Assembly: GCA_003222895.1 (NCBI GenBank)
Contig: QHXI01000066.1
Span: forward strand, 1 to 64,000
Source of the DNA: Acidobacteriota bacterium
Lineage (GTDB): Bacteria; Acidobacteriota; Blastocatellia; Pyrinomonadales; Pyrinomonadaceae
Direction of reading: 5' to 3'
DNA length: 64,000 bases
In this document: positions 1-64,000 of the stretch, piece by piece
How positions within the stretch are numbered: the stretch's first letter is position 1
How the letters are laid out: every line of letters starts with the position of its first letter
The notes under the pieces: model-generated
Seen by the model: only the letters and a program-made list of their open reading frames with translations
Databases searched by the model: none
Told to the model about the DNA's origin: nothing
Program-made: the position numbers and the translations under genes

Positions 1-1
1 G

Positions 2-91
2 GATGCGAAGCACTTTGAGTATCTTGAGAAATATAATACGCGGGTGGTGACGTCGTCCGTGCCTTCGATTGGAACGGCAATCGTTCATTAA
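2..91 (+). CDS. C-terminal end of an unrecognised protein (partial)
   Basis: An open frame enters from the left edge and ends at TAA 89-91, giving 29 residues that finish VPSIGTAIVH. The fragment is too short to assign to a family. The codons look ordinary for this genome and the REP-like repeats start only after it, which fits a real gene end. It could also be a chance open frame. Confidence 0.4.
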   Translation, partial: DAKHFEYLEKYNTRVVTSSVPSIGTAIVH

Positions 92-129
92 TAATTTGAA
101 GCACGGCCAATGCGCATATAAACGCGTTT

Positions 130-302
130 AGCTCCGTAGGAGCCGAATGTTTATAGCTACAGCGATTACAAACCAGTCTAAGCTCCGTAGGAGCGAAATG
201 TCTCACAGAGTACCGAGTCCGGCTTTGAAACATTTCGCTCCTACGGAGCTCTCGAATTTCAGGTCCGCTTCAACCTATAGACATTTCATCCCTACGGGAT
301 GT
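130..302. repeat. Cluster of four REP-like palindromic repeats
   Basis: Copies of one motif (AGCTCCGTAGGAGCGAAATG core) lie at 130-153 (forward), 181-200 (forward), 231-250 (exact reverse complement of 181-200) and 275-302 (variant ending CCCTACGGGATG, inverted). Each carries a small GTAGG/CCTAC palindrome, and the outer copies carry a TTTATAG or CTATAGA tail. The 181-250 pair forms a 20-bp perfect stem around a 30-nt loop. This is the layout of REP/BIME elements, which are usually moved by RAYT transposases; no RAYT gene is in the window. Confidence 0.8.
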
Positions 303-376
303 TTTGACTAGCGAATCTTAAAAGAGAAAAATGAGAGTTCGATCTTTGCTTCACATTTTCCAGCCAACAGTCGTTT

Positions 377-1387
377 ATGGAACACATTAGGTACTCGGTG
401 GCCTGTTGCCAAACAGACATGCCGAATCCGATCGAGCGCAAGCAGATGCGGGCGAACACGGATCGCATATTGTCGATGATCGATTCGGCCGTGGCGGGCG
501 CCGCTCCCTTCCTGCCAGTACGACTCCTCGTGTTTCCCGAGTTCGCGCATTCAGCGCCGGTGTTTGAAACGGCGAAGGAATTGATTGCTAAACTCGCGAT
601 CGAGATTCCCAACGAACACACCGAACGTCTACAGAACAAAGCGCGCGAACACAATGTCTACATTCAAAGCGGCTCGATGTTGGAAGTCGATTCAAAATGG
701 CCGGGGCGTGTTTTCAATGCGACGTGTTTGATCGGACCCGAAGGAATTGTCTACAAGTATCGCAAGGTCAACACGTGGATTCCCTACGAAGTTCACACCA
801 GCCCGCATGACATCGAAGGTTACGATGAGCCACTCTTTCCCGTCGCTGACACGCCGATTGGAAAGCTTGGCTGCGCGATTTGTTACGACTGGTTATTCCC
901 GGAAACCATGCGTCAACTCGCCGCGAACGGCGCGGAAGTTTTGATTCGGGCTTCAGCTTACATGGATCCCTGGGGAGCGACTGAGCCGATGGCCTGGTGG
1001 ACAGTCATCAATCGCGCGCGTGCGATCGAAAACATTGCTTACGTTGTCGCGGCAAATCAGGGCGCGAGCCTGAAACACTATCCGCCGTATTCATGGCCCG
1101 GTGGCAGTCAGATAGTCGATTACGACGGACGTATGTTGGCAGAAGCATCGCCTGGACCAGGCGAACGAATTGTCACGGCGCCTATAGACATTTCCGCAGT
1201 GCGACATGAACGCACTTCGCGTCGCGGGCATCACATGCTCGCACACCTGCGTACGGAAGCATATCCGGTCTATTCGAAGCATCAGTATCCGCCGAAGATT
1301 GGCGCAGAGATTTCGTACGAAACAAATAACGAGTTGATTGATGAAGCGAAGCGGCGACTTAACGACGGAAAGAACGATGAATCGTGA
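377..1387 (+). CDS. Carbon-nitrogen hydrolase (nitrilase/amidase superfamily)
   Basis: A 336-residue protein of the nitrilase superfamily, which hydrolyses carbon-nitrogen bonds of amides or nitriles through a Glu-Lys-Cys triad. All three landmarks are visible: Glu in LLVFPEFAHS (about residue 54), Lys in VYKYRKVN (about 125) and Cys in LGCAICYDWLFPE (about 161). There is no signal peptide, so it is probably cytoplasmic. The substrate cannot be read from sequence. It is the first gene after the repeat cluster, and its last 11 bases overlap the start of the CRTAC1 gene, suggesting coupled translation although the products act in different compartments. Confidence 0.9.
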   Translation: MEHIRYSVACCQTDMPNPIERKQMRANTDRILSMIDSAVAGAAPFLPVRLLVFPEFAHSAPVFETAKELIAKLAIEIPNEHTERLQNKAREHNVYIQSGSMLEVDSKWPGRVFNATCLIGPEGIVYKYRKVNTWIPYEVHTSPHDIEGYDEPLFPVADTPIGKLGCAICYDWLFPETMRQLAANGAEVLIRASAYMDPWGATEPMAWWTVINRARAIENIAYVVAANQGASLKHYPPYSWPGGSQIVDYDGRMLAEASPGPGERIVTAPIDISAVRHERTSRRGHHMLAHLRTEAYPVYSKHQYPPKIGAEISYETNNELIDEAKRRLNDGKNDES

Positions 1388-3176
1388 TCGGCGAAGTGTT
1401 TGGTGGCCGCACTCGATCATCCTCTTGATCGTCTGCGCGGCAGGCGTCGTCGCGCAACAACCGACGCCCACACCTCGTCCCGGCCGCTCATACAGCTCTG
1501 ATGAGTTGCCGAAGACGCCGCCACCTCCCGGGCCCAAAGGCCAATCACCGGTGACGTTCACCGACGTAACCGCGCTGAGCAAGATCAATTTCAAACATGC
1601 GGGATCGCCGACTTCGCAAAAGTATCTGCTCGAGACTATGGGTGGCGGCGTGGCCATCTTTGATTATGACAACGACGGCCGGATGGATCTGTTCTTCACA
1701 AACGGTGCGCTGTTGACGGATCCGATGCCGAAAGGATTGGCGCCAGATAAGAGCGGCCCTAAATTTTGGAATCGTCTTGATCATCAAAAAGCTGACGGGA
1801 CCTTCGAAGATGTAACTGAGCGCGCCGGATTAAAAGGCGAAGGTTTCAGCATGGGAGTCGCGACCGGCGATTACGACAATGACGGGTACGTCGATCTCTA
1901 TGTGACCGGTTATGGCGAGAATCATCTGTATCATAACAACGGCAATGGCACGTTCACTGACGTGGCGAAGAAGCTTGGCGTTGCCGACGGCGGATGGTCA
2001 ACGAGCGCGGCCTGGATCGATTACGATCGTGACGGGCGGCTGGATTTATTTGTGGCGCGTTACCTCGACTGGGATTTCGAGAAGGGCGCGATTCTCTGCG
2101 GTGACAGTCGCGGCACCCGCGCTTATTGTCATCCCGAAAATTTTCAGGGCGCGACGAATATTCTTTATCGCCAAAGACCTGACGGGACGTTCGAAGACGT
2201 CAGTGCGAAAGCCGGAATTGCCGATCCGAATGGAAAAAGTTTAGGCGTCGCAATCGCAGATTTCGATAACGACGGTTGGCCGGACATCTTCGTCGCGAAT
2301 GACAGCGTGCGACAGGAGTTGTATCACAATCTTGGGAACGGAAGATTTGAAGACGTTGCCGTTATGACCGGCGCGGGTTATGACGAAGACGGAAAAACTT
2401 TTGCGGGCATGGGCGTCGATGCGAGCGATTATGATAACGACGGTTATCCGGACGTTTTCATCACCACGCTTTCGTATCAAACGTATCCGTTGTATCACAA
2501 CAACGGCGATCTGAGTTTCAGCTATGCGACCAAGACGACCGGCGTGGGACAGATTACGTTTATAAATTCCGGTTGGGGAACGCATTTCATCGATGCAGAT
2601 AACGACGGACTGCGCGACATTTTTGTGGCGCAGAGTCACGTGCTCGATACGATCGAGAAATCGACGGGCTATCTCAAGTACAAACAAACTCCGCTGTTGA
2701 TGAGGAACACGGGCAAAGGATTTGTTGACGTCTCAGCGACGGCGGGCGCTCCATTCACTCAACCGATTGTCGCGCGCGGAGCCGCGTTCGGCGACCTGAA
2801 TAACGATGGACAGATTGATATCGTGCTCGGAATTCTTAACGACGCGCCGGTAATCTTGCGAAACAACGGAACGAAAAATCATTGGTTAGGAATTCGACTG
2901 GTTGGGTCGCAATCGAATCGGAGCGGCATCGGTGCACGCGTGTCGGTGATTTACAGCGATGGTCGTCGTCAAATCTTTGATGCTTCCACCTCAGGCAGTT
3001 ATCTTTCCGCGAATGATCCACGCATGATTGTAGGGTTGGGAACCGCAAACGGAATTCGCAGTGTCGAAGTTCGCTGGCCTGACGGTCGAGTTGAGATGAT
3101 CACGAGTCCGGAAATCGATCGATACGTCACTCTTAACGAATCTTCTCAGAGTAATCAAATCCGAGCTGCAAGATGA
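1377..3176 (+). CDS. Secreted CRTAC1-family protein (FG-GAP repeats + ASPIC/UnbV)
   Basis: A 599-residue exported protein. ATG 1377 is chosen over an upstream in-frame ATG at 1338 because it places a normal signal peptide (basic MNRDRR, hydrophobic stretch, VVAQQ) at the N-terminus. A Pro/Thr linker follows, then repeated FG-GAP/VCBS blades with calcium-binding motifs such as DYDNDGRMDLF, DYDNDGYVDLY and DFDNDGWPDIF, predicting a beta-propeller. The end (NHWLGIRLVG to VRWPDGRVE) is an ASPIC/UnbV domain. Family members are extracellular and probably bind ligands or glycans; no enzymatic role is established. A paralogue lies at 4374-6165. Confidence 0.88.
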   Translation: MNRDRRSVWWPHSIILLIVCAAGVVAQQPTPTPRPGRSYSSDELPKTPPPPGPKGQSPVTFTDVTALSKINFKHAGSPTSQKYLLETMGGGVAIFDYDNDGRMDLFFTNGALLTDPMPKGLAPDKSGPKFWNRLDHQKADGTFEDVTERAGLKGEGFSMGVATGDYDNDGYVDLYVTGYGENHLYHNNGNGTFTDVAKKLGVADGGWSTSAAWIDYDRDGRLDLFVARYLDWDFEKGAILCGDSRGTRAYCHPENFQGATNILYRQRPDGTFEDVSAKAGIADPNGKSLGVAIADFDNDGWPDIFVANDSVRQELYHNLGNGRFEDVAVMTGAGYDEDGKTFAGMGVDASDYDNDGYPDVFITTLSYQTYPLYHNNGDLSFSYATKTTGVGQITFINSGWGTHFIDADNDGLRDIFVAQSHVLDTIEKSTGYLKYKQTPLLMRNTGKGFVDVSATAGAPFTQPIVARGAAFGDLNNDGQIDIVLGILNDAPVILRNNGTKNHWLGIRLVGSQSNRSGIGARVSVIYSDGRRQIFDASTSGSYLSANDPRMIVGLGTANGIRSVEVRWPDGRVEMITSPEIDRYVTLNESSQSNQIRAAR

Positions 3177-3195
3177 ATGCAATTAGATCTTAACC

Positions 3196-3654
3196 ATGGC
3201 CGATTCATACAATAGTTATGGCCATACGTACTGGACCGTAACGACTCTCACGAGTCCATCGGGGCGCACCTCGTCTGTCACTTCATCCCAGTCTAATGGC
3301 TACAGTGCATACGCCAGAGCTGAGACTTCGCTAGCCTGGGACTGGAACGACCTCGGAGATTACTCGACTCAGAGTGCGCATTGGATGGACTGCCCGTATA
3401 TGGGAGGAAACCCATACAGTCCTACGCAGCCCTCGCAAGGGTGTTTCCCTTTCAGCCACACGTCCCTTGCTCAGAAGGCTGGCGCTTCGCACGCCGGTTA
3501 TTACTTAACCGGCTTTTCTTTTTGTTGTTGCAGCTATGCTATCGTTCCGGATTGTCACGTACGATGTGGCCCGCCGAATGTTACAACTGTGCAAGTTTTG
3601 GATTGCGCGGGCTGGGTAGAACGCCTTCAACCTGGTACGAAGTTAACGGGTTAA
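3196..3654 (+). CDS. Doubtful secreted-type ORF, Cys-rich C-terminus, unrecognised
   Basis: An open frame of 152 codons with a Ser/Thr/Tyr-rich first part and a Cys-rich second part. No family is recognised, no signal peptide is seen and no good ribosome binding site precedes ATG 3196. A strong intrinsic terminator (3493-3527) lies inside it, encoding the odd GYYLTGFSFCCC stretch, which argues against one continuous gene. A second frame ending at 3740 reads STWYEVNGLTFCVPNL and could be its shifted continuation. It may be a gene remnant. Confidence 0.3.
   Translation: MADSYNSYGHTYWTVTTLTSPSGRTSSVTSSQSNGYSAYARAETSLAWDWNDLGDYSTQSAHWMDCPYMGGNPYSPTQPSQGCFPFSHTSLAQKAGASHAGYYLTGFSFCCCSYAIVPDCHVRCGPPNVTTVQVLDCAGWVERLQPGTKLTG
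3493..3527 (+). terminator. Intrinsic terminator hairpin
   Basis: GCCGGTTA (3493-3500) pairs perfectly with TAACCGGC (3506-3513) around a 5-nt loop and is followed by TTTTCTTTTTG. This is a classic rho-independent terminator, probably ending transcription of the nitrilase/CRTAC1 unit. Confidence 0.7.
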
Positions 3655-3790
3655 CTTTCTGCGTTCCGAATCTTGCCGCTGTGATACCGTCCCCTAATGG
3701 AGCGCCGGCTTGTAAGGACGAAACTATTGTTAACCAATGATTCCGAAAGACCTGCTGAAAGGTTCGACGGTTGAGTTCTGGAGTTTTATT

Positions 3791-4174
3791 ATGCGCCGCT
3801 TTCTTTGCCTAGCCATTTGCTTGGCGACGCTGGTTCTCGGTGTCGGTTGCAGCATCTACCACAAAGTAAGGGTTAGCTATGAAGTGGGTGTCCTTCACGC
3901 TCGCGAAGACGTCTTGAAAATTGATCTCCAAGCGTTCCGCCAAGGGATAAACCAATATACATCTGAGAAAGGCGTTGCGCCACAATCGCTAGATGATTTA
4001 GTAACTGCCAGGTACATTCATAAGATCCCACCTGATCCAATTACAGAGGAGCGGAACTGGCGAGTTATACTTGCCTCTGCTGAAAATCCGTCGAATAGAC
4101 CGCCTGGCATAGTCGATGTCCGAAGCGCGGCACCGGGAAAATCATCGGACGGTAGTCTGTACAGTGAGTGGTGA
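3791..4174 (+). CDS. Pseudopilin-like lipoprotein (GspG-type C-terminal domain)
   Basis: A 127-residue predicted lipoprotein. ATG 3791 is preferred to the in-frame ATG 3737 because it gives a compact signal peptide ending in the lipobox LGVGC. The mature part (LKIDLQAFRQGINQYTSEKG, then PQSLDDLV and IPPDPIT, ending DVRSAAPGKSSDGSLYSEW) matches the periplasmic domain of type II secretion pseudopilins of the GspG kind, including the closing motif with acidic residues. True pseudopilins have a prepilin leader and hydrophobic helix; here a lipid anchor replaces it. No other type II secretion gene is nearby, so its partner is unknown. Confidence 0.75.
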   Translation: MRRFLCLAICLATLVLGVGCSIYHKVRVSYEVGVLHAREDVLKIDLQAFRQGINQYTSEKGVAPQSLDDLVTARYIHKIPPDPITEERNWRVILASAENPSNRPPGIVDVRSAAPGKSSDGSLYSEW

Positions 4175-4296
4175 AGACGTTTGATTTAGAAACTGCCCGT
4201 ACTCTCACCAAATTTCTCAATTATTACCTTCCCTACACTTGGAGGCTAATGCGCTTCGCCGCGACCTAAGTTAGAAAGTACATTCATGTGCTCGCT

Positions 4297-4325
4297 TTGA
4301 CACCTTCCTTGCTCATGCGTATTTT
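4297..4325 (+). promoter_or_regulatory. Candidate sigma-70 promoter for the second CRTAC1 gene
   Basis: TTGACA at 4297-4302, a 17-bp spacer and TATTTT at 4320-4325 lie about 50 bp before ATG 4374 in otherwise empty intergenic DNA. Spacing and -35 are ideal; the -10 matches four of six consensus positions. Confidence 0.5.
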
Positions 4326-4373
4326 CTCTAAGTCGCTCCAGTTGTATTCACATCCAACTCAAAATTATTACCA

Positions 4374-6165
4374 ATGAAAATCTTTACCCTGATTCGAAAT
4401 CATAACTCTCGCGGCGCCTTGTTGCTTGTTGCCGCAATCTTCTTCTTGTCGTCAACATTGTTTGGCCAAACGCCTCCAAAAAAGCCTGACGGCCGGCATC
4501 GTCGATCCTAAAGCGCCGATGGTCTTCGAAGATGTGACCGACAAGACTGCGATGGCGAATTTCAAACATCACGCGGGAACTCTGGCCAAGGAATACATCT
4601 TTGAAGTTCCGTCAGGCGGCGTCGCGATTTTTGATTATGACGGCGACGGTCTGCCGGACATTTATCTCGTAAACGGATCGACCATTCCCGCACTTCAAGG
4701 AAAAGAGAAGCCACCGCGCGCGGCGCTGTATCACAACCTTGGGAATTGGAAATTTGAAGATGTAACTGACAAAGCCGGCGTTGCGAACGAGCGCTGGGGC
4801 ATGGGCGTCGCGGTCGGCGATTACGACAACGATGGGCGACCCGATCTGTTTGTCAGCAATTTCGGCGTGTCGCGCTTGTATCACAATAACGGCGACGGAA
4901 CATTCACCGATGTAGCTGAAAAAGTCGGCGTCGCGCGCAAGGGTTGGAGCACGGGAGCCACTTGGGGTGACTATGACGGCGATGGGCGGCTCGATCTTTT
5001 TGTTCCGGGCTATCTCGAAATCGATCTGAATAATCTTCCGCCTAATCCGAAAGACGCGAACAAACCGGGTGGCGTGGGCCAGAACTTCTGTCAATTTCGA
5101 GGCACGCCGGTGATGTGCGGCCCGCGTAGTCTGCCCGGCGAGGGCGATACGCTTTATCACCAAAAGGCCGACGGCACGTTTGAAGATGTAAGCGTCAAGG
5201 CCGGCGTAGACGATCCGCAAAAGTACTATGGTTTTTCTTCGGCCTTTGTGAATGCAAACGAAGATAATCGTTTGGACCTAATAGTGGTGAATGACTCGAC
5301 GCCGAAGCTCTTCTACATCAACAAAGGCGACGGTACTTTCGAAGAAGTAGGTTATCCGTCCGGCGTGGCGCTCAACGAGAATGGTCGCGAACAAGCCGGC
5401 ATGGGTGTGGCGATCGGCGACTATGACAACTCGGGGCGTATGAGTTTTCACATCACGAACTTCTCAGACGACTCGAACGTGTTGTATCACAACGATGGCG
5501 ATTCGAATTTTACCGACGTGACTTTTCTGGCGGGCCTCGGTGAGATCACCTTGCCATTTCTTGGTTGGGGAACGAGCTTCATCGATTACGACAATGACGG
5601 ATGGCTTGATCTAATCGTGGCGAATGGGCACGTGTATCCGGTCGTCGATGAACATCAGTGGGGCACAAGCTACGCACAGCAGGCGTTACTGTTTCGTAAT
5701 ACGCAGAACGGAAAATTTCAGCGCGTCGGCGCAGCGGCGAACAGCGGACTGGCTTCGGCGTGGTGTGGACGAGGTCTGGCGGTCGGCGATCTTGACGGTG
5801 ATGGGCGATTAGATGAGGTGATCAATAACGCAGATTCGAAGCCGACCATATTGAAGAACGTTGTATCGCCGGCTGGTCATTGGCTGGCGCTGAAATTGAT
5901 CGGCGATGTTTCGAAGAAGAGTCCAAAAGACGCGATCGGCGCCAACGTTTATCTCACTACCGGCAAGATGCGACAGCGTCGAGACGTGATCAGCGGCGGG
6001 AGTTATTCTTCCCAGAATGATATGACTCTGCACTTCGGGCTTGGCGGATTTACAACGGTCGATAAGCTCGAGATCAAGTGGCCGGACGGAACTTCTGAAA
6101 TCGTCAGTGTTCCCGGAATCGACCGCAAACTCACCATAGCTGAAGGGCGCGGCGTCGTTAAATAG
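4374..6165 (+). CDS. Secreted CRTAC1-family protein, apparent frameshift in signal region
   Basis: A second CRTAC1 protein of about 597 residues if repaired. ATG 4374 starts a convincing signal peptide (MKIFTLIRN, hydrophobic core, STLFGQTPPKK), but that frame stops at 4509. The FG-GAP body (VFEDVTDKTAMANFKHHAG onward; DYDGDGLPDIY, DYDNDGRPDLF, DYDGDGRLDLF) and the ASPIC/UnbV end (HWLALKLIGD to IKWPDGTSEIV) lie in another frame, open from 4426. Removing one A from the A6 run at 4478-4483 joins them as TPPKSLTAGIVDPKAP. Without repair the body would begin at ATG 4426 with no export signal. Either a sequencing indel, slippage-based phase switching, or a young mutation. Confidence 0.8.
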
Positions 6166-6320
6166 GTAGTGCATTGTCCTCAACAATGCGGTAATCTGGG
6201 GGCCTGGACGGCAAAGACCCTGATTGGCATTTTCATCGGCAAGTCTGCCTTATAGAAATGATTCCTTCTTTTCCTGCTATGCCGTGATTATTCTTTCCAA
6301 GGGAGTCGGTAAGACTAAAA

Positions 6321-7514
6321 TTGAGGCGCATCGATCTTAGGAAAGTGCAGGCTGCGCGCACGGGGACGATTCGCGATATCAATCGCCAGATTGTGCTGAA
6401 CTATGTGCGCGAGCGCGAGCCGATTTCCCGCGCGGAGATTGCGCGGGAGACTGATCTGCAGCGCTCGACAGTTTCAGCGATCGTTGATGCGCTGACGGCT
6501 GAAGGTTTGGTCGAGGAGATCGGAGAGGGCGAGTCGACTGGCGGACGTCCGCCAACAATGCTACGCCTCCGAACCGCGGGAGCGATCGCTATCGGGGTTG
6601 CGGTTACACCTGATGTCACGACCGTCGCTTGCAGCGATCTGGTGGGACGCGTACTCTCGCAACGCCAATTTCCAACCGATTTGAATCATGAACGCGCTTT
6701 CGATCGAGCCATTGAAGCGATTCAGGAATGTCTGAAGCTCAAAGGCGGATCGATCGAATCGATCGGCGTCAGTCTGCCGGGCTTAGTCGATCCGTCTGCC
6801 GGCATTGCGATCTATGTGCCGTATTTCCAATGGCGCGATCTTCCGGTCGCGAAAATGATTTCTTCGGCCGTCGGTTTACCTGTCACGATTGACAACGATG
6901 CTAACGCCGTCGCTCTCGCTGAACTTTGGTTCGGCAGACCTGAAGTAAGCGATGCGCGCGACTTCATCCTCGTGCTCGCGGCAGAAGGCGTCGGAACTGG
7001 AATCGTCTTCGACGGGCAAATCTATCGCGGTGAGCGTGGCGCAGCCGGTGAGTTCGGTCACATGATTATCGGCACCAATGCTCCGGTTGAATGTTCCTGC
7101 GGCAATCGCGATTGTTGGGAAGCTTTCTCGTCTGAGCGCGCTGCGTTGGCGCGATATCAAAAATTGCGCGACTCGACCAATGACGAAATTAGCTTCAAAG
7201 AATTAGTTGACCGCGCGCTCTCAGGTGAAGCCGATGCGACGACGGCTTTGATCGAGATGGCGCTGTGTCTCGGTGTAGGTATCTCCAACCTGGTCGTAGG
7301 CTTCAGTCCCGAAGCGGTCGTTGTCGGCGGAGAAATCGTGCGAGCTTGGTCATTGGTAGAAGCAGGGCTGAAGCAAACTATCGAACACAGCGTTCGCCGC
7401 GGATTGCCGTCGGCTCGGATTCTACCCTCGACGCTCGGAGCTAATCCAACTTTGATGGGCGCGCTCAGCCTTGTTTTGGCCAGCAAATTCGCGGCTTCGG
7501 CATTCGCGGCTTGA
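6321..7514 (+). CDS. ROK-family transcriptional regulator (winged HTH + ROK domain)
   Basis: A 397-residue NagC/Mlc-like regulator. Residues about 18-75 form a winged helix-turn-helix (EPISRAEIARETDLQRSTVS), followed by the ROK sugar-binding fold with the signature around GTGIVFDGQIYRGERGAAGE and the zinc motif CSCGNRDCWE. ROK regulators bind DNA until a sugar or sugar phosphate enters the ROK domain. The proposed start is TTG 6321, preceded by AAGGGAG at a long distance; GTG 6345 is an alternative. It sits directly before the first Oar receptor and upstream of the maltodextrin genes, so control of carbohydrate uptake is a reasonable inference. Confidence 0.88.
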   Translation: MRRIDLRKVQAARTGTIRDINRQIVLNYVREREPISRAEIARETDLQRSTVSAIVDALTAEGLVEEIGEGESTGGRPPTMLRLRTAGAIAIGVAVTPDVTTVACSDLVGRVLSQRQFPTDLNHERAFDRAIEAIQECLKLKGGSIESIGVSLPGLVDPSAGIAIYVPYFQWRDLPVAKMISSAVGLPVTIDNDANAVALAELWFGRPEVSDARDFILVLAAEGVGTGIVFDGQIYRGERGAAGEFGHMIIGTNAPVECSCGNRDCWEAFSSERAALARYQKLRDSTNDEISFKELVDRALSGEADATTALIEMALCLGVGISNLVVGFSPEAVVVGGEIVRAWSLVEAGLKQTIEHSVRRGLPSARILPSTLGANPTLMGALSLVLASKFAASAFAA

Positions 7515-7587
7515 TAACCTATTCAATTCCTCAACAGGATTCGGCAAGTCTCGCCCTCAAAATTTTGCAGGTTCACAGAAAAAATCA

Positions 7588-7616
7588 TTGACAGGCTTGT
7601 AAAAGTGTACTAAAAA
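7588..7616 (+). promoter_or_regulatory. Candidate promoter upstream of the first Oar receptor
   Basis: TTGACA (7588-7593), a 17-bp spacer and TAAAAA (7611-7616) lie in the 276-bp gap between the ROK gene and the receptor. The spacer contains the small palindrome-like AGTGTACT, a possible half of a regulator site. The -35 is perfect and the -10 is weak. Confidence 0.45.
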
Positions 7617-7790
7617 CTTCGTTCGTCTAGACAACAAACTCTATCGATAAGGTTTTTCGGATGTCGGTGGTGATAATGCCAAGACATCGATCAACTTGGC
7701 GCAACAGCACACAAAGATTCGATAACGCACTCGATGACTAAAAGGCCACGAGTGCATTCCTGCATCCTGACGTCAATGCGAGGTTCAGCT

Positions 7791-10700
7791 ATGTTTCCAA
7801 AGCTTAACGTAGGCGGCCTGTTCGTGCGCGTTTTCATTCTTACCGTGACACTTGTTCTGTTTGCGCTTCCAAGTTACGCGCAAAGCAACAAGGCTGACAT
7901 TGTCGGAACGGTCAGCGACAGCGCCGGCGCCGCAGTGCAAGGTGCGACGGTTACGATCACGAAAGTCGACACAAACGCGTCGCGAACCGTGACTACCGGT
8001 GACGCTGGCGAGTATCAAGCGCCCGCGCTCGACATCGGCGTCTACAAAGTCACCGCGACCAAGCAGGGATTTCAAACAGTCACGCAAGAGAGCATCACGC
8101 TTCAGACCAACGACCGTTTGAGAATTGATCTCACGCTTACGGCTGGCGGAGTAAGCGGACAAGTTACCATCGTCGCCGCCCCTCCGCTGGTAGAAACTGA
8201 GACAAGCGATCGTGGCAGCGTCGTCTCTGGTCGTGAAGTTACTGAGCTTCCGCTTTCCGGCCGCAACTTTACCCAGTTAGCGACATTGATGCCTGGCGTC
8301 GCCGCTTCAAGCAACACGGGCTTTGGCGGTACCGGACCAGACGCAAGGCAATTCAATAACGGCGATCCGAGAGCCGGAGACGGTGGCCCAGGAAGCAGCA
8401 ACTCGCAAGGTTCAACCGAGAACTCGCGCTTCGCCAGATCGGGAAGTGGCGCACTAACCGTAAACGGCCAGCGTTCGACAAACAATAACTTCTCTCTCGA
8501 TGGGGTTGACAACAACGAGCCGCAGTTTGGAACGATCGGTGTGTTTCCAAATCCCGACGCGATTGCAGAGTTTAAGGTAACGACAAGCGTTCCACCGGCA
8601 GAAGTTGGTCGCGCGGCAGGCGCGGTGATCAGCACGTCTATTAAATCGGGGACGAATCAGTTTCACGGCTCTGGTTATTACTACGGCCAGAATTCGGCGC
8701 TCAATGCTTACCATCCGATTCTGAAACGAAATCGTGGCGATGCGATTAATCGCGGCGTCACTAACCTGAGTCCATTTACCAAAGCCGTTCAGCAGATTCA
8801 TGAATTTGGCGGCACTGTTGGCGGCCCGATCATCAAGGACAAGACATTTTTCTTCTTTGACTATCTCGGACAGCGCAATCATCTTCCGTTTCCGACCAGT
8901 TCAACGGTGCCGACGGCGAAATCTCGCAACGGAGACTTTAGCGAGTTCCCGCAAATCTTTAATCCGTTTACCGGACAACCTTTCGCCGGCAACATAATCC
9001 CGGCCAATTTGATCAGCCTTATCACAAAGAAAATCTACAATCTTTACCCTCTTCCGACCATCAACATTCTAAATCCGGGCCAGAACGACAATAACTTTTT
9101 TACCCAGCGCAACAATCAGGAGCGGATCAATAACTACGAGTTCAAGATCGACCATAAACTTACGGCGAAGAACTCTTTGACCGGCCGCTACAGTAATCAG
9201 GACCTGAAGACAAGTCGCGCTAATCTGCTTCCGGGGCTACCCACGGCCGGATTTGGTGCCGGGGACGAAGTTGGCAACACTCGGCAGATTACAATCAGTG
9301 ACACACACACATTCAGTCCGACGATGCTGAATGAGTTTCGTTTTGGTCTGACGCAGATCGATATTGCAATTTTCAACTGCGGCGTCGGTGGGGCTTGCGG
9401 AACCAGCGCAACCTTTGCTCAAGACGTAGGCTATCCAAATGCGAACGACGGCTCGCTGGAAGCTTCGGGTGGCCCGGGATTAGGGAACTTCGGCACCGGC
9501 TTCACCGAGTATCTCGGCGATGGTGGTTTGTTCCGCGTGAAGAGTAAGAATCCGTATTTCGCGGATTCGGTAACGATTGTTCATGGCAAGCATGTAACGA
9601 AGGTCGGCGGCGAACTCCGTCTGCGATATCTGAATACGAACGACGGCGGTCGATCAGGGTTCCTGAAGGGGAATATGCAATATGCCGACAATGGTCCAGC
9701 GACGGGACCGAACGCCGCTTGCCCGGCTGGATCCGGTACTGCTGCCGCCTGCTTCGTAGACCCCAACGGTTTTCCGTACGGCGGAACGGGCAATGCCCAA
9801 GCGAATGAGTTGATGAGCCTGCCGGCGTTTCAGGTCTCGCGTGGCAAAGTCTTTGGCGGGCCATTTAACCTTCGTACGCAGGAATATGGCATGTTTATTC
9901 AGGATGATTGGAAAGCGAGTCCGAGACTCACGTTGAATTTGGGACTCCGCTACGATTTGTATACGCCACCGACAGAAAAGTCGGGGAGGACGAGCTACTA
10001 CTTTCCGAATGTGGCCAGAGTTGTAGTGGCGAGCGGCGCGAGCGATCGAATCGTTTCGATGGATAAGAACAACTTTGGTCCGCGTGTGGGATTTGCCTAC
10101 GCCGTCAATAAGGAAAAAACGATGGTGCTTCGCGGTGGTTACGGATTGCTGTACACGCTGGACGGCACAGATTATCCGCCGTCCATTCGCAACCCCCCGT
10201 TTACCAATTCGGTGAATCTGACTCAGTTCCAAGATAGTCCTACTTCCAGAACTTACTTCAGCGTTAATACCGGTCCTCCGAGCATTACGACTCAAATCAA
10301 TCCAGCAACGCTGCCGAACGCGGGTTTGGCGTTGTACAGCGTCGACCGTACGCAGAAGACAGGCATGGTTCACCAGTTCCAGGTCAGCTATCAGTGGCAG
10401 TTCTCTCGCGACTGGTCTTTAGATGTTGGTTACGTAGGAAATCGATCGCGAAATCTTCTTACGACAAACAACATTGGTAGCAGTGGCACGGGTGAATCGA
10501 AGAATGCGGCGGGCGCTTTCCTGGGCAACGTGTTGCTCTATACCAACGTCGCTAGTTCTTCGTACAACGGACTCCAGACACAAGTACAGAAGCGTCTTTC
10601 GAAGAACGTCCAAGGTCAAATTTCTTACACTTACAGTCGGACGATCGACAATGGAATCGGGATCATCGGCTCGCTCGGCGATAGCCGCAACGGTGGCCGC

Positions 10701-11300
10701 ACGGGTCCAATCAATCCATTCAATCTGAATGCAGACAGAGGGCGTTCGTCGCTGGACATTCCGCATCTGCTTTCTGCGGACGCGATTATTGACTTGCCTT
10801 TCGGCAAGGGTCAGCGATGGCTTAATAGCGGCAGCGGCGATCGCTTCTTCAGCGGTTGGCAGTTGAACATTATCCAAAGTGCGCGCTCCGGATTCCCGTT
10901 CACGGTGGTGTGCAATTGCGATCTGGTTCGCCCGACTCAGATTAGCAATCCGTTCGCGAATGTTCCGGCTGGTCGTTTCATGAATGTCGCTGCATTCTCA
11001 ACCACACAGGGAATTACGACCTTACCTGCGAATCCCGCGGGAGTTGTAATTCGCTACGGCAGTCTGCCGCGGAATTCTTTCAAGGGCCCCGCCATCTGGA
11101 ACACAGACGCGTCGCTATTCAAAACGACGAGGATCACTGAAAACATGAAGTTCCAGGTCGGCATTGAAGCGTTTAATTTGTGGAATCACTTGAAACGCAC
11201 GGTGCCGAATAACAACATCAATGACCCCGGAAGTTTTGGACGGTTTGACGCGACTTTTCCGGGACGCGTGATTCAGTATCGCGCTAAGCTGATCTTCTAG
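7791..11300 (+). CDS. Oar-like TonB-dependent outer membrane receptor
   Basis: About 1169 residues. ATG 7791 has GAGG eight bases upstream and gives a clean signal peptide ending SYAQ; in-frame ATGs at 7734 and 7776 would only add residues before it. After the signal comes a carboxypeptidase-regulatory beta-sandwich (DIVGTVSDSAGAAVQGATVT), then a plug domain (ELPLSGRNFTQLATLMPGV, SLDGVDNNEPQFG) and a long beta-barrel ending in an aromatic residue (YRAKLIF), the usual outer membrane targeting signal. Acidobacteria carry many such Oar-like proteins, likely importing oligosaccharides or other large nutrients with TonB energy. Its position beside the ROK regulator suggests a sugar ligand. Confidence 0.88.
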   Translation: MFPKLNVGGLFVRVFILTVTLVLFALPSYAQSNKADIVGTVSDSAGAAVQGATVTITKVDTNASRTVTTGDAGEYQAPALDIGVYKVTATKQGFQTVTQESITLQTNDRLRIDLTLTAGGVSGQVTIVAAPPLVETETSDRGSVVSGREVTELPLSGRNFTQLATLMPGVAASSNTGFGGTGPDARQFNNGDPRAGDGGPGSSNSQGSTENSRFARSGSGALTVNGQRSTNNNFSLDGVDNNEPQFGTIGVFPNPDAIAEFKVTTSVPPAEVGRAAGAVISTSIKSGTNQFHGSGYYYGQNSALNAYHPILKRNRGDAINRGVTNLSPFTKAVQQIHEFGGTVGGPIIKDKTFFFFDYLGQRNHLPFPTSSTVPTAKSRNGDFSEFPQIFNPFTGQPFAGNIIPANLISLITKKIYNLYPLPTINILNPGQNDNNFFTQRNNQERINNYEFKIDHKLTAKNSLTGRYSNQDLKTSRANLLPGLPTAGFGAGDEVGNTRQITISDTHTFSPTMLNEFRFGLTQIDIAIFNCGVGGACGTSATFAQDVGYPNANDGSLEASGGPGLGNFGTGFTEYLGDGGLFRVKSKNPYFADSVTIVHGKHVTKVGGELRLRYLNTNDGGRSGFLKGNMQYADNGPATGPNAACPAGSGTAAACFVDPNGFPYGGTGNAQANELMSLPAFQVSRGKVFGGPFNLRTQEYGMFIQDDWKASPRLTLNLGLRYDLYTPPTEKSGRTSYYFPNVARVVVASGASDRIVSMDKNNFGPRVGFAYAVNKEKTMVLRGGYGLLYTLDGTDYPPSIRNPPFTNSVNLTQFQDSPTSRTYFSVNTGPPSITTQINPATLPNAGLALYSVDRTQKTGMVHQFQVSYQWQFSRDWSLDVGYVGNRSRNLLTTNNIGSSGTGESKNAAGAFLGNVLLYTNVASSSYNGLQTQVQKRLSKNVQGQISYTYSRTIDNGIGIIGSLGDSRNGGRTGPINPFNLNADRGRSSLDIPHLLSADAIIDLPFGKGQRWLNSGSGDRFFSGWQLNIIQSARSGFPFTVVCNCDLVRPTQISNPFANVPAGRFMNVAAFSTTQGITTLPANPAGVVIRYGSLPRNSFKGPAIWNTDASLFKTTRITENMKFQVGIEAFNLWNHLKRTVPNNNINDPGSFGRFDATFPGRVIQYRAKLIF

Positions 11301-11376
11301 CGGCGTGCGCGAATTGAATGGCTTCTAACTGATTTCGTGACGGCTGATTTTTCAGTCGCTCACTTGGCCAGCAATT

Positions 11377-11413
11377 GACGACCGGGTGCTAGGGCACACG
11401 GTCGTCTTTTGTT
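11377..11413 (+). terminator. Intrinsic terminator after the Oar gene
   Basis: GACGACCG (11377-11384) pairs with CGGTCGTC (11399-11406) across a 14-nt loop and runs into TTTTGTT. It separates the Oar gene from the TPR genes. Confidence 0.65.
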
Positions 11414-11456
11414 AGAATTTGTCGCAAGCTCTCCTGAGCGGTCCTAACGTAATTCG

Positions 11457-13001
11457 ATGGTTAATCGTTCAATCCTAAGTGTCGCGCTCGCGCTGGTTTG
11501 CCTTAGCACCTGTTCCACATTCGTGACGGCCCAACAACCGAGAGAGCGGTCGCACGTTGAGCGGTTCAGTACCCCTGAGGTCAAAGCCGAGCGTGAAGAG
11601 ATTGCCGCGAACGAAAAGCTCACTGTGAATCCGAACGATGATCAGGCGTTGAATACTCGCGCTATCGCGCGCATTCGTCTCGGCCGGTATCAGGAAGCAT
11701 ACGAAGACGTGCGGCGTGCAGTTGAGCTCAAACCCGCGAATCCGGATTTTCAGGCGAACCTGGGTTACGTGCTATGGAAGTTGGGACGACTCAACGAAGC
11801 GATCAATGCGGAACGGGCAGCCCTAAAACTCGACGACAAGAACACGATTGCGCATTACCAACTTGGGCGGTTTCTGCTGCGCGTAGGGCAAGAGAAGGAT
11901 CTCAACGAAGCGATTGCCGAATTGCGCAAGACGCTTCAGCTTGATCCGCGGCAATATGAAGCGCGGTTCGAGTTGATCGCCGGCTATCGCGAGCTGGGAA
12001 ATCTGGCTGAAGCGGCAGCGCAGGTGGACGTGCTTCAGGATTCACGGCCAACTGATCCGCGCGTGTTCTATGTCACGGCGTTGCTCGACACGGATCGCAA
12101 AGACTTGAACGCCGCGGTGAAGAATTTCAACGAAGCCATCAGCCGCGATCCGACCATGTATGCTGCTTGGCAGGATCTCGGCATTGCTTACATCAAAGCG
12201 AACCATTGGCCCGATGCCGCGAACACTTTTGCCGAACTCGCAAAACGACAACCCGCCTCTGTCGAAGCCGCATACTTTTACGCATTGGCACTTTTCAACA
12301 CAGAAAAGACTGCTGAGGCCGAAAGCGAAGTTCGTCGCGCGCTTCGTCTCGACGCCGGCGCAGTCGAAGCGCATACGTTGCTCGGGATCATTCTCGCTTC
12401 GCGCGGCAACGCAAACAGCGAAGCAGCGGATGCGCTGTCACAGGCGATTGCGCTCAACCCGAACAGTTTCGACGCTCAGTTTTATTTGGGCCGCGTCCAG
12501 TACGCGATGAAGGATTACGCGAATGCGGCGAAAAGTTTTCGGGCGGCGGTTAAGCTGAATCGGCAACACGCCGAAGCTCGATTTTTCCTCGGGACGACAT
12601 TGGAACTAGCCGGCGATTCAAACGCCGCAATGGCGGAATATCAATCCCTGATCAAGGATGATCCGAATTCAGTGATGGGCCAGCTTGGCCTTGGCGCGTT
12701 GTTGGTAAAGCAGGGAAAGATTGACGAAGCGCTGACGGCTTTGCAGCATGCGGTCGGGTTAGACCCGAAGGAGTTCGAGGCTCATTGGGCCCTGGGTCGT
12801 GCGCTGGCCTTGAAAGAACGTTACGCCGATGCCGCGCAATCCTTTCAAACGGCTGTATCGCTCGAACCAAATCGTTCTGACGCGCATTACCAGTTGGGAC
12901 TTGCGCTCAGAAGATTAGGGCGGACGGAAGATGCTAATCGTGAATTCGCGATCGTAGAACGGATCAACAAAGATTTTCGCAACACCACGTATCCGAAGTA
13001 G
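11457..13001 (+). CDS. Secreted TPR-repeat protein
   Basis: A 514-residue exported protein. ATG 11457 begins a signal peptide (MVNRSILSVALALVCLSTC, then TFVTAQQP). Nearly the whole mature part is built from 34-residue tetratricopeptide repeats, recognisable by the spaced Gly/Ala/Pro pattern (for example AYEDVRRAVELKPANPDFQA, AADALSQAIALNPNSFDAQ). Such solenoids bind other proteins; no catalytic motif is visible. The next gene follows after 18 bp and encodes a related TPR protein, so the two are probably co-transcribed and may act as a pair in the periplasm. Confidence 0.85.
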   Translation: MVNRSILSVALALVCLSTCSTFVTAQQPRERSHVERFSTPEVKAEREEIAANEKLTVNPNDDQALNTRAIARIRLGRYQEAYEDVRRAVELKPANPDFQANLGYVLWKLGRLNEAINAERAALKLDDKNTIAHYQLGRFLLRVGQEKDLNEAIAELRKTLQLDPRQYEARFELIAGYRELGNLAEAAAQVDVLQDSRPTDPRVFYVTALLDTDRKDLNAAVKNFNEAISRDPTMYAAWQDLGIAYIKANHWPDAANTFAELAKRQPASVEAAYFYALALFNTEKTAEAESEVRRALRLDAGAVEAHTLLGIILASRGNANSEAADALSQAIALNPNSFDAQFYLGRVQYAMKDYANAAKSFRAAVKLNRQHAEARFFLGTTLELAGDSNAAMAEYQSLIKDDPNSVMGQLGLGALLVKQGKIDEALTALQHAVGLDPKEFEAHWALGRALALKERYADAAQSFQTAVSLEPNRSDAHYQLGLALRRLGRTEDANREFAIVERINKDFRNTTYPK

Positions 13002-13019
13002 AAGTGGACGCACACGCGA

Positions 13020-14696
13020 ATGTTTCGTTTGTCTAAACCGAAAATAGTTCGCAACACCACGATGACGGTTCTTTCGTCATCGGTGATTTGCGCGTGCTTA
13101 TTTATTTCAGATTCGCTTTCGGCTTACGCGCAGCGGCAAACAACGCGCAGGGCTCCAGCGAGCCAGCCAAATGGCGAAGCGCTTAACGCCACCGCCAAAG
13201 CTTCGCTCGACGCGGCTGTCGCGGCTTTGCAATCAAACTCGCTCGCTGAAGCCGAAACGCAGGCGCGCGCTGCTGTAGCTGCCGGGCCACGATCTGCGGT
13301 GACACACAACGTGCTTGGCGTCATTCTCGATCGCTCGGGAAAGACTGACGAAGCTTCCAAAGAATTCAATACGGCGATCAGGCTGGATGCGAATTTCGTC
13401 AGCGCGCGAAATAACCTGGGCCGGATGCTGGCCGAGCATGGCAAGCGCGACGAAGCAATTGCCGAGTTCGAGCGCGTGCTGAAGTCCGATCCGAATCACG
13501 TTCAGGCGCATTACAACCTCGGCGCGCTTTATGCCGACGCTGGTGATTTCGCGAAAGCGACAGAGCACTTCGCGCGAGCCCGTCAGGCTGACCAGAACGA
13601 TCCGCAATTGGCGCTCGCGTTTCTCAATGTCGCCTATCGAGCGAACCACACCTCCGAAGCTGACGCTGCTGCTGAATTGGTCGAACGCTCGGCCGGATCT
13701 GATCCGAAATCGCTTTTCACTTTGGCTTCTGTGCTTGCTGAGACGAAGCAGTACGAGCGCGCCGCGCGTCTGTTCGCAAGGGTCAACGAACTAACGCCAC
13801 ACACATTCGAAGTGCTCTACGATTTAGGCATAGCGCTTTACAACCTCGATCGGAATCAGGAAGCAGCGAAGTATCTAGCCGAAGCTGCCGATCTGAATCC
13901 GGGCCCGCCCGAGACGCATTTCCGTCTGGCGTTAATCGCCAGTGCGCAAAACGATCATCCAAACTCGGTGCTCGAATTCAGGCATGCAATCCAACGCGAT
14001 CCGAAGAATGCGAACTTTCATTTCATGCTGGCGCGCGAGTATTCCCGCATTGGTTTTTGGGACGGCGCTATCGATGAAAACACAAAGGCGGTCGTGATCA
14101 ATCCGAAAGAGGCGGCATACGTTTACGCGCGCGCGAACGCAAACTATCGCAAGGGCGAATGGACCGCGGCATCGATCGATTTCGATCGCGCGGCGGAACT
14201 AGATCCGAAGATAGAAAACATCGATTACCTGCGCGGCTATGCGCATCGCGCGGCCGGAGACTTCGAAAAGGCCCGGGAAATCCTGGAGAAATTCATCGCC
14301 GCGCATCCCGATCATGTCGATGCATTATCAAGTCTCGGCTACGTTGCGATCGAGCAGGGCCGGCTCGACGATGCCGAGGCGCCGTTGAAGCGCGCGCTGC
14401 AGTTGTCGCCCGACGAAATTCCGGTGCTTTACGACTACGCGCGGCTCGCGTTGAAGCGGCGTGAATATACGGAAGCGGTGGCGCGTTTGGAAAAAGTGAT
14501 TGGCAAATTGCCGACGCTGACACAGGCCCACTATCAACTGTTTCTTGCGTATTCACGCTTGAAACAGAACGATAAGGCGCAGACTGAACTAGCCGAATTC
14601 AAACGGCTCGAAGCATTGGAGAAACAGGTTGAGAAGGAGCGCATTCTGGATGAGAAGCTGCGCACGCAGCAGTTGCTCGGGCAGGCGCCACAATAA
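13020..14696 (+). CDS. Secreted TPR-repeat protein
   Basis: A 558-residue TPR solenoid. The signal sequence is MTVLSSSVICACLFISDS to AYAQRQ, preceded by a basic extension if ATG 13020 is used; ATG 13062 would start directly at the hydrophobic segment. About twelve TPR motifs follow (HNVLGVILDRSGKTDEASKE, HYNLGALYADAGDFAKATEH), and the C-terminus is charged and helical (KQVEKERILDEKLRTQ). It lies 18 bp behind the previous TPR gene and 15 bp before an unknown secreted protein, so it is central to one operon that ends with cytochromes. The partner is not known. Confidence 0.83.
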   Translation: MFRLSKPKIVRNTTMTVLSSSVICACLFISDSLSAYAQRQTTRRAPASQPNGEALNATAKASLDAAVAALQSNSLAEAETQARAAVAAGPRSAVTHNVLGVILDRSGKTDEASKEFNTAIRLDANFVSARNNLGRMLAEHGKRDEAIAEFERVLKSDPNHVQAHYNLGALYADAGDFAKATEHFARARQADQNDPQLALAFLNVAYRANHTSEADAAAELVERSAGSDPKSLFTLASVLAETKQYERAARLFARVNELTPHTFEVLYDLGIALYNLDRNQEAAKYLAEAADLNPGPPETHFRLALIASAQNDHPNSVLEFRHAIQRDPKNANFHFMLAREYSRIGFWDGAIDENTKAVVINPKEAAYVYARANANYRKGEWTAASIDFDRAAELDPKIENIDYLRGYAHRAAGDFEKAREILEKFIAAHPDHVDALSSLGYVAIEQGRLDDAEAPLKRALQLSPDEIPVLYDYARLALKRREYTEAVARLEKVIGKLPTLTQAHYQLFLAYSRLKQNDKAQTELAEFKRLEALEKQVEKERILDEKLRTQQLLGQAPQ

Positions 14697-14711
14697 TTCA
14701 GGTATCGAATA

Positions 14712-15491
14712 ATGTTATTACGAAAGAAATTAATTGGATTGCTGATCGGGTTGTTCGTCTCGTCCTCAATTGGATTGGCGCAGCAGGAATTGATCAAGAA
14801 GCCGATGAATCAATGGACGCGCGCTGACGCTGAGGCGATTCTCAATGATTCGGTTTGGGTGAGTAAGCAGGAATTGCGCCTTCGTTATGACCAGCAGCGA
14901 CAAGTTGCCGCCGGCTCGTACACGCCGAACGCAGGCGTAACTGATACCACTGCCGCAAACGCGCAGACGAACGTGTCATCGGACATCCCGATTGATTTTG
15001 TCTTCACGGTGCGATTGCGTTCGGCTCTGCCGGTGCGTGAGGCGATGTCGAGACTGAAACAACTTCAGGCCGACACCAGGATGAGCGAAAAGGAGCGCGC
15101 CACATTTGATGCGCAGGTAAGAGGTTTGCTCGACTGTCCCGCGTGCGCGGACAACTACGTCATCAGCTTGAGCTCAAAGTCGAAGAACAGTCCCGGGGCT
15201 GACGCAGTCTTTTCAACTTTCAAAGGCGGCCGGCTTTCCGACTTGCAGCGATACGTTTACATCGCGAATGACAAAGGCGAACGTCGCGCACTGATTCATT
15301 TCGTTCCGCCAAAAGCGCCGGGCGAGGAAGCGATTTTCTTTTTTCCGCGGCTCGACGACAAAGGCGCTCCGCTGCTCACAACTCAAAGCAGGGAACTGTC
15401 AATAAACCTGACCGACAATCAGGCGAATTCAATCACCAATTTTAAGTTTGATGTTTCGAAGTTGATCGTCGACGGCAAGGTCGAATTTTAG
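14712..15491 (+). CDS. Secreted protein of unknown function
   Basis: A 259-residue exported protein with signal peptide MLLRKKLIGLLIGLFVSSS ending near GLAQQ. The start of the mature part (NQWTRADAEAILNDSVWVSK) resembles a motif I associate with acidobacterial secreted proteins of unknown function. A CPAC pair (LLDCPACADNY) near residue 140 could bind metal or form a disulfide. The second half is predicted mostly beta. It is embedded between the TPR proteins and the multihaem cytochrome, so a role in the same envelope complex is possible but unproven. Confidence 0.75.
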   Translation: MLLRKKLIGLLIGLFVSSSIGLAQQELIKKPMNQWTRADAEAILNDSVWVSKQELRLRYDQQRQVAAGSYTPNAGVTDTTAANAQTNVSSDIPIDFVFTVRLRSALPVREAMSRLKQLQADTRMSEKERATFDAQVRGLLDCPACADNYVISLSSKSKNSPGADAVFSTFKGGRLSDLQRYVYIANDKGERRALIHFVPPKAPGEEAIFFFPRLDDKGAPLLTTQSRELSINLTDNQANSITNFKFDVSKLIVDGKVEF

Positions 15492-15539
15492 CTGCACCAT
15501 TTGAAGCAGCATTCGCAGCTTGAAAGGATTCTTTTGGAG

Positions 15540-17780
15540 ATGTCTCGCCACACCCCTTCGGATAATCGCGCACAAAACTTGCGACTACGCACGCTCGCAT
15601 TCATCGCGGCGCTTTCAGTCTTGATCGTGGTTGCGATTACCTGTGTAACGCGAACCGTCGAGCTCGCGGCGATCCCTGATGGTGACAAACCATCAGATGA
15701 AAGCTACACAGGTCAAATCTCGAAGACCTACGATTTCAAATTCGGCGCGAATCCATTTTCACCCGGCAACGCAACCACGACGACGGGCACGTTTATTCCT
15801 GGCGAGATGTTTGTGGCGGCTAAGCGTTGCGGGACTTGTCACACCGACGCGCATGCGCAGTGGCGGCAATCGGCGCACGGCAATGCATTTCGCGAACCGT
15901 TTTATCAGAAGAACGTCAAGGATTTGCAGACGCAGAAGGGAATTGAATTCACTCGACATTGCGAATCGTGTCACAACCCGGCGGCGCTATTCTCTGGCGC
16001 GCTGACCAAGAACTCGCACGTCAAACGGCCGTTCGACGATGATGGCGTTTCGTGCATCTCGTGCCACTCGATTCAATCAGTTACAGGCCGGGGCATCGGC
16101 GGTTATGTGATGGGCGAACCGGCGCTGCTCGTCAAAGAAGACGGCACGCGTCTGCTGGCCGGCGTTACTGATCAGCAAATTCTTAACGATGTGCCGTCGC
16201 ATCGTCGCGCCATGATGCGACCGCTGCTGAAGTCGCCAGAGTTCTGTGGCGCGTGTCACAAATCGCAAGTGCCCAAGGAGTTGAACGACTACAAATTCCT
16301 GCGGGCGTTCATGGTCGCTGATGAGTTGCAGCAGTCGTCGTTTTCGAAAGAGTCGCCGCACCCGTTTTACGTGCGCGACAAAGAGACCTGCAACTCATGT
16401 CATATGAAGCGAGACGCGGCGCCGCTGTTTGACGTTTCAGCAAAAAACGGAACATTGGTTTCGCACCGCTGGGCCGCGGCCAACACCGCGATTCCGACAT
16501 ATTACAAGTGGCAGGATCAGTTGGATGCAGTCACGAGGTTTCTCCAGGACGACAAGCTGGGTATCGATATCTTTGCGCTTCGTCGCGAAGCAAACGGCAA
16601 ACAGGAATTCATCGCGCCGTTGAATCGCAACAACTTCACGATCGCCGGCGGCGACGTGCTTACGACGGAAGTCGTCATTACAAACAAGAACATCGGTCAT
16701 TCGTTTCCGCCCGAACTGCGCGACTTCTACGAAGCGTTTGTCGAATTCATCGTCAGTGATGCGTCCGGCAAACAGCTCTATCGCTCAGGCTTTATCAAGC
16801 CCGATGGTTATCTCGACGAGTCGGCGCACAATTACAAAACGTATCTCGTCAAAGCTGACGGTACTTACAACGACAAACATCACATCTGGCGCACGCGCAT
16901 CTTTGCGCAGAACAATCAAATCAATTCCGGCCGATCGGATATTGCGCGCTATCAATTCAAGGTGCCCGAGAACTTGTCTGGATCGTTGCGCTTGACTGCG
17001 CGCGTTCGCTATCGCCGGTTCACGCGAGTGTTTAGCGATTACGCGCTCGGCAAGTCAATTGAATACCCAATTGTCAACATGGCGTCCGGTGAATTTGTAA
17101 TGCAAATTGGGGCAAACACCGGCAAGCCTGCCGATCCAAGCGACAAGACAGCGCTTCCCGATTGGCGCCGCTGGAACAATTACGGCATCGCGATGTTCGA
17201 CAATCGTCAGTACCCGTTGGCGATTGAAGCATTCACGCACGCGGCTGAGTTGGATGAAAAATATCGCGCAATGGCCCTAACGAATCGGGCGATGGCCCAC
17301 ATCGAACTCGAACAATATGATGAGGCGGCGACGATTCTCGATGGTGTAGTCAAAGCTAATCCAGCTTTGGCCAGGGCGCTTTTCCAACAGGGACGCATCT
17401 TCGTCAAGCGCGGTCAGCTTGAGCAGGCTGAGAATAATTTCAAACAGGTTCTGGCGGCATTTCCGCGGGATCGCGTTACGCTTCAGCAGTTAGGCGAGCT
17501 GTGCAAAATCAAGCGCGACTACAAAGGCGCGCTCGATTGCTACGAAAAGATTCTCGCTATCGATCCGGAGGATCTCGGCGCGCATTACAACTTGATGTTG
17601 GTGTATCGGAAGTTGGGCAAAAACGATGACGCAAAACGCGAAGCGAAAATCTTCGCCGACTTGAAAGATGATCCAGGCGCGTTGTCTCTGGCTAACCAAT
17701 TCTTGCGCAAGCATCCCGAGATGAGCAATGAAAGTGTCTACTGGCATCTGCACGATCTGAGCCGAGTGCCGGGCGACTGA
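15540..17780 (+). CDS. Pentahaem cytochrome c fused to TPR repeats
   Basis: About 746 residues from ATG 15540 (an upstream TTG at 15501 is also possible). An N-terminal hydrophobic segment (TLAFIAALSVLIVVAITCV) is a signal or anchor. Five haem-c motifs follow in the first half: CGTCH, CESCH, CISCH, CGACH and CNSCH, resembling cytochrome c554-type electron carriers. A beta-rich middle region (about 340-530) leads to three or four TPR motifs at the C-terminus (YGIAMFDNRQYPLAIEAFTH). Haem attachment would need the Ccm system encoded at 51082-58527. The electron donor and acceptor are unknown; the TPR part may dock it to the neighbouring TPR proteins. Confidence 0.85.
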   Translation: MSRHTPSDNRAQNLRLRTLAFIAALSVLIVVAITCVTRTVELAAIPDGDKPSDESYTGQISKTYDFKFGANPFSPGNATTTTGTFIPGEMFVAAKRCGTCHTDAHAQWRQSAHGNAFREPFYQKNVKDLQTQKGIEFTRHCESCHNPAALFSGALTKNSHVKRPFDDDGVSCISCHSIQSVTGRGIGGYVMGEPALLVKEDGTRLLAGVTDQQILNDVPSHRRAMMRPLLKSPEFCGACHKSQVPKELNDYKFLRAFMVADELQQSSFSKESPHPFYVRDKETCNSCHMKRDAAPLFDVSAKNGTLVSHRWAAANTAIPTYYKWQDQLDAVTRFLQDDKLGIDIFALRREANGKQEFIAPLNRNNFTIAGGDVLTTEVVITNKNIGHSFPPELRDFYEAFVEFIVSDASGKQLYRSGFIKPDGYLDESAHNYKTYLVKADGTYNDKHHIWRTRIFAQNNQINSGRSDIARYQFKVPENLSGSLRLTARVRYRRFTRVFSDYALGKSIEYPIVNMASGEFVMQIGANTGKPADPSDKTALPDWRRWNNYGIAMFDNRQYPLAIEAFTHAAELDEKYRAMALTNRAMAHIELEQYDEAATILDGVVKANPALARALFQQGRIFVKRGQLEQAENNFKQVLAAFPRDRVTLQQLGELCKIKRDYKGALDCYEKILAIDPEDLGAHYNLMLVYRKLGKNDDAKREAKIFADLKDDPGALSLANQFLRKHPEMSNESVYWHLHDLSRVPGD

Positions 17781-17806
17781 GGAAAAAGGAGTAATGACGT
17801 TTCGGC

Positions 17807-18217
17807 ATGAATCAATTCGTCAAGCGGTTGATGGTTGCGGGCCCGGCTCTTTTCTTATTCGCACTTCTTTTACTCGCGTTACCGGCATTCGCATCGCGCC
17901 CGAAAGCGATTCTTCAGTCACGCGCGACGAATGGCCAACCCAAAAAACGTTCTTCGTTAGCAGTCGATCTGTTCAGGAATAACTGCGCGCGTTGTCACGG
18001 CGCCGATGGTCGCGGTGATACGCCGCTCGGTCACACTTACAACACGCCGGATTTTACTGACGCTGAGTGGTGGCAGAAACACTCGAACATCACCGGCACC
18101 GGAAGTCTGATCTCGATCGTTACGCACGGCAAAGGCGGCATGCCCGCTTTTGGCAAGAAGCTGACGCGCCCGCAAATTCGTCTGCTGGTCAGTCATGTCA
18201 GAAAATTCAAACCGTAA
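17807..18217 (+). CDS. Small secreted monohaem cytochrome c
   Basis: A 136-residue exported cytochrome with signal peptide (MNQFVKRLMVAGPALFLFAL to AFASR) and one haem motif, NNCARCHGADGRGD. The later GGMPAFGKKLT segment supplies the expected axial Met region, and ALLVSHVRKF-like final helix closes a class I cytochrome c fold. It follows the pentahaem protein by 26 bp with AAAGGAG at 17785-17791, so it probably exchanges electrons with it. Its last 23 bp overlap the first GH13 gene. Confidence 0.85.
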   Translation: MNQFVKRLMVAGPALFLFALLLLALPAFASRPKAILQSRATNGQPKKRSSLAVDLFRNNCARCHGADGRGDTPLGHTYNTPDFTDAEWWQKHSNITGTGSLISIVTHGKGGMPAFGKKLTRPQIRLLVSHVRKFKP

Positions 18218-20123
18218 TGGGGATCGGGGTGTATTCGCACTGCAGTTGGGACCCGCGAAACTAATCGTCGCGCTGATAGCGATGATGATGCTCGGAGGAT
18301 TTACCCCGGCTGCTGCTCAAACGCCCACGATCTCGAAGGTCGAACCGCCGTCATGGTGGGTGAACGACACGCTCAACCCGGTGCGTTTGCTGGTGCGTGG
18401 AACGAATTTCACTAGCGCGCGCGTTCGGGCGACTCGACCACAGACCGTTGTCTCTGACATCAAAGTAAATCGCAGCGGAACGTATCTATTCGTCAATGTT
18501 CGCGTCAGCTTGTCGGCCAATCCCGGAGATTATCCGTTAATTATCGAGACCCCCCGCGGCCAAGCGAACATTCCGTTTCGCTTGAACGCGCCGCTGGATC
18601 GAACCAGCAATTTCCAGGGCATCAACAATGATGACGTGATCTACTTGATCATGACCGATCGTTTTTCTGACGGCGATCCTTCGAACAATTCACCCCCAGG
18701 CGCGCCAGCCGCAGCTTTCGATCGAAAGAATCCGCGCGCCTACCACGGCGGAGATTTTCGCGGCGTAATCAACCGTCTTTCATATTTGAAAGAACTTGGC
18801 GTAACTGCGATTTGGCTGACGCCGTGGTATGACAACTGGAATGGTGTCAAGACTTGTGACAAACCGTGGTGCCCGAGCACTTACTATCACGGCTATCACG
18901 CTACGGATTATTACGGCGTCGAAGATCATTTTGGCGACATGACAACTCTGCGCGAGCTGGTTGAGAAAGCTCACGCCCTCGGCTTGAAGGTGATTCAGGA
19001 TCAGGTGGCCAACCACATTGGCTCGCATCATCCGTGGGCCAGCGACTCGCCGCTCGACGATTGGTTCCACGGGACTGTGCAGAATCATCAGCTCGACAAA
19101 TTTCAAAACAGCGCACTGTTGTCGCCGCATGCGAATCTGACAGAAGTTCGCAATACGCTCGATGGCTGGTTCAGCGATGACATGCCCGACATGAATCAGG
19201 ACGAGCCGGAAGTCGCGCGCTACGAGATTCAGAACGCTCTGTGGTGGGTTGGCATTACCGGCATCGATGGCATTCGCCAGGACACGATTCAATACGTTCC
19301 TCGTCCGTTCATTCGCGATCTCGAAAACGCTTTGCATCGACAATATCCGCGGATGTGGATGGTCGGCGAAGTCTTCGAGCGCGACGCGGCGCAGACTGCT
19401 TTTTTCATCGGCGGGCACACCGGTTGGGACGGCATCGATACAAAGCTGGATTCAGATTTTGATTTCTCGCTTTGGAGCATTTCGCTTGCAGTCTTTACCG
19501 ATCGCCTGTCCATGCGCGCTTTGCGTGATCAGTTGAAATATGATGCGCTTTATCCTGATCCGGCAAAGCTGACGACGCTTACAAACAATCACGACACACG
19601 TCGGTTTATGTCACTGGAAGGCGCGACGCTCGAAGGCGCAATGCTGCACACGGCTTTTATGTTGACTGTGCGCGGCACGCCACAGCTCTATTCGGGTGAA
19701 GAAATCGCGATGGAAGGCAAAGACGATCCCGACAATCGGCGTGACTTTCCCGGCGGCTTTCCCGGAGACGAGCGCAATGCGTTTATGGCCGCCGGACGAA
19801 CAATGAATCAGCAGCGCATGTGGCAGTGGACGCACGATTGGATCGAGTTGAGACGCGCGCATTCGGCGTTGCGTCACGGAAAACTCATCGACCTGTTCTA
19901 TGACGACGATGCGTATGTCTATGCGCGGCAGGACAGAACTGAGACTGTGATCATCGCGCTTAATCGTTCATCGAATGAGAAGAAGATTCGAATTCCCGTG
20001 TCCTCGTTAGACGTCAGCGATAAAGTGCAGTTCGTTCCCATATTCGGAGGCAAAAGCCGTGTGAGCGCGAGCGGCGAAATCAGTGTTCCCGCAAAGACTG
20101 CGGTTGCGTTCACGCTCGGATGA
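18195..20123 (+). CDS. GH13 cyclomaltodextrinase/neopullulanase-like enzyme, secreted
   Basis: A 642-residue alpha-glucan hydrolase. A signal peptide ends near AAAQTP (residue 43). Residues 45-135 form the N-terminal immunoglobulin-like domain typical of cyclomaltodextrinases (KVEPPSWWVNDTLNPVRLLV). The catalytic barrel shows region I DQVANHI, region II GIDGIRQDT with nucleophile Asp363, region III GEVFE with acid/base Glu392 and region IV NNHDTRRF with Asp467. Family members cleave cyclodextrins, pullulan or short maltodextrins. It opens the maltodextrin cluster, overlapping the cytochrome gene by 23 bp and followed by malQ after 8 bp. A paralogue lies at 21697-23604. Confidence 0.9.
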   Translation: MSENSNRNGDRGVFALQLGPAKLIVALIAMMMLGGFTPAAAQTPTISKVEPPSWWVNDTLNPVRLLVRGTNFTSARVRATRPQTVVSDIKVNRSGTYLFVNVRVSLSANPGDYPLIIETPRGQANIPFRLNAPLDRTSNFQGINNDDVIYLIMTDRFSDGDPSNNSPPGAPAAAFDRKNPRAYHGGDFRGVINRLSYLKELGVTAIWLTPWYDNWNGVKTCDKPWCPSTYYHGYHATDYYGVEDHFGDMTTLRELVEKAHALGLKVIQDQVANHIGSHHPWASDSPLDDWFHGTVQNHQLDKFQNSALLSPHANLTEVRNTLDGWFSDDMPDMNQDEPEVARYEIQNALWWVGITGIDGIRQDTIQYVPRPFIRDLENALHRQYPRMWMVGEVFERDAAQTAFFIGGHTGWDGIDTKLDSDFDFSLWSISLAVFTDRLSMRALRDQLKYDALYPDPAKLTTLTNNHDTRRFMSLEGATLEGAMLHTAFMLTVRGTPQLYSGEEIAMEGKDDPDNRRDFPGGFPGDERNAFMAAGRTMNQQRMWQWTHDWIELRRAHSALRHGKLIDLFYDDDAYVYARQDRTETVIIALNRSSNEKKIRIPVSSLDVSDKVQFVPIFGGKSRVSASGEISVPAKTAVAFTLG

Positions 20124-20131
20124 AATAATCG

Positions 20132-21700
20132 ATGACCTTTCCCAGAGCCAGCGGCATTCTGCTTCATCCGACATCTTTGCCGGGCCGCTTTGGCATTGGC
20201 GACCTGGGACCTGCTGCGTATCGGTTCGCAAATTTTCTCCTGGCTAGCGGCCAGAGTCTGTGGCAGGTTCTGCCGCTTGGTCCAACGGGTTACGGCGATT
20301 CGCCTTACGCGTGCTACTCGGCCTTCGCGGGGAATACTCTGCTTATTAGTCCGGAAAAACTTTTTGAGGATGGCTTACTTAGTCGACCAGAGGTTGACGA
20401 CATTGCGTCTCTGGATGCTGAGAGAGTTGATTTCGGCCGCGCGCACGAAATCAAAGATAAGCTGTTGGCCCAAGCGTTCGCGCGTTATCAGCGCACGACC
20501 GACACCGAATTTCGCAGCGAGTTCGAAACTTTCGCTGAACAGAACTCTTCCTGGCTAAACGACTATGTGCTGTTTCGAGCACTGAAGACTGAGCACGACG
20601 GAAAAGCATGGCACCAGTGGGAACCGTCGATCGTGCGCCGCGAGCCAGCCGCGATGGCTCTGGCAAAACAGAAGCTTCACGATCAAATCGAGGCGCACAA
20701 ATTCGCGCAGTTTCTTTTCTTCAAGCAATGGTTCGAGCTGAAGGCTTATTGTAACGAGCGCGGCGTCAGTCTGATCGGTGACGTGCCGATCTTCGTCGCG
20801 CAGGATTCGTCGGATGTTTGGACCAATCCGGAACAATTTAAGCTGGATCACAACGGCATTCCAACGGTCGTCGCCGGCGTGCCGCCCGATTATTTCAGCG
20901 CCACGGGTCAGTTCTGGGGCAATCCTCTCTACAACTGGGAGCGCATGCTGGTTGACAGTTTCAAGTGGTGGATTGAACGTGTGCGCGCGATTTTGCAAAT
21001 GGTTGACATCGCGCGCATCGATCACTTTCGCGGATTCGCGGCCTGCTGGGAAATTCCCGGCGGCGATACGACGGCGGAGCGCGGTCGTTGGGTCGAAGTC
21101 CCTGGCAGGGAACTATTCACGGCGATTCGAAAGGCCTTGCGTGAACTTCCAATCATCGCTGAAGACCTCGGCGTGATAACTCCTGATGTTGAGAAGTTAC
21201 GAGACGGTTTTGGTTTTCCTGGGATGCGCATTCTTCAATTCGCGTTTAGCAGCGACACGAAGAATATCGATCTGCCGCACAACTACCATCACAATGTCGT
21301 TGTTTACACGGGCACGCACGACAACGACACAACCGTTGGCTGGTTCAATAGTGTTGCCGGAGCCGGTTCGACGCGCTCGGCCGAACAGATCGCCGCCGAA
21401 AGAGCTCTCTGTTTGAAGTATCTCAATAGTGACGGCGCCGAGATTCACTGGGATTTCATTCGCGCCGTGCTGGCATCCGTGGCCGACACAGCGATTCTGC
21501 CGTTGCAGGATCTGCTCGGCTTAGGAACAGAAGCGCGCATGAATCTGCCAAACAGTACCCAGGGAAATTGGATGTGGAGATTTCGCGAAGGCGCGTTAAC
21601 GGAACAGCACGCCGGGCGATTGAGAGAAATGACCGACACATACGGCCGCGTTCGGCGTCATGAAGTTGAAAGCATTAAGTTGGATCACGACAAGGAATGA
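20132..21700 (+). CDS. malQ: 4-alpha-glucanotransferase (GH77)
   Basis: A 522-residue amylomaltase that moves alpha-1,4-glucan segments between maltodextrins, releasing glucose and longer chains in the cytoplasm. The N-terminus RASGILLHPTSLPGRFGIGD is the classic GH77 start, and the catalytic motifs are present: nucleophile Asp in DIARIDHFRGF, acid/base Glu in PIIAEDLG and the third Asp in GTHDNDTT. There is no signal peptide, unlike the flanking GH13 enzymes. The length is normal for bacterial MalQ of the plant/Thermus type. Its stop overlaps the next GH13 start by ATGA, showing tight translational coupling. Confidence 0.95.
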   Translation: MTFPRASGILLHPTSLPGRFGIGDLGPAAYRFANFLLASGQSLWQVLPLGPTGYGDSPYACYSAFAGNTLLISPEKLFEDGLLSRPEVDDIASLDAERVDFGRAHEIKDKLLAQAFARYQRTTDTEFRSEFETFAEQNSSWLNDYVLFRALKTEHDGKAWHQWEPSIVRREPAAMALAKQKLHDQIEAHKFAQFLFFKQWFELKAYCNERGVSLIGDVPIFVAQDSSDVWTNPEQFKLDHNGIPTVVAGVPPDYFSATGQFWGNPLYNWERMLVDSFKWWIERVRAILQMVDIARIDHFRGFAACWEIPGGDTTAERGRWVEVPGRELFTAIRKALRELPIIAEDLGVITPDVEKLRDGFGFPGMRILQFAFSSDTKNIDLPHNYHHNVVVYTGTHDNDTTVGWFNSVAGAGSTRSAEQIAAERALCLKYLNSDGAEIHWDFIRAVLASVADTAILPLQDLLGLGTEARMNLPNSTQGNWMWRFREGALTEQHAGRLREMTDTYGRVRRHEVESIKLDHDKE

Positions 21701-23604
21701 GAGCTCCAGCACAAATAATCCTGCGACTGCTCTTGCTGACAACGTGTCTTGCGCCGTTGGGTATGATCGCGCGCGCGCAGTCGCCCGAAGTTTTGAAAGT
21801 CGAGCCGCCGAGTTGGTGGGCCGGCAGTTCGATCAATCCGGTGCGCTTGCTGATTCGAGGTCATAATCTTAAAGGCGCGCGCGTAACAACTTCGAATGCA
21901 GCCCTGCAAGTCGGTCCCGTCAAAGTTAACCCGGCAGGAACTTATCTCTTCGTCGACGTGTCGATTGGCCGGCTGCCAAAGCCTGGAAATTATCACCTGC
22001 AGGTAACAACCAGAAATGGATCGAGCGACGCTAACTTTGAAGTTTTGCCGCCGCTCTCTCGAGCCGGAAATTTTCAGGGCTTCACTAATGACGACGTGAT
22101 CTATTTGATCATGACTGATCGTTTCAGCGACGGCGATTCGTCGAACAATGATCCTGACGAGTCAGCGGGTCTTTATGATCGCTCCAAAACTCGTTACTAC
22201 CATGGCGGCGACTTTGAAGGTGTTATCAAGCACCTGCCATATTTGAAGCAGTTAGGTGTGACTTCGATTTGGCTGACACCATGGTACGACAACGTCAATC
22301 ACCTGAACGAGCGCGAGGAGTATCCCGAGCAGCCGGGCGGCCCTAAACGTCCGATCACGGATTATCACGGTTACGGCCCAGTCGATTTTTACGGCGTCGA
22401 AGAGCATTTCGGCACGCTGGCAAAATTGCGCGAACTCGTCGAAACAGCGCATCGACTGGGAATCAAAATCATTCAGGATGAAGTCGCAAACCACACTGGG
22501 CCATATCATCCATGGGCGAAAGATCCGCCGACACCGACATGGTTCAATGGAACTGAGGCCAAGCATCTCGCGAATGTTTGGCAGACCTGGTCGGTGCGCG
22601 ATCCGCACGCGACGCCGCAAGTATCGCGCGAAACGCTCGATGGTTGGTTCATCGATATCCTGCCCGATCTGAATCAGAACGATCCTGAGGTCGCGCGCTA
22701 TCTGATTCAAAACACTCTTTGGTGGATCGGCGTCACCGGCGTCGATGCGATCCGGCAAGATACTTTTCAATATGTGCCGCGCACGTTCTGGCGTCGGTGG
22801 ATGACGGCCATCAAGCGCGAATATCCGAAAGTGAATGTCGTCGGCGAAGTTCTGGACGGCGATGTCGCGCACACTTCGTTTTTCCAGGGAGGACGCGCGC
22901 GATATGACGGCATCGATGATCGATTAGACACGCTATTCGATTTTCCTTTGATGTATCCACTGCGGCGCGCCTTTGCGGAAGGCAGAGACATTCGCGAATT
23001 GCCGAAGACTCTCGCGAGCGATCCGCTCTATCCAAATGCCAGTGTGTTGGCGCCGCTGATCGGAAATCACGACGTGAAGCGGTTCATGAGCGAGCCTGGC
23101 GCGACGATAGAAGGTTTGCAGATGGCGCAGACGCTCATCATGACGATGCGTGGCACGCCGCAGCTTTATTATGGCGACGAGATCGCGATGGCCGGTGGCG
23201 ACGATCCCGATAATCGCAGGGATTTTCCCGGCGGTTTCCCCGCTGACGGTATCGATGCGTTCACAACGCGCAATGCGAGTCAGCAAAAAGTATTCGAGCA
23301 CCAGAAGCTGCTGGGGCAACTACGAGCTGACCTCGAGCCGCTGCGCCGGGGAAACCTGCTGAATCTCTTTACGTCGCCTCATCAGTACGTATACGCGCGC
23401 AATACGGCAACGGCGTCGGTGATCGTGGCTTTTAATAACGATAAGAAGTCGGCCGCGATTGAATTCAGCGTGGCCGACACGAGCCTGCGAAACGGCGTGA
23501 CGCTGATTGATCGACTAGGCAATTCGAAGAATGTCTCCGTCGCAAGCGGAATGTTAAAGCTCGAATTGGCGGCGCAATCCTCGGCGATTTTGGTGAAGAA
23601 ATAG
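21697..23604 (+). CDS. GH13 cyclomaltodextrinase/neopullulanase-like enzyme, secreted (paralogue)
   Basis: A 635-residue enzyme closely similar to the product of 18195-20123. A signal peptide ends near RAQSPE; the N-terminal Ig-like domain (KVEPPSWWAGSSINPVRLLI) and all four GH13 regions are present (DEVANHTG, GVDAIRQDT, GEVLDG, GNHDVKRF). The two copies differ mainly in the loop after TPWYDN, which here carries LNEREEYPEQPGGPKR and in the first copy a pair of Cys residues, so substrate preference may differ. The arrangement of two paralogues around malQ points to tandem duplication followed by divergence. Confidence 0.9.
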   Translation: MRAPAQIILRLLLLTTCLAPLGMIARAQSPEVLKVEPPSWWAGSSINPVRLLIRGHNLKGARVTTSNAALQVGPVKVNPAGTYLFVDVSIGRLPKPGNYHLQVTTRNGSSDANFEVLPPLSRAGNFQGFTNDDVIYLIMTDRFSDGDSSNNDPDESAGLYDRSKTRYYHGGDFEGVIKHLPYLKQLGVTSIWLTPWYDNVNHLNEREEYPEQPGGPKRPITDYHGYGPVDFYGVEEHFGTLAKLRELVETAHRLGIKIIQDEVANHTGPYHPWAKDPPTPTWFNGTEAKHLANVWQTWSVRDPHATPQVSRETLDGWFIDILPDLNQNDPEVARYLIQNTLWWIGVTGVDAIRQDTFQYVPRTFWRRWMTAIKREYPKVNVVGEVLDGDVAHTSFFQGGRARYDGIDDRLDTLFDFPLMYPLRRAFAEGRDIRELPKTLASDPLYPNASVLAPLIGNHDVKRFMSEPGATIEGLQMAQTLIMTMRGTPQLYYGDEIAMAGGDDPDNRRDFPGGFPADGIDAFTTRNASQQKVFEHQKLLGQLRADLEPLRRGNLLNLFTSPHQYVYARNTATASVIVAFNNDKKSAAIEFSVADTSLRNGVTLIDRLGNSKNVSVASGMLKLELAAQSSAILVKK

Positions 23605-23606
23605 TG

Positions 23607-24329
23607 ATGTTGAAGACCAAGCCGCTCACAGATCAAGTTGCGCTCGTAACTGGCGGCGGCACGGGCATTGGTCGCGCCTTCACTGAAGCACTCGCACGCG
23701 CCGGGGCCCGCGTGGTTATTGCTTCGAGACGTCAGGAGGTATTGAATGAAACAGCCGCAAAGGTCAACGAGAATGTCGGAGACGAACGCGTGTTTGCTTA
23801 TGCGTTCGACATCCGGCAGCGCGATCACATTGATTTATTGGTCGGACACGTTATCGAACGATTCGGCGCTGTCGATGTTCTCGTGAACAACTCAGGCCTT
23901 GCTGTTCCCGAGACAGTCGATCAAATCACCGAAGACGGTTGGGACAAAGTCATGGATACGAACCTACGCGGCGTGATGCAATTGGTTCGTTCCTGCTTGC
24001 CGCACATGACAAGGAATAACTTTGGCGACATCGTGAATGTTTCTTCGCAAGCGGGAAAGCATGGCTATGCTGATGTGCCGTCGTATTGCGCTTCAAAGTT
24101 TGGCCTGCTCGGTTACGCCGAAGCGCTGCGCGATCACGTCAGGAAGACAGGCGCGAACATTCGCGTCTTCAATTTCTGTCCGGGACTGGTCGATGTCGAA
24201 AACACGGCCCCTGATGCCGAACCGAAACCCGGATTCATTCACGTCAAGAGCATGGCAAAGACTTTGATGTATGCGTTGTCGCTGGATCGAAATGTGGTGT
24301 TGGAAGACATAAATATTTACGCGAGATAG
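23607..24329 (+). CDS. Short-chain dehydrogenase/reductase (SDR)
   Basis: A 240-residue classical SDR with the cofactor loop TGGGTGIGRAF, the NNSG motif, catalytic Ser in VNVSSQAG and YCASKFG (Tyr-x-x-x-Lys). An Asp or basic residue pattern after beta-2 (VIASRRQEV) suggests NADP(H) use. Substrate is unknown; sugar or keto-ester reduction would fit the neighbourhood. GTG 23604 and ATG 23607 are adjacent possible starts; ATG is taken. It is preceded with no gap by the second GH13 gene and followed 11 bp later by the sugar transporter. Confidence 0.9.
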   Translation: MLKTKPLTDQVALVTGGGTGIGRAFTEALARAGARVVIASRRQEVLNETAAKVNENVGDERVFAYAFDIRQRDHIDLLVGHVIERFGAVDVLVNNSGLAVPETVDQITEDGWDKVMDTNLRGVMQLVRSCLPHMTRNNFGDIVNVSSQAGKHGYADVPSYCASKFGLLGYAEALRDHVRKTGANIRVFNFCPGLVDVENTAPDAEPKPGFIHVKSMAKTLMYALSLDRNVVLEDINIYAR

Positions 24330-24340
24330 AAGGAGCGAGC

Positions 24341-25771
24341 ATGAACAAACCACGCATGAGCTTCTGGCAAATCTGGAACATGAGTTTCGGATTTCTCGGT
24401 ATTCAGTTTGGCTGGGGCCTACAGCTCGCGAACATGAGCGGCATCTACACGTACCTCGGCGCAAAGCCTGAACAGGTGCCGATCCTCTGGCTGGCCGGAC
24501 CCGTCACTGGTTTACTGGTCCAACCGATCATTGGATCAATGAGCGATCGCACCTGGAATCGCCTGGGCCGTCGTCGTCCTTACTTTCTGACGGGAGCGAT
24601 TCTTGCGAGCATCGCGCTCTTCTTCATGCCTGACTCGTCTTTGTTGTGGATGGCGGCAGGTCTGCTCTGGATTTTGGATGCGAACATCAACGTCAGCATG
24701 GAACCATTTCGAGCGTTCGTGGCTGACAAGCTCAGCGTCGATCAACGAACTGCTGGGTTTGCCATGCAGAGTTTCTTCATTGGCATCGGCGCCACGCTCG
24801 CGAACATTCTTCCGTACATTTTCCGGCGCATGCATGTTGACGATCGCGCCGCCAACGCGACGTCAGCAGCGCCTGTGATTCCCGCGAGCGTTAACTACTC
24901 ATTCAAGATTGGCGCGGTTGCTTTTCTCATCTGCGTGCTTTGGACCGTCATTACAACCAAAGAATTTCCGCCAGAAAACATGGTCGAGTTCGAGCGCAAG
25001 CGGAAAGAACGCAAGGGCATCAGCGCGACGATTTCAGAGGTCGCGCAAGCGTTGCGCGAAATGCCGGTAACGATGAAACAACTCGCCGTGGTGCAATTCT
25101 TCACGTGGCTGGGTCTGTTCTGCATGTGGATGTTTTTTGGCTTGATGACGTCTTATCATGTGTTCGGCGCGAAGAATGAACATGATCCGCGCTTCACGGA
25201 CGGGCAGGCGTGGGGCGGCAATGCGTTTGCGGTTTACTCGATCGTTTGCTTCGTGGTCGCGTTTCTGCTGCCGCCGCTGGCGCGCGCAACCAGCCGCAAA
25301 ATAGTCCATGCCACGGCTCTAATATGTGGAGCGATCGGATTGCTGTCGGTTTACCTGATTCACGACAAAACAATTCTGTTATTGACCATGGTCGGCGTAG
25401 GAATCGCGTGGGCGTCGATACTCGCGATGCCTTACGCAATCCTCTCGGGCGCGATTCCCGGAGCGCGCATGGGCGTCTACATGGGCATCTTTAATTTCTT
25501 CATTGTCATTCCAGAGATCATCGCGTCGTTTGCTTTCGGTCCGGTGATTCGCGCGATCTTTGGCCCGGACAATCCGCGTTCGCCGATGTTCGTGGTGATG
25601 GCCGGCGGCGTGTTTCTTGGTCTCGCTGCAATCAGTGTTCTTCTGGTCAAGGATGTAGCCGACAAGAATGTTCCGGCGGATGCGGTCATTGCCGCCGACG
25701 AGGAAGAGTTGTTGACGTTGCCCGAATCTGCGCAGCCCGTGCCGAGCACTGGATTAATTGATAAGGATTAG
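24341..25771 (+). CDS. MFS transporter, SLC45/GPH-like sugar carrier
   Basis: A 476-residue inner membrane carrier with about twelve hydrophobic helices. The start [20 protein letters not shown] and the loop [17 protein letters not shown] are typical of bacterial relatives of the SLC45/sucrose-proton family, which import maltose, sucrose or related disaccharides. AAGGAG lies 6-7 bp before ATG 24341. Position among amylases and before a glucokinase supports maltose or maltodextrin uptake by proton symport; the exact sugar is inferred. Confidence 0.88.
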
Positions 25772-25781
25772 GAGGAGAGCA

Positions 25782-27155
25782 GTGGCCAGAAAGTTCTGCA
25801 TAGCTGTCTTTACATCGCTCGTGATCGTGGTCATGGTTACGAGCGCGGATGGGTGCTCATGCGCGGGCGGCTCGAGCCCCTGCCAGGAATACGGCCGGGT
25901 TTCGGCTGTCTTCGTCGGTACGCCTATCGCTGTGCGAACGGTTCCGCGACCGGCGAACACTGACAGCGACGAGTACTGGGCGCCGAGGACCTTCACGTTC
26001 TCTGTCGAGACTTCATTCCTCGGACTGGCAGCAACAGAAGCGGAAGTGTCAACCGGATTGGGCGGAGGCGACTGCGGCTATGACTTCACACTTGGGCGAC
26101 GTTATGTCGTCTACGCTTACAAGTCAGCAAAGAGCGGCAAGCTAGTAACAAGCATATGTACTCGCACAAATCCGTTCGAGAAGGCGAGTGAAGATGTTGA
26201 GTTCCTTCGCTCGCTGCGATCGCGGCAACCCGGCGTCAACATTTCCGGTGAGGTCAGACGCATGCGACGGAGCGTTGACGGCAATCCAATCTCTACTGGG
26301 CCTTTGCCGGATTTCACTCTGATCATCGAAGGCGAGAATGATCGCCGAGAAATTCGCACCGACACTGATGGTAGATTCAGCTTGACGGGTCTGTCGCCCG
26401 GCAAATTCAAAATCAAACTCCAGTTGCCCGATGAACTGACCACGTATAAGGCGGAACAGGAAATCACCGTCGCCGATCGAGGCTGCGCCACGGTTAACTA
26501 CTCTGTTGTTGATAATGGACGATTAAGTGGTCGAGTGATGGATCCAAATGGCCAACCAGCCGCCGGTGTGCTGCTGGTGCTGATGGACAAGGATCATAGC
26601 GACCCAACGACCAACTGGGGAAAGCTCGTCAACGCTGATAAGGAGGGACAATTTAGTTTTTCCGCATTGCCATCCGGACAGTATTTGTTGGCAGTAAACC
26701 TCAATCGATTTCCCCAGCCGAACGATCCTACTAACGCATATCCTCGCACCTATTATCCTGGAGTGACCGACGCCTCAAAGGCGGAAGTTATCACCTTGGG
26801 GATTGGCGAAAACCTGAGTGACTTCAATTTCCGACTGCCGACGCGACGAGAGCCAAGTACTATCACCGGCAAAGTAGTTTGGAATGACGGCACGCCAGTG
26901 ATGAATGCGGGAATCAGTTTTCGAGAGGTCACCTATCACGACCCGGGAATTAACAATGGCATTCAAGCTGACGATCAGGGGTATTTCACTATCAATGCCT
27001 TCATCGGACAGACGTTTGTAATCGAGGCGCGAAGCAACCGCCCATATGACGGCAACCCGCGACATTTTGTGCCGATGGAACGTGTGGAGCCGTTGCGCGT
27101 AGTCGTATCTAATCCAACTGAAGTCGTGAAGATAGTAATCACAAGATTGAGGTGA
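25782..27155 (+). CDS. Secreted TIMP-like domain protein with carboxypeptidase-regulatory repeats
   Basis: About 457 residues. The start is GTG 25782, decided by the excellent AGGAGG at 25770-25775; the TTG at 25758 lies inside the preceding gene. A signal peptide ends around ADGCSCAGG, giving a mature N-terminal Cys-rich domain (GCSCAGG, GGGDCGYDF, SICTRTNPF) like tissue inhibitors of metalloproteinases. Several carboxypeptidase-regulatory or SpaA-like beta-sandwiches follow (ISGEVRRMRR, LSGRVMDPNGQPAAGV, ITGKVVWNDGTPV). Its role in a starch operon is unclear: adhesion, protease inhibition or assembly of surface enzymes are all possible. Confidence 0.8.
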   Translation: MARKFCIAVFTSLVIVVMVTSADGCSCAGGSSPCQEYGRVSAVFVGTPIAVRTVPRPANTDSDEYWAPRTFTFSVETSFLGLAATEAEVSTGLGGGDCGYDFTLGRRYVVYAYKSAKSGKLVTSICTRTNPFEKASEDVEFLRSLRSRQPGVNISGEVRRMRRSVDGNPISTGPLPDFTLIIEGENDRREIRTDTDGRFSLTGLSPGKFKIKLQLPDELTTYKAEQEITVADRGCATVNYSVVDNGRLSGRVMDPNGQPAAGVLLVLMDKDHSDPTTNWGKLVNADKEGQFSFSALPSGQYLLAVNLNRFPQPNDPTNAYPRTYYPGVTDASKAEVITLGIGENLSDFNFRLPTRREPSTITGKVVWNDGTPVMNAGISFREVTYHDPGINNGIQADDQGYFTINAFIGQTFVIEARSNRPYDGNPRHFVPMERVEPLRVVVSNPTEVVKIVITRLR

Positions 27156-27172
27156 CAAAGCTGCATACAGAA

Positions 27173-28600
27173 ATGAAGAGTCGGATTAAGAGCAGAGTTC
27201 TGTGGATCGCTATGGCCTGCCTGGTGACGGCTGCGTTGTTCGACTCCGCAGTCGCTCAACAGCGTAGCATCTCAAAGGAATCAGCTCGGCCCACGCGTCC
27301 CTGGGTTCGCGACGGTGTCATTTATCAAATCTTTCCGCGCGACTTTTCGCAAGACGGAAATTTCAAAGGAGTTACCGCACAGCTCGATCGCCTGAAGGAA
27401 TTGGACGTCAACATTCTCTGGCTGATGCCGATTCATCCGATTGGCCAGGAGAAGAAGAAGGGAACCATTGGCAGTCCTTATGCCGTGCAGGATTATTACG
27501 GAGTCAATCCTGACTATGGCACGAAAGAAGATCTCAAAAAGTTGGTCAGCGAGTCCCATCGTCGCGGCCTGAAAGTGATTATCGACATCGTCGCAAATCA
27601 TACGGCCTGGGACAGCGTGCTGATGAAGCACCCGGATTGGTACAAGCATGACGCGAAGGGCAACATCACGTATCCGTACGACTGGTTTGATATCGCTGCG
27701 CTCGATTATCGAAATGCGGAGTTGCGACGTTACATGACCGACATGTTGAAGTATTGGATTCGCGAATTCGACCTCGACGGTTTTCGTTGCGACGTAGCTG
27801 GTGAAATTCCCACTGATTTTTGGGAGAACGCACGCGCGGAACTCGATAGAATCAAGCCTGACATTTTTATGTTGGCCGAAGCGCACAAGGCCGAACTGGA
27901 AGTGAAAGCTTTCGATCTCGATTATTCGTGGCCGCTGCACAGTGCGCTGACGGATGTCTTGCAGGGACGCGCACCAGCCACGGATCTTCGCAAAGCGTGG
28001 GAAGATGAATTCAGAGAATGGCCGCGCGGCGCTTTGCACATGCGATTTTCTGACAATCACGACGAGCGGCGAGCGATTGCGCGTTTTGGCGAGCCGGCTG
28101 CGCTGGCAGCTTCGGCGTTGATGTTCACGCTTGATGGCGTGCCATTGATTTACAACGGCATGGAAGTCGGTGACACCACCGAATCGGGCGCGCCGGCGTT
28201 GTTTGAAAGGCTGCCGATCTTTTGGCCAATTGCGGAACGTCGGCCAGAGTTCCCGCGCTTCTATAAACAAATGATTGCGTTGCGAAGAACAAGCGACGCA
28301 TTGCGAAACGGTTCGATGATTTGGCTGCGCAATTCTGACGAATCGCGGGTCATCACCTATTCGCGGCGAATAAAGAACGAAGAAGTCGTCGTTGCAATCA
28401 ATTTTTCCAACCGACCTTTTTTTGGATCGATAGAATTGGCTAACAGCCCGGCGTTTCAGGATATCACTCCTGATGTTGGTCAACCGTTGCCACCCGACGC
28501 GCCAGCCACGGAACGCGAAGCGCGAGCGCGCGTAAATTCGCTTCCGGCGCTGCGTCTCGATTCGTGGGGATATCGAATTTTTCAGCGGAAGCTAAAATAA
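27173..28600 (+). CDS. GH13 alpha-amylase, secreted
   Basis: A 475-residue enzyme, third GH13 of the cluster. ATG 27173 starts a signal peptide (MKSRIKSRVLWIAMACLVT to SAVAQQ); GTG 27152 would overlap the preceding gene by GTGA and add seven residues. The barrel has DIVANHT, GFRCDVAGE with nucleophile Asp, LAEAHK with acid/base Glu, and SDNHDERR with the third Asp. It lacks the N-terminal Ig-like domain of the two other GH13 enzymes. It is closer to amylases that act as oligo-glucan hydrolases; precise specificity is not readable. Confidence 0.88.
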   Translation: MKSRIKSRVLWIAMACLVTAALFDSAVAQQRSISKESARPTRPWVRDGVIYQIFPRDFSQDGNFKGVTAQLDRLKELDVNILWLMPIHPIGQEKKKGTIGSPYAVQDYYGVNPDYGTKEDLKKLVSESHRRGLKVIIDIVANHTAWDSVLMKHPDWYKHDAKGNITYPYDWFDIAALDYRNAELRRYMTDMLKYWIREFDLDGFRCDVAGEIPTDFWENARAELDRIKPDIFMLAEAHKAELEVKAFDLDYSWPLHSALTDVLQGRAPATDLRKAWEDEFREWPRGALHMRFSDNHDERRAIARFGEPAALAASALMFTLDGVPLIYNGMEVGDTTESGAPALFERLPIFWPIAERRPEFPRFYKQMIALRRTSDALRNGSMIWLRNSDESRVITYSRRIKNEEVVVAINFSNRPFFGSIELANSPAFQDITPDVGQPLPPDAPATEREARARVNSLPALRLDSWGYRIFQRKLK

Positions 28601-28607
28601 GCTAGGA

Positions 28608-29606
28608 ATGTCACGCGTAGAAAATAAATCCACCGAGACTGGTTCGAATATGCGAAGAGTATTTGTCGCCGATCTTGGCGGCACGCATTTGCGCTCTGCT
28701 GTAGTCGATCAGGCGGGGACGATTCATTTTCACGCGAAGCAACACACGCCAATAGCCGAATCTGCTCAAGACATTGTTGACGCCCTGGTCGCAGCCGAGC
28801 GCGAATGTGAACGGCAGAATGCAGCCGCGGGATATTCGATCGACGCGATTTCAGTAGTAGCGCCAGGCACAGTTAATGTCGCGGCCGGGTCGATCGTCAA
28901 AGCTCCGAACCTGCCGTTTCTCAGCGGTTTCAATTTGACGGGGGCGTTGTCGCACGCGCTGAAGCTCCCGGCGATTCTCGAAAATGACGCGAACGCAGCG
29001 GCAGTCGGCGAGATGTGGCTGGGCGCGGCGCGCGGACTGCGCACGGTTGTGTGCGTGACCCTCGGAACTGGTGTCGGCGGCGGAATAATTCTGGATGGAA
29101 AACTGTGGCACGGCGTCAACGACTCAGCCGCTGAGGTCGGCCATATGTGCGTCGATCCTTTCGGCGGCGTCGCCTGCACCTGCGGCAGCCGTGGTTGTTT
29201 GGAGGTATATGCCTCCGCTACGGCGATCGTGCGCATGACCCGTGAAGCAAAACCGCGGCATCCTAATTCGCGTTTGCAGATAGATAATGAACTAACTTCG
29301 GAAAGCATCTATCGTGCGGGTGTCGAAGGCGACGAACTCGCGCTGGAAGTTTTTCGGCGCATGGGCGTGTACCTGGGCATCGGCCTCGCGAATCTAATCA
29401 ATATCCTAAATCCTGAGATGATTGTTATCGGCGGCGGAGTAGTGAACGGGTGGGATCTTTTCGAAAAGCACATGAAGCACGAGGTAGCGGAGCGGGCATT
29501 TCCATTGCTCGCCGATCAGGTGACGATTGTGCCCGCTGAATGCGGCGATGACGCCGGGCTGCTCGGCGCAGCGAGGCTGTCGTTCGACAGCGATCTCAAA
29601 AACTAA
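28608..29606 (+). CDS. ROK-family glucokinase
   Basis: A 332-residue sugar kinase without a DNA-binding domain, phosphorylating glucose (or a close hexose) with ATP in the cytoplasm. Features are the phosphate loop ADLGGTHLRSAVVD, the ROK signature around LGTGVGGGIILDGKLWHG, catalytic Asp in ENDANAAA and zinc ligands CTCGSRGCLE. ATG 28608 is taken, with AGGA just upstream; ATG 28650 is an alternative. Its end overlaps the GH31 start by one base, so glucose released by the hydrolases would be channelled to this enzyme within one operon. Confidence 0.9.
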   Translation: MSRVENKSTETGSNMRRVFVADLGGTHLRSAVVDQAGTIHFHAKQHTPIAESAQDIVDALVAAERECERQNAAAGYSIDAISVVAPGTVNVAAGSIVKAPNLPFLSGFNLTGALSHALKLPAILENDANAAAVGEMWLGAARGLRTVVCVTLGTGVGGGIILDGKLWHGVNDSAAEVGHMCVDPFGGVACTCGSRGCLEVYASATAIVRMTREAKPRHPNSRLQIDNELTSESIYRAGVEGDELALEVFRRMGVYLGIGLANLINILNPEMIVIGGGVVNGWDLFEKHMKHEVAERAFPLLADQVTIVPAECGDDAGLLGAARLSFDSDLKN

Positions 29607-32080
29607 TGAAGAAATCTTGCTTGTTAATGTTGGCAGTACTGATTGGCTTCTGTCTGGCTCGAGCGCAGGAGATCGATGTGACGCGACTCGATAAGATCGG
29701 GCCGGTTACAAGCTATATCAAAACCGAGAAGGGAATCACGCTCAACTGCGGCGACAATTCGCAAATTCAATTGACTGTGCTCGCAGCAGATTTGATTCGG
29801 GTTCGTGCTTCATTCGCGAAACCAATTCCCGCCAAGGATCATTCGTGGGCGATTGCGAAAGAGGATTGGAGGATAACTTCCTGGAATGTCACGGAAACTG
29901 CTGAGGCGATCACGATTACGACATCCGAAATCGAGGCCGTCGTTCACCGATCTCCGCTGCTGATAGAATTCCGCGATGCGCGCACGCACAAGACAATCAA
30001 CGCGGACGAGCAGCCAATGGCTTACGACGGAAAGGGCTCGCTCGCACCGATTCAATTCGATCCCAGCGCCGGCCAGTTTGTCGCGGTCGCGAAAAAGCTG
30101 GGTTTCGACGAACATTTTTACGGCCTTGGCGAAAAAGCAGCGCGCCTTGATAAGCGCCGCGGATTCTTCGTCAACTGGAATTCCGACACGCCGGGCTACA
30201 GCGAAGGCCGCGATCCAATCTATCAAACAATTCCGTTCTACATTGGGTTGGAAAACGGATTGGCCTACGGCATCTTTTTCGACAACAGCTATCGAAGCTA
30301 TTTCGATTTTGGCCGGCTCTCACAGGAACGTATTTGGTTTGGGGCTGAAGGCGGCGAGCTGAACTACTATTTCTTCTACGGCCCCTCGATTAAAAAGATT
30401 GTGAGCCGCTACGCCGACCTCACTGGACACATGCCGCTGACACCGCTCTGGGCGCTCGGCGTCCAGCAATGTCGCTACAGTTATTATCCGGACACGATGG
30501 TCGAACGAGTGGTGCGCGAATATCGCGAACGCGATCTGCCTTTGGATGTGATCTATCTCGACATCCATTACCTGAATGGTTACCGCGTTTTCACCTTCGA
30601 TCCGAAACGTTTTCCCGATCCAAAAACTTTGACTGACAAATTGAGCAAGCAAGGTGTGAAGACCGTCGTGATTGTCGACCCGGGTGTGAAGTTTCAGCGG
30701 CCTTTGATTGATGCGACGCAAAACAAATCGCCCAACCCCGAACTCGGACCACAGGACCAGAGCTATTACGTTTTCAATCAGGGATTTGAGCAAAAGTATT
30801 TTCAACATCGCAAGAACGGCGAACTCTTCATTCCGCGCGTCTGGCCCGGCGATAGTGTTTTTGTCGATTTCACAAAGCCCGACGCGCGCAAGTGGTGGGG
30901 CGACTTGCATCGCGCGTATACCGACAACGGCATCGCCGGTATTTGGAACGACATGAACGAGCCCGCGGACTTCGTCGATCAGACGGGGAAGAACCAGCGT
31001 GACGTGGTTAGTTACGACGAAGGCGAGAACTCGACGCACGCCAAGAATCGAAACGTCTTCGCTCTGTTAATGGCGCGCGCAACCTACGAGGGCCTCGCGC
31101 GTCTGCAACCCGACCGGCGGCCTTTCGTCGTGACGCGCGCGGCGTATGCGGGAATTCAGCGCTACTCGACGATGTGGACTGGCGACACGCTCAGCACCTG
31201 GGATGCATTGGCGTTGAACGTGCCGATGTTTACGACGCTTGGTTTGTCTGGTGAACCTTTCGTTGGCAGCGACGTCGGCGGTTTCATCGGCCGGGCGAAT
31301 GGCGAATTCCTTGTTCGCTCGTATCAGATTGGTTTTCTCGCTCCGTTCTTTCGCAATCACCACGCGGTCGATGGATACGATCAGGAACCCTGGCGCTTTG
31401 GCAAATACTACGAAGACATAATTCGCAAGTACTTGAAACTGCGTTATCGTCTGCTGCCGTTTCTCTACACCACGCTGGAAGAGGCACACCGCACGGGCGT
31501 ACCGCTGTTTCGGCCGCTGATGCTTAACTATCAGGACGATCCGAACACGTACAATCTCGATGATGAATTCATGATCGGGAACGAGCTTCTGGTTGCGCCG
31601 ATTGTAAAGCCGGACATTACCTCACGCCTCGTTTATCTGCCGAAAGGAATTTGGTACGACTACTGGACCAACAAGAAGTACGAAGGCGGGACCATGATAA
31701 GAGCCGAGGCGCCGCTCGAAACAGTGCCAATGTTTGTGCGCGGCGGCGCGATCATTCCGACGGGGCCGGAAATGAAATACATCGGCGAGAAACCTCTCGA
31801 TCCGATGACGTTCGCGATTTACCCGGACGAAAAAGGATCAGCATCGACGACGTTGTATGAAGACGACGGGATTAGTCCGGCTTATCTGAAAGGCGCTTTC
31901 AGCCGAACGAGCGTGGATGTAAAGCGCTCGGCTACGGGTTATGTCGTCCACGTGAAGAGTCGCGAAGGCAGCTACAATCCGGGCTCGAGGAAATTAGTTT
32001 TCGTGATTGAATCGACCACGAGTTCAAGACCCGCCAGTCTGGCTGATAACGGCCAGGCGCAACAGATTGAAATCAAGTGA
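29606..32080 (+). CDS. GH31 alpha-glucosidase, secreted
   Basis: An 824-residue enzyme with signal peptide MKKSCLLMLAVLIGFCLARA. An N-terminal beta-sandwich (about 50-230) precedes the GH31 barrel, where the nucleophile Asp is in GIWNDMNEPADF and the acid/base Asp in MWTGDTLSTWD. The C-terminal beta domains include YEDDGISPAYLKGAF, typical of the GH31 end domain (DUF5110). It removes glucose from the non-reducing ends of maltodextrins, completing the work of the GH13 enzymes. Tight coupling to the glucokinase supports a glucose product. Confidence 0.92.
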   Translation: MKKSCLLMLAVLIGFCLARAQEIDVTRLDKIGPVTSYIKTEKGITLNCGDNSQIQLTVLAADLIRVRASFAKPIPAKDHSWAIAKEDWRITSWNVTETAEAITITTSEIEAVVHRSPLLIEFRDARTHKTINADEQPMAYDGKGSLAPIQFDPSAGQFVAVAKKLGFDEHFYGLGEKAARLDKRRGFFVNWNSDTPGYSEGRDPIYQTIPFYIGLENGLAYGIFFDNSYRSYFDFGRLSQERIWFGAEGGELNYYFFYGPSIKKIVSRYADLTGHMPLTPLWALGVQQCRYSYYPDTMVERVVREYRERDLPLDVIYLDIHYLNGYRVFTFDPKRFPDPKTLTDKLSKQGVKTVVIVDPGVKFQRPLIDATQNKSPNPELGPQDQSYYVFNQGFEQKYFQHRKNGELFIPRVWPGDSVFVDFTKPDARKWWGDLHRAYTDNGIAGIWNDMNEPADFVDQTGKNQRDVVSYDEGENSTHAKNRNVFALLMARATYEGLARLQPDRRPFVVTRAAYAGIQRYSTMWTGDTLSTWDALALNVPMFTTLGLSGEPFVGSDVGGFIGRANGEFLVRSYQIGFLAPFFRNHHAVDGYDQEPWRFGKYYEDIIRKYLKLRYRLLPFLYTTLEEAHRTGVPLFRPLMLNYQDDPNTYNLDDEFMIGNELLVAPIVKPDITSRLVYLPKGIWYDYWTNKKYEGGTMIRAEAPLETVPMFVRGGAIIPTGPEMKYIGEKPLDPMTFAIYPDEKGSASTTLYEDDGISPAYLKGAFSRTSVDVKRSATGYVVHVKSREGSYNPGSRKLVFVIESTTSSRPASLADNGQAQQIEIK

Positions 32081-32132
32081 AAGTTCCGCCGCGTCGGACC
32101 ATTCGATCCTCAAACCAAGGAGTGCCAACGAA

Positions 32133-35126
32133 GTGAAATCAATAAAAGCATTTCTCCTCGCCATATGTTTGGTGTGCTCAGTGAGCGGTCTCGTCAGCGC
32201 ACAACAGGCAGCTACCGCAACGTTGAGCGGAAGGGTCCTCGATCCAAATGGAGCCGTAATCCAAGGCGCAACCGTGACCGCGACGCAGACAGCAACCGGT
32301 GTGAAGCGCGAGACAACGACCAATGATGAAGGTGTGTATGTGATTTCGAATCTGGCGCCCGGCGGATACGATTTGAGAATTCAGGCCAGAGGTTTCGCTG
32401 ACAAGATATCAAAGGCTCCGCTGGTAGTAAGAGTTGGCCAGACAACTACATTAGACACTGAACTCGAACTCGGACCAACTACGGCCACGGTTGACTTGAT
32501 AGATCATGCGTCTTTAGTCGAAACGAACAGTTCCGCTGTCAATGACGTGATTAACGACAATGAGATTCAGACTCTCCCTCTCAACGGTCGCAACTTTCTC
32601 GAACTCGCTCTCTTAATTCCCGGAAACTCACCCGCGCCCAATTTCGATCCGACGAAAACGAATACGGTCGTCATTTCATCCGCTGGCCAACTTGGTCGCG
32701 GCGGCAACGTCACAGTGGATGGCGCTGACGATAACGATGATGTGGTCGGCGGCGCCGTGCAAAACATTTCGCAGGAAGCGGTCCAAGAATTTCAAGTCGC
32801 GACCAATCGATTCTCAGCGCAACTTGGCCGCTCGGGCTCTTCGGTAGTCAACATCGTGACCAAAGCCGGCACAAATAAGTTACACGGTTCCGGTTCGCTC
32901 TACTTCCGCGATAAGTCACTGCAAGGCTTACCGACGACGTTCGATCGCACCTTCGGGCAAACGCCGCCTTTTCATCGTGAGCAATACGCCTTTGCGATCG
33001 GCGGTCCAATCAAGAAAGACAAGGCCTGGTTGTTCGGTTCGATCGAATATCGAAATCAGAAAGGCGCAGTGCTTGTAGGCGCACGCAACCTCGCCACGCG
33101 TTCAATTGTCAGGAGCTTTGCCGCTGCGCCGTTGCATGACACGTTGAGCACCGAACGTTTTGATTGGGCGCCCACCAACCAGGATCGAATCACTGCAAGA
33201 TATTCGCTTGAACGCGAAGACGATGTCGCCGCGAGCACGTTGATTCGCGCCCTTGGTTCAGCTTCACAGCGACAATCGAGCCGCAATCACACGCATTCTT
33301 TGCTGATTAACTATACGCGCACACTTACGGCGCGTGATGTCAACAGTCTTAACTTCAGCGTTAACGATTTCATCAATCGCACGCTGCCCATTTCGGTCGC
33401 GCCGCAACTTACTTTTCCGAGCATTCAGGATGGTGCGTCCTTTCGAGTCCCGCAACAGACAAAACAGCGCCGCTATCAATTCAGCGATAGCTTCACAATG
33501 GTTCGAGGCACACACACGGTCACTTTCGGCGGGGAAATCCAGCGCGTGCAATCTGATTTCAATCTCGGGGTGTTCCAGCAAGGCCGGGTCGAACTTATCG
33601 AAGACTTTCCCGATTTTGATCGCAACGGCGACGGTCGCGTCGACGATAACGACTTGTTGTTTGCGGTCACCTTACGCAGCGGCAAACCCACGCAACCGCT
33701 GATCATTCCCTCGGCCAATAACACTTACTTCGCCGGTTTCATTCAGGACGATTGGCGTGTGCGCCCGCAACTCACTTTGAATTTGGGAGTCCGTTATGAG
33801 CTTGATACGGACGTGAAAAATGTCAGTCGAGTGAGCGAACTTAACCCGCTCATCCTGCCGTTTTTGAAAGGCACAAGGTCAGCCGACAAGAACAACTTCG
33901 GGCCGCGTGTCGGGTTCAACTTTTCTAGTAAAGACGGAAGCATGAGCCTTCGTGGCGGTTATGGCGTCTACTACGATCGCGTGACGCTGGAGATTCAATC
34001 GCTCGAGCGCGGACTGGATGGCCGGGCACTGCCGATTGAAGTGCGCGCCGGAAATGTCTTCTTCATCCCGCCACAATTCTTATTCGATCCGGTGAATGGG
34101 AAGTTTCCGCCGCCGGCTCCGACATTAGTCAATCCGTTTACCGGTTTTATTCTCCCGGGCGCCGGCGCGGGCGGCATCAATATCATCGACAACGGTATGC
34201 AGAACCCGATGGTGCAGCAAATCAATGTCGGGGTGCAGCGTGAATTCAAGCGCGACTTCGTTCTGCGCGCAGACTACCTGCACAACTATGGCACGCATTT
34301 CATCATTGGCCGCACAATTGGCAGCGTGTTCAATCCGGTAGTTGGAGGCCCGGACCTGGTAAAGAATCTCGAATCAAGCGTGAAGACGAAATACGACGGC
34401 TTGCTGCTGAGTTTTGAAAAGCGCCTTTCGCATCGTTCGCAGTTTCGCGCTTCGTACACACTCTCGAAATCGTTCAACTTCGCCAACGACGATCAGATTC
34501 CATTCTCGAATGGGCCAATCGATTCCAATAATCTTCAGCGCGAGTATGGCCCGACGCCGAATGACCAGCGCCATCGGTTTGTCTTCTCCGGGAGGGTTGA
34601 CCTGCCTTACGAAATTCATCTCGCGCCAATCTTTACGATGGCGTCTGGCGTGCCGATGGATATTCTTTTGCCTGAGGGCAGTTCGCGGATTCCCCAGTTG
34701 CAACGGAATGCGGGCGGACGGTTGTTTCATAGCGGAGCCGAATTGAATGCTTTCCTCAAGCAGCTTAATGCCGCGAATGTTGGCAGTCAGACTGCCCCGC
34801 TTCCGCTGGTGGCGAACGATGCTCGCTTCAACGATAACTTTAGTTCGCTTGATTTGCGCCTTTCCCGGCCTTTCAAGATCGGCGAGCGAGTCAAGATTGA
34901 ACCAATCGCCGAAGTCTTCAATCTCTTCAACGTTACTAACGTGCTCGGCGTGTCAAACGTAAACTATTCAGGCTTCTCGAATGTGCTGGTGCGCGATAGC
35001 AACGATCCGGCGAGTACGGGCTACTTGAAATCGTCGAGCTTTGGACGACCGGTCACTACCGCAGGCGGCGTGTTCGGTTCGGGTGGGCCACGCGCTTTTC
35101 AATTCGCCGCGCGGGTGACGTTCTGA
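32133..35126 (+). CDS. Oar-like TonB-dependent outer membrane receptor
   Basis: About 997 residues from GTG 32133, chosen because AAGGAG lies at 32117-32122 and the signal peptide (MKSIKAFLLAICLVCSVSG to SAQQ) follows at once; the longer open frame reaches back into the GH31 gene. The carboxypeptidase-regulatory domain (LSGRVLDPNGAVIQGATV) is followed by the plug (TLPLNGRNFLELALLIPGN, TVDGADDNDDV) and a barrel ending FAARVTF. It is the terminal transport component of the maltodextrin cluster, 52 bp after GH31, and likely imports alpha-glucan fragments across the outer membrane. Confidence 0.88.
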   Translation: MKSIKAFLLAICLVCSVSGLVSAQQAATATLSGRVLDPNGAVIQGATVTATQTATGVKRETTTNDEGVYVISNLAPGGYDLRIQARGFADKISKAPLVVRVGQTTTLDTELELGPTTATVDLIDHASLVETNSSAVNDVINDNEIQTLPLNGRNFLELALLIPGNSPAPNFDPTKTNTVVISSAGQLGRGGNVTVDGADDNDDVVGGAVQNISQEAVQEFQVATNRFSAQLGRSGSSVVNIVTKAGTNKLHGSGSLYFRDKSLQGLPTTFDRTFGQTPPFHREQYAFAIGGPIKKDKAWLFGSIEYRNQKGAVLVGARNLATRSIVRSFAAAPLHDTLSTERFDWAPTNQDRITARYSLEREDDVAASTLIRALGSASQRQSSRNHTHSLLINYTRTLTARDVNSLNFSVNDFINRTLPISVAPQLTFPSIQDGASFRVPQQTKQRRYQFSDSFTMVRGTHTVTFGGEIQRVQSDFNLGVFQQGRVELIEDFPDFDRNGDGRVDDNDLLFAVTLRSGKPTQPLIIPSANNTYFAGFIQDDWRVRPQLTLNLGVRYELDTDVKNVSRVSELNPLILPFLKGTRSADKNNFGPRVGFNFSSKDGSMSLRGGYGVYYDRVTLEIQSLERGLDGRALPIEVRAGNVFFIPPQFLFDPVNGKFPPPAPTLVNPFTGFILPGAGAGGINIIDNGMQNPMVQQINVGVQREFKRDFVLRADYLHNYGTHFIIGRTIGSVFNPVVGGPDLVKNLESSVKTKYDGLLLSFEKRLSHRSQFRASYTLSKSFNFANDDQIPFSNGPIDSNNLQREYGPTPNDQRHRFVFSGRVDLPYEIHLAPIFTMASGVPMDILLPEGSSRIPQLQRNAGGRLFHSGAELNAFLKQLNAANVGSQTAPLPLVANDARFNDNFSSLDLRLSRPFKIGERVKIEPIAEVFNLFNVTNVLGVSNVNYSGFSNVLVRDSNDPASTGYLKSSSFGRPVTTAGGVFGSGGPRAFQFAARVTF

Positions 35127-35138
35127 AGAAGTAATGTC

Positions 35139-36485
35139 GTGCCGATCGCTAACGACCTCAAACGACAGATAGGTCTTCGCTCAGCCATCGCTTTGGTGGT
35201 CGGCGAGGTCATTGCGGTGGGAATCTTCCTGACGCCCGCGGGCATGGCCAAGTCGCTCGGTTCGCCCTTTTGGCTGCTGATCGTTTGGTTGTTGATGGGC
35301 GCGATGGCTGCGAGCGGCGCACTGTGTTACGGCGAGTTGGCCGCGCGATTCCCGGAAGCAGGCGGCGGTTATGTTTACTTGCGCGAAGCCTTTGGGAGAC
35401 CGTTTGCATTTCTGTACGGCTGGATGGCGCTGCTGGTGATGGATCCGGGACTGACAGCTGCGCTGGCAGTCGGCATAGCTACTTACTTGGGTTACATCTC
35501 AAATCTTTCACCGATCGCAATCAAGGCTACCGCTGTCGGCTCGATCATTATTCTCGCGATGATCAATATCTCAGGTGTGCGTATCGGCGCGGGCTTCTTG
35601 CGCTGGCTCACAATTCTCAAACTTGGGCTGTTAGCATTCATCTTGATGTGGGGTTTTGGATTTCGGCTTGGCAGTTGGTCAAACTTTGCGCCGTTCATAG
35701 CGCAGCGCTCGAACTCAGCGCCTCTCTTGCCTGCATTAGCTGGCGGACTGGTGGCCGCGTTCTTTTCGTTTGGCGGTTGGTGGGACGTTACGAAAGTGGC
35801 GGGCGAGGTTCGCGAGCCTGCGCGGACGCTGCCGCGTGCATTGATCTATGGCGTGGCAATCGTCACGGTGGTTTATATCCTAACGAGCGCGGCGTTTCTC
35901 TATTTAGTGCCGGTGGAATCGGTGAGCTCGGGCGAGACATTTGTGGCCCAGGCAGGACAGATGTTGTTCGGTCGAGCAGGCGGAAAGATTTTCGCGGCGA
36001 TCGTCGTCGTAACCGTCGTCGGCAGTTTGGCAGCAATTATCATGTCGTCGCCGCGGGTGTATTTTGCGATGGCGCGCGACGGCTTGTTCATTCCAGCAGT
36101 CGCTGCGATTAATCCTCGATTTGGCACGCCTGCTCGCGCGATAGCGTTGCAAGCGGTGTTAGCTTCGTTGCTCGTCGTACTCGGCAGCTTCAATCAAATA
36201 ATTTCCTATTTCATTTTCGTGGTCGTGATCTTTGTCGCGCTTACGGTGGCCGCACTTTTCGTGCTGCGACGAAACAAACAGCCCGGATATCTGACGCCTG
36301 GTTATCCTTTCACGCCGATCATATTTTTGAGTCTCGTTGCGCTGATACTTTTCCTTCTGGCGAGCAATAATCCGAAGCAGGCTTTTCTGGGCGCCGCAGT
36401 GGTAGCGCTGGGAATTCCAGTTTACTATCTTTTCTTTCGTGACGGTCATTCATCACTTATCGATCGAGGAACTAAATCGCTATGA
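35139..36485 (+). CDS. APC-superfamily amino acid permease
   Basis: A 448-residue inner membrane protein with about twelve helices. The first helix LRSAIALVVGEVIAVGIFLT contains the broken-helix glycine pattern of APC transporters, and YGELAARFPEAGGGYVYLRE is the conserved loop after helix 2. Members exchange or import amino acids; the substrate is unknown. The start is GTG 35139, 12 bp after the Oar gene. Its stop overlaps the following gene by ATGA (36482-36485), so the permease and the CMD-like enzyme are translationally coupled. Confidence 0.88.
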   Translation: MPIANDLKRQIGLRSAIALVVGEVIAVGIFLTPAGMAKSLGSPFWLLIVWLLMGAMAASGALCYGELAARFPEAGGGYVYLREAFGRPFAFLYGWMALLVMDPGLTAALAVGIATYLGYISNLSPIAIKATAVGSIIILAMINISGVRIGAGFLRWLTILKLGLLAFILMWGFGFRLGSWSNFAPFIAQRSNSAPLLPALAGGLVAAFFSFGGWWDVTKVAGEVREPARTLPRALIYGVAIVTVVYILTSAAFLYLVPVESVSSGETFVAQAGQMLFGRAGGKIFAAIVVVTVVGSLAAIIMSSPRVYFAMARDGLFIPAVAAINPRFGTPARAIALQAVLASLLVVLGSFNQIISYFIFVVVIFVALTVAALFVLRRNKQPGYLTPGYPFTPIIFLSLVALILFLLASNNPKQAFLGAAVVALGIPVYYLFFRDGHSSLIDRGTKSL

Positions 36486-37048
36486 CCTGGATTAAGACCA
36501 TCTCTATTGAAGACGACGAAAACGTTCGTCGCGCGGTCGAGGCGCAGCGCGAGCTTTACCCGGCGGAGTACGCCGAACCGATTCATCCAACACCCGACGG
36601 TCAAACATCAGGCATTGTCGCATCGCACAGCTTGATTCCTGAGGCGCTGCATCATGCGTTCGCGACGTTCGGCGCGTTGATGTCGCCGGATTTGCCGCTC
36701 ACCCGACGACAGCACGAGATGATTACGACCGTGGTTTCAGTCACGAACCGCTGTCATTATTGAATCGAATCTCACGCAGAGTTTCTGCGTCGCGTGACCC
36801 TGGATGAAGAGTTAGTAAAGGCGCTGCAGGATGATTACCGCACTGCGCCGATCTCTGAAGCTGACCGAGTAATGCTCGATTACGTCTTGCAGTTAACGAA
36901 AGATGCGACGCGAATTTCGCAAGCCGATCACGAACGGCTGCGTTTGCATGGGTTCGATGATCGCGCGATTCTCCAAATAACTTTGATTGCGTCGTGGTTT
37001 AATTACATCAATCGCGTGGCTGATGCGTTGGGAGTTGGCAGGGATTAA
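36482..37048 (+). CDS. CMD/AhpD-like peroxidase-related enzyme, probable selenoprotein (in-frame UGA)
   Basis: A 188-residue reading frame if TGA 36761-36763 is decoded. Both sides match the carboxymuconolactone decarboxylase/AhpD fold of peroxidase-related enzymes. The UGA falls exactly on the second cysteine of the redox motif: NRC91-H-Y-U94-IESH98, where relatives have CxxC followed by His; Glu79 is the likely proton relay. A 17-nt hairpin starts 10 nt after the UGA, as in bacterial SECIS elements. Selenium at this place would give a peroxidase or disulfide-reductase type active site. Without recoding, the product would be a 93-residue stub and the rest (from 36764) untranslated. No sel genes are in the window. 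Confidence 0.82.
36774..36790 (+). promoter_or_regulatory. SECIS-like stem-loop
   Basis: ACGCAGA (36774-36780) pairs perfectly with TCTGCGT (36784-36790) around a GTT loop, 10 nt after the in-frame TGA. Size, distance and a G at the first loop position agree with the E. coli fdhF-type element bound by SelB. A competing outer stem TCACGC/GCGTGA (36772-36777 with 36792-36797) is also possible. Confidence 0.7.
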
Positions 37049-37051
37049 CGT

Positions 37052-37840
37052 TCATGGTTTCTGCGATTTAGCGGGAGGTTGCGAGTCAGAGCATTCGCTC
37101 TTCTTTTGAATCCACTGAACTCCGGTCGGCGTAATTCTTACAACATCTATCGGTGGCCCAACATACTCGCTGCGCGCCGCGATTTCGGTTTCAATCAGTC
37201 GACGCACACCATCGTTCAAACCTGCTTTCCAAAAGTCAGGCGTCTCTTCGGGCAGGCCTTCAATCGCGTCACTCTCTCCGAGGAACCTGGTAACGATCGC
37301 GCCTTTGCAATCGTCGAGACAATCGTCCGGAATCACGGCCACGCCGATCTGTCCGGGATTGTATTGCAAAGCTCGGAAACTTCTGACGAACAGCAGCGGC
37401 CGTCCATTTTCAAAGCCAGCCACGACGATTCGCAAGAACAACTGACCGCCTTCGATCTTCTTGAAATAGGTCTGAGGTTCGTGAGTTTTCAGGTGCGATA
37501 GCTCAGTAAGCAGTCCCGAAACCAAATATCCCATCAGCACGCTTACTCTGTCGGATGCAGAAGTTGAAGCGTTGGACGCGAGCGCTTTGTTCGCGATATC
37601 AGGAACGCTGAAACCCGTTTGGCGATCGATTCCCAAGCCCTCGATCGCGAGAAATAAGTAGCCGAGCTGACGAATCTTGCAAGCTCGTCTGTTCAGAGCA
37701 TTTCCATACGCGTCCGTGACTTTGCTGTCGGCGCCAATAACAATTTCGTTTGCGGTGCGCGCTACTACGATTGTCGTTGCCCGCGCAGAACTCGCGTGCA
37801 AGAGCATCCAAGCACAGACGCAGAACAACAAGGCTCGCAT
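37052..37840 (-). CDS. Secreted proteasome-like Ntn-hydrolase
   Basis: A 262-residue protein with a 21-residue signal peptide ending SSARA. Signal peptidase cleavage would leave TTIVVARTANEIVIGADSK, which reads like the start of a proteasome beta subunit: Thr22 as mature Thr1, Asp38 at mature position 17 and Lys55 near the catalytic Lys33 position (RRACKIRQLG), followed by a FLAIEGLGID strand. The length also fits one Ntn-hydrolase domain. Family assignment is by pattern only. It would act in the periplasm or outside, activated by signal cleavage rather than self-cleavage. It converges with the selenoprotein gene, 3 bp apart. Confidence 0.7.
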   Translation of the reverse strand: MRALLFCVCAWMLLHASSARATTIVVARTANEIVIGADSKVTDAYGNALNRRACKIRQLGYLFLAIEGLGIDRQTGFSVPDIANKALASNASTSASDRVSVLMGYLVSGLLTELSHLKTHEPQTYFKKIEGGQLFLRIVVAGFENGRPLLFVRSFRALQYNPGQIGVAVIPDDCLDDCKGAIVTRFLGESDAIEGLPEETPDFWKAGLNDGVRRLIETEIAARSEYVGPPIDVVRITPTGVQWIQKKSECSDSQPPAKSQKP

Positions 37841-37852
37841 TTCGATTTGAGT

Positions 37853-38788
37853 CTACAGGTTGTTGCCGAGCGATGTCGAAGGATTTAACCCGCCGGATCG
37901 GTGTGAATGTGGACCCGCGTGCGCGAAAGCTCGGCCCTCGATGGCGCGCAGTACTTTGACCGTTAGGTCGTGAGCTTCCTCGAAACTCTTGTCGCGCTGA
38001 ACCTCGAGGTGAAGATCAACGAACCTGTGGGATCCGGATCGGCGCGTTCTTAGATCATGAAAGCCGAGCACTCCTTGATCGTGATATCGGCTGACTATGA
38101 CCGCGACTCTTTCATCGACATCTTCCGGCAGCCGTCGATCCATCAAAATATTGATCGATTCGTAGCCGACATGCGCGGCCGACCAGAGAATGTAAATCGC
38201 AATCGCAATCGAAACGACCGGATCTGCCCACGACCAACCTGTTAGCACCGTTAACAGCAGCGCAACGAACACGCCGAGATTGATGTAGATATCGGTCGCA
38301 TAGTGCAAAGCATCAGAACTAAGCGCCGGCGAATCGGTCTGCTTTGCGACGCGCCGCAAGCGCACCACCAGCACAAAGCTCACCACGATCGCGATGGCCA
38401 TTGAACCGATACCGATGAACTGGGCGCTGGTCGGATGAGGTTGGCACAGCCGATGAATCGCTTCGTAAATCAGAAATGTTCCTGACAGGCCAATGACGAT
38501 CGCCTGGAATAAGCCGGCAAGCGATTCAACTTTGCCGTGGCCGTAGAGATGATCTTCGTCGGCAGGCCGAGAGGAGATCCGCACTGCGAGATAATTCAGC
38601 GTGGACGAAAAGATGTCCATCACCGAGTCGAGTAGCGAAGCCCATACACTGATTGATGCAGTGAGCCAGCCAGTTCCCGACTTGAGGGCAATCAGAAAAG
38701 CGGCAGCGTAAATCGATAGGAGCGCGGTGGACCTCTTCAGCGCGCTTTCTTCATCCAGATGATTCAAATCACTATTGCGCGGCGCCAT
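37853..38788 (-). CDS. Cation diffusion facilitator (CDF) transporter
   Basis: A 311-residue metal efflux protein. Six hydrophobic helices are followed by a cytoplasmic ferredoxin-like domain (DERVAVIVSRYHDQGVLGFH). Metal-site residues are visible in helix 2 (SLLDSVMDIFSS) and helix 5 (SDALHYATDIYIN). Such proteins export Zn, Fe, Mn or Co in exchange for protons; DxxxD in helix 2 with HxxxD in helix 5 suits Zn/Fe types, though specificity is uncertain. It lies upstream of the Ntn-hydrolase on the same strand, 12 bp apart, and may share its transcript. Confidence 0.9.
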   Translation of the reverse strand: MAPRNSDLNHLDEESALKRSTALLSIYAAAFLIALKSGTGWLTASISVWASLLDSVMDIFSSTLNYLAVRISSRPADEDHLYGHGKVESLAGLFQAIVIGLSGTFLIYEAIHRLCQPHPTSAQFIGIGSMAIAIVVSFVLVVRLRRVAKQTDSPALSSDALHYATDIYINLGVFVALLLTVLTGWSWADPVVSIAIAIYILWSAAHVGYESINILMDRRLPEDVDERVAVIVSRYHDQGVLGFHDLRTRRSGSHRFVDLHLEVQRDKSFEEAHDLTVKVLRAIEGRAFAHAGPHSHRSGGLNPSTSLGNNL

Positions 38789-38865
38789 TTAGCTGATCAT
38801 TACTCCGGGCAGCGGGTCAGTTCAAGGAAGTGCCGCCAAATTGATTTTATGGAAATGTTGCCAGC

Positions 38866-40905
38866 TTAGAACCTGTTTCGATATTCGATGGATGAAGTGA
38901 AGGCCTTGACCATTTCAGCCTGAATATAATTGCCGTTGAATTGATTCAGTTTGCCGAGCCAGAAATTGTAGCCGTCAAAATTTCCGTCCGGCGCTGCATC
39001 AGGGTCTCTCTGCAAATAGCCGAAGTATTCCATCAAAACGAAGGCGTTGTTGAATTCCTTCTGTTGGAATGCGGCGTTCTCGGCGATTTGGCGCAGCGCC
39101 GCGGCGCGCCCCGCCGTATCGCCGGAACCGTATGCCGTGATCGCCGAGTTGCGCTCCTGCGTTGTCGGCATGACTCCTTCTTTCTGAAACAGCTTGTCGA
39201 CATAATCCGCAGCCGCCATGCCGTTCGGATAGAGGCCGATGAATTGCGAACGCTGAACAAACGTTTGCGTGAAGGCAACCTTGTTCGCTTCCAACTGCTG
39301 TTCCCATCCGGGCGCCAGAACTACGACGCCGTTTGAGATCGTCCGTGTATCGATCAGAAACGTCGAACGAGTAACGGGCACGGGCTTCCCACTGATGTTA
39401 CCGAACGACGATTTGTAGAGTCGATACACGAGATATCCGGTTTGTTGAAATTCGATCGAAAGAAAGAACGAAGCGCTGGTATCGATGCGCTTCACTTCGC
39501 GACAACCAACGTCTGCACTGCAGCTCTCAATGTTCTGAGTCCAGAATTGAAAGCCGCTGGAATCGGGTTCGCGTGATAGGAAGTCCACATACTGCTCGCG
39601 GACATAAAAGCGAGGTTCATCGACGATGCTCGGGTTTGCGATGCAGGTGGTAAGCGAGCGTGCAAGATTCATGCGGCCGCCGCTCGTCGTCTTGTCCGTT
39701 AAGGCTGCGTCCGCATCAACATTAGTGATCAATACACCTTTCAAACCGGCCGAGGTTAAGTTGCACCGCGACAAAAGCAACACCGCGGCGCCCGCGACGT
39801 GTGGGGCGGCCTGTGATGTGCCGCTGAAGGTTCCATAGGTGTTGTTGCGCAGCGTTCCGAAGATAATATTGCCGGGCGCGCCGAGATGCACAGTCTTATT
39901 TCCCCAATTCGAGAAGAATGCCAACGCGTCGCGATTGTCGGTAGCGACCACTGAAATCATTCCGGGTTCGTTGTAGTTGCTCGGATAGGTCGGAGTCGTG
40001 CCGTTGTCGTTATCGTGTCCGCCTTTAGTAAAGCCGTCGTTCGCGGTTCCGTTTCCCGCAATCGACACGAACAACATCCCGTTGGCTTCCGCGCGTTGAA
40101 TCTCATCCAGCAGTGATTGAGAGAAGGCTCCGGCGAACCAACTGTTGTTCAGCACTTTGATGTTTGCGAGTCCGGCTTGCTTAAGCTGAATGGCAACTTC
40201 GAGCGCGTCGATCGCGTCCGATAGAAATCCCGAATTGTTACTGTTGAGCCATTTGATGCCGAGCAATTGCGTGCTCCAGTTAACGCCCGTAACTCCTACG
40301 CCGTTGTTGCCCGCGGCCCCGATTATCCCGGAGACGTTCGAACCGTGATTGTGGTCGTCCAGCGGATCGCAGGTATTTGTGATCGTGTTGATGCCGTGCG
40401 TGTTCGCCGGGCAGTTTATTGTGGCGCCGCTGATCGTGACTGAAAACGGCGCCGACGCTGACCAAACATTCGGGGACAGATCGGGATGATTGTAATCAAT
40501 GCCGCTGTCGAGGATCGCGACCACCTGATTCGGAGAGTCATGCGCGCCGCCGTAAGCAACATAGTCCGGCTCGACGTACTCGACATCGTCGCGCTTCGAT
40601 AGTTCCGATACCATCGCGGCGGTAGACCAACTTCGCGAGTGCACGAGCCGCGCGCCTCTGCCACCGAGTTCATTGTCGGAATCGACATCTAATGATTGCT
40701 CGAGGGTCTGACGCGAACCGCGACTCTTGATGTCTCGGTATTTGACGATAACTCGGCCTGCGGCAGCTTCGTGACCGCTTACCATCTCTATCTTGAATTC
40801 AACTGATTGCGGAGTCTGCGCGTGCGAGACATAGCCGCGCCGGAGAGTGAAAATTGCCGTAATCAGAATTGAACTGAGAATTGCGATAGATGCAACCTTA
40901 CGCAT
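38866..40905 (-). CDS. Secreted subtilisin-like S8 peptidase with DUF4214-type C-terminus
   Basis: A 679-residue protease. ATG at 40905 is chosen because AAGGAG lies just upstream on the minus strand; the frame extends to 40980 without a better site. Order: signal segment (IAILSSILITAIFTL), I9-type prodomain (GRVIVKYRDIK to VEYVEPDYV), catalytic domain with Asp in AILDSGIDYNHPDL, His in DDHNHGSNVSGI and Ser in GTSQAAPHVAGA, then a tail of about 240 residues beginning FYVREQYVDFLSREPDSSGF, like DUF4214 modules that help surface attachment. The triad is intact, so an active extracellular protease is expected. Confidence 0.92.
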   Translation of the reverse strand: MRKVASIAILSSILITAIFTLRRGYVSHAQTPQSVEFKIEMVSGHEAAAGRVIVKYRDIKSRGSRQTLEQSLDVDSDNELGGRGARLVHSRSWSTAAMVSELSKRDDVEYVEPDYVAYGGAHDSPNQVVAILDSGIDYNHPDLSPNVWSASAPFSVTISGATINCPANTHGINTITNTCDPLDDHNHGSNVSGIIGAAGNNGVGVTGVNWSTQLLGIKWLNSNNSGFLSDAIDALEVAIQLKQAGLANIKVLNNSWFAGAFSQSLLDEIQRAEANGMLFVSIAGNGTANDGFTKGGHDNDNGTTPTYPSNYNEPGMISVVATDNRDALAFFSNWGNKTVHLGAPGNIIFGTLRNNTYGTFSGTSQAAPHVAGAAVLLLSRCNLTSAGLKGVLITNVDADAALTDKTTSGGRMNLARSLTTCIANPSIVDEPRFYVREQYVDFLSREPDSSGFQFWTQNIESCSADVGCREVKRIDTSASFFLSIEFQQTGYLVYRLYKSSFGNISGKPVPVTRSTFLIDTRTISNGVVVLAPGWEQQLEANKVAFTQTFVQRSQFIGLYPNGMAAADYVDKLFQKEGVMPTTQERNSAITAYGSGDTAGRAAALRQIAENAAFQQKEFNNAFVLMEYFGYLQRDPDAAPDGNFDGYNFWLGKLNQFNGNYIQAEMVKAFTSSIEYRNRF

Positions 40906-41082
40906 GAGACTCCTTCGTTTTGGTAAATCACTTGGTAATAAGCTCGCTTGGCGAGCAATTATTCCAAAAGGGGAAATCAAACCGGGCGAGATTGAGCATG
41001 ATTATTCTAACTCCCAATATTCGAGGAATGCTAGTGCTCTTTTTTACGTGCCTGTGCGGATGTCGCTAACCAGTTACAGGGA

Positions 41083-41868
41083 TCAAAACTGAAACCGAAA
41101 ATATGAGCGTGTGGAGGTTTCGAGGATCCTGGTTCGGCCTTCGACTCGCTTACGCGTATGGGTAAAAGTCTCAGCACTTACCGTTGCGCTTCTACTACGC
41201 TGGCGGGCGACGCGTAAGCCATTCGGAACTGTTGTTAAGCTCGCCGCAAGCTCGCGGCTGTCGCTTGTTTCTGGTCTTCGCAACGCTCGGGATTGACCCA
41301 TGCCGTTCCGAATAAAGAGTTCAATGCCTCTCGCACGTGGCGTCTTGGTGAGCTTAAGCTCAGCTCTCGCGGATGCGAAGGCAACGGGCACAGACTTTCC
41401 AAAACCCAACGCCCGATAGAACGCACCAGCGAAGATAACTCCGGCACGATCTCCAATAGCCCTGCTGATGCCGATCGAATAATCGATCATGCCGGTGATT
41501 GCGGCGGCTTGTTGTTGGGTGAAACACGCATTCAAAACGACCAGGCGAATGTGCGCGCTGTAGAGACTAAAGACGTCCACAAGACCTTGCGGATCGATCT
41601 GTTTGCCTCGGCCGGGTGAGCCTTCGAGTATGAGTTTCTTTGCCTTGCTGCCATGTCCGCTGAAGTGAACGATGTGCGGCTCGTGCTTCATGAGGAGTCG
41701 CTGCAGGTCGCCGGGTCTGATCGCGGTGTGTTTGATCAACTCAAAACGATCGCGGTGCTTTCCTTCCTCCAGTCTCTCGAAAATTTCGCGCGCCTCCTTG
41801 TCGACCAGGATGCGGCTTGTTGTCCAGGGATTTGCTGATAGAAACAGGATTCGGATTTTGTCTTCCAT
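41083..41868 (-). CDS. Stand-alone CHAT-domain (caspase-like) protease
   Basis: A 261-residue protein. Residues about 5-190 form a CHAT domain: KIRILFLSANPW, catalytic His72 in HFSGHGS and catalytic Cys115 in VLNACFTQQQ, followed by AFYRALGFGKSVPVAF. The remaining 70 residues are basic and Ser/Thr/Arg-rich with no recognised fold. There is no signal peptide or membrane segment, so it should be cytoplasmic. Short CHAT proteins of this type are often parts of conflict or death systems with effector-associated domains; here no such domain is seen. It is divergent from a small basic protein and lies 0.6 kb from the TPR-CHAT operon. Confidence 0.82.
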   Translation of the reverse strand: MEDKIRILFLSANPWTTSRILVDKEAREIFERLEEGKHRDRFELIKHTAIRPGDLQRLLMKHEPHIVHFSGHGSKAKKLILEGSPGRGKQIDPQGLVDVFSLYSAHIRLVVLNACFTQQQAAAITGMIDYSIGISRAIGDRAGVIFAGAFYRALGFGKSVPVAFASARAELKLTKTPRARGIELFIRNGMGQSRALRRPETSDSRELAASLTTVPNGLRVARQRSRSATVSAETFTHTRKRVEGRTRILETSTRSYFRFQF

Positions 41869-42145
41869 GACGGCACCTCGTGAGAGAACGCTATGCGATT
41901 GGCGGGACTCGCGCTTATTCCCTTCAGTTGTTATGACTAAACTGGGGCGGCATTACATGCGATTCGAGTGTCGACACCCAGCAGGAATAGATGCAATACA
42001 GGCGTTCATGGAGTAGTTAGGAAACTTAGAATTCGAGATGGCTCGAGAATTCGATGTTACGTTTCGTAAATCAAACCATATTCGGTGGACAGGAAAATCT
42101 GACAGGGGAAAGTTGCGCGTTGAGCGACCGAAAGGAGCCGCAGAA

Positions 42146-42313
42146 ATGCCCACAGCAAGGAAAGCGACGAAACAAGGCCGGGCGAAGAAGACTTCGACTC
42201 AGACTTCAAAGACGAAGGCTTCAGGTACGCGGGTCGGAACGATTGAAGATTGGCGGGAAGGCGGGAGAAAACGTTCGACCGCACGGCGAAAGCAACTGCG
42301 CGACGGTAGTTAG
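42146..42313 (+). CDS. Small basic Lys/Arg-rich protein
   Basis: A 55-residue, strongly basic product (MPTARKATKQGRAKK to RRKQLRDGS). ATG 42146 is supported by AAAGGAG at 42130-42136; the longer frame from 42038 lacks such a site. The composition suggests nucleic acid binding, and TIEDWREGGRKRS may form a short helix. No family is recognised. It is followed by a clear terminator and so forms its own transcription unit, in the gap between the stand-alone CHAT gene and the TPR-CHAT operon. Confidence 0.6.
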   Translation: MPTARKATKQGRAKKTSTQTSKTKASGTRVGTIEDWREGGRKRSTARRKQLRDGS

Positions 42314-42351
42314 TCAACCGCTCAACGACATTTCATGGTCCTCACTCTGCA

Positions 42352-42394
42352 AAGAGGGCAGTCCGTTAGGGGCTGCCCTCTTCGTCTTGTTTTG
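42352..42394 (+). terminator. Intrinsic terminator
   Basis: AAGAGGGCAG (42352-42361) pairs perfectly with CTGCCCTCTT (42373-42382) across an 11-nt loop, followed by CGTCTTGTTTT. It ends the small basic gene and insulates the CHAT operon. Confidence 0.75.
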
Positions 42395-42496
42395 AAGTCG
42401 CCAATCCCTGATCTGTTACAAGTAATTCTAAGTTGTTTTGGTTGTATCTCTCGCGTCATACGTGTTAAATAGTCGCATCAGTTGAAGTTCGTCGTG

Positions 42497-45400
42497 ATGC
42501 TTACGCGTAATATCCCTCACAAACGATCGTCCATCGCGGCGCGCGACGGTTCGAAAAACCAGCAACACAATCGTTCCCTATTCCGCACAACATGGCGTTA
42601 CTTGAAAGGGATATCTCGGCGGGCAGTGAAAGTTTTCCTGGTTTGCGGATTGTTGCTGGCTGCGTCTGTCTGCAGCGCTAAAGTTCGTGCCGAGAAACCT
42701 GAGGTTGCTGATCGGTTAATCGCATAAGCGAATATTCTAGGAGTTCAATGGACTGAAGCGTCTCTGCGAAAGGCCTTAGCAAACTACGACCAGGCTGCGC
42801 GCGCTTTGCAAGCTTCAGGAGAGCGACGGAGCGCTGTTATGGCCTTGATGAAAGCCGGCGAGGTTAGCGCATTGCTCGGCGAATATCGCGAAGCACTCGA
42901 TCGATATCGGCGCGCGTCGATCGTAGCAAACGCTGCGCATGTCGAGCTCGAGGCAGCACAAGCATTGAGCGAGACAGGACGTCTCTATTCGCTTCTCGGC
43001 GAAAACGACGAGGCGAAAACGGCGGTCACGAAAGCGCTTGAATTCTTCATCTCGTTAAATCAAACGAATCAATCAAGTGATGTCAAAGCGGCGCATGCGC
43101 GCGCACTATGCAATCTGGCCGAGGTTCAATATTCGTCAGGGAATCTATTGAAGTCGGCGGAACATTTCCGTCAAGCCCTCGGTCTGTTTCTTGAGGTCAG
43201 CGATAGAGTCGGACAAGCGAGGACTCACTTGTTCCTCGGATACATTGCCGGAAGCTTGGGCGAACCGGACGTGGCGCCAAACGAGATTTCGAAAGCATTG
43301 ACGCTGTATCGTTCCGCAAATGACAAGACCGGCGAAGGGCTTTGTCTCACCGCGCTGGGAATCTCACACTCTCAAAACCGAGAAGCAGACCAGGCGATTA
43401 AGCTGCACACTGAGGCGCGGGACATCTTTCGCTCGATCGGCGATCGACAGAGCGAAGGTATCGCGCTGATGGGTATGGGCCAGGTGTCCGAATTCTTGAA
43501 CGATTATCAAGCCGCGCTTGAAAAATATAGAGAGGCGCTTCGTCTATTTCAAGCAAAGGGCAACATCGATTTCGCCTCCGTGGCAACGTTTAAGATCGCC
43601 AGGGTCTATCGACTATCAGGCGACGGTGATCGAGCACTCACTACTTATGAAGAATGTCTCAAGCTCAGCCGCGCCGCGCAAAAAACGAGAACCGAAGCGA
43701 ACGCGCTTAACGAAGTAGCATTGGTTTACGCCGCCAAGGGAAATCGCCGGCAAACAATCGCCCAGTATCGCAAGGAATTGAAGTTCTATGCAGCGATTGA
43801 CGACAGTCGCGGTCAAGCTGCCGTGCTGAATAATCTTGGCGATTTTTTTTCGCGGATAGGGGAGCCCACGAACGCCTTGACTTCATATAAACGGGCGCAA
43901 CCACTCAGCGAACAAGCAGGCGACAAGGGCGTCCTGATTTTGACCCTGTATAACCTTGCCCGGGCCAGTCGCGACGGGGGTGCGCTTGACGATTCACTTT
44001 CGTATATCAGCCGATCGATCCAATTGATCGAAGAGCTGCGTGCTAACGTCGCGAGCCCAGATTATCGGACTTCTTATTTTTCAGGAGTGCGCCGGAATTA
44101 TGAACTCCAGATCGACGTTTTGATGCAGCTTGATCGCAAACGACCGGGTCAAGGATTCGCTGCGCAGGCTTTCCTTGCGAGTGAAAATGCCCGAGCGCGC
44201 TCGCTCATCGATTTGGTTATCGAATCGCGCGCCGACATTCGTCAGGGTTTGGAGCCAGAGCTCTTGCAGCGCGAACGCGAATTACAGGGGTTGCTGCGAT
44301 CCCAAGCGGAGTACGCGATGGATTTAAAAGGGAAGGGAAATGCGGAAGCTGAAAGCGAGGAAGTCCGACACGAAATAGACCAGTTGCGAAGTGAGTACGA
44401 ACAGATCGAGGGTCAGTTGAGGGATCGCAGTGCTCGTATCTCGACACTGACAAAGACAGCGCCTCTGGAGCTGCGACAGGTTCACAGCCAGTTGGACGAA
44501 AATACAATTTTGCTTGAGTACGCCCTGGGGGATGAACGCAGCTACTTATGGACGGTGACGCGTGATTCGCTGCGCAGCTATGAATTGCCTGCACGCAAGA
44601 CAATAGAAGACGCCGGACGGGAAATCTATAAAGCGCTTACTGCGCGTCAGGAGTTCGAAGATAAACCCGATGGCAATTATCAACGCGACGTTGAAACTGC
44701 CGACGCGTCATACGAGACAAAAGCGGCGACTCTAAGCCGCATGTTGCTTGGTTCAATCGCCAACGAGCTGGGAACGAAACGGCTAATCGTTGTCACCGAG
44801 GGTGTGCTGCAGTCCCTTCCGTTCGATGCGCTGCCGGCTCCACGGGGCGATACGAAGTCGGGCTTGCATATGATGAGCGAAACGTTGCCCCTAATCGCAA
44901 GTCACGAGGTGATTGTGCTTCCGTCGTTTTCGACCCTAACGACGATTCGGGAAAATGCGCGCGCAATTAATTCGCCTGACAAAATCGCTGCGGTTCTTGC
45001 AGATCCTGTTTTCACGGCGAGCGACGATCGTGTGGTGAACGGAAACGAATTCCTTGCGAAGGCAGATCTTAACCAGACCGAGAATTTACCAGCGCTGCGA
45101 GATTTCCAAAACTTGCTTCGCAACGGAAGCACCATGCGGCTGGCCCACGCATCGGAAGAAGCAGATACGATCATGACCATGGTTCCGCGTGGCGCGGGCA
45201 TGGTTGCGAAAGGCTTTCAAGCGAACCGAGAAGCAGCAACCAACTCCTTGGTAGGGCAATACCAAATTGTTCATTTCGCTACGCACAGTTTTCTTAATTC
45301 GCAACATCCCGAGTTGTCGGGGGTTGTGCTCAGCAGGGTAAATCAGGATGGCAGCAGTGCGGATGGCTTCATTGGTTTGCAGGACATTTATCGTTTGAAT

Positions 45401-45835
45401 CTTTCAGCGAATCTTGTCGTGCTTAGCGCCTGCGACACCGCTCTGGGGAAAGACATCGAGGGTGAAGGCCTGGTCGGTCTTGCGCACGCGTTCATATCAG
45501 CTGGATCAAAAAGCGTCGTGGCGAGTTTGTGGAAAGTTGACGACCGCGCGACGGCGGCATTAATGGCTGAATTTTACCGGGCGATGTTGCGAGATGGTTT
45601 ACCACCCGCGGCGGCACTAAGAACAGCCAAGGAAAAAATTAGACATCAAAAGTTGTGGAGCGCGCCCTATTTTTGGGCCGGCTTCGTCCTCCAGGGGGAA
45701 TACAAAGATCCAATTGTAGTCAGAAAACGTTCATGGCACTCTGTGGCCATCGCAGCGCCGGTGGCGCTATTCCTCACGTCCTCAGCCTTTTTTGTTATTC
45801 GCAAACGAAGAAACCGCCGCAAGTGTGACGCGTGA
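42497..45835 (+). CDS. TPR-CHAT protease, interrupted by an in-frame TAA after the signal region
   Basis: One reading frame of about 1112 codons with a single TAA at 42725-42727. The first part (MLTRNIPHKR to a hydrophobic VFLVCGLLLAASVCSA) is a signal or anchor; after the TAA it continues ANILGVQWTEASLRKALANY into about ten TPR repeats, a coiled-coil stretch (about 44200-44450) and a CHAT caspase-like domain with His in VHFATHSFLN and Cys in LSACDTALGK. A final helix (VAIAAPVALFLTSSAFFVI) followed by RKRRNRR anchors the end. No good start lies after the TAA, so the gene is either disrupted or misread there. It heads an operon with a sigma factor and an anti-sigma-like protein. Confidence 0.8.
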
Positions 45836-45900
45836 ACTCATTGACGATTTGCTCAGTCGTGACATGAAGCACCAAACCCCGACATAAAACATTTGCGAAC

Positions 45901-46488
45901 ATGCGTCAACGCTACGAACTACCTCCCGAAAGTTTTGATGAGTTGCTCGCTTGGCTAGACCCGGACCGTGCAGTGGCGGCAGACTTATATCTCGAGCTGC
46001 GGCACTCGCTGGTCAAGATCTTCGCGTGGAATCGATGCTCGGATCCCGATGGGATGGCGGACGAGACGTTAGACCGGGTTGCCAAACAGATCGGCCGCTT
46101 GAAAGTGACATACAAAGGCAATCCCAATCTCTTCTTCTACGGAGTCGCCAACAATCTCATCCGCGAATATCAGAAAAAGATTAAGACGCATGTTCCGATT
46201 GAAGATGTTGACCTGGCGAACGAATCGGCTCAGGAGACCGATGTCGAGCTGTCGCTTGCGCGCGAGAAATGTTTGCGAACATGTCTGCAGGAACTTAGCC
46301 GGGAGAGACAGGATCTGGTGCTGGGATATTATTCCAAAGAGAAGCACGCCAAGATCGACCATCGGGCCGAAATGGCCCGAAAACTGGGCATTTCTATCGA
46401 CAATCTGCGTGTTCGAATGTGCAGAATTCGCGTCGCGCTCGAGGACTGTATTGAAAAGTGCACCGATAAACTTACCAGTGGCAAGTGA
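45901..46488 (+). CDS. ECF-type RNA polymerase sigma factor
   Basis: A 195-residue sigma-70 family protein of the extracytoplasmic-function class. Region 2 is seen in NPNLFFYGVANNLIREYQKK (core binding and -10 recognition), and region 4 in LQELSRERQDLVLGYYSKEK and RKLGISIDNLRVRMCRIRVA, a helix-turn-helix for the -35. Cys residues near the end (MCRIRVALEDCIEKC) are unusual. It lies 65 bp after the TPR-CHAT gene and 52 bp before an anti-sigma-like membrane protein, a layout I associate with acidobacterial CHAT loci. It probably directs transcription in response to a signal sensed by the partners. Confidence 0.82.
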   Translation: MRQRYELPPESFDELLAWLDPDRAVAADLYLELRHSLVKIFAWNRCSDPDGMADETLDRVAKQIGRLKVTYKGNPNLFFYGVANNLIREYQKKIKTHVPIEDVDLANESAQETDVELSLAREKCLRTCLQELSRERQDLVLGYYSKEKHAKIDHRAEMARKLGISIDNLRVRMCRIRVALEDCIEKCTDKLTSGK

Positions 46489-46540
46489 AATGCTTTGCCG
46501 GAATTTTCATAGTCGTAGGAATCGTCGGGAGAGATGACAA

Positions 46541-47407
46541 ATGACTGAACACCTAACCGACATCGAGTTGAGACAGTTCCTCTTGGGAGATATCGATGAG
46601 GGGAAACGTGAGCGGATCGAAAAGCTCTTCATCTCTGATTCAGAATCGAAACAGAGAATCTTGATTGCCGAAGAGGATTTGATCGAAGACTACCTCGACG
46701 GCTCACTTTCACCGACTCAAAAAGAACAATTCCTTGCACAGTATGGTTACACGCCCCAACACCTGCGGCGACTGCAAATCACCAGGTTAATAAAACAACA
46801 TGCGATGACCGCCGCCAGAGCGAAAGTAGTCGATGTGCCGGCGCCGCAGCGAAGTTCGTTCGTCTTCAGGCTTTGGCCCCCAAACATGCGGCTCATGATT
46901 CCCGCACTCGCTGTGTTGATGATCGCTGTAATCGTGGGTGTAATCTGGCTTTCGCGCTTCAATCGCGGGAAATTCGAGGAGGTTAATCAGCGTGCGTCAA
47001 TCGAGCGGGAACTTGCGGAAATTAATTCAACGACTAATCCGCCGGCGCCGCCTTCGCAGGTGTTTTCTCTGGTATTGCCGCCCGTTTCCGTTCGGGGAGT
47101 TGGTCCGAACAATGAAGTCACGCGAAATCCCGCGACGAGCGTACTCGAACTGCATCTTTTGTGGCCTCAGAAGCAAGAGTTCTCAAGTTATCGGATCACG
47201 CTTAACCGCGTCGCCGATACCGAGCAACTCACAATCAATGGGCTACACGTTCAGGATGAGAAGTCCGGGCGTGCGGTCATTGTTAAGATACCCACACACC
47301 TTCTTCGACGGGGTTCCTATCAGGTTAGCTTGAGCGGCGTGGGAGACGACGGCACGATCGGCCCCAGCGAAGAATACACTTTCGCTAACCCATCCAAATC
47401 ATATTAG
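46541..47407 (+). CDS. Anti-sigma-factor-like single-pass membrane protein
   Basis: A 288-residue protein. The N-terminal cytoplasmic part (MTEHLTDIELRQFLLGDIDE to EEDLIEDYLDGSLSP) resembles anti-sigma domains without a zinc site. One transmembrane helix (LMIPALAVLMIAVIVGVIWL, about residues 110-130) leads to a periplasmic beta-rich domain (LELHLLWPQKQEFSSYRITL). GGGAGAG precedes ATG 46541. The topology fits a regulator that holds the neighbouring sigma factor and responds to an envelope signal, possibly proteolysis by the CHAT protein; this link is inference. Confidence 0.7.
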   Translation: MTEHLTDIELRQFLLGDIDEGKRERIEKLFISDSESKQRILIAEEDLIEDYLDGSLSPTQKEQFLAQYGYTPQHLRRLQITRLIKQHAMTAARAKVVDVPAPQRSSFVFRLWPPNMRLMIPALAVLMIAVIVGVIWLSRFNRGKFEEVNQRASIERELAEINSTTNPPAPPSQVFSLVLPPVSVRGVGPNNEVTRNPATSVLELHLLWPQKQEFSSYRITLNRVADTEQLTINGLHVQDEKSGRAVIVKIPTHLLRRGSYQVSLSGVGDDGTIGPSEEYTFANPSKSY

Positions 47408-47626
47408 AGAGACGATGATGTCTCGGCGCGCCGCGCTGAGTACTGACGGGTCTTATGAGTTTGGCAGCATTTCGATTTATTTTCAGCGGACAAACGCGGC
47501 GTGTGCCATTTCGCCCGCCGCATTTTTCCCTCGCCAATCATCGTTCCTGAACCGCGTTTGATTCACGCATTCTTCAGCCTCTAAGTTCGATCCTGAAGCC
47601 AAATCTGTTACTCTAGCCGGCATCAA

Positions 47627-48658
47627 ATGCCTACAAAGTTTTGTCGATTGTTGTTGGTCGCGCTTCTTTTGGCGAGCATTCTCTGCGCGTTGAATCAGAC
47701 TGCTTCGGCGCAGTCTTCCGATCAAAATCTCCCGACGGCCGTCATTTCAAACGACCTCAACGGAAAGATCGTCGCTCTTGATCTTGGCGACCCGCGTCTG
47801 ACCCGACACTACTACGCATTCGAAGCCGACCCTGGTGATTTACTATTCACGGTCGAGAGCAAAAACCTAAACGGCGACGTCGACGTTTTCTCCGCGGTGA
47901 CGTTTCGGCCGCTGACGAAAACGACAATGTACGCGACGTCGCAATCCAGCGAAATTACCAAAGGGATTTATCTGCGCGCGCATCAGATTTTGATTCTGCG
48001 CGTCGAGGCTCGCACGCCGAGCGACGAACCCGGCACGTACCACATTCACTTTGGTGGAACATTCGCGCCTTTCAGCGGTCGCATTCCCGTAGCCGAGAAT
48101 TCAGCGTCGTCAGAAACGTCGCCGGATAAGTCTGACGCCAATCGGTTGTCTTCGGTTGGTGCAACTATCCCTCGGCCGATTGAAGAAACTGTCGCCGCGC
48201 CAAAGCCTTCGCCAGCGAAGTCTGCTGAAGAGACGACGGCGAGGACGACTGCGACTGAGAAACCTGCGACGACAACTCGGCGAACGACTTCACGAAATCC
48301 GCGCCGCGGCACGCGTCGGGCTGCTCCAAAGGTGGCGCCGCCAAAGAAAACTGAATCAACTGAGACGCAGACGGCAGGCAAAGAGACGAAGAGCGAAGAA
48401 GTAAAACCCGCCGCCGTTACTGAGAAACCGGCGGAGGCGACCCAACCGACTTCCGAAAAACCGAAAGCCCAGGAAGTTGCTCCCGCAGGAGCTCACTTAG
48501 TCATTGAAGAAAAAGACGGAACGCGAATCGACAGGCCGATGTCTACTGTACGCCGAGTGATTGTTGAAGGTGGGACGATCGTAATTGTCTTGAAGACCGG
48601 AAAGATCGAACGAATTCAGATGGCTGACGTCGCTAAATTTGCGATCGAGCCGCAGTAG
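47627..48658 (+). CDS. Secreted protein with PPC-like domain and long Ala/Thr/Lys/Pro linker
   Basis: A 343-residue exported protein. A signal peptide (MPTKFCRLLLVALLLASI to ASAQSS) is followed by a beta domain of about 120 residues (LTRHYYAFEADPGDLLFTVE to PGTYHIHFGG) like bacterial pre-peptidase C-terminal domains. A disordered low-complexity linker (about 165-285, rich in Ala, Thr, Lys, Pro and Arg) leads to a compact end domain (HLVIEEKDGTRIDRPMSTVR). Likely a surface or wall-spanning protein; no catalytic motif. It stands alone, converging with the following minus-strand genes. Confidence 0.72.
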   Translation: MPTKFCRLLLVALLLASILCALNQTASAQSSDQNLPTAVISNDLNGKIVALDLGDPRLTRHYYAFEADPGDLLFTVESKNLNGDVDVFSAVTFRPLTKTTMYATSQSSEITKGIYLRAHQILILRVEARTPSDEPGTYHIHFGGTFAPFSGRIPVAENSASSETSPDKSDANRLSSVGATIPRPIEETVAAPKPSPAKSAEETTARTTATEKPATTTRRTTSRNPRRGTRRAAPKVAPPKKTESTETQTAGKETKSEEVKPAAVTEKPAEATQPTSEKPKAQEVAPAGAHLVIEEKDGTRIDRPMSTVRRVIVEGGTIVIVLKTGKIERIQMADVAKFAIEPQ

Positions 48659-48685
48659 ACGGTCGAAAGGGCCTGCTCTTTTGTT

Positions 48686-49132
48686 TTACTCGGCAATATT
48701 ATCCAGAAACCTCAGTTTCCAGACGCCTCGACTCCTAACAAATCCATACATGACAACTTCGCTGCCGCCCGCATCTTTACAGGCGACGGTAAAATGATTC
48801 TTGTCTGCCGGATCGACCTCGGGCTTTGATTCCGCGAAACATTTTGCCGCGTTTGTCTGATCGCTGAACACTTCGCGATACCGTTTCAGCAGTTCGACCT
48901 TTCTTCTAACCGATGGAATTCCATAAGGCATCGTGATCGGGAACTGAGACATCGTAGCGATCGATTCTTTGTCGCCCTTGATAACGGCGACTTTGAACTT
49001 GCCCCAGAACGAATCGATCGACGGATCAGCCTGAACGACGGTTGCGCTGACTTGCACCGCTCCAAATATCATTATCGCTACTGCCACACCGATCAGGACG
49101 TTTCTTGTCAGAGTTACTCTTTGTGTAGTCAT
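48686..49132 (-). CDS. Small secreted protein, unknown function
   Basis: A 148-residue product from ATG 49132, which overlaps the stop of the acetyltransferase gene by ATGA; the longer frame to 49165 lies inside that gene. A signal segment (NVLIGVAVAIMIFGAVQVS) precedes a small alpha+beta domain (IDSFWGKFKVAVIKGDKESI to WKLRFLDNIAE) with two Cys residues that could form a disulfide. The pattern resembles NTF2-like or DUF-type lipocalin proteins, but no family is assigned. It is co-translated with the GNAT gene. Confidence 0.68.
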   Translation of the reverse strand: MTTQRVTLTRNVLIGVAVAIMIFGAVQVSATVVQADPSIDSFWGKFKVAVIKGDKESIATMSQFPITMPYGIPSVRRKVELLKRYREVFSDQTNAAKCFAESKPEVDPADKNHFTVACKDAGGSEVVMYGFVRSRGVWKLRFLDNIAE

Positions 49133-49677
49133 ACTTTCGAGAACGATTTCTGCCCCGCTTTCCACTTGTCGCGGTTGATGCCATAAATCAAAACTTGCTT
49201 ACCGAGCAACTCGGTTTGGCTCTCAACCGTTTCGCCGAGCCGTTCCGCGACCTTAATCGAATTGACGTTCGCGGGCGCGATACAGCTAATGACGTGATCG
49301 CGATTTAGTTTGGTGAACGCGTATTCCAAGGCGCGCCTCGCACCTTCCGTCGCATAGCCTTTGCCCCAACTTTCGCGCGCGAGCGTCCATCCCAACTCGA
49401 ATCCGGGCCAGCCCGCGGGATTCATCAATCCGATTCGACCAATTAACTTTCCGCTGCTCTTTTCTTCAACGGCCCACACGCCATAGCCGAGGAAGTACCA
49501 GTGGCCGATATAGGCGGCCATGCTCTTCCACGCCTCGATTTCAGTTTGCGGTTGCCCGGTGAGGAATTTCATTACCTCTGGATCAGAGGCCATCGCGAGA
49601 AACGCAGGAAAATCATCCTCGCGAAACCAACGCAAAATCAGACGATCGGTTTCAAGCCTGACTTCGTTCAGGTGCAT
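49129..49677 (-). CDS. GNAT-family N-acetyltransferase (RimJ/RimL-like)
   Basis: A 182-residue acetyltransferase that transfers acetyl from acetyl-CoA to an amine. The start LETDRLILRWFREDDFPAFL and the acetyl-CoA loop region (ARESWGKGYATEGARRALEY) are typical of RimJ/RimL relatives, ending with NVNSIKVAERLG. These modify protein N-termini or small amines; the acceptor here is unknown. The ATG at 49677 is 12 bp after the membrane protein gene, so the three small genes at 48686-50160 form one unit. Confidence 0.88.
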   Translation of the reverse strand: MHLNEVRLETDRLILRWFREDDFPAFLAMASDPEVMKFLTGQPQTEIEAWKSMAAYIGHWYFLGYGVWAVEEKSSGKLIGRIGLMNPAGWPGFELGWTLARESWGKGYATEGARRALEYAFTKLNRDHVISCIAPANVNSIKVAERLGETVESQTELLGKQVLIYGINRDKWKAGQKSFSKV

Positions 49678-49689
49678 GATTACGGATTG

Positions 49690-50160
49690 TTACTTGGAAT
49701 AGCGGCGCACGGCAAGCGCAATCGGTAATCCAATGCCGAAGATGTGAATGAGTAGGTTGGGAATCAGCACCTGCCACGGATAAGACCATGGCAAGGTCGT
49801 TGAATGAATCGCTGAAACCCTCATGACAATTCCATACATGAAGAAGTACACACACGCGCCGTACAGAATGCCGCTGAGAATCGCATAGGTGACCATGAAT
49901 CGGAGAGCGCGGCTTAACAAAAAATAAACCGTTGCGGCAATGAGAGCGATCAGAAAATGAAAGAAAAGACCGAGCGCCGCTGATTTCAGTCCGCCTTGAA
50001 ACGCATTCTGGCCGAGGGCGCCGCGCGCCACTGATTGCAAAATTCGGATCGGGCTGACGTGGTTTCGGATTCCGAAAAAGACGCAGGCGTAGGTAATGTC
50101 CAGCGTGCCGGCGATTAGGCCGCCGGTTAGAATCGCTCGCGCTGCGCTGCGTTTAGGCAT
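49690..50160 (-). CDS. Small integral membrane protein, four predicted helices
   Basis: A 156-residue hydrophobic protein. Predicted helices are around ILTGGLIAGTLDITYACVFF, LGLFFHFLIALIAATVYFLL, VTYAILSGILYGACVYFFMY and LIPNLLIHIFGIGLPIALAV. The layout resembles small YagU/DUF1440-like inner membrane proteins, but I cannot assign it firmly. No charged catalytic motif is visible. It begins 20 bp after the end of the TPR gene on the same strand. Confidence 0.72.
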   Translation of the reverse strand: MPKRSAARAILTGGLIAGTLDITYACVFFGIRNHVSPIRILQSVARGALGQNAFQGGLKSAALGLFFHFLIALIAATVYFLLSRALRFMVTYAILSGILYGACVYFFMYGIVMRVSAIHSTTLPWSYPWQVLIPNLLIHIFGIGLPIALAVRRYSK

Positions 50161-50179
50161 GTTGTCGGCGGCGCTTGCG

Positions 50180-50733
50180 CTACTGTGTCTTTCCGGATTT
50201 TAACTGCGAGAGCTTCTCGCGAAACTGCGGCAGATCTTGATTGGCTGGATCGATCTTCGCCAGTTTGTTGATTTGTTCTTCCGCGCCTTTGGCGTCACCT
50301 TTGCTCAAGAGTGCTGCACATAAGCCATCGAGAGCCGGCATGTCATCAGGTTTCTTTTGCAGCGCCGCCTTGTACCATTTTTCGGCGGCGTCGAAATGAC
50401 CGCCGTCGAGGTTGGCGACACCGAGCATCGCCAGGGTATCAAAGTTGGTTGGTTTGATCTTATTCGCCGCAAGCAGATATTCGATTGCCTGATCGTAACG
50501 ACCGATCTGATATTCGAGCTTCGCAGCGGTGACTTGCGCGTCGAAGTCGTTCGGGTTCTCCCGCGCTTGCTTCATCGCCGTCTGCACGGAAGCGAGCATT
50601 TGCTGACCGCCCTCACCGGTCGTTTGATCGCCGCCTGCCACCGGCGGATGATTCGGCGGCAAATTCTGAGGAATCCCCCGATAAAGCCGAGCAGAATTCC
50701 GATGATGCCGAAAAGCAAGTTGTCTCTGGTCAT
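50180..50733 (-). CDS. Membrane-anchored TPR protein, apparent frameshift near the N-terminus
   Basis: About 184 residues if repaired. ATG at 50733 opens a frame MTRDNLLFGIIGILLGFIGG, a membrane anchor, which then shifts; adding one G to the G5 run (plus-strand C5 at 50675-50679) joins it to IPQNLPPNHPPVAGGDQTTG and the TPR body (AAKLEYQIGRYDQAIEYLLA, ALQKKPDDMPALDGLCAALL). As read, only the soluble body from 50662 is open. The anchor-plus-TPR layout resembles the CcmI/NrfG-type TPR protein at 51082-51975, and it lies just downstream of the ccm operon, so an accessory role in cytochrome assembly is possible. Confidence 0.75.
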
Positions 50734-50745
50734 TTCGGTGTAAGT

Positions 50746-50931
50746 TTACTGTGTTGGCTTCAAGAGCGTCCGAATCTGTTCGCGCAATTCAGGATTCTCG
50801 GTATGCCCGTGATGCATAACGGCATGGCTCACGGCGGCTTCCAGCACTTCTTCTTCAGTCCCCTCGATGCGCAAGGTGCAACCGCTTTCGCTGGGATGCT
50901 CGCGACAGTCGATCGATTTTCGTTCTGACAT
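50746..50931 (-). CDS. DUF1059-type small protein
   Basis: A 61-residue protein matching the DUF1059 pattern: an N-terminal Cys pair spaced DCREHPSESGC, then TEEEVLEAAVSHAVMHHGHT with several His. Such proteins are short, soluble and of unknown role; the Cys/His set suggests metal binding. The purine-rich AAAAGAGGTAAG precedes the ATG at 50931. It starts 12 bp before the TPR gene on the same strand. Confidence 0.8.
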   Translation of the reverse strand: MSERKSIDCREHPSESGCTLRIEGTEEEVLEAAVSHAVMHHGHTENPELREQIRTLLKPTQ

Positions 50932-50976
50932 AGCTTACCTCTTTTGGAGTACGTCGGCTCGACGGCGCTTTGGATT

Positions 50977-51064
50977 GTGTCTGTACCGCTAGCGGTAGCG
51001 AGCGGATCACGTCAGCGGTAATGACATCATTTGATCCCGTCGCTACCGCTCCGGGTACTGACAC
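50977..51064. repeat. REP-like inverted pair (GCGGTAGCG family)
   Basis: Arms at 50977-51009 and 51032-51064 are reverse complements with about six mismatches in 33 positions, sharing the core AGCGGTAGCG and a GTAC/GTGTC end. The 22-bp middle is unrelated. It sits directly downstream of the ccmI stop and upstream of the DUF1059 gene. A second pair of the same family is at 51982-52066. Confidence 0.75.
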
Positions 51065-51081
51065 ACGCCGCACTTCAAAGT

Positions 51082-51975
51082 CTATCGCGATCCCTTGCTC
51101 GCGGCCAACGCTTTGGTCCTGGAAATTTGATCGGTGACGGTCTTCAGTTCGTCTGATCCGGGAGGCAAGAGCTTCAATAGTGTTTGCCATTGCTCGATGG
51201 CTTTTTTGTAGTCGCCCGCTTGGTATGCAGCGCTGCCAGAAAGGTCTAAGGCCTTTTGATGTTTCGGATTGATTTGCAGCGCGCGGTTGATTGCCTCACT
51301 CGGTTTGCCGGCAAGATTTTGTCCGTTCGCTAATGCCAGGGCTTCAGCATAATCCGCCCAGGCATCAGCGTCGTTCGCGTTGAGCGTCGTCAGCTTTTCA
51401 TAAGCGGATGCCGCGTCGGAGAATCGCTCCTGCATCATGTAGCTCCGCGCCAGCATCGTCCAACCTTGGGCGTCATTCGGATTCTGTTTAAGCCGATCGG
51501 CGAGCTTGTCTATGTTCGCGGCGATTTGCTGTGGCGACATGGATCCTTGCGACATCTGACCGGGTTGATCAGCCGCAGAGGCCGCCGTAGTGGCGGGAGC
51601 CGTCGCCGGGTTCAGGCCGTGCGGATTGCCAACGATCAGATAAAAAACGATCGCGCCGAGGGGGACGACGAGCGCGACGCTGTAAGCAAAGGCGTTGCCT
51701 CTTTTTGCACCAGAGGATGATGCGTCCGGGCTAGCAGCGACATCTTCGAGCAACCGCCGTTCGAGTTCAGCTTTCTCCTGCTGATACTGCTCTTCGCCAA
51801 TCAAGCCGTTCTTCAGATCCGCATCGAGTTCGCGATTCTGATCTCTATAAACCAGAACGTTGGCTTCGCGTAGTTCGACTTCCTCATTCTCGGTCGATTT
51901 CTGTAGCAGCGCCGGTAAAATAAACCAGAGCGCCAGCAGAATCATCAGCGCAGCAATAATCCAAAAAGTTAGCAT
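51082..51975 (-). CDS. ccmI: Cytochrome c biogenesis protein CcmI (TPR apocytochrome chaperone)
   Basis: A 297-residue protein. ATG at 51975 is chosen because the longer frame to 51993 lies inside a REP repeat. An N-terminal helix (LTFWIIAALMILLALWFILP) is followed by the CcmI-type segment VYRDQNRELDADLKNGLIGE, a second helix (AYSVALVVPLGAIVFYLIVG) and a TPR domain (YMMQERFSDAASAYEKLTTL, SGSAAYQAGDYKKAIEQWQT). CcmI holds apocytochrome c and presents it to CcmF/CcmH for haem ligation. It is the last gene of the ccm operon, separated from ccmH by a REP pair. Confidence 0.88.
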   Translation of the reverse strand: MLTFWIIAALMILLALWFILPALLQKSTENEEVELREANVLVYRDQNRELDADLKNGLIGEEQYQQEKAELERRLLEDVAASPDASSSGAKRGNAFAYSVALVVPLGAIVFYLIVGNPHGLNPATAPATTAASAADQPGQMSQGSMSPQQIAANIDKLADRLKQNPNDAQGWTMLARSYMMQERFSDAASAYEKLTTLNANDADAWADYAEALALANGQNLAGKPSEAINRALQINPKHQKALDLSGSAAYQAGDYKKAIEQWQTLLKLLPPGSDELKTVTDQISRTKALAASKGSR

Positions 51976-51981
51976 GGTATT

Positions 51982-52066
51982 GGTCAGTACCATCCGCGGT
52001 AGCGGATGGGTTAGATCTGGGATTACGTAGATTTTATGAACCCACCCGCTACCGCAGGTGGTGACC
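51982..52066. repeat. REP-like inverted pair between ccmI and ccmH
   Basis: Arms at 51982-52012 and 52039-52066 share GCGGTAGCGG/CCCGCTACCGC cores and GGTCA/TGACC ends as an imperfect inverted repeat. It is the same family as 50977-51064, so two pairs bracket ccmI. The right arm touches the ccmH stop codon at 52066. Confidence 0.75.
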
Positions 52067-52506
52067 TATGCATTCCGCAAAATCTCTTCCGCGCGCTTCC
52101 GTTCATCCGCGGTCAACGGTTGTTCCTGGATCAACTCGCGACGACGTTTCACAAATCGAAACAGCACCACCGTGCCTAGAATCAGCAAAACAAACGGTCC
52201 AAACCAGAGCAGGTAGGTCGTCGATTTCACCGGCGGCTTATACAAAACAAAATCGCCGTAACGCTGCGTCAGGAACGCGATGATCTCCTGATCGCTCTTG
52301 CCGGCTTTCATCTGCTCGCGAATTTCCCTGCGCAAATCTTCCGCCAGATCCGCACGCGAATCCGCGAGCGTTTCATTCTGACAAACCAGACAGCGCAATT
52401 GTTCAGTCAGCGTTTTCATGCGCTGTTCGATTTGCGGATCTTCGTTAGGCTGCGCTTCTTTGGCAAAAGAGAGCAGCGATGAAAAGAAAAGGAGACAAAA
52501 CAGCAT
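52066..52506 (-). CDS. ccmH: Cytochrome c maturation protein CcmH
   Basis: A 146-residue thiol protein that reduces or holds apocytochrome cysteines before haem ligation. The signal peptide is MLFCLLFFSSLLSFAKEA, and the active site is LRCLVCQNETLADS (LRCxxCQ). A C-terminal helix (LLWFGPFVLLILGTVVLFRF) anchors it in the membrane. The frame extends upstream to ATG 52662 next to the ccmG stop, but that extension is made largely of a CACAGAG-type inverted repeat, so 52506 is the best functional start. The original start may have been near 52662 before the repeat arrived. Confidence 0.88.
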   Translation of the reverse strand: MLFCLLFFSSLLSFAKEAQPNEDPQIEQRMKTLTEQLRCLVCQNETLADSRADLAEDLRREIREQMKAGKSDQEIIAFLTQRYGDFVLYKPPVKSTTYLLWFGPFVLLILGTVVLFRFVKRRRELIQEQPLTADERKRAEEILRNA

Positions 52507-52529
52507 TGCCAAAATACTCAGCCGGTGGA

Positions 52530-52633
52530 TTTGTTCTCTGTGTCTCAGTGGATCTTTGTGTCTCTGTGGTGAATTACGTCGCGAACGATCCCACCACCGA
52601 GACACAGAGTTGTCACAGAGACGCAGAGGCAAG
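52530..52633. repeat. CACAGAG-type inverted repeat (MITE-like) at the 5' end of ccmH
   Basis: Two arms of about 42 bp, near 52530-52571 and 52591-52632, are imperfect reverse complements built of repeated GAGACACAGAG units, around a 20-bp centre. The arms also contain internal direct repeats (GAGACACAGAG or CAGAGACGCAGAG twice per arm). The element stands between the ccmG stop and the ccmH signal peptide and is open in the ccmH frame. Confidence 0.75.
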
Positions 52634-52658
52634 ACCCTGTCGATGATATGGTTGAATT

Positions 52659-53186
52659 TCATTGGTTCAATTGCTTTGCCAGCGGCAGAATCTTGTTCGT
52701 CCAAACCTCGTCTGTAATCGGACCGATTTGCTTGAAGCGAATCACCCCGTTCTTATCGATCAAAAAACTTTCGGGCGCGCCATAGACTCCGTAATCGATC
52801 GATGTGCGGCCTTCGGGATCAGAGATCGTCAACGTGTACGGATTGCCTTCTTCTTCCAACATCTGCATCGCCGCCGCGCGTTCATCCTTATAGTCGACGC
52901 CGTAGATCGGAACATCGCCTGTCTTTGAATACTTCACCAGAACTGGATGCTCTTCACGACAAGCGACGCACCACGTGCCCCAGAAATTAATCAGCCAAAC
53001 CTTGCCGCGCATGTCTTTGGCGGCGAAGGTCTTCGTCGGCTCTTTGAGTTGCCTTAGTTGAAAATCCGGCGCGGCTTTGTCGATGAGCGGCGAAGGGACT
53101 TCATGCGGATCGCGATGCAAACCGACGAGCAAGAACCCGACCAGCCCGATGAACAGCACCAATGGAATTAATAAATACTTATTCAT
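52659..53186 (-). CDS. ccmG: Thiol:disulfide interchange protein CcmG/DsbE
   Basis: A 175-residue membrane-anchored periplasmic thioredoxin. The N-terminal helix LLIPLVLFIGLVGFLLVGL is followed by a thioredoxin fold with active site WGTWCVACREEHPVL and the cis-Pro loop YGAPESFLID. CcmG keeps apocytochrome and CcmH cysteines reduced. The gene is 3 bp after ccmF and 9 bp or less before the longest ccmH frame, the normal order ccmF-G-H. Confidence 0.93.
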   Translation of the reverse strand: MNKYLLIPLVLFIGLVGFLLVGLHRDPHEVPSPLIDKAAPDFQLRQLKEPTKTFAAKDMRGKVWLINFWGTWCVACREEHPVLVKYSKTGDVPIYGVDYKDERAAAMQMLEEEGNPYTLTISDPEGRTSIDYGVYGAPESFLIDKNGVIRFKQIGPITDEVWTNKILPLAKQLNQ

Positions 53187-53189
53187 TGG

Positions 53190-55205
53190 TTACTCGGCGG
53201 CTGTCGATGCCGCAGTCGCAGCGACCTTCACGACTTTCGCTTTTGCGATAGGTTGTTTGGCTTGTTTCCTGGCGAGCGCGTAGCGCCGATCGGAAACGGC
53301 GAGGCCTCCGCCGATCGCCATCAGTAAGGCGCCGCCCCAAATCCAATTGACCAGCGGCTTGTGATAGACGCGCACAGTCCACCCGCCATCGGCGACTTGA
53401 TCGCCAAGCGACAAATAGAGATCGCGAAAAATGCTGCGATCGATGGCCGTTTCAGACGTTACGTTTTGCGCGGCAGTGAACGAGCGCTTCTCGGGATGCA
53501 TGACGGCGAATGGCGGCGAACCAGCTTTCGACACTTCGATGTCCGCGCGCATGGCTTGATAGTTCGGGCCGGGAACTTGCTCGATTTTCTTCAACTGAAA
53601 CTCATAACCACCGACGCTAACGGTGTCGCCTATGTTCATCTTCACATCGCGCTCGCTTTGATAACTCGTAACCACGGTAACGCCGGCGATGAATACCGCG
53701 ACGCCAATGTGCGCCAGGTGCATTCCGTAAAAGGCGCGCGATGGTACAGCGAGGCGAGCGAAGAAGTTTGATGCGCCGGTCTGTGTGCGAATTCTGCTGA
53801 TGATGTTTTGCAGCGAGGCCGCAGTTATCCAGACGGCGAGTAGCAATCCAAGACTTGCGCGCCACTTCCATCCGCCGATCACGAACGGCAAGAGAACTGC
53901 GCTGATAACAGCCAAAGCGAATGCCCACTTGAGGCGCACGGCCAACTCAGGAAGCTTCGCCTGCTTCCATTTTGCGATTGGGCCAACGCCAATCAGAAAC
54001 GCCGCCGGCGCCATCAAAGGGACAAACACGGTGTTGAAGTACGGCGGGCCAACGGAAAGTTTGCCGAGATTCAAAGCGTCAATGAACAACGGATACAAGG
54101 TGCCGAGCAGAACCGAACCCGCGGCGACGATAAGCAATACGTTGTTCGTTAGCAGCAGTGACTCGCGCGAGAGAAGTTCGAATTTTGATCCGAGGCCGAC
54201 TTGTTTTGCTCGCCACGCATACAAGGCGAGTGAACCGCCGATCACCACGGTCAAGAATCCAAGAATGAAAGTTCCGCGCTTCGGATCGTTTGCGAAGGCG
54301 TGCACTGAAGTCAGCACACCGGAGCGAACCAGGAAAGTGCCGAGCAGGCTCAACGAAAACGCGGCGATAGCCAGCAGTACAGTCCAACTCTTAAAACCGC
54401 CGCGCTTCTCGGTAACCGCAAGCGAGTGAATCAGTGCAGTGCCGACGAGCCACGGCATGAACGAAGCGTTTTCGACCGGATCCCAAAACCACCAGCCACC
54501 CCAGCCGAGTTCGTAGTAGGCCCAGAAACTTCCGAGCGCGATGCCGCAGGTCAAAAACATCCACGCCACGGTCGTCCACGGCCGCGACCAGCGCGCCCAT
54601 GTTGCGTCCAACTTGCCACCGATCAAGGCCGAGACCGCAAATGCAAAGGCGACGCAGAATCCGACGTAACCCATGTAGAGCATTGGCGGATGCGCGACCA
54701 TCGCCGGGTCCTGCAGCAACGGATTCAAATCGCGGCCGTCGGGCGGAATAGGGAACAGCCGCGCAAACGGATTCGATGTCAGCAGCATGAACAGCAGAAA
54801 ACCACAACTGATCATTGCCATCACTGACAACACACGCGCGACCATTTCGCTCGGCAGGTGATTGCTGAACAAAGTCACGGCAACCATCCACAGCGTCAGC
54901 ATGAAAGTCCAAAGCAAAAGCGATCCTTCATGCGAACCCCAGGTCGCGGCTAATCGGTATTGCAGCGGCAGTTGCGAATTGGAATTCGTCGCCACGTTCA
55001 GCACGGAAAAATCGTTCGTGATGAACGAGTATCCCAGACACGAGATGGCGATCAGGACGAAGATGAATTGCGCTTGGGCCGTCGGCCGCGCCATCGCGAC
55101 GAGTTGCGGAATCCCTTTCGCCGCGCCGATGAGTGGCAGCGTCGCTTGTGTCAGCGCCAGCATCAGCGCCAGAATCAATGCGAATTGTCCAATTTCAGGA
55201 ATCAT
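53190..55205 (-). CDS. ccmF: Cytochrome c haem lyase subunit CcmF
   Basis: A 671-residue, multi-helix inner membrane protein that joins haem to apocytochrome c. The tryptophan-rich haem-handling motif WGGWWFWDPVENASFMPW is present, and conserved His residues flank it (LLLWTFMLTLW before, HSLAVTEKRGGF after). ATG at 55205 gives MIPEIGQFALILAL, the usual CcmF start; the frame to 55232 reaches into the toxin gene. It follows the yoeB-like stop by 4 bp, so it is likely read through from the toxin-antitoxin genes. Confidence 0.94.
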   Translation of the reverse strand: MIPEIGQFALILALMLALTQATLPLIGAAKGIPQLVAMARPTAQAQFIFVLIAISCLGYSFITNDFSVLNVATNSNSQLPLQYRLAATWGSHEGSLLLWTFMLTLWMVAVTLFSNHLPSEMVARVLSVMAMISCGFLLFMLLTSNPFARLFPIPPDGRDLNPLLQDPAMVAHPPMLYMGYVGFCVAFAFAVSALIGGKLDATWARWSRPWTTVAWMFLTCGIALGSFWAYYELGWGGWWFWDPVENASFMPWLVGTALIHSLAVTEKRGGFKSWTVLLAIAAFSLSLLGTFLVRSGVLTSVHAFANDPKRGTFILGFLTVVIGGSLALYAWRAKQVGLGSKFELLSRESLLLTNNVLLIVAAGSVLLGTLYPLFIDALNLGKLSVGPPYFNTVFVPLMAPAAFLIGVGPIAKWKQAKLPELAVRLKWAFALAVISAVLLPFVIGGWKWRASLGLLLAVWITAASLQNIISRIRTQTGASNFFARLAVPSRAFYGMHLAHIGVAVFIAGVTVVTSYQSERDVKMNIGDTVSVGGYEFQLKKIEQVPGPNYQAMRADIEVSKAGSPPFAVMHPEKRSFTAAQNVTSETAIDRSIFRDLYLSLGDQVADGGWTVRVYHKPLVNWIWGGALLMAIGGGLAVSDRRYALARKQAKQPIAKAKVVKVAATAASTAAE

Positions 55206-55209
55206 GAAT

Positions 55210-55464
55210 TCAGTAGTGGTATCTGCAAGCAATTACGATCAGGTCGTTTGTCTTTACTTCGTAAACGAGGCGGTGTTCATGATTGATGCGCCGCGACCAT
55301 TTACCCGACAGTTCTCCCCTTAATGGTTCAGGCTTTCCTATTCCTTCGAACGGCGATCGTGTTACATCTCTTATCAATTGATTAACTCGTTTGAGAAGTG
55401 GCCGATTGTTTTCTTGTAACCACAGATAATCTTGCCAGGCGGATTCGGTGAAGGTAATCCTCAT
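55210..55464 (-). CDS. yoeB: YoeB-family ribosome-dependent mRNA endonuclease toxin
   Basis: An 84-residue toxin of the YoeB/Txe family, which cuts mRNA in the ribosomal A site. The full pattern is seen: ITFTESAWQDYLWLQENNRP at the start, IRDVTRSPFEGIGKPEPLRG in the middle and the catalytic end with WSRRINHEHRLVYEV and CRYHY (Glu, Arg, His and Tyr catalytic residues). The length is typical. The start overlaps the antitoxin stop by ATGA. Its location between ccmE and ccmF is unusual. Confidence 0.93.
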   Translation of the reverse strand: MRITFTESAWQDYLWLQENNRPLLKRVNQLIRDVTRSPFEGIGKPEPLRGELSGKWSRRINHEHRLVYEVKTNDLIVIACRYHY

Positions 55465-55715
55465 GCCTCGATCAGTTCCTTCTCCTCATTTTGCCCGCCC
55501 GCCGCTTCGGCTATAGACTTTCGAAGATGCGCAGCGTTTGCTGGACTGGAAAGGAGATAGACGGTTTCATTCCACGAGTTAAACTCGCTCATCGAGAGCA
55601 AAACCACTTCGTCTCCATTATCGGTGCGTAGGACGGCCGGCTCGGCGTCAGCCATGACGCGCTCGATCACTTTCTCGAGGTTTTCTTTGGCTTCATTTAC
55701 AGAGATCACCGTCAT
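55461..55715 (-). CDS. yefM: YefM/Phd-family antitoxin
   Basis: An 84-residue antitoxin, neutralising the adjacent YoeB and probably autoregulating the pair. The N-terminal DNA-binding Phd/YefM fold reads TVISVNEAKENLEKVIERVM and VLRTDNGDEVVLLSMSEFNS; the C-terminal acidic segment (AAGGQNEEKELIEA) would wrap the toxin. GGGGAGGG sits 6 bp before ATG 55715, a strong site that favours antitoxin excess. It begins 15 bp after the ccmE stop. Confidence 0.92.
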   Translation of the reverse strand: MTVISVNEAKENLEKVIERVMADAEPAVLRTDNGDEVVLLSMSEFNSWNETVYLLSSPANAAHLRKSIAEAAGGQNEEKELIEA

Positions 55716-55730
55716 TATTCCCTCCCCAGA

Positions 55731-56207
55731 TTACTTTGACAGCGTCTTCGCCGCCTCGTTCGCCGAGTTCTTAATCTTGTTAATGTCCTTGCCTTGCTCG
55801 AGCGCCTTTGCGGCTTCCGGCGGCATGTAATTCTCGTCGTGCTTCGCCATAATCTGCTCGGCGTAGAAAACTCCGTCGGACCCGACCTTCCCCTGCGCCA
55901 CGCAGCCGCGACCTTCTTTGAAAAGATCCGGGAGAATTCCTTTATAGACAACCGGAATCGTGTTCGCAGTGTCGGTGACCGTGAAGCGAATCGTCAAGCC
56001 GTCGTTATCGCGTTTGAGGCTGCCATCCTGAACTAATCCACCGATGCGAAAGGTGCGACCGACGGGCGCTTCTTTCGTCGCGATTTGTGTCGGACTAAAA
56101 AAGAAAACCAGATTATTGCGGAACGCGCCGAGCACAAGCCACGTCGCCAAGCCGAGCGCGGCGAGACTGCAACAGATAAAGATAATTCTCTTGTGACGTC
56201 TTTTCAT
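55731..56207 (-). CDS. ccmE: Haem chaperone CcmE
   Basis: A 158-residue periplasmic haem carrier with an N-terminal anchor (IIFICCSLAALGLATWLVLG) and an OB-fold. The haem-binding His lies in MAKHDENYMPPE, where His-x-x-x-Tyr is the family signature. It takes haem from CcmC and delivers it to CcmF. The start overlaps the ccmD stop by ATGA. The C-terminal tail is slightly long and charged, as usual. Confidence 0.94.
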   Translation of the reverse strand: MKRRHKRIIFICCSLAALGLATWLVLGAFRNNLVFFFSPTQIATKEAPVGRTFRIGGLVQDGSLKRDNDGLTIRFTVTDTANTIPVVYKGILPDLFKEGRGCVAQGKVGSDGVFYAEQIMAKHDENYMPPEAAKALEQGKDINKIKNSANEAAKTLSK

Positions 56208-56398
56208 TGTATTCCCTGGAGCGAAGTATTGAGACGCGGTTCATTCGTGGCGGGTTGCGGGTTTTCCCGGCGCGCGAGATTTCGTTTGCGCTTCAGAAGC
56301 ATTAACACTTCACCTACAAGCAGGACGAAGGTAACACCGTACGACCCCCAAACGTAGAGAGCATAACCGCCCATCGAAAAGAATTTTGACCAGTTCAT
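56204..56398 (-). CDS. ccmD: Small membrane subunit CcmD
   Basis: A 64-residue protein with one transmembrane helix (YALYVWGSYGVTFVLLVGEV) and a basic cytoplasmic tail (LLKRKRNLARRE). It helps release haem-loaded CcmE from the CcmABC complex. Identified by size, topology and position between ccmC and ccmE; sequence conservation in CcmD is low, but the WGSYG motif fits. ATG 56398 is preferred over a frame beginning at 56425 inside ccmC. Confidence 0.85.
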   Translation of the reverse strand: MNWSKFFSMGGYALYVWGSYGVTFVLLVGEVLMLLKRKRNLARRENPQPATNEPRLNTSLQGIQ

Positions 56399-56400
56399 AG

Positions 56401-57138
56401 TTATGCCGCCACCTCCGCCAGCCACGGCGCTTCCTGCTCTCGTTCACGAATGATATAGCGCAATCGCACTAAGACGACCGCGATCGAATACAGCCAGCAT
56501 GCTCCTAATAGGAGGAACATCGCTGCCGCCATCGACGGCGCCATCTTGAAACTATTCTTCGAGATGGTCGCGCCCTGGTGCAGGCTATTCCACCACTGCA
56601 CCGAAAAATAGATTATCGGAACGTTGATTACACCGACTAAGGCCAGCACGGCCCCGGCGCGATCAGCTCTGCGCACGTCGTCGATTGACGATTGCAGCGA
56701 GATAAATCCGATGTAGAGAAACATCAGGATTAATGTTGATGTGAGTCGCGCGTCCCAAACCCACCAAACTCCCCATGCGGGCCGGCCCCAGAGTGATCCT
56801 GTTACCAGCGAGATGAAAGTGAATATGGCACCAGTCGGTGCGATCGCCTGGGCCATCATCGACGCGAGTCTCGCATTGAACGCCCAGCCGATTCCAGCAT
56901 AGATCGCCAACATCACGTAGAGAAACATTCCCATCCACGCTGCCGGCACATGTATGAAGAGGATTCGATAGGATTCGCCCTGCTGAAAGTCAGTAGGTGC
57001 GACAAAAAACCCAACGTACATGCCGACGATGAAAAGAATCACCGCCGGGACTGCGAAGAAGGGAATAATTTTGCCTGCGCGTGGGTAGAAGTTCGCAGGC
57101 GCTGCGTATTTGTACCAATTGATTCTGCGGTTACTCAT
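56401..57138 (-). CDS. ccmC: Haem-handling membrane protein CcmC
   Basis: A 245-residue inner membrane protein with six helices, which loads haem onto CcmE. The Trp-rich loop TGSLWGRPAWGVWWVWDARL is the family hallmark, with conserved His in LFIHVPAAWMGMF and in the WWNSLHQGATI loop. It starts 91 bp after ccmB; the gap holds no gene. Confidence 0.94.
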   Translation of the reverse strand: MSNRRINWYKYAAPANFYPRAGKIIPFFAVPAVILFIVGMYVGFFVAPTDFQQGESYRILFIHVPAAWMGMFLYVMLAIYAGIGWAFNARLASMMAQAIAPTGAIFTFISLVTGSLWGRPAWGVWWVWDARLTSTLILMFLYIGFISLQSSIDDVRRADRAGAVLALVGVINVPIIYFSVQWWNSLHQGATISKNSFKMAPSMAAAMFLLLGACWLYSIAVVLVRLRYIIREREQEAPWLAEVAA

Positions 57139-57229
57139 GAATTTTTCGCACCGTCGTCATTCTGCGCGTCGGAATGCGTCGCGTTACAATTGCTATTCCA
57201 CGCGCCACGCACTCTGAAGTCTCCACTGT

Positions 57230-57913
57230 TCATTCCACAGATATCTTCAACGCAGCACTGGTTGCCCAAGGCGCGAACACCAACGAAACAACCAGGGTTG
57301 CGGCTAATAATAAAAGCCACGCTTGCGGACTCGCGCCAGTCAGGCTGGCCTGGACTGCGCCGCTGCCAAAGATCAATACCGGAATATAAAGGGGCAAGAC
57401 GAGCAAAGCGACGAGAACGTTCGCGGCGCGTAAGCCCAAGGTCAGCGCGGCACCAATCGATCCGATAACGCTTAGGACCGGCGTTCCCAGCAAGAGAGAA
57501 GCAATCACGATGACCAGGCTATTCTCCGACAATCCGAACTGAAGACCAAGCACCGGCGCGATGACAACCAACGGCAACTCCGAAACTATCCAATGAGCCA
57601 ACACTTTAGCCAAAACAACTAAATAGGTCGGCTGCGGAGTCAGCACTAACTGTTCGAGGGTCCCATCCTGATAATCGTTGCCGAAGATTCGCCCCAACGA
57701 CAGCATCGACGCGAGCAAAGCAGCGACCCAAACAACTCCGGGCGCGATTGTTTTCAGCGTTTCGCGCTCAGGGCCGATCCCCAGAGGGAACAAACTGGTC
57801 ACAATGATGAAGAAGAAGACCGTTGCGAGTACGTCCGCGCGCCGTCGCCAGGCGAGAATCAAGTCGCGCCAAACCAACCAGCTAAACATCGATTGAAATG
57901 GGGATTTTGCCAC
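57230..57913 (-). CDS. ccmB: ABC transporter permease CcmB
   Basis: A 227-residue membrane protein with six helices, partner of the ATPase CcmA in releasing holo-CcmE. Characteristic segments are FSWLVWRDLILAWRRRADVL at the start and FGNDYQDGTLEQLVLTPQP in the first loop. It shares one base with the ccmA stop at 57913, indicating coupled translation. Confidence 0.93.
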   Translation of the reverse strand: MAKSPFQSMFSWLVWRDLILAWRRRADVLATVFFFIIVTSLFPLGIGPERETLKTIAPGVVWVAALLASMLSLGRIFGNDYQDGTLEQLVLTPQPTYLVVLAKVLAHWIVSELPLVVIAPVLGLQFGLSENSLVIVIASLLLGTPVLSVIGSIGAALTLGLRAANVLVALLVLPLYIPVLIFGSGAVQASLTGASPQAWLLLLAATLVVSLVFAPWATSAALKISVE

Positions 57914-58527
57914 TATGAGAGTTGCAGCCTTTTCACGCTCGATGCGGTCAAATTCAAATCCTGGTGCGTGGCGACGATCGCCGCGCCGCCATTCTTCAGG
58001 TGCTCAGTCATAAAATCACGCGACAGGCCCATGGCCGCTTGATCGAGCGAGGTCAGCACTTCGTCGAGAATCCACAGTGTCGCATTTGCCGTCAGCAAGC
58101 GCGTCATCGCCAGCCGCCGCCGCTGTCCGGCGGAAAGCACACGCGCCGGCAAGTTCTGTTGTTGAGTCAATCCCACTTGCGCCAAAACTCTTTGTGCTTC
58201 TCCTTTATCAAGCGCATGTCCTGCGACGCCGCTCGAGATGCGCAGGTTCTCGATCGCGGTCAACTCATCCTTCACCGCATTCTGGTGACCGAGGTATGCG
58301 ACGGACGCTGAATACTCTTCGCCGAGCGATCGAATATTCGTTCCGTCCCAAAGCACATCGCCTGCGGCGGGCGTGGCGAGGCCGCAAAGAATTCGCAGCA
58401 GACTTGTCTTGCCGCTACCATTTGGCCCCCGCAGTTCGATCAACTCGCCACGCGCGACGGCGAAGTTCAGATCTTTGAACAGGCGGCGCGTGCCGCGCAC
58501 ACAGGTTACGTTGATAGCTTCCAGCAT
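57913..58527 (-). CDS. ccmA: Haem exporter ATPase CcmA
   Basis: A 204-residue ABC ATPase that powers release of haem-loaded CcmE. Walker A is GPNGSGKTSLLR, the signature motif is LSAGQRRRLAMTR, and Walker B is ATLWILDEVLTSLD, ending with the switch His in VATHQDL. The length is normal for CcmA. It is the first gene of the operon; about 220 bp of DNA upstream (58528-58746) contain no supported gene and presumably the promoter. Confidence 0.94.
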   Translation of the reverse strand: MLEAINVTCVRGTRRLFKDLNFAVARGELIELRGPNGSGKTSLLRILCGLATPAAGDVLWDGTNIRSLGEEYSASVAYLGHQNAVKDELTAIENLRISSGVAGHALDKGEAQRVLAQVGLTQQQNLPARVLSAGQRRRLAMTRLLTANATLWILDEVLTSLDQAAMGLSRDFMTEHLKNGGAAIVATHQDLNLTASSVKRLQLS

Positions 58528-58746
58528 CGTCAGTTCGCAAAAAGTTGGAGCGCAATAGGAAAGCGGACTCGCATGATAATCGAGTTATGGGAAGATGTCA
58601 TGGCGACGGTATTCTTCAGACGGACAAACAATCCGGGCCAACATTTGAGAGCGAACCAGTAGATAACAGCGGCCGCAATCCTGCCAAAGTCTGTATAGAT
58701 CTGACTTGGTCTGGTGGTTCACGCAAAAGGGAGATGGATCCCTAAA

Positions 58747-59502
58747 TTATTCGTAAGGCATCCAGGCATATTTTGCGCCGGCCCAAAAAATCATACCTTG
58801 ACGTCCGCTTATCGTTTCCAGGATGACGTCCCCTGTGAGGGGTGGTAATTTGGAATTCGGCGTCATCTCTTTTAGCTGCCTGACAGATTGAACCTGAGGC
58901 GTTGCTCCTGCCGTATTCCGAAGCAGAAACGCCTGGCGCGCGTCGTGATTGCGCCAACCTTGCGCGCCGACTCCATGAATGATCGCGATAAGCAGATCGC
59001 CTTTCCCAACACTGATAGCTTTCGGTCGAATCGCCTGAAGGGCCGCCTTCGTTCCCGGAATCGGCACTTGTTTCGGATCTTCGAGAGTCCAATTCGCCAG
59101 TTCATTATTAATCACAGTGAGCGAATCGGGATTTACCCTGGCCAAGACTGCAATGTCTTTTGAACCGTCACCATTAAAGTCGCCGATAACAAACGAGAGC
59201 GCCTGGGTTGAGTCCATGTTCACCGCTTTGTCGAACACTCGAGCCACTGCTTCATCGATTTCGACGGTTTTTGGCGGAGATGGATTTATCGGCGCCACGG
59301 TCGGGGTCGCCGTTGGTCGCACCGACGCGATTAGTGGCGGGAGCGGAGAGTTGGTCACCGGATGAGGTTCCGGTTCCGTGCTCTTACTCTGCTCAGCCGA
59401 TTTACTGCAACCACATGTGAATGAAAGAACCGCCGCGACGAGAATAGTGATCAGCGAGCTGCCCGTGGGCGGTTCCTTGCTGCGGAATAAGTTAGCGGCC
59501 AT
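58747..59502 (-). CDS. FG-GAP-containing lipoprotein
   Basis: A 251-residue predicted lipoprotein; ATG at 59502 is taken because the longer frame starts inside a terminator hairpin. The lipobox is LSFTCGC after a hydrophobic helix (LITILVAAVLSF). A Pro/Thr-rich linker leads to a single FG-GAP motif VIGDFNGDGSKDIAVLARVN, followed by a beta-rich domain with NHDARQAFLLRNTAG. It may sense or bind a ligand at the outer membrane. No partner is evident; it follows the dihaem gene on the same strand. Confidence 0.72.
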   Translation of the reverse strand: MAANLFRSKEPPTGSSLITILVAAVLSFTCGCSKSAEQSKSTEPEPHPVTNSPLPPLIASVRPTATPTVAPINPSPPKTVEIDEAVARVFDKAVNMDSTQALSFVIGDFNGDGSKDIAVLARVNPDSLTVINNELANWTLEDPKQVPIPGTKAALQAIRPKAISVGKGDLLIAIIHGVGAQGWRNHDARQAFLLRNTAGATPQVQSVRQLKEMTPNSKLPPLTGDVILETISGRQGMIFWAGAKYAWMPYE

Positions 59503-59527
59503 GTCTGTAATGCTGCGTGAAGAACCA

Positions 59528-59568
59528 ACGTTGACTGGGTCCGGTTGTAGGCCGTTCCCAGTCAACGT
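59528..59568 (-). terminator. Terminator-like hairpin after the dihaem gene
   Basis: ACGTTGACTGGG (59528-59539) pairs perfectly over 12 bp with CCCAGTCAACGT (59557-59568) around a 17-nt loop, 12 bp after the minus-strand stop at 59581. The following minus-strand bases are only moderately T-rich (TGGTTCTTC). Confidence 0.55.
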
Positions 59569-59580
59569 CTTAATTTTCCG

Positions 59581-60936
59581 TCACAAAGAATTCAGAAAAT
59601 CGATCAACTGATTCTTTTGTGTCGTGCTCAGGTTACGATAGTTGTTGATGACTCCGGTCGCCTCACCCGCGTGTCGAAGAATTGCATCGTTACGCGTGTA
59701 GTTTAAGCCATCGTGCATCAGTTCATTCCGCGTGCGTACGCCCCACAGGGGAGCCGTCCGCAACTTGTTCTTCATCGTTTGGTCAAGCTGGCCCGTGTTG
59801 GGATCATTTACTTGTGCGATGCCATCGCCGGTGCCGACATCGTGCAACAGAAAGTCACTGTACGGGTGAATGATCTTGTTGCCTAACGCATTCGGCACAG
59901 TAAACGCGCCGCCATTGATTAGTGTTCCCGGCGTGGCGGTGGTCAAAGTCGTGATGTGACAGATGTCGCATCCGATCGAGTGGAAAAGGGAGGCGCCTGC
60001 TTGAGCGCTTGACGTAGCGGCAAGCCGCGTATCCCGTGACGGCGCCTTGCTCGCGCGCATGAAGCGCGCAAACGCATCGATGTCGTTGTCTGGATCCTCG
60101 CCGCACTGGATCGATGAATTGTTAGTGCACGGCGTGGTATCGGACACGTCATCACACAAAGTGGTTACTTCCTGAAGATTGAACCGATTGGTGATGCCCA
60201 TCTCGTTCAAGTAGGCTCCACCGGCAAATGTCAGCAAGCTGGCATCTTGACTCTTCCAACCGAAGCGGCCGATGCGCAGTGCACCGTTGGCTTCGGCGAC
60301 CGGTACAGCAGTTAATTGCCCCTTCATGCCGGACGGCTGGCTGTTGGGGATGTTTTGCAAAGTAGTGTTCGAAATACACTCGACAAAACCCAGACCCATG
60401 AGATTGGTAGTCATCCGTCGGGCCCGGATTGTCTCAGCGCCAGGCACGCGCTCCTGTGCTTGTTCATTCGGATGATTGTAGATAATCGCGTGCGTTGTCA
60501 GATCGGTCACTACTCCGGGACAAGTAGCTCGCTGGTTGATGAGCGACCGATTCGCGATGGTCACACCCGTTAAACCACCGCCGTCATTGATTGTGAGTGT
60601 GGCGGGGACGAAATTACCGGAACCGTCACTGTGGCCGGCCCTTAACTCTGAGATCTGGCTGATGCCGCCAGTGACCGGGTTCTGATGACATTCAGCGCAC
60701 GACTGAGCGTTATAGACGGGTCCTAAACCCTTCGTTACGTCGTCGCGCTTCTCGAACGTGCCTCTATCTGCGTCATGCGTGGCCTGGCTGACAAAGGACG
60801 TGTCATTGGTTAGAGTATCGAAGCCCGTCGGAGCTTCGGTTGCTGATTGGCTTTGGACGGTTCTGGCCGTCCAGATGGGAAGGGCGAGAGCTACCGCGAA
60901 CAGAAGAAAGATTAGGATCCTAAGATAGGTGGTCAT
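59581..60936 (-). CDS. Dihaem oxidoreductase (DUF1111 / thiol oxidoreductase-like)
   Basis: A 451-residue exported cytochrome. ATG at 60936 is supported by AAGGAG upstream and gives signal peptide MTTYLRILIFLLFAVALALP. Two haem motifs occur, AQSCAECHQNP near the start and IGCDICHITTL in the second half, with RTAPLWGVRTRNELMHDG near the C-terminus typical of DUF1111/di-haem peroxidase relatives. The family may oxidise thiols or reduce peroxides in the periplasm; activity is not established. Haem attachment depends on the ccm operon located next to it. Confidence 0.88.
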   Translation of the reverse strand: MTTYLRILIFLLFAVALALPIWTARTVQSQSATEAPTGFDTLTNDTSFVSQATHDADRGTFEKRDDVTKGLGPVYNAQSCAECHQNPVTGGISQISELRAGHSDGSGNFVPATLTINDGGGLTGVTIANRSLINQRATCPGVVTDLTTHAIIYNHPNEQAQERVPGAETIRARRMTTNLMGLGFVECISNTTLQNIPNSQPSGMKGQLTAVPVAEANGALRIGRFGWKSQDASLLTFAGGAYLNEMGITNRFNLQEVTTLCDDVSDTTPCTNNSSIQCGEDPDNDIDAFARFMRASKAPSRDTRLAATSSAQAGASLFHSIGCDICHITTLTTATPGTLINGGAFTVPNALGNKIIHPYSDFLLHDVGTGDGIAQVNDPNTGQLDQTMKNKLRTAPLWGVRTRNELMHDGLNYTRNDAILRHAGEATGVINNYRNLSTTQKNQLIDFLNSL

Positions 60937-61231
60937 GTTCGTAAGTCTCCTTAGTGAATCGAGCAGACGTTTAGAAACAAGTCGGCGCTGCCGAGCAGGT
61001 CGTTTTGTTTTGCTAAGCATTTTTCAACCGAGCCAACGTATTGCACTGATCAGGCTCGACCGTTGCAAGTGCGGCGAACTCTAATACGAATAGTGGGTTA
61101 TGTCAATAGCAAATATTTTGCTACGGAAGAATAAACAGCACGAAAAAATGCTTTGTTGTTGGAGTTTTGACGCAGAGGATCGCTGGGATGTCGCTGGGAA
61201 CTAATAATCCGATATCTCTAAAGGAAAGCTT

Positions 61232-62950
61232 TTGGATTTCGCTATGAACCGCTTCGCCGATCGCGATCACCAGGTTTCATTTTTAGCTGAGCAACTCGTG
61301 GAAATTGAGCAGCGGCTAATTCCTACAGGCCTCCATGTCTTCGGTCGCGCGGCGGAGCTAAAAGAGAAAGCCGATCTGTTGCGGATGGTTGCGTCATTCG
61401 AGCGACCTGAGCATGGTGCGCGCGCCTTGCCAGCGTTAGTAGCTGACGCGCTCGGTCTCGATCCTGATGTGCTTAGCGAAGAACCCAACAATGAGACAAA
61501 GGAATTGATCGACGGGATGGTGGCCGATGCGATTTCGCGGTTTTGCGAAAAAGAAGCTGCGCATGCCGCCGGTTGGTTGAATTCAAAAGCGAGCGTCAAG
61601 GTCGAAGATTCGCTTCAAACCTTCAAGCTTCTTGAAAAGATTTCTGAACAGCTCGATTTAAATCACGAGATCGAGTCGTTGATGCGCGCTTTGCGCGGCG
61701 AGTACATCGAGCCCGGCCCCGGAGCGGACATCGTGCAGAATCCTTTCGTGCTGCCCACGGGTCGCAATACTCACGCGGTCAATCCTTATTCAGTTCCGTC
61801 GCGCACGGCGTTCGATCGCGCACAGTTCACCGCCGATGCGCTGCTTCGCCGATATCTGGATGAACATGGTCGCTATCCGCGCGCAATGGCATTGGTGTTG
61901 TGGGGGCTCGACAACATCAAGACGCAGGGCGAGGGAGTGGCGCAGGCGCTGTGGCTGTTGGGCGTTCGCCCAATTCGCGACGCGCTGAATCGTGCGACTG
62001 AAGTTGAAGAAATTCCGCTCGACGAATTGCAGCGACCGCGCATCGATGTTGTGATGACGGTATCGGGGATCTTTCGCGATCTGTTCACGCCGACGATGGC
62101 TTTGCTTGATAAGGCCGTGCGTCGCGTCGCCGGTTTGGATGAACCGCCGGAGATGAATTACGTGCGACGCAACGTTTCGGAATCGGTTGAAAGTGGAACG
62201 GCCGATTTTGATGATGCAGTAGCTCGCGTCTTTTCAAACGCACCGGGCAACTATGGCACGAACGTTAACTTCATGGTGATGCAGTCAGCCTGGGAGAACG
62301 AAGCGGCATTGGGCGATCTGTTTGTGACGCGGAAATGTTTCGCATATACACGCGATTCGAAAGGACGAACGGTTGAAGGCCACGAGGCCCCGGAATTAAT
62401 GAATGACGCGCTGGCTCGCGTCGAAGCCACTTATCAAAACATCGACTCGTTCGAGGTCGGCATTACCGATGTGGATCATTACTTTGAATATCTCGGCGGA
62501 ATTTCCAAAGCTGTCGAGAAGCGTTCGCAGTCGCGGCCTTCGATCTATCTGTCCGACTCGCTTTCGCCGCAGACGAAGATTCGATCGCTGGAAGAAACTG
62601 TGCGGCTTGAGACGCGAACGAAAACGCTCAATCCAAAATGGTACGAAGGAATGCTGAAACATGGATTCCGTGGCGTGGCGGAGATCGAGAATCACGTGGC
62701 GAACACTTTTGGTTGGAGCGCGACGGCGGATGCTGTCGACCCGTGGATCTATACCGAGATAAGCAAAACATTTCTGCTGGACGAAGAGATGTTCAATCGG
62801 CTGCATAAATTGAATCCGCATTCATTGCAATCGCTGGCGAAGCGTCTCCTGGAAGCGCATGACCGCGGTTATTGGAATCCGGATGAGGAAGTGCTCGAAA
62901 AGCTGCGTGAGATTATTTTTCAACTCGAAAATAAGGTGAGCGTCGCGTGA
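61232..62950 (+). CDS. bchH: Magnesium chelatase subunit H, C-terminal half as a separate gene
   Basis: A 572-residue protein matching only the C-terminal half of BchH/ChlH (full length about 1200-1300). It begins just before RLIPTGLHVFGRA, which lies mid-protein in full BchH, and continues through PFVLPTGRNTHAVNPYSVPS, LVLWGLDNIKTQGEGVAQAL and RPRIDVVMTVSGIFRDLF to TLNPKWYEGMLKHGFRG and MLEAHDRGYWNPDEE-like end (LLEAHDRGYWNPDEE). Start TTG 61232 has AAAGGAA 5-6 bp upstream; ATG 61244 is an alternative. No coding sequence precedes it, so it is not a frameshift remnant of a nearby N-terminus. The next gene, overlapping by GTGA, supplies the N-terminal domain. Confidence 0.9.
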   Translation: MDFAMNRFADRDHQVSFLAEQLVEIEQRLIPTGLHVFGRAAELKEKADLLRMVASFERPEHGARALPALVADALGLDPDVLSEEPNNETKELIDGMVADAISRFCEKEAAHAAGWLNSKASVKVEDSLQTFKLLEKISEQLDLNHEIESLMRALRGEYIEPGPGADIVQNPFVLPTGRNTHAVNPYSVPSRTAFDRAQFTADALLRRYLDEHGRYPRAMALVLWGLDNIKTQGEGVAQALWLLGVRPIRDALNRATEVEEIPLDELQRPRIDVVMTVSGIFRDLFTPTMALLDKAVRRVAGLDEPPEMNYVRRNVSESVESGTADFDDAVARVFSNAPGNYGTNVNFMVMQSAWENEAALGDLFVTRKCFAYTRDSKGRTVEGHEAPELMNDALARVEATYQNIDSFEVGITDVDHYFEYLGGISKAVEKRSQSRPSIYLSDSLSPQTKIRSLEETVRLETRTKTLNPKWYEGMLKHGFRGVAEIENHVANTFGWSATADAVDPWIYTEISKTFLLDEEMFNRLHKLNPHSLQSLAKRLLEAHDRGYWNPDEEVLEKLREIIFQLENKVSVA

Positions 62951-64000
62951 AAGTCACCGTTCTTTACGTCGGATCAAGTTTGCTCGCGCCGCTGCGCCGC
63001 GCCGAAGGCGAAATCAATCGGCGCCACGGACTGGATCTGCTCGTGGCGACGCACAACTTTGGCTCGAACTTCACAGACGATGAATGGGGCGCGATCGAAA
63101 ATGATCTGAATGAAAGCGAAGTCGTCTTCGTCATCCACGTCATGGATGGCGAGAATGCGGCGCGTCTGATCAGCTTCCTGGACCGAGAGCGGACGAAAAA
63201 ACGCGCGATCATCGTCATCAATTGCATGCCTGACTTGATGAAGCGTACGCGCATGGGCAAGCTCGATCTCGCAAAGCTTTCAGGCGTGTCACGCAAGGGT
63301 GCAAGCCGCGAAGCGTCAGAGACGGAAGGGAAGCATTTGCTCTCAGCGGTGACCTCGTGGATTGGAAGACAAGCGCGCGGCAGTCGCGCGAAAAGCGGCG
63401 GCAATGGCCGTGGGCGCGACAAGTATTTGAAATGGGCTGAGCGCCTGCCGAACCTGCTGAGATTTGTTCCGAACGCGGGCCGCGTTGGTGACGCCAGGAA
63501 TTATCTCCTCCTTATGAGTTACTTCCTGCAGCCGACGCCGCGCAACATCGAGTCAATGATTCTGCTCGCATTGAAGAATTACATCGACGATGAAAGATTG
63601 CTCGCAATCGAAATTCCGCCGCCTGAAGCTTTACCCTCGGTCGCCATTTATCATCCCGACGCGCCGGCGTTGTTTGAGTCCTTCAACGCGTACGAGGTTT
63701 GGCATTCACAGTTCAAAGGCCAAAGGCCAACGTCTAACGGCTCGGGTTTAGCCCCCAACTCAACGATCGGGTTGCTGTTAATGCGCCCGCAGATTATTAG
63801 TAATTCGCGAAGGCATTACGATGCTTTGATTCGAGCGATTGAAGATGAAGGGTTGAGCGTGGTCCCCGCGATCTCGACGCTGATGGATAACCGGGAAGCA
63901 TGCGAGCGGTTCTTTATTACAAGAGTCGGGAGTCGGAAGTCGGGAGTCAGCAAGATTGAAACAACTGGCAATGGACAACCGACTACTGACAACGGCCGAA
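62947..64000 (+). CDS. bchH: Magnesium chelatase subunit H, N-terminal part (runs off the window)
   Basis: At least 351 residues from GTG 62947, open to the window end. The first 130 residues (VKVTVLYVGSSLLAPLRRAE, VVFVIHVMDGENAARLISFL, INCMPDLMKRTRMGKLDL) match the N-terminal DUF3479 domain of BchH; then KYLKWAERLPNLLRFVPNAG, DARNYLLLMSYFLQPTPRNI and TIGLLLMRPQIISNSRRHYD follow the family in order. H binds protoporphyrin during Mg insertion. Two inserts of short repeat-like DNA (63714-63739 and 63923-63949) are read in frame. Whether the gene ends mid-protein or is full length cannot be seen here. Confidence 0.88.
   Translation, partial: MKVTVLYVGSSLLAPLRRAEGEINRRHGLDLLVATHNFGSNFTDDEWGAIENDLNESEVVFVIHVMDGENAARLISFLDRERTKKRAIIVINCMPDLMKRTRMGKLDLAKLSGVSRKGASREASETEGKHLLSAVTSWIGRQARGSRAKSGGNGRGRDKYLKWAERLPNLLRFVPNAGRVGDARNYLLLMSYFLQPTPRNIESMILLALKNYIDDERLLAIEIPPPEALPSVAIYHPDAPALFESFNAYEVWHSQFKGQRPTSNGSGLAPNSTIGLLLMRPQIISNSRRHYDALIRAIEDEGLSVVPAISTLMDNREACERFFITRVGSRKSGVSKIETTGNGQPTTDNGR
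63923..63949. repeat. GAGTCGG heptad repeat inside the bchH N-terminal gene
   Basis: Four tandem units of the form GAGTCGG/AAGTCGG occur in 27 bp, followed at 63961-63993 by ACTGGCAATGGACAACCGAC and ACTGACAACGG, another repeat-like segment. Both are read in frame as a linker after CERFF, where BchH relatives have no such sequence. A comparable AAAGGCCAAAGGCCAACG segment lies at 63714-63739. Confidence 0.6.

Follow-up and report, generated by a model that had tools for sequence, protein, structure and literature searches.

The 64,000-nucleotide stretch of soil acidobacterial DNA analysed here (the window) carries a gene for a small AhpD-like, peroxidase-related protein of antioxidant type that is interrupted by a single in-frame TGA at codon 94. 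This UGA is conserved at a catalytic position of the enzyme, and a complete selenocysteine (Sec) machinery is encoded in the same genome. We put the probability that the gene encodes a selenoprotein, with UGA-94 read as Sec, at about 97%, because the TGA is conserved among relatives, the hairpin that follows it is frozen in sequence and covaries between clades, the sel genes are present, and the one close relative that lacks the TGA shows a matching loss of the other elements; Sec incorporation itself is thereby predicted from comparative data. The features that bear on this reading are as follows.

35139–36485, + strand: APC-superfamily amino-acid permease gene (PF13520, 192 bits; TIGR00911 is the best NCBIfam match, below its cut-off)
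36482–37048, + strand: predicted AhpD-like, peroxidase-related selenoprotein gene, 188 residues (TIGR01926; CMD, PF02627)
36752–36754, + strand: codon 91 (TGT), Cys of CxxU and first redox residue, invariant in 83 close homologues and in alignment A2
36761–36763, + strand: codon 94, in-frame TGA, predicted Sec codon, TGA in 83/83 distinct close homologues
36773–36775, + strand: codon 98 (CAC), encoding the proton-relay His of AhpD, which is invariant in A2 and spaced as in PA0269
36774–36790, + strand: putative SECIS hairpin ACGCAGA-GTT-TCTGCGT, identified by codon entropy, covariation and a folding energy of −8.2 kcal/mol

Active site and fold of the predicted enzyme

Codon 94 of 188 is the only internal stop of the open reading frame (ORF), whose terminal TAA ends at position 37048, and the redox motif reads C91-H-Y-U94, followed by H98. 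The original prediction had described this ORF, the TGA site, the CxxU motif and the hairpin, and all of these details proved correct when the sequence was read again. Standard gene callers end the ORF at the catalytic residue; thus, the enzyme is likely overlooked in MAGs of abundant soil phyla.

With Cys put in place of Sec, the 188-residue product matches the NCBIfam profile TIGR01926 (peroxidase-related enzyme) at 114.3 bits, compared to a curated cut-off of 81.8, and also matches the Pfam CMD family (PF02627). Two related CMD/AhpD-type (seleno)protein families show detectable similarity, with scores far below their curated cut-offs: NF041238 (AhpD_rel_CFYUT; 53.5 bits versus 175) and NF053654 (YciW-related; 39.9 bits versus 310). 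The gene is thus not a member of either. An AlphaFold model of the product, for which 40 sequences from the window and the loci were used, has a mean pLDDT of 94.5 and displays an all-helical AhpD-like fold, with 6K40, 2PRR and 2PFX as its top fold matches (TM ∼0.8). These peroxidase-related structures, together with 3C1L and 2OYO, are the closest solved structures by both sequence (best E 7.8e-26) and fold, and share 25–31% identity with the product. They differ at the active site, where 2PFX, 3C1L and 2PRR contain CxxC, where aligned, rather than CxxU.

The active-site pattern Glu-x11-Cys-x-x-Cys/Sec-x3-His is present as E79, C91, U94 and H98, all of which are invariant in alignment A2 (in which U was read as C). 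The proton relay of PA0269 from Pseudomonas aeruginosa consists of Glu36, Cys48, Tyr50, Cys51 and His55 (PMC3141380), and the spacing of E79, C91, Y93, U94 and H98 is identical. Thus, the UGA falls on the C-terminal catalytic Cys. PA0269 (PDB 2O4D/2IJC) shares the same two-helix active-site motif, with a TM-score of ∼0.66 by query length; its chain is shorter and its second redox residue is Cys, and only weak peroxidase activity has been measured for it.

Decoding would proceed by SelB, carrying Sec-tRNA(UCA), binding to the hairpin directly downstream of UGA-94, with insertion of Sec at position 94 giving a full-length, all-helical AhpD-like enzyme. Its redox pair would then be Cys91-x-x-Sec94, backed by Glu79, Tyr93 and His98. 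A peroxide or disulfide could be reduced via a Cys–Sec selenenylsulfide, and a cellular thiol donor would re-reduce the enzyme. We infer peroxide or disulfide reduction as the most likely activity in vivo.

Conservation of the UGA codon and of the downstream hairpin

Relatives gathered from whole genomes of the class and from GTDB contigs gave 110 loci that span the site, or 83 after removal of duplicates, the window's own gene being counted among them. The original prediction had asked which residue homologues hold at position 94, and the alignment gives a clear answer: TGA in 83/83 distinct close relatives (70–88% protein identity), and a Cys codon in the single close relative from genome G104 (TGC) and in distant homologues (TGC or TGT). 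The close relatives are MAGs labelled Acidobacteriota, Gemmatimonadota, Latescibacterota, KSB1 and Planctomycetota (Pirellulales). Among near full-length matches of the class search with at least 58% identity, 57 of 58 contain one TGA by hand count, G104 again being the exception. Conservation of the protein sequence continues past the TGA through the C-terminal half. A more distant AhpD-like clade of the same class (L137–L147; 33–47% identity) has a UGA at the same position.

The hairpin consists of the stem strands ACGCAGA (36774–36780) and TCTGCGT (36784–36790), which form seven perfect base pairs around the loop GTT (36781–36783). It begins 10 nt past the TGA, the gap between the TGA and the loop is 17 nt, and the loop opens with G, followed by U. 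The published bacterial SECIS (bSECIS) model calls for a loop of 3–9 nt with a G in position 1 or 2, a stem of 4–16 bp, a spacing of 16–37 nt and an MFE of −7.5 or below (PMC13188914). The hairpin that the original prediction had proposed as a SECIS agrees with this model on all four counts (3-nt loop GUU, 7 bp, 17 nt and −8.2 kcal/mol). This folding energy is for the 17-nt hairpin alone; a longer stretch folds with −10.9 kcal/mol. In comparison with dinucleotide shuffles, the hairpin is not outstanding in folding energy (z of −0.35 and −0.14), and a stem of at least 7 bp under bSECIS geometry arose in only 31 of 20,000 codon-usage-weighted synonymous recodings.

The decisive evidence that this putative SECIS goes beyond chance is its conservation in the 83 relatives. 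Codons 98–103 (CAC GCA GAG TTT CTG CGT, encoding H-A-E-F-L-R) are nearly invariant across them and have the six lowest synonymous entropies (0.00–0.32 bits; median 1.44) of the 114 conserved columns with synonymous freedom. The flanking codons vary freely, with 1.97 bits for S97 and 2.08 bits for R104. As the hairpin codons are frozen and their neighbours are free, selection at the protein level does not explain the pattern. In the L137–L147 sister clade the hairpin persists although its sequence differs, e.g. ACGGAGA-GGA-TCTCCGT, and pairing in the stem is maintained across both clades through substitutions from C-G to G-C and from A-U to G-U. Standard pairs occupy 93.5% of the pair cells in 22 sequences from both clades, compared to 29–55% when the partner strand is slid, and one stem pair has switched from C-G to G-C in nine of the 22. 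These alignments show nucleotide-level selection on the predicted RNA element. The frozen hairpin could help to recognise further members; as a genome-wide probe at up to two mismatches it is not useful, since it gave 35 matches in the genome compared to 21 for the reversed control.

Selenocysteine machinery and a cysteine-containing relative

The host genome (4.77 Mb in 167 contigs, 96% complete) contains selA (540.7 bits), selB (365.6 bits), selD (357.5 bits) and selC, a tRNA-Sec with anticodon TCA (67 bits). The original prediction had made the absence of sel genes one of its points of failure, and the set found here is complete. The selD product is itself a predicted selenoprotein, with an in-frame TGA in an N-terminal CSGU motif (L018:1499-2500; own genome C34:172056-172985). 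Across the class, selA scores above the cut-off in 145 of 162 genomes, and in 71 of the 76 with the UGA gene or a UGA paralogue (hand count). The five exceptions are G013, G114 and G021, with G119 and G056 showing partial matches. They are mostly incomplete MAGs, but G021 is 94% complete; in G021 the tRNA-Sec match is strong and selB scores above the cut-off, and G013 has a tRNA-Sec above the cut-off. Several genomes of the class have two or three selA matches. In a Terriglobia MAG (L117), selB adjoins the selenoprotein gene (L117:3811-5775; TIGR00475, 326 bits).

The sole close relative without the TGA (L132; G104:C131:7902-8462) has TGC instead and encodes one full-length protein. Searches of its genome gave no selA match, selB matches only at the level of translation factors, and no tRNA-Sec above the cut-off. 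The G104 MAG is 86% complete, so part of this absence could be missing data, which limits its weight. The congeners G089, G101 and G105 all have selA, selB and tRNA-Sec. The phylogenetic tree pairs the G104 protein with L134, the G105 Sec protein, in a nested position within the Sec clade (support 99/91), and the simplest reading is that Cys arose secondarily in G104. At the hairpin columns, G104 has ATGCGGAGTTTTTGCGG, with a folding energy of −2.2 kcal/mol, compared to −8.2 kcal/mol for the window's hairpin; the structure was lost by silent changes that leave the residues AEFLRR unchanged. This apparent Sec-to-Cys reversion can be read as a clean natural experiment, in which a genome with no detectable Sec machinery has TGC in place of the UGA and a SECIS hairpin dissolved at silent sites.

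These observations bear on other explanations of the UGA. One substitution is enough to turn TGC or TGT into TGA, and a single MAG sequence on its own leaves room for error, so that the gene might be a pseudogene in two pieces created by a nonsense mutation or a sequencing mistake. The recurrence of the same TGA in 83 distinct relatives from many assemblies, with constraint on the protein persisting downstream, leaves this explanation with a negligible probability. Conservation of an in-frame TGA does not by itself identify the amino acid inserted. A suppressor or near-cognate tRNA might supply Trp or Cys at this codon, or the genetic code might be altered, without any involvement of selenium. 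However, TGA ends ordinary genes in the window, and read-through of these yields no extended homologous proteins by eye. The presence of selA, selB, selC and selD, the catalytic Cys at this site in homologues, the agreement of the hairpin with bSECIS, and the TGC codon in the G104 relative, with no Sec machinery detectable in that genome, also argue against such decoding, which we regard as very unlikely.

Because bacteria generally insert Sec with low efficiency, a share of the product should be truncated, and a further ORF start (GTG) is located at 36794. The UGA could accordingly be imagined as a regulated terminator, with the 93-residue fragment or the C-terminal piece being functional and Sec read-through incidental. 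This is a highly improbable arrangement given that invariant catalytic residues flank the UGA on both sides (E79 and C91 before it, H98 after it), that the C-terminal half is conserved, and that the Cys relative in G104 is a single full-length protein. Sec insertion, which the original prediction had preferred to a nonsense mutation, is supported by the conservation of the UGA, the bSECIS hairpin and the sel genes.

Relation to known selenoproteins and genomic context

AhpD-like selenoproteins with CxxU were first reported in 2005 from the Sargasso Sea (27 sequences; PMC1088965), followed in 2008 by AhpD-like 1 in the GOS data (299 sequences; PMC2398784), and a 2026 review lists TIGR01926 with CxxU as a prokaryotic selenoprotein family (PMC13188914). 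The present gene shares the NCBIfam family, the Sec position and the downstream bSECIS with these proteins (TIGR01926/COG2128). The selenoprotein family is already known, and the present gene is a well-supported additional member of it. The earlier surveys were mainly marine, whereas the present subfamily comes from Acidobacteriota and other phyla, mostly as soil MAGs; it also differs in being almost entirely Sec-containing, with a hairpin frozen at the nucleotide level. The wide, nearly all-Sec subfamily and its frozen SECIS are modest new points, and in the literature covered, mostly outside subscription journals, we found no paper describing a nearly all-Sec soil subfamily. A broader proposal is speculative. 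It holds that this is a distinct, almost exclusively Sec AhpD-like subfamily spread across several phyla of mostly soil bacteria, probably in part by horizontal transfer with its frozen SECIS, and that it may perform a selenium-dependent task not readily taken over by a Cys enzyme as long as the Sec machinery is retained, with a possible tie to amino acid or amine uptake by the adjoining permease.

The stop codon of the permease gene and the start codon of the selenoprotein gene overlap by 4 nt (ATGA, 36482–36485). GH13, GH77, ROK and GH31 genes, a TonB-type receptor gene and the permease gene lie upstream in the window. Of 80 relatives, 23 have an orthologous permease gene immediately upstream (a hand count in which some flanks are short), and the remaining relatives have varied neighbouring genes. 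The link to the APC permease, to which the original prediction had described the gene as coupled, may be functional. The accompanying suggestion that the gene closes a maltodextrin cluster adds little beyond local context, because most relatives lie in other neighbourhoods, and this association is probably accidental.

A read-through scan of the 64-kb window for other TGA-containing genes, assessed by eye, gave no second convincing candidate. Immediately downstream, at 37052–37840 on the − strand, an ORF of 262 residues runs convergently to the selenoprotein gene; it has a signal-peptide-like start and matches neither Pfam nor NCBIfam families.
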